A DNA stretch of 42,882 nt from NCBI GenBank assembly GCA_943704525.1, contig CALSCQ010000284.1:1-42882 (forward strand). Reading direction: 5' to 3'. The number at the start of each line of letters is the position of its first letter. Position 1 is the stretch's first letter. Origin of the DNA: Pigoraptor vietnamica (Eukaryota > Opisthokonta > Filasterea). The position numbers were made by a program, and so were the translations under genes. Positions 1 to 42,882 of this stretch are shown here, one piece after another. The notes below the pieces were generated by a model, which saw only the letters and a program-made list of their open reading frames with translations, had not been told where the DNA came from and ran no database searches.

Positions 1-1014
1 ACTCATCTGATCGGAATTGGCCAGGGTCGTCGCCAGAACTTTGGCACCACACACACGCACGCGCGTCGACAGCGCCTTTGACCGACCGGTCACGCCATGT
101 TACAGTTTAGCACCAGCCTCAGCTCATCAGTTCGGCGTGCACATGGGCTACCATCGGGGGTAGGATAATCGTCTTCAGGCAAGGTACTCTGAGGGTCAGA
201 GACAACCCTATCCCAACAATTCTCTCATTTTCAAGAGCCCCGAGTGAAGATATTCCACGGTTTGCCGGAGTTTGGTAGACGACGTCCAAATGAATGTATT
301 GGAAGAAGCAAAGATGTGTGTCTAATATAGTCTCGGCGGTCGAGGCTGATCAGCGCCACCGGCTGCACAGTCTCGGGAACAGTGCAAGCCACTGTCCCGA
401 CCAGTCGGGTCAGTCTCAGAGCCGGTACGGCCGTCGTCAGTCCCCCGCCTATTCCGGGGACTCACCGTGACGCACTGCGCGGCGCCTCCCGCAATTTCAC
501 TGATTGTTGCTGCGCTGCCCCTTGCGCCAAGCACCCCTGTAATTGGGTTTCCCAGGTCGTCCTCCCAACAGCGAGCAGTGCGTCTGCGTGCACGTGTGCT
601 GCGTGCAGGTGTGCTGCGTGTTGCGTGCGAGGTACGTGCTGCAAGCGCGTTACATGCGTTACAGTTGTCACGGCGACGATCCCATTGGATGCCCAGAAAA
701 GACGGGGGCGAGGCCGCCGTTGCGTGGGTGCCCAAATCACAGCACCGCTCACTATGGGAAATGTATGGCGCACGCGTTATTACCCCGGCGGACAGCCCGT
801 GTCAACAAACCGAAACGGCTCGTGCGTGTGTGCGCCGCTGACGTGACGTACCTTCCCTACTCCACACTCCTCACACCCTGTCGTGCCTCTGCGGTGTGTG
901 CTGCAACGGCGCGTTGAAGGAGAGGCGGCATCTCGTTTCTCAGAAGGAGCGCTTGGTTGATTGGCTGCACACTTAGTTTCGTCAACCCCAATCCGTTTCT
1001 CCCACTTTCTCAAG
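1..1014. other. Intergenic region upstream of fascin; no gene recognised
   Basis: Only short overlapping open frames without recognisable protein character are seen, in all phases, as expected in GC-rich DNA. The last part is the probable fascin promoter and leader. It contains the 15-mer GTTGATTGGCTGCAC at 956-970, which includes an inverted CCAAT box and recurs upstream of the channel gene at 9140. The start of the window could hold the end of a neighbouring gene, but I see no convincing exon. Confidence 0.5.
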
Positions 1015-3165
1015 ATGGCGGAGGCTGCGTTCAACGAGACGCTCCAGTGGACCTTTGGTCTCATTGCGAGCACGGGCAAGTACCTTACGGCCGAGACGTT
1101 CGGCAATCAGATCAACGCCAACGGTGGGCTCTTGTCTGCGCCGCTGCTGCCGCGCGTGTTCCATGCAGCCGACCACTGACGCCATCGCCCCTCGCGCAGG
1201 CCCCAACCTCAAGAAGAAGCAGATCTTCACGCTTGAGCAGGATGCCGGCTCCCCCGTTGTCTACGTGAAGAGGTTGGTTTCCAACTGATGTAGCCCTTGA
1301 GGCGGTTGTGTTGCGTCCCGACCATGTGGGAGCGCCGTGTGTGCAAGTGTGCAATCTAATGGACGGCCGCCGCAGCCACCTCGGCAAGTACTTCTCCGCG
1401 ACGGAGAAGGGCGTCTTCACGTGCGACCAGGATGCCAAGGGCAAGAACGAGCAGTGGACCGTCGAGCCGCAGTCGGACGGCAAGTGGGCCTTCAAGAGCG
1501 CCCACGGCTACTACCTCGGCGGGTCGGCTGACAAGCTCTCGGCGTTTGGCCGCGCCATTGGCGAGACAGAGAAGTGGACCGTCCACCTCGCGATGCACCC
1601 CCAGTGAGTGTTTCGCGCTTGTCGGCACAATGGCTCTTCGAGCATTTGTCTCACACGTGTGTTTGGTCAGGGTCGTGCTCCGCAACGTCGGCCGCAAGCG
1701 CTATGTCCACCTCCAGGACGAGGAGCTCCGCGTTGTGACGGTGCGTATTGACACTTGTTCTGTGCGTTCATCGCCCCGGGAGTCTGGTTGTGCGTGTGCC
1801 TTGTGCCATCTCTTGTGCATAGATACATTGTATGTGGTGTGCTCACGTCGTTTCGCTTGCTGTGGCAGGACATTCCGTGGGGCACGTCGTCGCTCATTAC
1901 GCTCGAGTTCCACGATGGCAAGTACTCGCTCCGCGCGGCCAACAACAAGCTCCTCCACAAGGACGGCAAGCTCGTCGACACGCTCGACGACAACACGAAG
2001 TACATTATCGAGTTCCTCGAGAGCCGCATTGCCCTGCGCGCGTGCGACGGAAGTGAGTCGCGTGCCGCGCGTCTCTCCTCCGTGCTTTGTCGGGTGCTCC
2101 TGTGGCTGACGAGCATGCTTTGTACCGCAGAGTACCTCCAGGGCCACGGTCCCAAGGCGACGCTTTCCGCCAAGAAGGACAAGATCACGAAGGACGAGCT
2201 TTTCGAGCTTGAGGACAGCCACCCGCAGGTGAGCGCTGATGGGAGGCGGAGGAAGCGTAAAATTGGCCTCCCGGACGCACCTAACGCGGCTGCGTTTTCC
2301 TCCCAGGTGACGCTTGTGGCGCACAACGGCCGCTTCACGTCGAGCAAGCAGATTGAGGAGACGAAGGCCGACCAGCGCGAAGTCACCGACACTGAGATTT
2401 TCCAGCTGGAGCCCCACGGCGACAAGGTGCGTCCCTTCTCTTTCAGTCGATTTGCGCCTCATATCCCATTGTTCGCGTGCTGATGGCGTCCTGTTTTGTC
2501 GTTGCAGTGGGCCTTCCGCAACAACAAGGGCCAGTACTGGTCGGTCACGGCCGGCACGATCAGCGGCAACGCCAAGACGCGCGGCGCCAACGAGCTCTTC
2601 ACTGTCGCGTGGCACGGCACCCAGATCTCCATCAAGGGGGCCAACGGCAAGTTCGTCTCTGCGAAGCCCAACGGCCAGCTCTCCGCCTCGGCCGACGCCG
2701 CCGAGGAGAAGGAGAAGTTTACGATCACGCTCATCAACCGCCCCCAGATTGTGCTGCGTGGCGAGTATGGCTTCCTCGCCAGCAAGGCCCGCAGCGTCAT
2801 TTCGTGCGCCAGCGTGACGGCCGAGATCTTCCACATGGAGGCGAAGGACGGCAAGTACTCGCTGAAGGGCACCAACGGCAAGTGGTGGAAGGAGGTGGAC
2901 GACGGACAGTGGGGCACGGCCGGCGATGCGCCCGTCGAGTTTACGATTGAGATCCACACTCACTCGAAGCTCGTGCTACGCGCGCCCAACGGCAAGTTCT
3001 TCAAGGGCGAGCAGCACGGCGGGTGAGTACACAATGCTATGTGCGCTGCGTTTTGAGCCGTGTGCTTTAGTTTTTCTTTGCTCCCTGAATGTGCTGACGC
3101 GGTCGCTGCGCAGGTTCAAGGCGACGTCTGACAAGGCGGACAAGGACGAACTGCTCGAGTATTGA
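1015..3165 (+). CDS. FSCN: Fascin, actin-bundling protein (nine exons)
   Basis: Spliced model 1015-1123, 1200-1272, 1376-1603, 1671-1740, 1869-2052, 2131-2228, 2307-2426, 2508-3022, 3114-3165. All introns are GT-AG and the model gives 482 residues with no frame break. The protein consists of four successive beta-trefoil units with repeated GKY/GKF-type strands such as GKYLTAETFG, GKYSLRAANN and APNGKFFKGE. It ends in DKDELLEY, like the acidic -WEY end of animal fascins. Length matches the family (about 490). Fascin crosslinks parallel actin filaments in filopodia-like protrusions, which fits a motile cell. The start ATG lies in AAGATGGCG, a context shared by several genes here. Family assignment is strong. 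Which trefoil sites bind actin was not assessed. Confidence 0.93.
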
Positions 3166-3599
3166 GAGCACGAAGCACGCGCATTGTACATTGCGGCGCA
3201 GCGCACGACGGCGCACCCGCGCAAAACTCTGCAGTAAAGAAACTATAAAGAATGTTATTGCGTGCGCTGCTGGTGTTTCGCACTCGCGAGTTGCCACCCC
3301 GGATGCGCGCGGCGGACACCCACCCCCGCGGGGGCGCGCAATTTGGGGCGCACCGGCCACGCGGCCCAAATTGCCCGACGTGCCCAATGAACGGGCGCGG
3401 GTGATGGGGCACAGGCCACCACGTGCACCGGGCGCCGGTTGAAAGGCGCGCGTGTTGCGCAGCCGGCGCGGCGATGCACACACTCTGCCCGCGCAGCACC
3501 CGCCAGCACGCAAGCCGCAGGTGAGGGCACAAAACTGCGCGCTTATTGGGAGAGCCGTGCGTGTGTGGGGAGTGTCCTGCTGTGTGTGTGTGTGTCAGG
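3166..3599. other. Intergenic region between fascin and peroxiredoxin
   Basis: This stretch holds the fascin 3' end and the peroxiredoxin promoter. It includes a perfect 10-base inverted repeat, GCAATTTGGG at 3338-3347 against CCCAAATTGC at 3365-3374, with a 17-base loop. There is a CACGTG E-box core at 3420-3425. No coding sequence is seen. Confidence 0.5.
3338..3374. promoter_or_regulatory. 10-bp inverted repeat upstream of the peroxiredoxin gene
   Basis: GCAATTTGGG and CCCAAATTGC are perfectly complementary around a 17-base loop, about 230 bases before the peroxiredoxin ATG. It could be a dimeric factor site or a DNA hairpin. Function is unknown. Confidence 0.4.
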
Positions 3600-4749
3600 A
3601 TGGCGTCTTACGTCAGCGCGGCGGCCTGTGCCGTGGCCATTGTGTGCATTGTTGGCGCTGTCGCGTCCGAGCACAACTGTCGCTCGTTTGCTGCCTCGGA
3701 AGTGTACCCATCTGATATGCATCGTGGCGAACACGCGCTAGTCATGTCGAAGGCCGTTATCCAGAAGCCGGCGCCGTTCTTCAAGGCCACCGCTGTCGTC
3801 GACGGCGAGTTCAAGGAGATCTCGCTTGAGCAGTACCGCGGTGGGTGGCGCATGCAGGCCCGTCATTGCGTGCTGAGTGGACCACGGGGCATTGGACCCT
3901 GCTGGATGCTCCGCGGTTGTGTTCCTGAGTGTGCCTCATTGAATTTCGCAATTTACTCGCAGGCAAGTATGTCGTCCTCTTCTTCTACCCGCTCGACTTG
4001 TGAGTATTGTGCGCTTTACGCCAGTGACTTCCAGTGACTTTTGCGGATGTCAGCCTTCGCCAGCAGCGCATGATTTCACTTGCATATTGGTCCATTTTCG
4101 CTCACCTTTTTCCTGGCCTTTTGCAGCACGTTTGTCTGCCCCACGGAGATTATTGCGTTCAGCGACCGTGCGGCGGAGTTCCGCGCCATCAACACGGAAG
4201 TGATTGCCGCGTCGGTGGACTCGCACTTTACGCACCTCGCGTGGGTGAACACGCCCCGCAAGGACGGCGGCCTCGGCAAGATGGACATCCCCATCCTCGC
4301 GGACCTCACGAAGCAGATCTCGCGCGACTATGGTGTCCTCCTCGAGGATGCTGGCATTGCGCTCCGGTGAGCCTCTCGATTGCCTCCTGCATGCCCCGCC
4401 CCCCTGTCGCGCGTGTACCTTTCTGACGACTAACACACCGCGCCTGCAGCGGCCTGTTCATTATCGATGACAAGGGCATCCTGCGCCAGATCACCATCAA
4501 CGATCTCCCTGTCGGCCGCAGCGTGGATGAGACGCTCCGCCTTGTCCAGGCCTTCCAGTTCACCGACAAGCACGGAGAGGGTGAGTCTTTGAGCGCCGTT
4601 GTTGCTGTGCTGGGTGCGAGGCTTTTCTTTGCATTCGGTGGTTGCTGACTGAGTTCCTTTTTGCAGTGTGCCCCGCTGGCTGGAAGCCCGGCTCCTCGAC
4701 GATCAAGCCCGATGTTAAGGCCTCGAAGGAGTTTTTTTCGAAGCAGTGA
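3600..4749 (+). CDS. PRDX4: Secretory-pathway 2-Cys peroxiredoxin (PRDX4-like)
   Basis: Exons 3600-3840, 3963-3999, 4127-4366, 4450-4580, 4667-4749 give 243 residues. Residues 1-23 form a hydrophobic signal peptide (cleavage near VASEHN). An extra N-terminal Cys follows (C27 in HNCRSF) and then EVYPSD, both typical of PRDX4. The peroxidatic Cys is C97 in FVCPTE and the resolving Cys is C218 in EVCPAGW. The GGLG loop is present, while the C-terminal YF motif reads EFF. The enzyme reduces H2O2 and, in the ER, can feed oxidising equivalents to protein disulfide isomerase. There is no KDEL, as in animal PRDX4. The start was chosen because it gives the signal peptide and the ATGGCG context. Enzyme identity is very secure; ER location is inferred from the leader. 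Confidence 0.95.
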
Positions 4750-5508
4750 GACGATGCGGCGTGTGCGTGTGCGCGTCGCGTGACAGCTAAAGACAAAATG
4801 CACCTTAATTTGTGGACACGGCCTACGCTTTCAGACGAGCGTGTTTTATTTATTTCGAGGAGACCCATGCATGAGACAGGAGTGCTAGTCTATTCAAGGC
4901 GACGCGAAGTTGGTTGCCGAAAAAGTTGAACTGCGTCGCCTTCAAGTGTGTCGTCAGTCACATCTTCCAGCCCATGCCGTTCGTCAGCGTACGCGAAATT
5001 GTGCTGGTCTGCTGCAATTATCGCCGACCACAGTCTCCGACGCCAAAACGGTGGCAAGCCACGCTGTACCTGCTCAAGTAAGAGGCACAGCGCAAAGATC
5101 TATCGAGCCGGCAACCCAGGAGTACCCCTGCCGGCAACCGGGCTCTGAACAGCAAACAGTCATCAAATCGGCCGAAATCTCGGCAATTTCCACCGAAAAC
5201 TTTGTACGTACACTGCATAGACTGAAAAGCAGCGCCGACCCGCAGAAAGGCGACGCCCGAGAGCCAAACGAAGTAGTGGCCACACTCGTACGGCCCTCAA
5301 ACAGACTCCAGACGCATTCGCAGCCGCTCAGGCTGTGCGCGGCCGAGGCACAGTTTACAGTAGAATCGCCCTTGCGTATTGGGTCGAATTTTTTCTCGTT
5401 CCCCTCATCGAGACTTCTTACTCGCTACAATCAGAGATGCGTGGACCGAGCGGTCGTGTCTCGTGAGCGCTGTTATTTTTGCGAGTTCGGCCGTCCCAAT
5501 CCTCGAGA
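4750..5508. other. Intergenic region between peroxiredoxin and RhoGEF
   Basis: The region holds the peroxiredoxin 3' UTR, with an AT-rich TTTTATTTATTT stretch near 4845, and the RhoGEF promoter. Open frames here are short and show no family similarity. No RNA gene or repeat was recognised. Confidence 0.5.
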
Positions 5509-6422
5509 ATGGGCGAGGCGGGCGCAGATGTAAAGCGCATCTCTGCGCAGGAGATGTCGCTGTTGGAGTTTCTGAACGACGAGCCGGCTGCGGACAAGCG
5601 GCGGAAGTCCAAGGTGGACGCAGCTATCTTGAAGCAGATTCAAGAGCGCGTCTACTCGCCGGAGGAAATTGCAAGGATAGTGAAGGTTCAGGCGCTTGTG
5701 CGCGGGCGCCTGCGACGACTGGCCTATCGGAAGCTATGTGAGTGGGAAAAGCATGGCCCTCGAATTGATTGCCGTGCGCATTTTTGCGTCGTGTGGATGT
5801 GATTTGGCATGCTGGCGCTTGAGAGTGACGTGTCGCGTGAGAGGGACGTGTCGCTTGAGAGGGACGTGTCGCTTGAGAGGGATGCGTCGCTTATTCGAGT
5901 GCGTGGATGGGTGCAGCGCGACGGAAACTTATAGTCAATGAGCTGCTTGAGACCGAGGGAACATATGTCAAGACGCTGCGGCTAATCGACAGGGTGGGTG
6001 GTTGGGCTCAATGCCGCGCATGCTGCAACAATGCACTCACCGCCGGCCTCGCAGTGGTACATTCGGCCCCTCACGGCGCACGCGCTGCAGTCGCCGGGCC
6101 ACGACTACGTCATATTGACGGTGGAGGAGATTGGGACGCTTTTCTCGGAAATTCCGGAGATGTGCAAGGTGCACCTGGCTCTGCTCAACCAGCTGCAGGA
6201 GCGGTGGGTTGAAATGGATGGCGTGGTTGGAAGGAGTTTGGCCCAGCGAGTGCGGGTTCGGTTCGGCAGACTTAGCTTTGTTCGACTGACGAAGGGGGAT
6301 TGGCCGCGTCTCTCTTCGTGCGCGGCTGTGGTTCGCACCTCTCTGAGATGCCATATTGTGCAGGATGGACAAGTGGTCGGCGTATCAGACAATCGGCGAC
6401 ATCTTTCTTGACATGGTGTGTG

Positions 6423-6486
<64 letters not shown>

Positions 6487-8502
6487 AACTCGTGCCTGCA
6501 TGGGCGCTGGCGTTCATGTCTATGTGCTGACGCGCTGCCCTTCAGACGTCGGCAAATCTTGGGATGTATACGGTGTACGTGAGCAACTTTGATGCTGCGA
6601 CCGCGGTCTTAAACGCCCACAAGAACGATTCGCTGCTGAAAAAATTTCTCGACGTGAGTTGCGCTCATACAGTTGATTGCGCTGTGCTTATGGTGGCGCA
6701 GCTATGCTTACGCGCGTGTTTGTGCGCCTCGCAGGAGAAGAGGGACTTCCACGGCGTCAAGGACGCGCTCTCGGACCTCCTCATCACGCCCGTGCAGCGA
6801 ATTCCCCGCTACGTCTTGTTACTCGAGGTGCGATCTCCTGATTGTGCTTGGCATGTGGGGTATTTGGATGCATTCACTGCCCGCGTGACTGTAATATGGG
6901 CATTGACTCGCGAATTCTCTGTATCTTGCAGCAAATTCTGCGGCAGACGCCGTCCGGTCACCCCGACCACGAGAAGCTCACGCTTGCGCTGCAGCACATT
7001 CGCCGTGTGGCGCACATTATCAACGACCGCAAGCGCGCCGTTCAGGTCGTTGAAGAGATCCAGACGCGCGTGATTGGGATGCCGGAGGTGCGTGTGTGTC
7101 ATGGTGTGCTGCGGCAGCGTGCGGTGGGGTGTTTGCGTGTGTGTCACAGTGTGCTGCAGCCCAGCACGTGTGGTGGGGCGTTTGCGTGTCTGTGTGGGCG
7201 CCTGCTGAGGCTGTGCTGCGCAGGGCATTGTGGATGCCGAGCGCTATCTCGTGTTTGAGGCGGACGCGATCGAAGTGAAGAGCGGGCGACAAAAGCTGCG
7301 GCACCTCTTCCTCTTCAACGACCTTTTATTGTGCGCGACACCGCGCATCTCGGGGTTCTCCTTCTCCTTCTCGACGAAGCCCACGACGATCCAGTACCAG
7401 TTTAAGTGGAAGATCAAGCTCGGGGACGTCGACCTCAAGGACGCGCCGCAATCGGCCGCCGTGGGCAAGGGCGTCTTTGGCGGGGGCGGCGACGTAGTAA
7501 CAGGTTGGTTTTTCTTGGGCTGTATGCAGTGCACATTTCGGCGGCTTGGAGGCGCGGCGCCATTGCGGTCAGTCGTTTATACGTGTTTTGTCGCGTTGCA
7601 GAGAACCAGTACGGCGGCGTGCTGCAGATTGTACATTGGAAGACGGTCGGCAGCGACACGATCACGTTTCTCATGAAAGTGGACGACGCGGCAGCATGGT
7701 CCGAGAAGATTCTCGATCTCAAACGACTCCTGAAAGGTGCGTGCTCTGCGCATGTGTCAACCACATGCCTCTCTCGGCCCTAATGGGTATCGCCCGATTA
7801 CAGAGTCGCGGTCGCGCACAAGCAGCTTCCACCAGACGGTGCTCAAGAAGCGCGACACTGTCAAGCGAAAGATGACGCTGAAGCGAAATCCCATCCCAAA
7901 GTTTGGGTCGACCAGCCCGACGAGTTCGCCGAGCGCGTCGCCCGCGATTCCGCGCGGCCTGCAGGTACCGAACAACGGCGAGAACGGCAGCATGCTCGTC
8001 ATGTCCAAGTTCAACCGCCTCACGTCGTCGATGAACGACCTTCCCTCGGTGGCGGGCACAAACCCCGAGCTGCGCGAGATGCTCGGCCGCAAGCTGTCGT
8101 CGGTGCGTGCCCTTTGCTGTCGCTGTGCGACGGGAACCTTCATCTCACTGGAGCTGTGCATGTGCAGGCGCCTGATCAAGAGAGCCCTGTCGGTGAAATC
8201 AAGACGCGAGTAGCAGAACTGGAGAAGGAGATTGGCGTCGAGGAGCGCATTCTCGCCGCCGCTGAGAACATTCGCCAGATATATAAGACGCAGAACGCGC
8301 CGAAATCCAAAATGCAGGAGGTGAGGCTTTTTTTTGGGCGGCATGGCTCAATGTGCGCTGCGGCCACGCTCGAGTTTTGCTAAGCGAGTTTCCTTGGTTC
8401 GTTTTCCAGATCGAGCGACAGTACCAAGATGCAAACGAAAAGTTGACGGACTTGCGCGCCGAGCTCGCGCTGTGTCTGACGACCATTCAATTGCACAAAT
8501 GA
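5509..8502 (+). CDS. Dbl-family RhoGEF with IQ, DH, PH and HR1-like regions
   Basis: Exons 5509-5737, 5917-5993, 6055-6203, 6364-6415, 6546-6653, 6735-6827, 6932-7087, 7224-7503, 7602-7736, 7804-8102, 8168-8320, 8410-8502 give 607 residues. An IQ motif lies at about 55-76 (VKVQALVRGRLRRLAYRKL). The DH domain (about 81-275) starts IVNELLETEGTYVKTLRLI and contains the conserved PVQRIPRYVLLLE. The PH domain (about 289-427) contains HLFLFNDLLLC. A basic Ser/Pro-rich linker follows, then a C-terminal coiled-coil pair resembling an HR1 Rho-binding fold (about 527-607). DH-PH proteins load GTP onto Rho/Rac/Cdc42. The IQ motif suggests calmodulin control, and the HR1-like end suggests binding of the GTP-loaded product. 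The last two roles are inference. Confidence 0.9.
5821..5892 (+). repeat. 18-bp tandem repeat (four copies) in RhoGEF intron 1
   Basis: Four consecutive 18-base units of the form GAGAGGGACGTGTCGCTT lie head to tail. The first and last carry substitutions. The array ends 24 bases before the acceptor at 5916. Confidence 0.85.
6424..6484 (+). repeat. (GT)n microsatellite at the 5' splice site of a RhoGEF intron
   Basis: About 30 GT units start almost directly at the donor (exon ends 6415). The donor itself is part of the repeat-like sequence. Confidence 0.95.
7088..7223 (+). repeat. Internal direct duplication in RhoGEF intron
   Basis: This intron contains two related units of about 50 bases, each with GTGTGCTGC, GGTGGGG and GTTTGCGTGT in the same order. 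The second unit carries CTGCAGCCCAGCACG (7154-7168), the complement of the core repeated seven times at 39341-39574. Confidence 0.65.
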
Positions 8503-9139
8503 AGACTAGCTCTGTCCGTTATTAGGAAGTGCTTCATTGAAAGTAACTGAGACAGCTCTTACCTCGCCCGTCGATATCAGCGACACGCTTTGTTTGCCAA
8601 CAATGGGCGTACCCTATTTTCCCGACTAGTAACCTCTTCACTGGGATGATTTTATTGGAAAAGTGTGGAATTTTTCCTCGATTCTCGGGGCGTTTCCAAT
8701 AAAGAGGGTGGGCGAGAGTCACTCGCGCCCGTGAAATTGGAGCGCCCCTCGAGACGGACCCAAAATAAGCCGAAATCCAATTCACCATTGGCGGAATGTG
8801 GTAACACGGAAATGCCAACACGACTGAACTGCAAATTCGCACAGACGACGCACACAAGGCATGCATGCCAGCGAGATTGGACGCGCGCAGCCGAAAGTGA
8901 GGGCGCAATTCCACGCGCACAGACTTCAAAGTGCACGTGAGCGCGCTCTGTGTGCGAGCGGCGTATTTGTGGGGCCTGCTTACGTTGATTGGCTGCACTG
9001 CGGCGTGGACTACTCGAAGAATCCGTGTGTCGCTCCGTCAAACCATAGTGACCTCTGAGAATGGGATCCGGGTAGGCGTGCTTCTGACGACATACACTTT
9101 CGGTCGTGGGGGGGCCACGCGCCCTGTCCCACTGCGAAG
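8503..9139. other. Intergenic region between RhoGEF and the channel gene
   Basis: No coding sequence is seen. The region contains an 11-base inverted repeat carrying AATAAA on both strands (8651-8703), a CACGTGA at 8934-8940, and the 15-mer GTTGATTGGCTGCAC at 8984-8998 shared with the fascin promoter. Confidence 0.55.
8651..8703. terminator. Inverted repeat with AATAAA on both strands (possible poly(A) region)
   Basis: TTTATTGGAAA at 8651-8661 is the exact reverse complement of TTTCCAATAAA at 8693-8703. AATAAA therefore occurs on both strands, about 200 bases after the RhoGEF stop. A poly(A) role is plausible but unproven. Confidence 0.4.
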
Positions 9140-11806
9140 ATGGGAGTCATGAAGACAGTCGTTGTCAGCGTGCACGAAGTGGAGGAGCTCATCACGTTCG
9201 CCGACGACATAGCGACGGAGGACCTCGTGGAAGTGTTCCGCGCGGCAGGTGCGTTGTTGGCGTGCTCTGTGGCACTGGGTGCGACTCGCTGTGGTCGAGT
9301 GGTCTGATTCCATCGCAAAACGCGCACAGCCAAAGCGGGGCCTCAGGACCTTCTGCAGCTTCGCGAGCTCAACACGCGCGCCATTGTGCCCATCACGCGC
9401 GATCTGCCCGAGAATGACCGCTCGTCGCCCTATGTCCTCACGTTGATCCAGCCCGCGCGTGGGTATTTGCGATAATTCGAAAATATGTGCGCCCGTGGCA
9501 TCGGATAATTGGGTGCATGCTTTTCGTGCTGCCGTCTGCTCACCAGGGTCGGAAGTCCGTCAGCGGAAAATCTCTGCGTTCGCTCACCAGCGCATGGAAG
9601 AGGTGCGTCGCTGTCGTGTGGACGCGGATGCGGGGTTCCAGGGAGGGGAGGGGGGAGGGAGAGAGCGGGGGAGGTGGCATTTCTGTCGGTGATCAGCGCC
9701 GCTTGCTGCAAAAGGCCCAACCACTTTTCCGCGCACGCAGCTGCGTTCGATGAGCCGCGCCAATCTCAACCTCGGCAACAATGGCGTGTCCGGCAGCCGG
9801 CCCAATCTGGCCAATGTGACCAGCGCTGTCACTGGCAGCCGGCCCAATCTGGCCAATGTGACCAGCGCTGTCACTGGTAGCCGCGCGACGCTTGCGGGCG
9901 GAGACGGTGCGGACATGGCGGGCTCCGTGTGCACGTTGTCTGCTGCGTGAATAAGCTGCCGTCTTCCATGGGACAGCTACTCGTGCTTTGGATGCTCGTG
10001 TATTGCAACCTCTCTGTCGCAAGTGCGCTTACTGTGCTCCTGCGCCCACACAGCATCCGACGGCGACAATGTCGGGGAGATGCAGCGCCTGCCGTACAAC
10101 ACGAACCTCGGCCCCGCGCCCGCCGCTGTCCCATACCGCGGCCCTCGGCGCGAGTCAATCACTAGCTTTGGGCTGTCGTTCACGCCAAACCGGAAGGTGT
10201 CTGTGGCGACGACGGGGCGGACGTCCTCGTCCGCGCGGTCCGAGAAGGCCATCGGCATGGACCTCCCCAGCTCTATCGCGACAAAGATGCGCAAGTCGAG
10301 CGTGATAGCGGGGGGCAGCGTCGGTGGGTATTCTCGAGGGTCTGTTTGTGTTTGGTTCGTGAGGAAAGTTGTCGCTGAGCATACATGCGCGCTCTGCAGG
10401 ATCCCCAGAGGGTGCGCGCACGCAGCGCCTGACGTCCGACGTGCGCAACGTCACGAGGGAGCACCTCGAACTGCTGCAGGCGGAGGCGCGGCGTGTGCGC
10501 GAACTGGAGATGGCCGAGCTGCGCCCGCGCTTCCTCATCCGCATCGACTCGCCGTTTGCGAAGGCACGTCAGTGCGACCACGTGCTCTGTGCTGCATGTG
10601 GCCCCTGTTGCGCCGCTTACTGACGAGCATTCTCCGCGCAGACGTGGACGATTGTGTACCTCTTTGCGCTCATCGTCAACGCCTTCACCATTCCGTTCTC
10701 GATTGCCTTTCCGGAGGGCGCCGATCCCGTGCCCGTCGCGCTCCTGATCAGCTACATCATGGACGTCGTCCTTGTCGCCGACATCTTCCTCCGCTTCCAG
10801 TGGGAGTTTATCGAGAACGAGACGCGGATCGACACGGCGCGAGAGATTTCGCGCCATTACCGCCGAAAACAGTTCCGCTGGGACGTGGCGGCCGTGCTGC
10901 CCCTCGATCTCGTCGCGATCGCGTACGGGGGGATATACCTGCTGCCGGTCCTGCGTGTGAACCGTATGCTCAACGTGCCGAAGGTGTTTCGCCACTTCAA
11001 GGAGCAGGAGAACGACATCAAGCGCGAGACGGGCCTCATCCGCGTCCGCATGTACGTCACGCTCGGCCTCATCATCATGCACACGCTCGCGTGCATCTGG
11101 CGCCTCATCGCCTGCTACCCGACGTTCGACGACGACCTCACGCACTGCAGGAAACACGTGGGTGGAATGGGTGCCCGGTGCAGCCTCTTTTGCCACGGCG
11201 CGTTATTCTGTCCAGACACTCAACCGCCTCCTGCCGCGCTCTCATCTTGTCCTCCTCTTTCAGGGCTGGGTGGTTGCGTCGCAGCACATGTTCGGCAACT
11301 CAAAGTTCAGCCTCTACGTCGTATCGATGTACTGGACGATATGCAGGTGGGCCTTTGTGTGTCCGCCGCCCTCCTTTGCATGTGTGCGCGTCACAAGCAG
11401 TCGCAATTCGTTCGCACGGCAATAACGCGCTGTCCGTGCAGCATGACATCTGTCGGCTATGGCGACGTCCTCGCCACGAATGACTTTGAGCGCATCTACG
11501 CGTGCCTCGTGATGGTGGGTGCGGGCAGAGGGTGGAGAGGACAGGTGCTGAGGGCCGAGTGAGATATTGACAGCGCCTCGTTGTCCCTCGCAGGTGCTCG
11601 GTGTCTGCCTCTTCTCGTTTGTTATGGGCAACATTGCCAGCGCCGTCGCGCAGGCGGACGCAATGCGCGCCGAATTTCGCGAGAAAGTGCGCACCGTTCG
11701 CGAGTACATGGCGTACCACGACATACGGCCCGAGTTGCAGGTGCGTCTCGTTACTATGGACCCCATGTTGTGTGTTCGTAGTGTTTCTCCCAAACGTTGT
11801 GCGTGT

Positions 11807-11837
<31 letters not shown>

Positions 11838-13459
11838 GGGGGGGGGGTCGCGATGTCATGACATTAGCACCCACGTCACTTGTGTGTTTGTTGCGAGAAA
11901 GGCTCGCATGTGGGCTGTCTTACACACACACACGTGGAGTATGTCGCTGACTGATTGCCGCGGCAGATGGCCATCGACGACTACTACTGCCACGAGTGGT
12001 ACACGAAGCGCGGCGTGGACACGTCGTTTTACAACAGCCTTCCCGAGGCATTCCGCGCCGAAATTGCGCTCGAAATCAACCGCAGGCAGCTCGTTAAGGT
12101 GGGCAGACGACGACGTCTGGCACATGTTACGCTCTCTGCGCTATCTATGTGATACGAAGGAGGGGGGGGTCTTCGCGCGGCTGTTGCTCGCGTGCACTGG
12201 CGCATTCCCGTTTTACGCACTGTGGATTGAGTTGGGGCGTTACTCACGCGCGGCTGTTGCGACCAGGTGCCTGTTTTCATGGACTGCAACGAGGACATTC
12301 TGAAGGAGCTTGCGCTGCGCATGCGACCGGCGTCCATTCTCGCCAACAAGTTCATTGTCCGTCGAGGTGTGTTGTTGCGCGCGATAGGCGAGAGAGGGGC
12401 GTCTGCAGCGCTCTCGGTTACGATAATGCCCTGTATTCTTCATGGGCACGTTCCAACCCATTCGTCCAATGATGCAAGTGGTGTCGGTGGACGTCTGCGA
12501 TTTGAGCTGATCCCATGCTGTGCGGCATCGCAGGCGAGGAATCGCACGACATCTTCTTCCTGATGGAGGGCCGCGTGCGCGTGATATCGGAGGAGGACGG
12601 CACGGTCTACGCGGAGCTCGGGAAGGGGACGTTCTTTGGAGAGGTGGGCGTGCTCTTCGACCTCCCGCGCACGGCGACGGTCGTGACGGCGACGCACTGC
12701 GACATGTTCCTGTTGGCGAAGGAGGATATGCTTGAGGTCGTCTCCCGCTTTGAGCCGCTGAAGGACAAGCTCGACCAGACAGCCGGGCAGCGCCTTATGT
12801 GGTTCAAGAAGCACCGGTGGGCGGGATGGCCGAGTGGCGTAGGGCATGGGGGGGGGAGGGGGAGAGGGGGCCTGCACCGCAGAATTAGGCTTTGATAATC
12901 AGCGTGAATGAGCTCACATGCGCATTCTGTTGCAGCTATGTCGACACCGGCAACGATTTCGGCGGCAACCTTGAGATTGAGATGAATCTCGAGAATCTCC
13001 GAAAGGTGGCTGGGCTGCGCGGTGCCAGCGAGGCGTGCGTGACTTTTTAGCCTTGCGTGGCTGTGTGGTGGCTAGCTGCGCGGTGCCTGCGAGGCGTGCG
13101 TGACTTTTTAACTTTGCGTGGCTGTGTGCACAGTATTTTGCTGATCTTGCGCAAAATTAGCGGTTTCCCTCTTTTTTTTTTGTACCGTCTCGACCTAACC
13201 CCAATCCCAACACTCGTCGCAGGTCGATCTCTTCCGCGACTGCGGCGACGAGGGCCTCTTGCGTGAGCTTGCCGAGGCAATGGAGACGATCATGTACGAA
13301 CCCGGCGACCTCATTATTAAGAAGGGCGCCATTGGCCACGAGATGTTCTTCATCAAGTGGGTTGTGCGACGTGTGCGTGTGTATGGTTGTGCGCGGTGTG
13401 TGTGTGTGTGTGTGTGCGTGTGTGTGCGTGTGTGTGCGTGTGTGTGTGTGTGTGTGTCT

Positions 13460-13490
<31 letters not shown>

Positions 13491-14317
13491 CGCTGTGTCT
13501 ATGCACGCACAGCAACTGTACACGTTACGCATCCAATATCTTTCTCACGTCGCCTAACAACACCCTCATCTGCAGCCGCGGCACCGTCATCATCACGGGC
13601 GATAGCGAAGAGCAGGTGTTTGCGACTGTCGGCGAGGGCGCGTATTTTGGGGAGATCGGCATTCTCTTTTGCATGCCGCGCATTGCGAACGTGCGCGCCG
13701 TGACGCACTGCCACCTCATGGTCCTCTTCAAGGAGACGTTCGACCTCATCATCGCGAATCACCCGGCCATCCGCGACGGCGTCATGGAAACGGCCAACCG
13801 GCGCATGAACAAACCCACAGCGCCGAAGGAGGAGAAGAAGAGCGCATTCTCGCGCACCCTCCGCCGCATGAGTAACATTGGCAGCAACATCGGGCCGATG
13901 CTCCGCTCGAAGCGCTCGGCCGTCGGGCCACTCACCGTAGCAGACGGCGAGGAAACGGTCGAGTTTGACACGGCCGAGGACGGCCGCGAGGGCGAGCACT
14001 CTTCCACGCTCCAGATCCCAGGTGCGGCGGCCAGTGGCACTGCCAGCGCCAGTGCGTCGCGCCAGGGCAGCAGCACGGCGCTCGTTCCGCCGCTGCCTGT
14101 GCCGCCGCCGTCCCATCCAACAGCCGACGGCGCCAACGACACATCGGTCGCAGCGCACCGCCCAGACGCGCACGGAACACTTCCGTTGCCGCCGATATCG
14201 CATGGTCTGCGGGGGCCTTCGGACCACCCGTCGAGCGGCACTGCGACGGCTGTGTCCTCGATCCTCAACGTGGGGACTGCAGCGGTCCCCTCACCGCCGA
14301 AGTCGCCGCGCATGTGA
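9140..14317 (+). CDS. Cyclic-nucleotide-gated K+ channel with two CNB domains
   Basis: Exons 9140-9248, 9330-9458, 9547-9602, 9741-9906, 10054-10323, 10400-10563, 10642-11157, 11264-11346, 11442-11514, 11594-11740, 11967-12098, 12267-12366, 12534-12816, 12936-13005, 13223-13356, 13576-14317 give 1057 residues. A long cytosolic N-terminus carries a perfect 14-residue duplication. S1-S6 span about 300-545, with a sparsely charged S4 (LRVNRMLNVPKVFRHFK). The pore TSVGYGD (500-506) predicts K+ selectivity. After a C-linker come CNB domain 1 (about 616-735, FGEVGVLFDLPRTATV) and CNB domain 2 (about 767-880, FGEIGILFCMPRIANV); both keep the ligand-binding Glu and Arg. The tail is Ser/Pro-rich. One intron appears to be GC-AG. 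The channel would couple cAMP or cGMP to membrane potential. The first three exons are the least certain part. Confidence 0.9.
9793..9876 (+). repeat. Coding tandem repeat, 2 x 42 bp (GSRPNLANVTSAVT)
   Basis: Two consecutive identical 42-base units encode the same 14 residues in the channel N-terminus. A third, decayed start (GSRATLA) follows. Identity at the nucleotide level suggests a recent duplication. Confidence 0.9.
10564..10641 (+). other. Probable GC-AG intron in the channel gene
   Basis: The upstream exon ends SPFAK in phase 0 with AAG|GCACGT. The downstream exon begins TWTIVY in phase 0 after CGCAG. The nearby GT (AAGGCAC|GTCAGT) would shift the frame out of the first transmembrane segment, so a GC donor is the simplest reading. 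Confidence 0.65.
11799..11847 (+). repeat. (GT)n followed by G27 in a channel-gene intron
   Basis: A GT run leads into 27 consecutive G at 11821-11847, inside the intron 11741-11966. The sequence could form G-quadruplexes. Confidence 0.95.
13004..13127 (+). repeat. About 60-bp tandem duplication including the 5' splice site
   Basis: The unit beginning GGTGGCTGGGCTGCGCGGTGCC at the exon-intron junction recurs as GGTGGCTAGCTGCGCGGTGCC. Both copies run on through GTGCGTGACTTTTTA to GCGTGGCTGTGT. The donor sequence is thus duplicated inside the intron. Confidence 0.85.
13396..13492 (+). repeat. Interrupted (GT)n microsatellite in a channel-gene intron
   Basis: About 97 bases of GT with occasional GC and a short CG tail lie in the intron 13357-13575, shortly after the donor. 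Confidence 0.95.
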
Positions 14318-14548
14318 GCAGTCGTACTTTATTTGGCGGAACGGGCAGCTTAAGTGCGGCCCGTCGCCAGCTCTCGTCATTGTGTATATCCACATAAAAT
14401 TTCCACGTCACGTTCAGTGCGCACGTGCGTATTTCAGCAGCTGTGCCGTGCCCCTTCGCTTCCGAGGGGCTGTCGCCGGCTTCCTGCGTATTGCCGTGGG
14501 AACACTCTTTGGTCGTTCATAACATTGGAACGCCACGTGGGCCATCCT

Positions 14549-17253
14549 TCACGTCGCAAAGGCGCGATCGATGTCGGCGGGCGTTACTTCGGTGGCAGCC
14601 ATGTCACGCTCGAGTGCAGCGAGTGCCGCTCGTCGTAGCAGTGCGGTGATGGTGGCGCCCGTCCAGCCACGAGCGCGCGCCGCAATGGCTTCTGCCGAGC
14701 ATGCCGAAGAGAGGGGCGTGCGGCGCGCGAGCACGCGAACAATCTCCGCGCGATCCGCCTAGCGACGAGCGATGCAACCATGTGTTAGGAGAAAGGAATT
14801 CCCAAACATTCACAGACTGACAAGGACGGGAATAGAGAAGCATCGAGTAGAGAGCATCGAGTAGAGTAGAGAAAGACGGCGTAGAAAAACGGCGCACTGC
14901 GCACCTCCGACGGCAGGCCCACTTCGACGAGCGTCTCCAGGCGCCCTGGCCTGAGCACGGCTGCGTCGATCGCCGCGAGGGGCATGCTCGTGCAGCCCAC
15001 GACGACGACGGACCCCTCCGCGCCAGCGTTCGACACGACGCCCTCCATTTCGTTGAGCAGCTGTGAAAGCACGCGCGCATTCACGCCGCCCCCGCCCTCG
15101 GCACCTCCACCATCCCCACCAAGCGAGTCGCGCGACGCGGCAATGGCATCGATTTCGTCAATGACGAGAACGCACGGCACGGATTCACGCACACGCGCAA
15201 ACAGCTCGCGTATTGCGGCCTCGCTCTCGCCAAGGTACTTGGAGAACAGTTCCGGCGCGCGCACCCACACCATGTGAGCCGACTTGCGCACGTCCGTCCC
15301 AAGAGCGCGCGCCAACAGCGTCTTGCCGCAGCCGCTTGGCCCGTGCAGAAGGACGCCCGACGACGGCGCGAGCCCCAGCCGCCGCATCGACGCCCCGCGC
15401 ACCAACGGCCATAGCACAGCGCGCTCCAACTGCCGCTTCACGTCCGCATACCCCCCGACATCGTCCCACGTGACGTGGGCGGCCAATGGACGGTCCGTCT
15501 GCGCATATCGCTGCAGATGCATCGGGGGCGCTGACGCCATCGCAGCGTCAAAGGCCGCGCGCACGTCGCCCTCGGACGCTGCCTCTCCGTCCACGCGGCC
15601 CCCGGAGATGTGCAGCGCAGCCAAGCGGCAGAGACGAACGAGGTCGCGCGGCAGGTGCCCCGCCGTCGTGCGCGCAAGCGAAGCCGCAAGCGCCGCTCGC
15701 CACGCGCCCTCGCCGATAGACCCGCGCTGGAATTCGGAGACGAAGAGTTCGTCGATGATGCGGCGCCTGTCGGCCTCGGAGGGGGCTCTCAGGCGCACCA
15801 CGTGCTCAATTCGGCCCGCGGTGAGAAGAGACGCCGGCACCGCATCTTGCGAGTGCGCGAGAACGATCGCGCACACCTGCGATGTGCATGAACGCGAGCT
15901 GGGAGTGAGCAAAACAGAGTGCGACGCACCCACACGACATATGCAATACGGACATATGCTTCGCACACAAGACGCGCGAGTTGAAGAGGAGAGCCGCCAT
16001 TGCAACAGCACGCGCACGCACCCCCGCGGGCAGCATGTCGATCCCCTCAGCGACAGCCTCCCACAGCGCAGACGAGCGCCCGACGGCGTCCGCGTCATCC
16101 ACAACGAGCACACACGGCGCGCTCTCGGAACGCTCGCGGAAAAACGCGCCCACTTCGGCCGCAGCCGTCGTCGAAGTCGTCGTCTCGCTCGCACGGCATG
16201 CGGCCAGCGCCACGCACGAGATTCGAAACAGCGGCACTTGCAACGCAGCGCAGACGTCCGCGACGAGGCGCGACTTGCCGGCGCCCGCGGCACCCACCAC
16301 GAGCACGCCTCCCTGTCGCGCTCTCTTTCCCGGCGCCCCGTCTGCGAACTGCAGCCCCACGCATGAAGCCACGTAGAGCGACAGGGCCTCTCTCGGGCAC
16401 AATGCACCTGCCGCTCCGCCGGTTTGAAGGCTGCCGATTAATGCGCGAGCGCGCACGCGCACTTCGTCAACGCGAACGGGCGGTGCGTCGCGTACGGTGC
16501 AACGTGTCTGCGGACCCACGCGCAGGACTGTGCCATTTGAGATGCGCCCCGTCGACTCTGCGGTGGAATCCGCGCGAACGACGCGAAAAACGACGCACTC
16601 GCCCAGACATCGCACGCACACGAGCGAGCCGTGCGACACCTGCGACGAGGCAACGTGAGTGCCCAACAGACCATTTCGACCAGGCAGCTGCAGCTGACAC
16701 ACGCACTATGGCACACCCACAAGCGCCCCCGCAAGCCCCCGCAGCACAGCCCCGGCGCGGTCGTGCGCGCCCGGCTGCAGGTCGTTCGCGGCCAACTGTT
16801 CCGCCGCACCGGCGACAAGGCGACCCGACATATGCACAAGCTCCAACGACCCGCACTCTGCGACAGACACAGTTCAGCACGCGCGCGCACATGGCACACT
16901 GCGCACACCGCGACGCACAGCGACCCACCCGCCACGCTCGCGTGGTCAATCGGGCGCAGAACGAGTGAACGGTCGCTCCCCGCCGAACCGACCGCGCTGC
17001 CAAGCGCATCCCACAGCCACGGGTGCACCACTGCATCCTCGCCTTCAACGCGCGCGTCGGCCGTCACCCACACGTGCGCACGGCCCTCGCCATCCGCAAG
17101 GACCGCGTCAAACGCCGCCCTGCAGCACGCGCCCCCAAAGCGCAGCAGCCGCGACGGCGAACAGCGCACGTCCATGGGCGGGAGGCGGGCATCTTCCGCA
17201 CTGTACGCGCGCAGAACACCCGCAACACCCGCAACACCCGCACCCGCCGCCAT
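14549..17253 (-). CDS. Tandem AAA+ ATPase of CDC48/AFG2 (SPATA5) type
   Basis: Exons on the reverse strand 17253-16929, 16857-16748, 16687-15974, 15876-14905, 14758-14549 give about 776 residues, close to yeast Afg2 (about 780). An N-domain precedes two AAA modules. D1 has Walker A GAAGAGKS (about 277-284), but Walker B reads VLVVDDAD with Asp in place of the catalytic Glu. D2 has Walker A GPSGCGKT (562-569), Walker B VLVIDEID (E624) and AVLRPGRLE. The C-terminus is a short helical lid. The GPxGCxKT loop and AVLWPL segment resemble AFG2/SPATA5 and NVL, which extract factors during ribosome maturation; PEX1/PEX6 is an alternative. The 16747-16688 intron is uncertain: a stronger GTGGGT donor would leave only 33 bases. 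The donor at 15973 has alternatives too. Confidence 0.82.
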
Positions 17254-17438
17254 GCCGCGCGCGTGCTTCTGAGCGATCCTCAACGGCAGCATCGCATGAA
17301 ACTGAAAACGTGCGAATTCCATTCAGGCGCAGTGGGGGGGTAACAGAGGACGTTACGCCGGTGGCTGCCGTGGCACGGTTTCAAAACAACGCCGCAAGGC
17401 GGGCGATTCCGCAACCGCCGGCAAACTCTGCGGAGAAA
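17254..17438. promoter_or_regulatory. 185-bp divergent promoter, AAA ATPase / nocturnin
   Basis: The two start codons lie head to head only 185 bases apart, so both promoters and leaders must share this stretch. No TATA box is evident. Confidence 0.6.
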
Positions 17439-18924
17439 ATGGCGTCTCTGCTTGCGCGCGAGTTCGTTGCCGCGGGGCGCGCTGCGTCGTCGGGTGAGTC
17501 GCCTCTTCTGTCTGTGCAATGCATAACAAACGGCAGCCCAACCACAGCCCGCTCACATGGGATCTCCGTGTCCGCTGCGCAGCGCCGTCCTTCCGCGTGC
17601 TCCAGTTCAACTGCCTCGCAGACCACCTCTCGGACGCCTTCCCGCTCGTCGACAAGCGCTTTCTCTCGTGGGAGCACAGGGCCCCGCTGCTTCTCGACGA
17701 GATTGTCCGCGCGGAGGCCGACTTTGTGTGCCTGGAGGTGCGACAGATTGGTCGCTGCATCTGTCCCTCGCACACTCGCAAGCAGGCACTTTTCCATTAT
17801 ACCAACGCTGCGACAGGAGTTTGTTGGGCGCTTCCGCATTTGATCTCCTGTTGCGCTGTGCGCTGATGAAGACTCACCGCGTACACACACGCGCGCGCAG
17901 GAGGTCGACCACTTTGCCGACGTGCTTGAGCCTGCACTGGCGGCCAAGGGATACGCGGGCCACTTCAAGTGCAAGCCGGGCGGCAAGGACGGATGCGCGC
18001 TCTTCTACCGCACAGACACGTGGGTGTGCGCATGCTTCTTGATGTGGCCCAAACGAAAACGTCACATCTCTCCTCTGACGAGTGAGACGTGCGAGTCGTT
18101 GTCCGCACAGCGCTTCACCGTAACAGACCACTCTCCGCAGGGCCGAACTGCTGTCGCTCGAGGAGGTCGAGTACGCGTCGATCGCTCGCCTCGCCAACGC
18201 GTCGCAGGTGGCGCTCGTCGGCGTCTTTCGCCACATCCCTTCGCTGCGCCGGCTGTGCGTGACCGTCACGCACCTCAAGGCCAAGGAAGAGTTCGAGGAC
18301 GTGCGCGCGGTGCAGGCGGACGCGCTGCTCCGGCACCTCCACGACCGCTATGCGCTCGGGCCGTGCCTGCCCCTCGGCCCGCTCGTCCCGCGACCCACCG
18401 CCCCCGCACATCCGGACACGGCGTTTGTGGTGGCGGGCGACCTCAACACCGAGCCGACGGGGAAGGTCTACCCGCGCATGCTCCAGGTGCGCACGCGCCG
18501 CCGTTGACGATTCCCATGCGCAATTGCGGTTGTAAAACTCGTGTGCGCAATTGCAGATTTCAATGCCCACGCGCGGTTGTGTACAAACATGCTCTGCATA
18601 CAGTGCGCTGACTAAGGCTGTGCGTCTCGCGCGACGCTGCCGCAGGGTCTTGTCGGCGACGGCTACGACATTCCGCTTAAGAGCGCCTACTCGCAGTACG
18701 GGCCGTCCGGCGGCGAACCCGCGTACACGACGTGGAAGATTCGCCCTCCGCATGAGGCGTGCCGAACCATCGACTACATTTTTCACTCGGCCCACGTGAG
18801 GCCCGTGCGCCTGTTGTCAATTCCCACACCAGACGCCGTACCGCCCTCGCGCCTGCCCTCTGAGCACTACCCGTCGGACCACTTTGCCATCTGCTGCGAG
18901 TTTGCGTTTGCGCAAAAGCATTGA
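17439..18924 (+). CDS. NOCT: Nocturnin-like endonuclease/exonuclease/phosphatase family protein
   Basis: Exons 17439-17493, 17583-17737, 17901-18019, 18141-18486, 18646-18924 give 317 residues. The core matches nocturnin in order: FRVLQFNCLAD, WEHRAPLLLDEI, CLEEVDHF with the metal-binding Glu at residue 71, KPGGKDGCALFYR, VTVTHLKAK, AGDLNTEP, AYTTWKIR, TIDYIFHS and YPSDHFAI. Animal nocturnin removes the 2'-phosphate from NADP(H); its CCR4-like fold first suggested a deadenylase. All catalytic motifs are present, so activity is expected. There is no evident mitochondrial leader; the N-terminus (MASLLAREFVAAGRAASS) is only weakly amphipathic. An NADP(H) phosphatase lies in the same window as an NAD kinase, which may be coincidence. 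It is divergent from the AAA gene and tail-to-tail with pyruvate kinase. Confidence 0.93.
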
Positions 18925-19105
18925 GCGGGCTCGGCTACGTCTGCAGTGTGCTTGAGGCTGTGCGGGCGGCTGTGGGAATAGCAGATGTGTGGGGCGTGTA
19001 CGAGGATGGGACGTGACTGGCCTGCTGGGAAGGCGCGACAGGCGGTGGGTGCCGCGACAGAGTGCGCACACGAGACGACAGCCGCAACAGTCCACGGGGC
19101 GTTCA

Positions 19106-20272
19106 TTACGCCACGCGTATTTTCATCATCATGATGTGCTCCATTTCGGCAAAGTTGACGTTGTCGATGACGTCTGCGTGGGACAGCGCGCTTTCAGACA
19201 ACGTCCCTCGGTCCACGCGCGCCGGCTCCACGCCCACGGTCTCCCGCGACCCACACTCCAAAGCCCGCAGCAACTCACCGGTGAGAACGACGACCTTGTC
19301 GCCGCGCCGCACGTACCCGAGCTCCGCAGCCCGCTCAATGGCCACATCGCTTGGGTCGGTTTGCCCGTCCTCGGGAAAAGACATGACGATGGGGAGGAGG
19401 TTTTTCGAGATCATGCACTGCCGCGCCGTGGCTGGGTTTGGCGTCGCGACGAGGACGGGAACGGCCGGGCGGTACTTTGAGATGGCGCGCGCAGTGCGGC
19501 CCGTGTCGGTGACCGTGACGATGGCGGCGGCGGCGACGTCGCGCGCGCTTTTCACTGCGAGGGGATGGGTTGCGTGAGAATACAGTCCAGTAATGGTGTG
19601 CCGAATGGCGGAACAGAATACTGCGCGAAAAGATTGCCCTTATCGCCCACTGAGAAGGAACAGCGAGCAGGAGGGACGCACCGGCGGAAGAGGCGACAGA
19701 TTCGAACACGGGAATGGGGAGCTTGACCTGGCGTCGCAGCGAGTAGTAAATCTCTTCGTAGTCGATGGTGCGCTCCGCAGACTGGCAGATGCCGCGGCAC
19801 ACGCGCACGCTGTCCGCCGCATAACCGCCGATGGCCGTCTCGGAGGAAAGGAGAAGGCCGTCGGCGCCTGTAAGCAGTGGCTGTTAGCTAATGCTGAAAT
19901 GACGCGTGCGTATCTCCCCGTCAAATGTGTGTGTGTGTTATGTGGGGGGGGGGGGGGGGGGGGGGGGGGGTGTCATCAATGCAAGGATCGCAGAACGCAC
20001 CGTCCACGACGGCGTTGAATGTGTCCGTGGACTCGGCGCGCGTGGGAATCGGCCGCTTGACCATCGTGTTGAGCACTTGGTCTGCGATGATGACGGGCTT
20101 CCCCGCGAGGTTGCACGCCGCAATCACCCGCTTCTGCACCTGCGCAATCGTCTCGATGGGCACCTCGACGCCGAGGTACCCGCGCATGAGCATGATGCCT
20201 GCCGAGAGAGAAGGGTGTGAGTGCGTGTGCTTCGTGCGTGTGTGTGAGTGCGTGTGTGTGAGTGCGTGTGCT

Positions 20273-20365
<93 letters not shown>

Positions 20366-21913
20366 TGCGCGTGCCGGGCTTTCGGAGATATGCCATGACC
20401 GGATATGCGCGGTCGGACGCATTAGCACGACCTTTGAAAGCGACGAGCGCTTTCCCACCGTCTGACACCTGCATGGCGCGCAAAGGGTTCGTTTGAGCAC
20501 AGCACAAAACAGACAGACACGGACACTGAGCGATGGGCATGACGTCACCTTGAGGATCTCGTCGAAATTTTCGAGCCCCGACTTGTTCTCGATCTTCGCA
20601 AGCAGCTTGATGCGCGCGTTGCCGAGATGCATCCGCACTTCCATCACGTCGTTCGCCGACCTGCACGCAAACGCCCTCAGAAGCAGCACGGCTTACGCGC
20701 ATGCGACGGTCTGCGTGCACGCGCGGGCATGTGTGCGTGGTGCGTGGGCGAGCAGACGAGAGCATATGTGCGTGTTGGAGGGGCTTGGTTGGCGTCGCCG
20801 CATTCGAATACCAAATGACGACGCACCTGACATTCGATTGCGCAATGAAGTCGGCGCCGCACTCGAGCGCCAGCACAATATCGCGCGCGTCCTGCTCGCT
20901 AATCGCGCTGAGCGCCTTGTCGCCCATGGGGATGTTCACGCCCTTGTGTTCGCGGAGAACGCCTGCGACCAGCGCGAATAATGGCGCGTTGAAGTCTCGC
21001 GTTAAAGTCTGCGAACGTGGCCCGGACGCACATGTCGACTAGAAACAAACTCCGCACAATTCCGTAGAATACAACAAGCAAATGCGCACCCGTGTTGTCC
21101 ACGATGCACTCGACATTATCGCCGTTGTGTGCGACGACTGTGAAGGAGATGCGCCCGTCGTCGACATAGAGTTTGTCGCCGGGACTCACTATCCGGCCGT
21201 GGTACGTGGTGCTGATCTGCACACCGACCGCGTGACGGGCATTAGCCGATGCACGGCGCAATACAACGCCAGAGGAAAGTGCAAGCTGGACATACAGCGC
21301 AGAACAAATGGGCGATGAAAGCGAACTCAGGACGACAGCAGCAGGAACACGAATCGTGTGTGGTCGCCTACCCCGCACCCACCTGTGTTTCGTCGCCCTC
21401 AATGTCCATGTTCACAAAGCGGAACCTGGACCCCGCTGTGAGCTGCACGGGCTTGCCGTCCTTCAACTTGCCCGTCCTGCAACGCAAAGCACCCTTAGCA
21501 CCCAATGCAAAGTGGCACACACTGCCATCATGTCGTCGACAGGAACCTGATTTTGGGCCCGTTGATGTCGAACAACACCGCAACCGCTTTGCCCGAAATG
21601 TCGCGCGCTTCATCGAGATAACCCATGACCTCGCGCACGTACTGCGACAATAAGAGTGGAGTCAAGCACGAGGGACGCGGAGCATGCACGCACAGGAAAG
21701 CAAAACCAACCTCGTGGGTCGAGTGCGACATGTTGATGCGGAGCACGTCCATTCCATTTTCAATGAGGCTCTGCAGCGCCGCCGTGGAGGACGACTGCGG
21801 CCCGACTGTACACACGATGCGCGTCTTGCAGTGGGCTGATGGGGGCGTGGCGGAACATCAACACAGGGCCGGCAGGGTCCAGCCAGCACGTGACACTTAC
21901 CGTGCGGCGCCAT
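19106..21913 (-). CDS. Divergent pyruvate kinase, probable pseudoenzyme
   Basis: Reverse-strand exons 21913-21901, 21835-21711, 21641-21547, 21476-21383, 21216-21090, 20962-20827, 20660-20549, 20468-20459 (10-base microexon), 20198-20001, 19867-19682, 19554-19106 give 514 residues, normal for the family. A, B and C domains are all present: CTVGPQS, RINMSHSTHE (R37, N39, S41), FDINGPKIRTGKLKDG, YVDDGRI, KGVNIP and LAKIENKSGLENFDEI (K219, E221). The Mg2+ ligand Asp of the usual ARGDLG is Tyr245 (MRGYLGVE), and the active-site Thr of ATQ is Asp277 (ADQ). LSGETA reads LSSETA. Pyruvate kinase transfers phosphate from PEP to ADP. With these changes normal activity is doubtful and a regulatory or altered role is possible. 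The first exon has only 13 coding bases. Confidence 0.9.
19944..19970 (+). repeat. G27 run in a pyruvate kinase intron
   Basis: Twenty-seven consecutive G on the + strand (poly-C in the pre-mRNA) lie after a short GT-rich stretch in the intron 20000-19868. Confidence 0.95.
20219..20364 (+). repeat. Long (GT)n microsatellite in a pyruvate kinase intron
   Basis: About 45 perfect GT units (20275-20364) are preceded by degenerate copies of GTGTGAGTGCGTGTGCTTC. The array lies in the intron between the 10-base microexon and the next exon. Confidence 0.95.
20459..20468 (-). other. 10-base microexon in the pyruvate kinase gene
   Basis: GTGTCAGACG is flanked by GCAG and GTGGGA on the reverse strand. 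It supplies V-S-D and the first base of G, which restores both reading frame and the conserved (A)SDGIM segment between FDEILK and GIMLMRG. Without it the two neighbouring exons are out of frame. Confidence 0.85.
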
Positions 21914-22322
21914 TTTCAGAACAAAGCCTGTGTTCGTCGCAATGCACGCAAAGGGATCGCGCTCGCTTCGATGTGGGCGTCGTTTTTTCAACGAGCATGC
22001 ATGCATCTCGGGAGTTGTGTCTGTCGCTCGTCACACTGAGTCCGTGACGTCACGTGAGGAATTTCTGGTAGGAAAGTGTTGCCGAGAGCTCGCAAGGAGG
22101 ATTTGTGCAAACCCAAAACACAAAAAAATTCCGTTTGCCCCAAATCGCTTGCCGATTGCTTCGACTTCATTGTTGCGTCGCTGTCGGCAGCCTTACGTGT
22201 GTGCACTTGCTGGTGTTGCTCTTGCGTGCGCTTGTGCTGTGTGGCGTGCACTTGTGTCCTCGAGTGATCTCGCGAGTACCGGTGACAGTGGGTATTGGGA
22301 CTGCGTGGGCACGCCGGCGAAA
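21914..22322. promoter_or_regulatory. Divergent promoter, pyruvate kinase / ankyrin gene
   Basis: These 409 bases separate two head-to-head start codons. GTGACGTCACGTGA at 22044-22057 combines a CRE-like TGACGTCA with a palindromic TCACGTGA E-box. No coding sequence is seen. Confidence 0.5.
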
Positions 22323-22419
22323 ATGAAAAACTTTCGCCAGAGCATTCTGGGGAAGAAGGACGACAAGCTCGTCGAGGCGGCCGCAAATGGGTGCGTGGGG
22401 GTGTGCGTGCGTGGGGGTG

Positions 22420-22474
<55 letters not shown>

Positions 22475-25356
22475 CGTGTGTATGTGTGTATGTGATGAAC
22501 TGGGTCAATTGTGGATATATTGCTGTGCCCTTCATATTTATTGTGACTGTTCGCAGTGACCTCGAGAAGCTCCAGAGCATTGTCAAGAAGAAGAACACCT
22601 CCGTGAACAAGGAAGATGCAGAGAACAGGACTGCGTGGGTATATTGTCGCTTATTATGCGTGCTCCCCAATTCTAACATGCGGTGACTGATTGCGCGGGT
22701 TGCATACCCGTCGCTCCCCAATTCTAACTGTCATGCGGTGACTGATTGCGCGGGTTGCATACCCGTCGCTTATGCGTGCTCCCCAATTCTAACGGTCATG
22801 CGGTGACTGATTGCGCGGGTTGCATACCCGTCGCTTACGGCGTGCGGTGACTGATTGCGCGGGTTGCGTGCCCGTCGCTTATGCGTGCTCCCCAATTCTA
22901 ACTGTCATGCGGTGACTGATTGCGCGGGTTGCATACCCGTCGCTTACGGCGTGCGGTGACTGATTGCGCGGGTTGCGTGCCCGTCGCTTATGCGTGCTCC
23001 CCAATTCGATCTATCGACTGATCGCGGGTTGCCCACAGCCTCTATATGGCGTGCAAGAACGGGCGCAAGGAGTGCGTCGAATTTCTTCTCTCGCTCGATG
23101 CCGACCCCAACATTCCCGACAAGAATGGCAGGTGCGCCGGCGCTGCCATTCGACCTCGCGTCTCCATGCATTTTTGCATCTTAGGCACATTGTATCTCAC
23201 TGCCTGTGCGTTGTCGATAAGGTCATGCGTCCATGATTCGAGCTAATCTGACAGGTGTATGAACGTTGTGAAATTCGCAGGAATGCGCTCCATGTGGCAG
23301 TTCTCGGCGACCACCTCGACTGTGTCAAAATGCTGCTCAAGGCGCCGGTGAAACTCGAGGCGAAGGATGAGGTGGGGGTCGCGCGATAGAGTGCACTCGC
23401 TTACATTCGTTACTGACTCCGCTTGTTCGTTGTCGTCGTAAAGAATGAGACGACGGCGCTGCACATCAGCCTGGCGTCGGCGAGCACGGACGTCGCCAAG
23501 CAGCTGCTCGCTGCTGGCGCCAACATTGAAACGACGGACAAGAACGGCCGCACTCCGCTGCAACTCGCGCTTGCGCAGGTGTGGATTCTCTCCTCTGTGG
23601 TCTTTATATGTTGGGGAGAGAGGCGGTGGTTTCGATTCGCCATTTATACCTTCGATTAACGGGAGTGTGGCGCTTGTATTCCGCGCTCGGCAGAATTTCA
23701 CGCACAGCGCCAAGCTCCTTATCGAGAAGGGCGCCGCGGTGAACGCGAAAGACAAGGGTTCCATGACGCCGCTCATGTATGCGGCGGAGGCTGGCTCGGA
23801 GGAGCTCGTGCAGCTGCTGCTGAAGAAGGGCGCCGACGCAAAGGCAAAGGATGAGACTGGTGCGTGCATGCATTTTCGCGTGTAAATGCGAGTGTGTTTC
23901 AAATATCTTGCGTTTGTTTCCTTCACTTCAATTGTATTGTCGCTGAAGTGCGACCTCACGTGACCCGCAGGCCAGACCGCCCGCGACTACGCCGCGAAGG
24001 CCGGCAAGACGGCGTGCGTGGACGCTCTCGAGAAGGCCGCGCCGTCCGCCTGGGGAGGCTCGCTTGCGGCGCCCGAGGCAAAGGTGAAGAAGCCGGACGA
24101 CGCATCGCCCATCGCCGCCTTCGAGGTGCGTAGCGCATATCTCCGCGTAATACCTTTATGCCGAGTGTCTGAACTAGTTTTTCGTTGCGCACTGTTCTCT
24201 AGTTGATTTTTTTTCACGCGTATTTGCAGCCCTCGGACACTGCGTCGCCGCATCCCGCGCGGAAGGACGACAAGCCGAAGGAAGAGGTGCGTGTCGCAGC
24301 CGTCCATGACATGCCAGTGTGTGCAAATGCGTGTGCGTACAATGCGTATTTGAATTTCCTTCGCGTGAATTGCGTCGTAACACTCGCTGCGTTGGGTCAA
24401 GCAGCCCAAGGCCAAGGCGGCGTCGAGCGCGTCGACGGGCAGTGCCGCGAGTGGACAGTCCGTACAGGACTTGTTGGCGCAGATTGACGAGCTCAAGCGG
24501 AAGCACAAGCAGGTGCGACTTTGCATCTTCCCTCTCCTCTCTCTCGCGTGCATCAAACATCGAACATCTGAGCGCATGTTTCCGGAACCAGTGGTTGATT
24601 AACGCGCTTGCACTCGCAGGAGATCAAGGAGCTCGAGGACGACAACGAATCGCTCGACGCAGAGCTAAGCAAGATGCGCGCGCAACTGCTGGACACCGAG
24701 GCGAAGGTGCAGGCGGCCCAGAAGAGCGGGGCGGCAGCTCCCTCCGCGGCGCAGTCCCAAGAGGTCTCGTCGCTGCAGAAGCAGCTTGCCGAGGCACACG
24801 CCGAGCGCGACGAGGCCCGCAAGGCGCAGCAGTCGGCTGAGGCGCTGCTTGAGAAGAGCCAGCAGACGAGGCAAGAGCTGAAGAAGCGCATCGCAGAGTT
24901 GGAGGAGTCGGAGCGCAAAGCGAAGGAGCGCGCCGAGGCGGCGGAGAAGGCGAAGGGTGCGCTGGACGGGGAGATTGAGACGCTCAAGTTGCAGCTCGCG
25001 ACGTACGCCGACCGCGACATTCACGACGACGCGACCGACGACGACGTGGACTTTGATGACGACGTGGATTTGCCCGGCATGGATGGCGAGGTGCGTTGGC
25101 AGTAACATGCCGTTGTCATTTTATTGTGGGTGCAATGGACTGTTGTTGGTCGGCTCACCCTGTGTGTGCGTTACAACTGCAGGCGTCCAAATCCAAGGGA
25201 GACGACGGGTCGCACGCGCACCTCAACCGCAAGATCAAGTCGATGGAGAAGAAGTATGCGGAGACGCTCGACATGTACCGCGCTGTGCTCGTGAGGGCCG
25301 TGCAGGGCCAGTTGCGCGAGGACGTCGTGAAAAAGATCATCGACGCTGGCCGTTGA
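22323..25356 (+). CDS. Ankyrin-repeat and coiled-coil protein
   Basis: Exons 22323-22390, 22557-22634, 23039-23131, 23281-23371, 23444-23578, 23694-23859, 23971-24125, 24230-24286, 24405-24512, 24620-25090, 25183-25356 give 531 residues. Residues about 10-240 hold six or so ankyrin repeats ([70 protein letters not shown]). A Lys/Pro/Ser-rich linker leads to a long Glu/Lys/Ala coiled coil (about 318-460), an acidic [11 protein letters not shown] patch and a short helical tail. The plan resembles ankycorbin-like cytoskeletal scaffolds, but I do not assign orthology. It is likely a cytosolic adaptor. Two acceptors are unusual: TAAAG before 23444, and either AAG or CAG near 24404 with the same frame. 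Confidence 0.85.
22391..22480 (+). repeat. (GTGC)n repeat starting at a 5' splice site
   Basis: The donor GTGCGTGG is followed by GTGTGCGTGCGTGG copies and then by about 14 GTGC units. The intron continues to 22556. Confidence 0.9.
22650..23038 (+). repeat. Intronic minisatellite, about seven copies of a 38-65 bp unit
   Basis: The core (ATGCGGTGACTGATTGCG, then CGGGTTGCATACCCG, then TCGCT) recurs with an optional spacer, TATGCGTGCTCCCCAATTCTAAC. CGGGTTGCATACCCG can fold on itself. The last, shortened copy (GACTGATCGCGGGTTGCCCACAG) is the functional acceptor of this 404-base intron. Confidence 0.9.
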
Positions 25357-25695
25357 TGGGACGTGCTCTCACGTGATCTCACGTGATCCGGCATACTTTG
25401 TTGAAGGTGTCGTTGCTGCGTGATTTTTACAATAAGATCGGTCTGCGTTTCCCATTGTGAGTGGGTTTTATAATCGGATTCATATATCTGTTATTTTCTA
25501 CTTCTTTAAACCACTTTATGCATTCGCAAATTGGACATATAGTCGGAATTCGTTTTAAACCGTGGTGGAATGTATGTGACCCCGACAGCTCTGTGAAAGC
25601 CATCTCGAATCCAAGGTCATCCCTACACCGCCATTCTCCTTCGGTCTGCGATACATGAACGGACTATGCGGCATTAACAACACACTCGATAGAAA
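25357..25695. promoter_or_regulatory. Intergenic region with paired TCACGTGA sites
   Basis: Two perfect TCACGTGA octamers at 25369-25376 and 25379-25386 are spaced 10 bases apart, just after the ankyrin gene stop and about 310 bases before the TRP-like start. The rest is AT-rich for this window. No gene is seen. Confidence 0.55.
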
Positions 25696-28600
25696 ATGCC
25701 GCGCGTCCATCCCACCGCGGACGAAATCGCGGGGGCCATCGCGCTCGTTCCCCCGTCCGAAGATCCCCTCCTGCGCCAGGAGACCGAGGAGTGGAAGCGC
25801 TTCCAGGATGTCGTCAAATCGAAGCTCGGCGTGGCGCGTTCGCCCGAGGACGATAATCTCATCCGGATTGTGCGCACGCTCTGCAAGGCATACGCCATGA
25901 TTGACGAGAAGCAGTACCAGCACCTCAACGTGTCCGAACTCGTGGATGCCCTCACGAGCGGCCGCACGCTCGACGTGACGAACATCCTCGTGCGACAGCG
26001 CGCAAACGCCCGCGAACCCGGCACCGGCAAGACGCTCCTTCACCTCGCAACGTACGCATGTTCGCTGCCTCTCGTCATTCTTCTGCTGGACTGCGGCGCG
26101 GAGATTGACTCGCGCGATGCGTGGGGGAGGTGAGAGACACTCGTGTGATGCGCTGAACGCTCTGCTGCAATTGTTTTCGAGAACGTGGGCGAGAGGCAGG
26201 CAATGTGATAGCAAACTGAAGATTTAATGGCCACGCAGGACGCCACTGCACTACGCCGCCTCGCGCGGGAGCAGCCCAGTCATCGATGTGCTCCTCAAAC
26301 GCGGCGCGTCGTACACGGCGTTGACCAATGAGGGACAGACGGCCGTGCATTATGCCGCGCGATACGACGCGGAGAAGGCGCTCGCCCAAATCCTGGCGTT
26401 CGTGACGGTGCGCGAACCCTCGAGCTCGACTAGCCTCGCGAATGCCGGTCGCGACAAGGCGCCGCAGAACGCCGACGATCTGTCGGCTGCGGCACACAAG
26501 CTGCTGCACCAGAAAGATGTGAAGGCATGTGTTTGCAACTGGCAGCTACCTTCGCACGGCATGTATTCCTAATACGTGCACCTGCCTTTGCTACAGGGCC
26601 GCTCTCCGCTGCACGTTGCGACGCTGTACGACAGGTCCGTGACGGCGCGGTATCTCCTCTTGCTTGGGTCGGATGCGAGCGAGCCCGACGGTCTCGGCGT
26701 GACACCCCTCGAGATTATGATCGATAAGATGCCCAGCGTCGCGAAACAGGCGCTCGGTTCGGAGGCGTATGTGACGATTGATCGGGCGGGGCGAAAAATG
26801 CGACTGGACTTGGCCGCGGTGGAGCCGCCGCCACCCGAGACGACGGTGCGTTTCGGGGGCTTGAAGTACCGTTGTCTGTGCGGCATTCGTGGCTGTATCG
26901 TCGTTCCGGTGTTTTGTTGGTTTCGGCGCATACAATCAACTCACACTCACCCGTTCTCTGCGCAGGCCCAGGCTGCGAGGCAGTCGTCGCCGCTCGAGCA
27001 GATGATTGTGCAGAACCGCCTCGAGCTCATCGACATGCCCGTCGTGCAGCGGCTCGTGTACCACAAGTGGCAGGATTTTGGGCGCCAGAGGGTGCGTGCA
27101 TGCGCGTGTGCGTGTATACGCGTGTCTCGGAGTGCGCATGTGCTTGTGGTGTGCGGTGTGGGGGGGGGGGTACGCGCGTGCATGCGCATGCGGCATACAT
27201 GTTGAGGAAAACCGCCTTTACCGTTTTGTCGATGAGAGCTCAACACCCCTCCAACCCTATCCCCGACAGATGCTTCTCGAAGTCGCCTATTACATTGTCT
27301 ATCTGACGCTGTGGACGACGGTGGCGCTGGCCGCCCCGGAGGCACAGCGGCACGAGTACCTTCACGGCCACGAATGGCGCATCATTGTGGAGCTGGCGGC
27401 GTTGCTGATGTGGGCGTACAACATCTACGTCGAAGTGCTCGAGCTGTGGCGGTCGTACTCGCAGCATCGCGAGTGGGTGCGCCTGACGACGAGCGAACTC
27501 TCGGAAGAGCAGGCGGGCTGCGACCCCGAGTGGCCAGACTACGAGTACCTGAAGGAGGAGATGGAGGCGGTGAAGAACAAGGGGGTGCTGGGGTCGTACG
27601 TGTCGAACGCGTGGAACTACTTCGACTGGCTCTCGTACCTCACGATATTCGCGTCGCTCGTGGCGAACATCAACAACGTCCTGACGCAGGACGAGAAGAG
27701 CGCGCGTCAGAACGTGCGCTGGATGACCATCGCCCTCATCTTCATGTGGGCCAAGCTGCTCAAGCTCGCCCGCGCTTTCGAGACGTTCGGTCCCTTTGTG
27801 GTCATGCTCGGCCAGAGTGGGTTTCTTGCGTGTTGTAAGGCGCTTGCTGGGCACCCACACTCGTGTGCATCCCTACGAGAAACATGCAGCTATAGTGTTT
27901 GCAGGCGGTAAATTGTCTTCTGCCGGTGCTGTTGTGCATTGGGACTCACTCCATCCATCCCTCTCTCGCAGTCGTGTGGAACGTCGTTGAGTTTGTGTTT
28001 TTGTACATCACGCTCATCGTGCCGTTTGTCGTGGGCTTCTATCTCGTCGTCGGCGACTCTGCGGTGGACGACTTTGGCACTGTGTACATTGCGCTCATGT
28101 CCACTTACCGCATGACCTTTGTCGACTACGACTTTGACGAAATCTACGGTGGGTGGGAGGCCTCGTGGCGCGCGTGTGTGTGCCACCGATGCTGCCGTTT
28201 GTTGCGTTGCGTTTCAGAGCCATGTAATCGCCCGTGCGTGAGTGCGTGTGTGTGACTCCCTATGCGCATCTCACCCTCGGAGTGTGTTTCTGAGCGTACC
28301 TTCTCTCCTGCGCACACGCAGCGGCGGATCCCGTGATGGGACCCATCCTCGTGGCCGCATGGCTGTTCATCTCGGGCACGCTCATGATCAACCTCTTCGT
28401 CGCGATGATGTCGAACACTTTTCAGGTGCATTTCCTTCCCGCCCATGTTTCACGTAGAGCCATCGGGCTGCACGCTGTCCTTGGTGCCCTACGTCACTTG
28501 TGTTGGGGTTGGCTGTGCGGGAGTCCTCTGCTCACCGCTGTCCTCGTTCCCACAGATTGTGTACGACAATGCCAAGAGCGTCGCCGCCATGCAACACGCG

Positions 28601-29068
28601 GACGCCGTCCTCTCCGTGCAGTTCGTGTTGCCCCTCGAGCGACTTCGGGCGCACCGGCGGCGCATTCAGACCGAGTGCAACCCGGACATCATCACGTACG
28701 ACGAAGACGACGGCGACGCAGACAGCGCCAGCGACCAGCTTAAGAACCTCCGCGAGGAAGTGTACGGACTCGTCGTCGCGCAGTCCGAAAAAATCGCCGA
28801 GATGTCGCGACAGATTGACGACCTCAAGTCGATTCTTCTCATGGCCATGCCGCTGCAGCCGGGCGCGGGCGTGGGGATGGACTCACCGCAGGCGCAGTCG
28901 CAGGCGGCTGGCCACGCCCAGTACTCACCGCGGCCGTCTCTCCCCTCGAGTCCCGCGGTGCGTGCGGACGACCAGGGCTTCCCTTTTATGGCCGGCGCCC
29001 AGGGACGGGGCAACCAACTGCCCCCCTTGCAATTGCCGCACCAGCCGCACCCGCCGGACCCTCGTTGA
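25696..29068 (+). CDS. TRP-like cation channel with ankyrin repeats
   Basis: Exons 25696-26129, 26239-26518, 26597-26845, 26966-27091, 27270-27816, 27972-28148, 28322-28425, 28556-29068 give 809 residues. The cytosolic N-terminus (1-363) carries ankyrin repeats such as KTLLHLATYACSLPLVILLL, TPLHYAASRGSSPVIDVLL and GRSPLHVATLYDRS. Six hydrophobic segments lie at about 364-640: a long loop after S2, S3 near FDWLSYLTIFASLV, S5 VVEFVFLYITLIVPFVVGFY, a pore loop with FGTVYIALMSTYRM, and S6 ending INLFVAMMSNTFQ followed by a TRP-box-like helix. The C-terminus has a coiled coil (EEVYGLVVAQSEKIAEM) and a Pro/Gln-rich tail. It is closest in plan to TRPV/TRPA channels and probably carries Ca2+. Subfamily and gating stimulus cannot be told from sequence alone. 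Confidence 0.87.
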
Positions 29069-29588
29069 AAACGATGCGCGTTACTGCGTTACCGCTCGCG
29101 TTTTGCGGCCTGCGTTGCGTGTATTGTCTTATGCCCGGACGTGGGGCTGTGCTGGCGCAGCGACCCGTCTATGTCTGCCACCTTTTATAAAGAGTTGGAG
29201 GATATCGAGGAGATGAGGCTCACAGATCTCCGCCCTTGTTGGTGCATGAAGTTTGTGTGTATGATTGGATTTTATTGACAGTAGTGACGTCAGGCCGCCG
29301 GCCATTGTTTCACACGGCTTGCGATTCGGACCCACACTGGCGTGCGCCTGCGCCCATATTAGCACACACCGCCGTCCACTTCGCCCTCAGGTCGCACAGG
29401 TGTACCTTCATTTGTGTGGGGAATTGTATTTTGCTCCTTCGCCCGTCGTCGTTTGGCAAACTCAAACGCAGAGAGGCAATCACTGTGTGTAACTCTCCGT
29501 GCCCTTCGCATCCTCTTTCAACTTTCTGCATTGTAACAAGCGCGCGCTTTTTTCTTCTTAAGTCGGCGCCTGTCGTCTGTGCGCGCAG
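29069..29588. other. Intergenic region between TRP-like channel and NADK2
   Basis: The stretch is mostly 3' UTR and promoter. A TTTTATAAAG (29183-29192) lies about 400 bases before the NADK2 start, and a TTTTATT near 29270. No coding potential was recognised. Confidence 0.5.
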
Positions 29589-30986
29589 ATGGCGTGGGCG
29601 GCTCGACGGCCGCTTGCGTCGATGGCGCGGGGCGTCCTTCCACACCATCTCCCAATACGCCATACTCACTCGTCCGTCGCGATACGGGGCCCTTTCACGC
29701 TGTCTCCCTCGTTGTTGTCGTCTCCCCTTCGCGCGCGTGTGCATCCCTCCCCGATAGGCTCGGGTGTATCGGCGGCATGCTTCGGTACCAGACGCTTCTA
29801 CCTTTCGGCGCGCGCGGCGACGCCAAAGTATTGGACGTGGGAAGACGACTACGACATGGCGCAACCGGCCATGCGCACCGTCGACACGCTGCAGGAATCC
29901 GCAAAACAGGCGTCGGTGGCGTGCGTTGATGAGAGGTCGTCCGACGGGCGCCGGGTGTTTCCGCGGGTTCACATGCGCCGAGTGCTCGTCGTGTCCAAGC
30001 AGACGCGCTACGAGTACGAGCGCGCGCGGCACGAGGCATCCTCGGACGAGGACGTTGCGAAACTTCTCGCAATGCGGGGATCGGACTACGAGGGCCTGCG
30101 GCTGCGGCACGACATACACACGCGCGGTTTGGAGGTGATGATGCGCGAGATTGAGAGGCGGGGAATCGAGGCGCGCATTGTGCGCTCGTCGGAGCTGAGC
30201 GAGGACGACGTGCGGGGCGTCGACGCCGTGTTCGCCGCGGGTGGCGACGGCAACTTTCTGCACACGGCCGGCAGAATGTACGGCGACGTCCCCGCGATTG
30301 GCGTGAACACGGACCCGGAGCGGTCGGCGGGGCATCTGTGCATCCGGGTGGCGTGGCTCGGCTCGCTGTTGGACCGCGTGATCGCGGGCGACATGCGGTG
30401 GATGTGGCGGCAGCGCGTGCGCGTCACCATCGTGGACGGGAGCGGGCGCCAGACGGTGCTGCGCCCGCGCGCTCTCAACGAAATAATGGTGGCCGAGCTG
30501 AGCCCGTGGCGCACGTCGTACTACGAGATGTTCGCGGACGGGCGGGGCGGCGACAAGCAGAAGTCGTCGGGCCTCATCGTGTGCACGGGCACGGGGTCGA
30601 CTGCGTGGCTCACCAACATTGCCAAGATTGACGCCGAGAAGGTCCGCTCCATCCTCGAGTTTGCCGGGTGCGGCGACGACGTGCGCAGCGGCAACAAGGA
30701 CCCCGCGGCGATTGCGGCGGCGTACAACGCGTCGCTCACGTTCGACCCCTCGGAGCCCCGGATGCAGTTTGTGGTGCGCGAGCCCGTCGTCAATGGCATC
30801 TTCGGCGTGGGCCAGGAGCGCGGGTTTGCGCGGGAAATTGTCGTGCGCAGCCGCGGGTGGGACATGCGGCTGGTGATCGACGGCGCGAACGCCTTCCCCT
30901 TTAACGACGGGCGCTCGGCGTTCTTCCAAATCCACGAGAGCGACGCGCTGTTGACGCCCGCCAAGAACTGGCGCGATGATCCTTAG
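29589..30986 (+). CDS. NADK2: Mitochondrial-type NAD kinase, single exon
   Basis: This is one open frame of 465 residues with no intron, unlike every neighbour. The N-terminus is rich in Arg, Ser and Ala without acidic residues (MAWAARRPLASMARGVL...), as expected of a mitochondrial targeting peptide. The kinase core shows RRVLVVSKQTRYEYE, the signature AAGGDGNFLHTA (GGDGN at 218-222), GVNTDPERSAGHLC, RALNEIMVAE and SSGLIVCTGTGSTAW, and ends with FQIHESDALLTPAKNW. NADK2 phosphorylates NAD+ to NADP+ in mitochondria. ATGGCG again marks the start. Its stop lies only 62 bases from the stop of the opposite-strand patatin gene. A single exon may reflect intron loss through a cDNA. Confidence 0.93.
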   Translation: MAWAARRPLASMARGVLPHHLPIRHTHSSVAIRGPFTLSPSLLSSPLRARVHPSPIGSGVSAACFGTRRFYLSARAATPKYWTWEDDYDMAQPAMRTVDTLQESAKQASVACVDERSSDGRRVFPRVHMRRVLVVSKQTRYEYERARHEASSDEDVAKLLAMRGSDYEGLRLRHDIHTRGLEVMMREIERRGIEARIVRSSELSEDDVRGVDAVFAAGGDGNFLHTAGRMYGDVPAIGVNTDPERSAGHLCIRVAWLGSLLDRVIAGDMRWMWRQRVRVTIVDGSGRQTVLRPRALNEIMVAELSPWRTSYYEMFADGRGGDKQKSSGLIVCTGTGSTAWLTNIAKIDAEKVRSILEFAGCGDDVRSGNKDPAAIAAAYNASLTFDPSEPRMQFVVREPVVNGIFGVGQERGFAREIVVRSRGWDMRLVIDGANAFPFNDGRSAFFQIHESDALLTPAKNWRDDP

Positions 30987-31048
30987 GCTGTGGCCTGGCG
31001 AGATTACTATTCGACTCGGAAATAGCGCCGTCTGCGGTTTTATTGCTG
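30987..31048. terminator. 62-bp convergent 3' region, NADK2 / patatin gene
   Basis: The reverse-strand gene has AATAAA at 31044-31039, five bases after its stop, which is inside the 3' flank of NADK2. The 3' UTRs of both genes must overlap or be extremely short. Confidence 0.6.
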
Positions 31049-34000
31049 CTACAGGACGGACATTCGCCGCCGTAGCGTGTGGTGCGGCCGTGGGTGCGTT
31101 TCGCCCGGATCTTCGTGAGACAGCGTCGCGTGGTGGTGGACTTCGCGGTGTCGCTCAATGTCCCGCGGGTCGTTGCCGTGCTGGCCGCGCGCGATCCGGT
31201 GGCACCGGTCGAGCGCCATCTCGATCTTGCACCGCGTGTGTATCGCGGAGATGTCTGCGGGGCGGTCAAGGCCAATACCGCGTGCTCAGGAGCGATGCAC
31301 AGACACAGCACGACATTGTTAGCGCGCGTGTGACCTCTGCGGATACACGGCCACGTGCTTCGCTCGCCGACGCGCAGGCATTCGCGGAGGGCCTCCTCGG
31401 ACGGGTTGGAGAGGACGCGGAGCAATTGGCGCCACCCGATGTCCGGTACGATGGTGACATCGCCCTCGTGGTGTTGCGTGAGGACCGGCTGGAGCTTGCG
31501 CGGGATAACTCCGAGCGCTGCGAGCTGCGTCGCCGGATTTCAATGAATTGTTGGGCTTTTCAATTGATAATGGCAGGAATTGCATGTGCTGGCAAGCGTT
31601 TGTTTTGTGTGTGCGCAAAATGCACCGAGCACAGCGGAGCAAACGAGCGACCATAACCTGCAACTAGCGAAGGCTGCGCTGAGTGCGTGCACGCACGTAG
31701 CAAAGACGGCCGCGCATACCTGATTCACCCTGTGCGTGGCTTCGGACAGCGCGAGGTGACGGAGGCCCGCAGCCCATCCGGAGTCGAGCGTGCGGCGCGT
31801 ACCTGTCATGAAGGGAATGACCTCGGGGTTCACCTGTGGAACAGACGTCGGATCAGCTCGAATCAGACACGTGTCCATTGACTCACTAAGGAACAGCACA
31901 CGGACAGTCACACAGAGAGCACGAGAACACAAAGGACACACGACAACCAGCACACTGCCTAAGGTCATCAGATACCACACCGCACGTATGCACACGCATC
32001 GCAACCGCAAACAGCGTTACACACAGCGTTACACACGCCCACCTGGGACACTATGAGGTGGTTGATGTTGAAGAGCTCCGCCAGGCGCGCCATCGGCAGA
32101 TCCGCCTCGATGGATGCCGTGGGCCAAGGGCGCGACGCCGGGTTCCAGTCGACGTGGTTGCCGAGGCTGTCGCGCGCCTTGCTGCAGTGTCGAGGCGGAC
32201 AGCGCAACACAGACAGTGAGTTCATGCAAGGGGAACGCACGACGGATGCACTCACATGCCCACACACTCAAACAGTGCACGCACGCACGCACGCACACAC
32301 ACGCAGCCCACGGTCGCAACTCACAGCTGCACCGATGCGTAGAAGAGCGGGCTTGAGCAGCTCGCAAGGGCAGCCGACCAAATTAGCACATTCGGCGCCG
32401 TGAGGTAGTTGAGCAGGCGCGGGAGTTCACTCCGCTCTGCGTCACAGCGAAATCACACTCAGCGCATGCTTCTGTTGTCTCTTACAAACAGCCAACACAA
32501 CATGAGAAAGACGCTGTGGGCAGAAACCACTCGCACGAGCCCAGCCCATGCCACCCACCCGTGGACGCGACGGTGATGTTAATGATGCGACCGGTGCGCT
32601 GGTATGCGTCGAGAAAGGTCACGTCGGTGCCAATGTTGGCCTTGATGAAGACGGCGAGTCTGGGTGAGAAATGTTGGATCAGAAATCATACACGAGTACA
32701 CACTTGCACGCACTCGCACACACCACACGGAGACGCCACCAAACACCCCTGAACATACGTGCGCTGGCAACAACGATTCGACGGGACCTTCGCCCCCACA
32801 TACGCTCGTACTCGCACACACCGCACACACTGATGCACACCGACCTTCCGGAGTCCATCAGCATGCCCTCTTTCAAGAGGCGCGCGATCTTCCGCTTTGC
32901 CGAACCGCGCTCAAGCCCTTGAAACGCGGAGAAGTCGATTGCGTTGGGCTCAAAGAGCGCGTCCATGTCCTCGTCGCGGTGTATGCCGATGCACGCGGCC
33001 ACGATGGCGCCGATCGCAGTGCCGCACAGCACGCGCGGCAGCAGCCCAAACTCGCGCAGGCACTTGACGACGCCAAAGTGATACCTGCCACAAAGCGCGA
33101 AGATAAGTCGGGGTTGAGACGCGGCCATGACACGCACGACCACGCGTCTTTTGGTCGCTGCCACGCGCGTTGAAGAAAAAAGAGCAACTGATTCAACAGT
33201 GAGGGCAATAGCTTACATGCCGAGGGACGCTCCGCCGCTGAGCACCAGCGCCGTTCGACCAAACGCCTGGCGCGCGTCTGCATAGATGCAAGGCGATAAA
33301 GAGAATGCGCGACATGAACGCTCAAAGACGCCACAAGTGCGTTTTGAGCATGCACACGGGCGTAGGAGAGAGAAGGAGGCTCGCAGGAGAAGCACACTAA
33401 AAGCAACGTCAAGCGCCCTCGAACACACACCGCTGAAGAAGCGCCCCTTATCGACGCCCCGCGGGGCACCCTCGGCCTCGCAGATGTCCGCGAGCGCGTG
33501 GCTCATCTCCTCGACGTAGTCCTCGATCACGGCCTTTGTGCCGACAAAGCAGTGCGTGTACAGCGGGCGCGCGTCGATGCCGCCCACGGTGCGCGCCATC
33601 CCCGCACGCACGAGAAACGCGAGGCCCTCGATGTCCTTGCGAAGACGCGCCGAGCGAAGCAGCGACAGACGGGTGAGGATGAGCTCGCCGTCGTACAGGT
33701 CGCTCTGAATCGTCCGCTTCCACTCGTTCAGACCTGCGCAGACAGACCGTCAGCGCCTTGATGCACACCATCTCATCCTCCACTCCCTTCTCCTTCCAAT
33801 GCACTCGCACACCTTCGACGCCGTCAAGCAGCAGCGCGGCCTCGTGCCACTCGCGGTATGAGCTTGCGTCGCGCATGCGCTGTGCCAGGATGCGCCGCAG
33901 TCCGTCTCGTCCACTGCTGCGGGACGGCCATGACGACGAGAGCAATCCCCACAGCGCGCGCGTGGGCGCAAACAGTAGGGCAAGCGCGGCGACAAAGAGC

Positions 34001-34101
34001 GCCGAGATGGCCGCGCGCACTGTTTCGCTTATTATGCGCGCGTGCAGGAGCACCCGCGAGAGCAGGCCGACGTTGCTGGGGAAGGCGACCTCGCTGTCCA
34101 T
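31049..34101 (-). CDS. Patatin/DUF3336 (SDP1/TGL-like) lipase homologue lacking the catalytic dyad
   Basis: Reverse exons 34101-33813, 33733-33431, 33277-33217, 33084-32845, 32659-32559, 32436-32325, 32181-32043, 31833-31720, 31524-31335, 31254-31049 give 584 residues. A hydrophobic stretch (ALFVAALALLFAP) lies near the N-terminus, followed by the DUF3336 region (LNEWKRTIQSDLYDGE...) and the patatin core: ALVLSGGASLGMYHFGVVK (oxyanion loop, intact), PRVLCGTAIGAIVAA, TDVTFLDAYQRTGRIINITV, LLNYLTAPNVLIWSAALASC, LPMARLAELFNINHLIVSQV, ATHRVNQ and GERSTWP. In active relatives the elbow is GxSxG and the dyad Asp sits in DGS. Here they are GTAIG (Ala241) and TAS (Thr390-Ala391). The fold is kept but both catalytic residues are gone. 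Active relatives hydrolyse triacylglycerol on lipid droplets; a structural or regulatory role is inferred. Confidence 0.9.
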
Positions 34102-34510
34102 TCGCAACGCGTCAGTCGAATCAACGCTTCATCGTAAAGAACAGTTGCGCGCCGCAGTGCGCGTGGACGGGCGGCTTTTGTGGCTGTTGCGTGCTTTTGC
34201 AGTGCCTGTTCGCGCTCGGGAATGGCACCGATGCGTCCGGCGACGTCACCATCTCTTGGCAGTCCGGACAGTCAGTCGCGGGGTGACCGCTTCGCAACGA
34301 GCAACCTCGATCGTTCGAACAAATTGCAGGCAGCCTCTCGTGGCTCTGACACCTCAGAAAGACTTAGGCTCTCTTGGGACCTGAGCACTTCGCTTGCGGA
34401 TGCCTGGTCGGGCCGTTCCTTCATGCCATGTCTCAAGCTTTCCTTAATTTACGCGCGCACTATGGCCAGCGGTGGTACTTCCCGATCGATGAGACACTCT
34501 TCCACCTTGC
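34102..34510. other. Intergenic region between patatin and kinase genes
   Basis: These 409 bases include the kinase 3' UTR and the patatin promoter, both read on the reverse strand. An open + strand frame crosses the patatin first exon and part of this region but has no family signature, and I treat it as a shadow. No RNA gene is seen. Confidence 0.5.
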
Positions 34511-37500
34511 TCACACCGACGAAACACGCGCGCCCTCATACGAATAATCGTGGTCATCGACCGAAACAACGAACGACGCCGGTGGCGGGCGTGTCGGCTC
34601 GGGCACCGATGCGCCCTTCAGGGACTCGCGATACGCGGCAGAGAGCCTGTCCAGCCGCACAATCGCGTCGAGTGCGGACATTCGGTGCCGGGGGTTGTGC
34701 GCCCAACACGTTTCAAAAAAGTCCGCATACTCGGGCGACACGCGACGAGGAATTCGCGGTCGCAGTCCTACATATGGTCCGATGTGTCAGAATAGATTGG
34801 CTACGAGCGCCGTTGCAGTATCCACAATTTCAGCGAAAAGAGGACTGCCCGCAACGATTGCTTCACCGTGCCAACAACGTACCTTCGGTGACCATCCCGA
34901 CGAGCGAGAGCCAGTCGAGATTTCTCTCGGCATACGGCACGGCAAACAGAAGCAGCTCGTACGCCACCATTCCCAAGCCGAAGACATCGCTTGCGGACGT
35001 CAGGTCGTGGACGGATCCCCTGAAGGAAAACGAGGCGATGCGACAGTCAATTCACCTGGGAGGCCGGCAGCCAAGGCGCAAACTGCAGCACGCACGCAGT
35101 GGGACGCTGCTGAGAGAGAGCAATGGAACATATCGCAACACGCACTTGAGATACTCCGGGGGCGTCCAGTAGCCCGACGATTCCGCCTCTGACAGCATGA
35201 GTCCAAAGTCGCCGATTTTGATGCGCCAGGCCTCGGTGATCTGTTAAATCAATGTGTTATCAGCAAGGGGGGGGGGGGGGGGGGGGGGGGGGGGATGCAC
35301 GTGCGCCAACAATTGTGCAAACCGCGCGCGCACTCCCTGGACAGTCCTTCGGCTGTGTGCGTGCAGTCCTTCGGCTGTGTTCGTCCTCGAATGACACCCA
35401 CCCACATACACCCGGGGTTGATGTTGGCGTGGATGACGGGCGGGCAGCGATTGTGCAGGTACGCGAGCGCCTTCGCAACGTCCGTAACCATCACAATCCG
35501 CCGCTCAAACGTCATCTCGTGCGCCCACATCGTCCCCTGCGGCGGAGGCACCGGGTCTCTGGACTCCCCCTCGAGTGCCATTGCGGCGCGCAGCACGGGA
35601 CGCAGCGGACCGCGCGCGGGGTTCTCAAACACAATCACGGGTTCGACCCGGTCGAGGCACATGCCGAGCATTTCGAGGACGTACGGGTGCCGGAGTTGTC
35701 TGGACAGATGGGCGCCGTCAGAACCATTGCCCACCCACCGAACTATCACGTAAATCAATGCGGGTCACAGGCGCACAACGCGCTCCAAACCCACATGCGC
35801 ACGGCGAGGTCGGCGCGCAGATCGAGCCACCGCGCCTCCTGTCGCATGATCTGCGCGGGCATCTTGCGGATGGCCACGCGGATGCCGTTCCACACGCCAC
35901 GGTGGACGACGCCCGAGTACATGGTCGCGTTCGGAATTTCCTGCGGGACATACGCCGGTACAAAACAAACGAAGACAGTGAGTCAAACGCAGAAGACTAG
36001 CACACACAAACTGAGGGCGTGCAACAGCGAATAACATGAGTCAAATGGCTCATGCGCACAACACCAGCACACAGCGTGCACAACACACAACCCACGTCAA
36101 GCACGTCCAGCGAAGACCCGTCAATCTTCCAGAACGAGAGCAACGACAGCGACATGCGCTTGCCGTTGTGCCTCGCCCCTCCGGGCGCCCGCAGTATCAT
36201 GGGCCGGTCCGCGTCCTTCTCCGCTAGGTGCACATCGCCAGGGCTCGACACTTCGCCTCCCACGCCCGCGCCGTCCCCGGTACCGTCCTGCTGGTGGCGA
36301 GGCACCTGCGGACTGACGGGGATGGCCGTGTTCTTCGCAAGCAATGGATACCGCCGTTGCGACAGAGAGGACGGCTTGACCTGCGGAACAATGTATGCGC
36401 GCCACTTAATTTCGTTGCAACAATCGCGCATCCCTTATGGACGACAGGCACGCACCTGCCACACATTTATGGGAGCGATCGTGCTGACGGTCGCCCTGCG
36501 CCGAAGGCTGCTGTACGTCGCGGTGGACTGGACCGACCCCTCGCGTCCAATGCCAGCAAGCGAAGGGCCCGTCGGCGCAAGCACTTCCCCTGCTTCTGCA
36601 AAGTGGATCTCGGACATTCGCTCCGGCGGAAGCTCCGACACGCACGTGGCCATCGCTGAGTGCGTCATCAGCACCTGCGAGACGACACCAGTCACGTGCA
36701 CGCACGTTTGACACCCAGTGAGTGTGGATGCCGAGCACAAGCGCAAGCACTTTGAAACAAGCTCAGAAGCGCCCACCGCCCAACATTAATGGCGCATACA
36801 ATCTTCAACAGTAGCGCAAGTAACATCACATCAGCCACCCAGTGCCCACGTAGCACAAAAAACGTCACATCAACCACGGTAATCCCCACCTGTCCAAATC
36901 CCGCCGCTTTCCGCAGCAGTGCCGCCGTCTTCACTATCGTGCCTCGGTAAGAGGCACGCGAAGGTAGCTGGAATTCAAACGCGTCGGACGGGGGCCCAGC
37001 ACCCGCAGACGCCTCTCCCTTCTCCGAACCGACAATGGCACGCTCGCATTCGCCGTAATCGAGGCCAACACGGAGGGCGAGACCGCGAAATACGGGGCTG
37101 CTACTGTCGAGCGGAGGCGAAAGGGAAGCAGGGGAAAGCGTGTGGGGCGGTTCGAGAATGCTCAGAGCCATTTCGGAGTCGGCGTCCGCACCGAGGGCAG
37201 CCACCGCCTCCATGTGGCGCGTCGCACCGTCCGCCAGCACAGGCGCGCACAGCGGGACCGCAAGGAGGTCGTCGGGCCAGTCGAGCGCAAGAAGGGACGT
37301 CTGGCAATCGCACGCCCACATCACGGCATCCGACGCATTCTTGAACACGGCCACTGCGGCAACGACGGGACGCTTAGAAAACGCACACACGCACACACGC
37401 ACACACTCTTTCATGCACTCGAATCACGAGGCCACAGGTTCGATACCCACCTAGTTTTTCGACTTCCCATCGCACTTCGTACCCGCTGCGCAGCTCCAAG

Positions 37501-39577
37501 AGCCGTCGCAGTTCCGCCGTGAGCATCGGCACAGCGCGCCGCATAGCGTGAGGGCACGCGTCCCACAACATGCTCCCGAACGCAACGTCGCAGTGAACAA
37601 CCGCGAGTGGCGGAAATGGCGGAGGGACGGGCCTTGCGAAGATAACGTCGGAAGGCGGACGCATAGACGACTCTGGAGGTGCGGTATAGCCGTTCATGGG
37701 CTGGAGCAGGTCGGCGCGCAGGTGAGAGTTTGCGAGCGGTTGTTGGTGCATCTTCGGCGACGCAGCGGGGGATGGAGGGCGGTTCCCGCTAAGTGGCGGG
37801 AGAAGGACGACCGACGAGCGCGGGAGCTGTCGCAGCCTCTCGACGATGGTTGGAAATGACGGGCGGGTGGTGACGTCCTTTGCCCAGCATGCCGTCATCA
37901 GCGACCTCAGCGGCTGCATTTGCAAGGCGCACGCATGTGAGTGTGCGATGGCCTACGCATTAGCACACGTAACGCGACTGTTACAAATCGACACCGCGGC
38001 AGAGACACATGCCCATTCTTACCTCGTTCGTGATGCCGTCGATGGGCGGCCGCATGTCTTCATTCAGCACGCGAAATCCCACGGCCATTGGGTGCACGCC
38101 CACGTACAGCTCGGCGCCCGTCGCAATCTCCCACATGACTATGCCGTACGAGTACCTGCGCCGAGTTTACGCACATGCACACGCGCAAGTGTTAACACAC
38201 GAGCGCCGCACTTGGTGGCAAGTCTTGCTAAGCTATGGCGGTTGACAGGATAACTCACACGTCGCTGTGCTCCACGAAGCGTTTGCCCTCGATAATCTCT
38301 GGCGCGAGCCTGTACAGACGTGTGCAGATAATAAGAACCGGCCACTCCAAGTGCCACCCATATGCAACAATTCGTTAGTCTGAAAAAATACATCGGCCAA
38401 TACACGCACAAACTTGGTCACGCACCAATGTATAGAGCCCAGCCGCCCCATCATGTCTCCGCCGGCGACACTCGCGTTGAGGTCGACGGAATCGCGCTTG
38501 TCGGGAAACGCGTCGTTCGGTTGCGTATCCCGCTGCTTGAACCGCGTCAGACCAAAGTCGGCCACCTGCGCGATGAGGTAGTCGACCACTCCTCAGCACG
38601 TTGCATGAGGGAAGCGCAACAGATCGGAGAGAGCGAGCGACGCGAAAGACGCGTCCACTATCAAAGCACGGACCTTGATGCGCCACCCGTGTCCGACCAG
38701 CAAGTTTGCGCTCTTCAAATCCCTGCGTTGGGGCGGAATGGCCAGTTAAAAAGATAGCAGAAAACCACAATGCCCTCTGAGGGGTGGCTCAGAGATGAAT
38801 ATGTTGCTTCGTCGACAACAACAGACAGAGGGGATGCACGTGCAAGGCCTACCGGTGGAGGATGGGCGGTTTGTTCGTGTGCAGAAATGCCATTCCCATC
38901 GCAGTGTCGAGGCACATGGCGAGCCGGTGGCCGTCTGCCAGGCGAATCGCAGGGTCCTGCGACAGCAAACGGCGCAGTCGCATTGAGCAACCGACGCAGC
39001 ACATCGTGATGAGATGCGGTTGAATGCTCACACACGCCGACAGGACGTGCGCGCGCACACAGCACTCACGTGCACAATTACACCTGTACAACAATCAGCA
39101 TCGAGTGCTTGACCCACCCGCAGCACCGAATAGATCGTGCCGAGGGGGAGGTATTCGAATACAATGGCAAGGTTTGGGTACTGGTCGCACACGCCCTGCA
39201 GGTGCACGGACGACTCTCAGAAAGCGCCCAGAGATACGAAAGGACGGGGGCGTTGTGTGGTGAGTGCGTATGCATGTCATGTGGTGTAAGTAAGTTTTGT
39301 CAACACGTGCATGTGTGTGTGTGTGTGTGTGTGTGTGCGTGCTGGGCTGCAGTGTGTGTGCGTGTGTGTGTGTGTGTGCGTGCTGGGCTGCAGTGTGTGT
39401 GTGTGTGTGTGTGTGTGTATGCGTGCTGGGCTGCAGTGTGTGTGTGTGTGTGTGTGCGTGCTGGGCTGCAGTGTGTGTGTGTGTGTGTGTATGCGTGCTG
39501 GGCTGCAGTGTGTGTGTGTGTGTGTGCGTGCTGGGCTGCAGTGTGTGCGTGTGTGTGTGTGTGCGTGCTGGGCTGCA

Positions 39578-39608
<31 letters not shown>

Positions 39609-40164
39609 TGCGTGTGCGTGTGCGTGTGCGTGCGTGTGCGTGTGCGTGCGTGTGCGTGTGCGTGCGTGTGCGTGTGCGTGGGTGCGTGTGCGTGCGTGAG
39701 GGTTTGTGTGTGCGAGAGAGTGCCCCGGTGAGCGTAATGACATGCTCGCGTACGCAAGACCGGCCACATAGTCCCACCATGAACAAAATGACGTTCGGAT
39801 GACGCAACTCCGAGTCGCACAAAATTGCAGCCTCCTTCTTAAACGACGCTATCTGTCGCTCGTCGTCCACGCCCGCGTGCAGCCTCTTCACGGCCACCGT
39901 GCTCCCGCGGTACTGCGCCTTGTACACGACGCCGTAGCTGCCGCGACCGAGCACCTTCTCCATCAGCAGCTCCTCAAAGTCCACGCGAAACTTTGTCGTC
40001 ATGTCGCCGCCCATCGCCGACAAACGGCGCGCCATTCGCTCGGTCATTTCCGCGATCCACTTTTGCCGAAACTTTCGGATCCACGTGAAGCCTATTATGA
40101 TGAGCACCAGAGAGACGAACAGCAGGCACGTGAGAAGGATGATTACGTCGTTATCCAACGCCAT
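34511..40164 (-). CDS. Membrane-anchored kinase - degenerate cyclase - pseudokinase protein
   Basis: Reverse exons 40164-39778, 39195-39118, 38956-38853, 38722-38674, 38565-38426, 38309-38259, 38155-38023, 37913-37451, 37353-36890, 36674-36456, 36380-36105, 35940-35795, 35699-35402, 35240-35146, 35019-34883, 34767-34511 give 1098 residues. One transmembrane helix (about 6-27) precedes kinase 1, which is complete: GRGSYGVV, K93, [22 protein letters not shown] class III cyclase-like domain (about 416-640; [30 protein letters not shown]) keeps the first Asp (D423), but the second metal site reads VEK where GD is expected. Kinase 2 (about 789-1065) lacks the Gly-rich loop, has Arg813 for the VAIK Lys and HAN for HRD, and keeps DFG. 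ATG 40164 has the AAAGATGGCG context. Upstream exons for an ectodomain cannot be excluded. Confidence 0.9.
35267..35294 (+). repeat. G28 run in a kinase-gene intron
   Basis: Twenty-eight consecutive G on the + strand lie in the intron 35401-35241 of the reverse-strand kinase gene, close to its acceptor. Confidence 0.95.
39311..39710 (+). repeat. (GT)n/minisatellite array with seven GCTGGGCTGCAG cores in kinase intron 1
   Basis: Seven copies of GCGTGCTGGGCTGCAG, spaced by variable GT runs, are followed by about 100 bases of GTGCGTGC-type repeat. On the gene strand each core reads CTGCAG after a CA run, like a 3' splice site. The intron spans 39777-39196 and is the longest seen here (582 bases). 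Confidence 0.95.
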
Positions 40165-40657
40165 CTTTGCCGCGAACGAGGCAGGGCGATCCGCCACTGC
40201 AACACGCCGTCTCCTTCCCAGTCGCGCGTTTGCAGAGTGTGATGCCCTCAGCGAGTTCAGCGAGTCCCCATCGTCACATAGTCCTCCACAGACTCAACGC
40301 GTTGAACGCTGCCACTCGAAGGCGTCGGGACTGTATGCGAGTGCGCAGTTCGCCCGACACTTTTCCGCCCTTGAAACGAAAGGCTCGTGCGTGTCCCGAC
40401 GTACGTGTAAACAAAGCGCATAAGGTGTGTGAAAGTGGCTCCCATTCGCGACCGCACAGCACAGTTCAAAAACCGGTGCAACGCAAGGTGGATGTTAATT
40501 ATGCAAGATAAGGTGGGTATTACATGGGACGGACTAACCCCCACTCCATCCCACACTTCGCCCAAAGTAACGCTCCCACGTGAGAACATGCATTTCAAAC
40601 GAATTGCCGTGAATGCTCAAAATCTAAAGAGCGATTTTCCCGTCGCCCTTCGCAAGA
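40165..40657. promoter_or_regulatory. Divergent promoter, kinase gene / RRP42
   Basis: These 493 bases lie between head-to-head start codons. CACGTGA is present at 40577-40583, about 75 bases before the RRP42 ATG. No coding exon was recognised, although an upstream exon of the kinase gene could lie here. Confidence 0.5.
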
Positions 40658-41179
40658 ATGGCGTCCGCGCGCCTGTCGCAGTACGAGCGGCAGTATCTTC
40701 TCGCCGGCGTGGAGTCCAATTTCCGCGCAGATGGCCGCGGGTGTATGGACTACCGCCCGTTTGCCATCGACACGGGCATCATCTCAAACACAAACGGATC
40801 CGCGAGGCTGCGACTGGTGGGCGTGCGTGCGACTGCGAGGGCTTCTTGTCGGCATGGACGCTGTTGTCGCTGTTGTGCATGACGTCTCTCGTTACGTGTT
40901 ATTTTGTAACTTCGTTCATGCGACGTATGTGTTATTTTTGTGTAATTTTATTAATGCGATGTCGCTGAATGCGCCCGTTGTGCGAAGGGTACGACGGATG
41001 TCATTGTGGGCATTAAGGCGGAAATAGGCGAACCGGACGTCGCACGGCCAGGGGAAGGGCGCATCCTGTTCTCTGTGGAATGGTGAGAGAAGGCTCGACA
41101 TGCCTGCCGTGTGTGTGTTGATGTCAGTATTGCTGGCTTCTGCCTCAATCGTACGAGGCATTAGCCTCTCAGTGCGCGT

Positions 41180-41228
<49 letters not shown>

Positions 41229-42882
41229 TACACACACATACACACACACACACAAACTGCACACACACAATTACACTCACTCGCATGCATGCACACGCAC
41301 ACGGCCTCCACATATTGACGTGTGCTTTCGCTGCAGTTCTGCCAACGCATCGCCTGAGTTTGAGGGCAAGGGAGGGGAAGACCTCTCGCTTGAGATTGCG
41401 CGCAACTTGGAGCGCGGATTTGGCGTCAAGGGCGCGATCGACCTCACGCCCCTCTGCATCCTCCGGGGACAGCAGTGCTGGGTGCTTTATGTGGACGCGC
41501 TGGTGAGTAACTGCATACGACGTACCTTTGACGTGTTGCAACGTGTGGCAACCGTACAAGGTCTGTGGCCATGAAGCAGAGCGCGCGCGTGTGTGGGTAT
41601 GTGTGTGTGTGTGAGAGAGAGTGTGTGTGGTGTGGATGTGTGTGGGTGTGTGTGTGTGTGGTGTGGATGTGTGTGGGTGTGTGTGTGTGTGAGAGAGAGT
41701 GTGTGTGGTGTGGATGTGTGTGGTGTGTGTGTGTGTGAGTGAGTGTGTGTGGTGTGGATGTGTGTGGTGTGTGTGTGAGAGAGAGTGTGTGTGTGTGTGG
41801 TGTGTGTGATGTGTGTGCGTGTGTGTACGTGCGTGTGTGTGTGTGTGTGGGGGGGAGGGGGGGGGGGGGGTGTACGCCAATGGTTTTCTGATACCTTCTC
41901 CGTACTGCTTGCCTACTATCTCAGGTACTAGTCGCCGGCGGAAACCTTATCGATTCTGTGGCACTCTGTGCACGCGCGGCGCTTCATGTGGCGCGGTGGG
42001 TCGGCGGGGTATACTGTAGCTCTCGCCGTAGTAGTGCTCAGGGATGTCTGTCCATTCGATCTTTCGTGTTGGGTACTCCGTCGTCCTACCGTGATGCCGC
42101 AGATCTGTGCCGCACACTCATATTGTCCGCGTGTATTTGCACGCACGCATGCACGCACACGCAGCATTCCCAAAGTGAGTGTGGTGACGACGGAGGACGG
42201 AACGCCGGAAATTGAGATATCGGACGACCCCGCGGATGCGTTTGCGCTGAGGGCCGACAACGCGCCTGTTCTGGTCACATTATCAAAGGTCTGCGGGCCG
42301 TCTGCGACCCCTTCTAGCTGCTCGACACCTTGACCACTGTGTTTTATTGTTGCCGTGTGGTCACGTGCCTTCCGTCGGGTATGGGCTCACATTCATTAGA
42401 GAGTAACCATTTTTTCGTTGCCTTTCCCTCTTTCGGCCAAGTGGAGTCTATGGACACACGTCTATGATTTAAGCTGATCCGACACCTCTTTCGGCCAGAT
42501 TGGCTCGCGGCACATTGTCGACGCCGTTCCTTCCGAAGAAGCGTGCGCCACGTCAAAACTGGTCGTCGCCGTGAACGCAGCAGGTTTGTGAGCCAGATTG
42601 GAATGCCGGCGCAGCACGTGCGTGCGCTTGCTTGCGTCGACGACGGCAGTGGGCCGATGCTGAGTTCTGCTCTGTGTCATGTGTGTGCAGGCAAGGTGAC
42701 GAGCGTTGTGGGTGGCGGTGCTGGTGGACTCGAAGTGCAGCTGATGCGGGATATGATTGAGGTGGGCCCCTTGCTCAATGCACACACAAGGCGCCCTCCC
42801 TCCTTCCCTCCCATAGGCAAGCAATGTCCGACACGCCGCAGCCCTCAAGCACGAGGGTGTTCACGGAGGCAAGCTGCGACAC
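40658..42882 (+). CDS. EXOSC7: Exosome core subunit RRP42/EXOSC7 (3' end beyond the window)
   Basis: Exons 40658-40816, 40988-41082, 41337-41502, 41925-41995, 42165-42288, 42499-42583, 42691-42761 and 42817 to the window edge give 279 residues so far; the human protein has 291, so little is missing. The RNase PH fold reads through YLLAGVESNFRADGRGCMDY, LGTTDVIVGIKAEIGEP, FSVECSANASPEFEGKGGE, CWVLYVDAL, AGGNLIDSVALCARAALH, IEISDDPADAF, IGSRHIVDA and EEACATSKLVVAV. RRP42 is a non-catalytic ring subunit of the RNA exosome, which degrades and processes RNA in nucleus and cytosol. The acceptor before 40988 is CGAAG, not CAG, and the one before 42817 is TAG. Introns contain CA and GT arrays. Confidence 0.93.
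41179..41260 (+). repeat. (CA)n microsatellite in an RRP42 intron
   Basis: A CA array with a few CATA units lies in the intron 41083-41336. It is the only long CA array on the + strand in this window. Confidence 0.95.
41585..41870 (+). repeat. Complex GT/GAGAGA/GGTGTGGAT array ending in a G-rich run
   Basis: Repeats of GTGTGTGGTGTGGATGTGTGTGG alternate with GAGAGAGAGTGTGTG. The array ends in 22 bases that are all G except one A (41849-41870). It fills most of the intron 41503-41924. Confidence 0.9.

Follow-up and report, generated by a model that had tools for sequence, protein, structure and literature searches.

An open DUF3336-patatin gene of Pigoraptor vietnamica with both catalytic dyad residues replaced

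Here, we describe a gene of the filasterean Pigoraptor vietnamica whose product belongs to the DUF3336 branch of the patatins and has lost both the serine and the aspartate of the catalytic dyad, though its oxyanion loop and most family-invariant residues are retained. Patatins without the catalytic serine are already known; the present one belongs to the DUF3336 branch and both of its dyad residues are gone, and no report of such a protein in this branch was found among the open PMC literature searched. The gene lies in the window analysed, that is, the whole 42,882-nucleotide contig CALSCQ010000284.1 (C105), which belongs to an assembly of 32.5 Mb in 1395 contigs. Judging from the sequence, there is about an even chance that the C105 protein is a pseudolipase retained for its fold, which would lie on the surface of the ER or of lipid droplets, bind lipid and/or a partner and modulate an active paralogue.

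The gene occupies the minus strand from 34101 to 31049 and consists of ten exons and nine introns, encoding 584 amino acids followed by a stop codon. Introns are 79 to 209 bases long, all nine carry GT..CAG ends and their phases agree. The exon model was drawn by hand and then compared with spliced protein-to-DNA alignments. With the paralogue C261 from the same genome as query, the inner borders of all ten exons were reproduced; the bacterial homologue L043 agreed everywhere but at the exon 8/9 borders, and the bacterial homologue L084 disagreed where exons 4/5 and exons 8/9 meet and stopped short of exon 10. As a consistency check, the derived C105 protein used as query returned identical exons. 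The initial annotation had proposed an undamaged frame over ten exons, and this is borne out by 584 stop-free codons and intact splice sites. The exons are as follows.

33813 to 34101, minus strand: exon 1, starting with the ATG at 34101 and encoding the N-terminal hydrophobic segment and the start of DUF3336; its 3′ border is also given by C261, L084 and L043
33431 to 33733, minus strand: exon 2, from the hand model and the spliced alignments
33217 to 33277, minus strand: exon 3, encoding the oxyanion loop SGGASLGM (aa 211-218), whose final base lies in exon 4
32845 to 33084, minus strand: exon 4, whose donor L084 puts 16 bases further on
32559 to 32659, minus strand: exon 5, whose acceptor L084 puts 19 bases further on
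32325 to 32436, minus strand: exon 6, from the hand model and the spliced alignments
32043 to 32181, minus strand: exon 7, from the hand model and the spliced alignments
31720 to 31833, minus strand: exon 8, whose 3′ border differs for the L084 and L043 queries
31335 to 31524, minus strand: exon 9, whose borders are less sure by the bacterial queries
31049 to 31254, minus strand: exon 10 and stop codon, whose 5′ border is also given by C261 and L043

Just downstream of the gene and convergent with it, a long open frame on the plus strand (29562-30986) resembles NAD kinases by eye through GGDGNFL...GVNTDPERSAGHLCI; this frame gave no Pfam match at E 0.001. On the other side, a minus-strand frame at 34511-34786 resembles by eye the end of a protein kinase, and its 91-aa piece gave no Pfam match. 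Further on, a run of 28 G (35267-35294) lies within an intron-like stretch.

Two Pfam domains were recognised in the C105 protein, DUF3336 (PF11815) at aa 67-196, with 113.2 bits against a cut-off of 25, and Patatin (PF01734) at aa 208-370, with 77.2 bits against a cut-off of 27.7, the latter covering positions 1-172 of the 191 of the profile and ending before the Asp motif. The protein has no HX4D (H....D) motif. Ahead of both domains, aa 27-45 form a hydrophobic stretch that is a possible membrane or lipid-droplet anchor, and an N-terminal hydrophobic stretch is common to the three paralogues examined in this respect (C434, C988 and C33). These elements and the motifs considered below map to the following positions.

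33967 to 34023, minus strand: hydrophobic stretch, aa 27-45 (TVRAAISALFVAALALLFA), with a 19-residue Kyte-Doolittle mean of 2.12, the maximum of the protein
33435 to 33903, minus strand: DUF3336 codons (PF11815), interrupted by intron 1 (33734-33812)
33009 to 33023, minus strand: nucleophile elbow GTAIG, aa 239-243, with Ala241 encoded by GCG (33017-33015) where 83 of 83 homologues have Ser
32112 to 32120, minus strand: TAS in place of DG[ST], aa 390-392, with Thr390 (ACG) and Ala391 (GCA) where 83 of 83 homologues have Asp and Gly
31822 to 31824, minus strand: Glu419 in place of the His of the NPH motif, which is His in 83 of 83 homologues and Leu in L128

The comparison set of 83 comprises 80 bacterial DUF3336-patatins and the motif-intact paralogues C261, C988 and C33; the 80 bacterial loci were taken from 453 relatives for their highest scores, a choice that may leave less similar, possibly dead members under-sampled. 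In the multiple alignment, every one of the 80 bacterial homologues, like the three complete paralogues, has Ser at column 241 and Asp-Gly at columns 390-391. Flanking the TAS motif, the W388 column holds W in 47 and F in 33 of the 80 bacterial homologues, and D396, L397 and P398 are each found in 80/80. In the three spliced alignments with C261, L043 and L084 as queries, GTAIG stands opposite GxSxG (GSSVG, GSSAG, GASAG) and TAS opposite DG[ST]. Hence the hand model, the multiple alignment and the three spliced alignments agree on Ala241 in what should be GxSxG, and Thr390-Ala391 align with the Asp-Gly of every homologue, as the initial annotation had claimed for both motifs. Altogether, the C105 protein retains 30 of the 34 columns invariant in the 83, among them S211, G212 and G213 of the oxyanion loop, and the four that are lost are S241A, D390T, G391A and H419E. 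Because C33 also departs at four, this count is not extreme (leave-one-out departures were two for C261, one for C988 and zero to two for bacteria), and the unusual part is the identity of the residues: by hand arithmetic, the chance that four random losses among 34 include both dyad residues is 6/561 = 0.011. H419E is weak evidence because L128 (G001:C3), a divergent second DUF3336-patatin copy of an Alcanivoracaceae genome, has intact GxSxG and DGS motifs and NPL for NPH.

Could the lost motifs be an artefact of sequencing, assembly or the splice model? The assembly is in many contigs and a collapse at CA-repeats is possible in the sister locus C434. However, by hand count the four substitutions require seven or more base changes, spread over four codons and unaccompanied by any indel, which makes sequencing noise unlikely, and every motif falls within exons that bacterial queries also recover. 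In addition, a DNA search of the genome found no second copy of the locus, just short pieces of 73-91% identity. We consider an artefact hardly credible.

The placement of the lost residues was read from an AlphaFold2 model of bacterial L084 (input of 24 of the 80 homologues; pLDDT 81.8). This model has a patatin fold, with PlpD, patatin-17 and CapV (5fqu, 4pkb and 9kej) retrieved by Foldseek at E of about 1e-8, target TM of 0.48-0.65, rmsd of 8-11 and a low identity of 13-22%. Its elbow Ser178 follows the strand 173-176 and Asp318 lies at the end of the strand 316-318, whereas NPH (345-347), after the strand 336-342, is of low confidence and borders a stretch whose pLDDT falls below 50. The two lost dyad residues would thus map to the ends of strands, which is where active-site residues are expected. 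The C105 protein itself has PlpD as its only PDB sequence match at E 0.1 (E 5.7e-5, aa 205-249). Wild-type PlpD, patatin-17 and CapV carry the dyad, and none of them is known to have a DUF3336; 9kej is an S58A form according to the structure title.

A DUF3336 search of the genome gave five loci, C105, C434, C261, C988 and C33. Three of them combine GxSxG with DGS, namely C261 (GSSVG), C988 (GTSAG) and C33 (GTSGG), so that the active paralogue which the initial annotation had imagined as a regulatory target has three candidates by motif in the same genome. The genome also encodes a patatin without a DUF3336 match, L021 (C1119:18647-19914), with intact GISAGS and DGG motifs, and another patatin match was seen on C887. 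Outside the genome, no relatives were found in a viral contig collection with either the C105 protein (4 pattern stretches) or the alignment (57 stretches), and the sole match in a plasmid collection was a bacterial DUF3336 protein in four Acinetobacter records, with no orthologue. A tree of 20 of the 80 bacterial proteins and the five own-genome copies joins C434 to the C105 gene as its sister with support of 100/98; in the same tree C988 and C33 form long branches and come together. The C105 and C434 proteins share 53% identity over 357 residues. C434 has its Ser elbow intact (GASIG), and at the 19 of the 34 invariant columns that it covers it has lost none. Because C434 has this serine, its loss in the C105 copy most simply postdates the C105/C434 split. 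In its contig, C434 (C434:8692-9139, L019) is without the whole Asp segment. Its coding sequence passes from GDITFQ directly to AAEFGVFP, and the two are separated (8799 to 8962) by some 160 CA-rich bases that include a GC donor. An assembly-wide search for the missing exons with the C105 piece gave 12 scored candidates, all of them C105, C261, C988 or C33. Such a gap could reflect either genuine loss of the exons or a collapse of the assembly between repeats.

Is the C105 gene maintained or decaying? Its exons have a GC3 of 0.83, compared with 0.77-0.81 in the motif-intact paralogues and 0.80 in C434, and its introns have a GC content of 0.56. Where C434 and C261 are identical, the C105 copy has changed at 45 of 162 columns (28%), and none of the 30 other family invariants has changed, these columns being slow by choice. 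It evolves faster than its sister, with 45 unique changes against 21 in a Tajima test (p=0.003) and a branch length of 0.93 against 0.39 in the tree. Changes are more frequent in the Asp region (aa 355-422), where 12 of 28 columns identical among intact paralogues were lost versus 16 of 79 elsewhere (p=0.025, with region borders set post hoc), and this excess is absent when columns at 95% in bacteria are used instead (6/22 versus 18/81). The NG86 comparison with paralogues gave pS of 0.55-0.66 and a dN/dS of 0.37 against C434, ratios that are unusable as a test of selection because synonymous sites look saturated. We also simulated neutral evolution at 0.08 and, with 300 runs each, at 0.12, 0.2, 0.3 and 0.45 substitutions per site. 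At 0.12 per site or more, where the mean amino-acid change is at least 22%, at most 1.7% of the runs remained stop-free, and 0/300 at each of the four divergences were stop-free with at least 30 of the 34 invariants; at 0.08 per site, 4% were.

These data bear on the possibility that the C105 gene is a young pseudogene, which would have lost catalysis and be drifting with a frame that is open by happenstance. The faster evolution relative to C434 and the altered Asp segment fit early decay, a small fraction of the neutral runs at the lowest divergence keep frame and invariants as C105 does, and, because C434 is also without an Asp segment in the assembly, the whole C105/C434 subclade may be decaying. 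On the contrary, 584 open codons, nine of nine canonical introns and GC3 at the level of intact copies speak against drift, 30 of 34 invariants survive on a long branch and the neutral simulations at higher divergence also count against this explanation, which we regard as improbable. That the gene is still under selection, as the initial annotation had deduced from the undamaged frame, is well supported by the sequence features considered here (invariants, open frame, splice sites, GC3 and simulations), and it stops short of formal proof. The accompanying claim of a well-kept rest of the fold has to be qualified, since the Asp segment is altered and the protein evolves at about twice its sister's rate.

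What might such a protein do? Ester hydrolysis by patatins is established Ser-Asp dyad chemistry, and the C105 protein should not hydrolyse acyl esters by this mechanism because none of Ser, Asp and the adjoining Gly is retained. One alternative is an acyl-transfer enzyme acting through other residues, similar to the lysophosphatidic-acid acyltransferase side activity reported for yeast Tgl4 and Tgl5. According to PMC7613133, Tgl4 and Tgl5 show acyltransferase activity and Tgl4 has no HX4D, so that the absence of this motif from C105 counts less against acyl transfer than it would otherwise; nevertheless, the changes extend to the Ser position, the Asp and the Gly next to it, and we find this reading very unlikely. 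The retained fold and oxyanion loop, together with the hydrophobic N-terminus, would rather indicate a binding role. The simplest such role is that of a maintained pseudolipase acting alone as a lipid or droplet binder (sensor, coat or transfer protein) and leaving the paralogues untouched. It is consistent with the loop and invariants kept in spite of the lost dyad, with the N-terminal hydrophobic segment and with the phospholipid binding suggested for the Ser-less patatin TgPL1 (PMC10513453); against it, the surroundings of the Asp motif are the part most altered relative to the paralogues. We rank it next after the tuning of C261 and, taken by itself, consider it rather unlikely.

In the reading that we prefer, the C105 gene would be a duplicate of a gene of the DUF3336-patatin triacylglycerol-lipase type from which the Ser-Asp dyad chemistry has gone. 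The N-terminal hydrophobic segment would hold the protein on the surface of the ER or of lipid droplets, even though a hydrophobic N-terminus alone is no proof of droplet targeting. There, the protein would bind lipid and/or a partner, and this binding would tune an active paralogue, of which C261 is the nearest complete motif-intact candidate, possibly by competing with it for space on the droplet, a cofactor or a place in a dimer. Regulation of a paralogue is the weakest step and, among the possible binding roles, falls somewhat short of an even chance. A bolder proposal, which we consider speculative and doubtful, is that C105 and C434 together constitute a pseudolipase branch, arisen by point changes in one copy and by exon deletion between CA-rich introns in the other, whose members would jointly act as non-catalytic droplet-surface regulators of C261. 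If true, this branch would represent a layer of control of fat breakdown undescribed for the SDP1/TGL family. The case of C105 is clear and testable, but concerns a single locus.

How does the C105 protein compare with known systems? It matches the profile PF11815 followed by PF01734, the architecture of the triacylglycerol lipases of the SDP1 and yeast Tgl3-Tgl4-Tgl5 type. Plants and fungi draw major lipases of their oil bodies from the DUF3336 branch. C105 departs from the 83 homologues compared at both dyad residues, at the DGS glycine and at the NPH histidine. A non-canonical elbow is also found in the plant pPLAIII group, which is another patatin subfamily than the DUF3336 branch. According to PMC7284883, the pPLAIII elbow reads GxGxG in place of GxSxG and pPLAs are termed acyl-hydrolysing enzymes. 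PNPLA3-ATGL and ABHD5 offer a model of how a droplet lipase can be tuned, whether by a patatin paralogue or by a protein of hydrolase fold that is itself dead. PNPLA3, ATGL and ABHD5 are animal proteins not known to carry DUF3336, and PNPLA3 itself has catalytic residues. ABHD5 is a hydrolase fold without nucleophile that co-activates PNPLA2 (PMC12871566) and PNPLA3 restrains ATGL (PMC9818421). Toxoplasma TgPL1 is described as a protein without the catalytic serine and without PLA2 activity, proposed to bind phospholipids or to help other enzymes (PMC10513453); its other catalytic residues are reportedly present, whereas C105 is without both Ser and Asp. By analogy with these precedents for non-catalytic control (TgPL1, ABHD5 and PNPLA3), our preferred candidate is a pseudolipase at the surface of droplets, with C261 as a possible target of its tuning. 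Control of fat breakdown by a non-catalytic lipase relative is known in animals and a Ser-less patatin in a parasite, both in other patatin branches, and a pseudolipase of the DUF3336 branch would suggest that such non-catalytic control arose there too.
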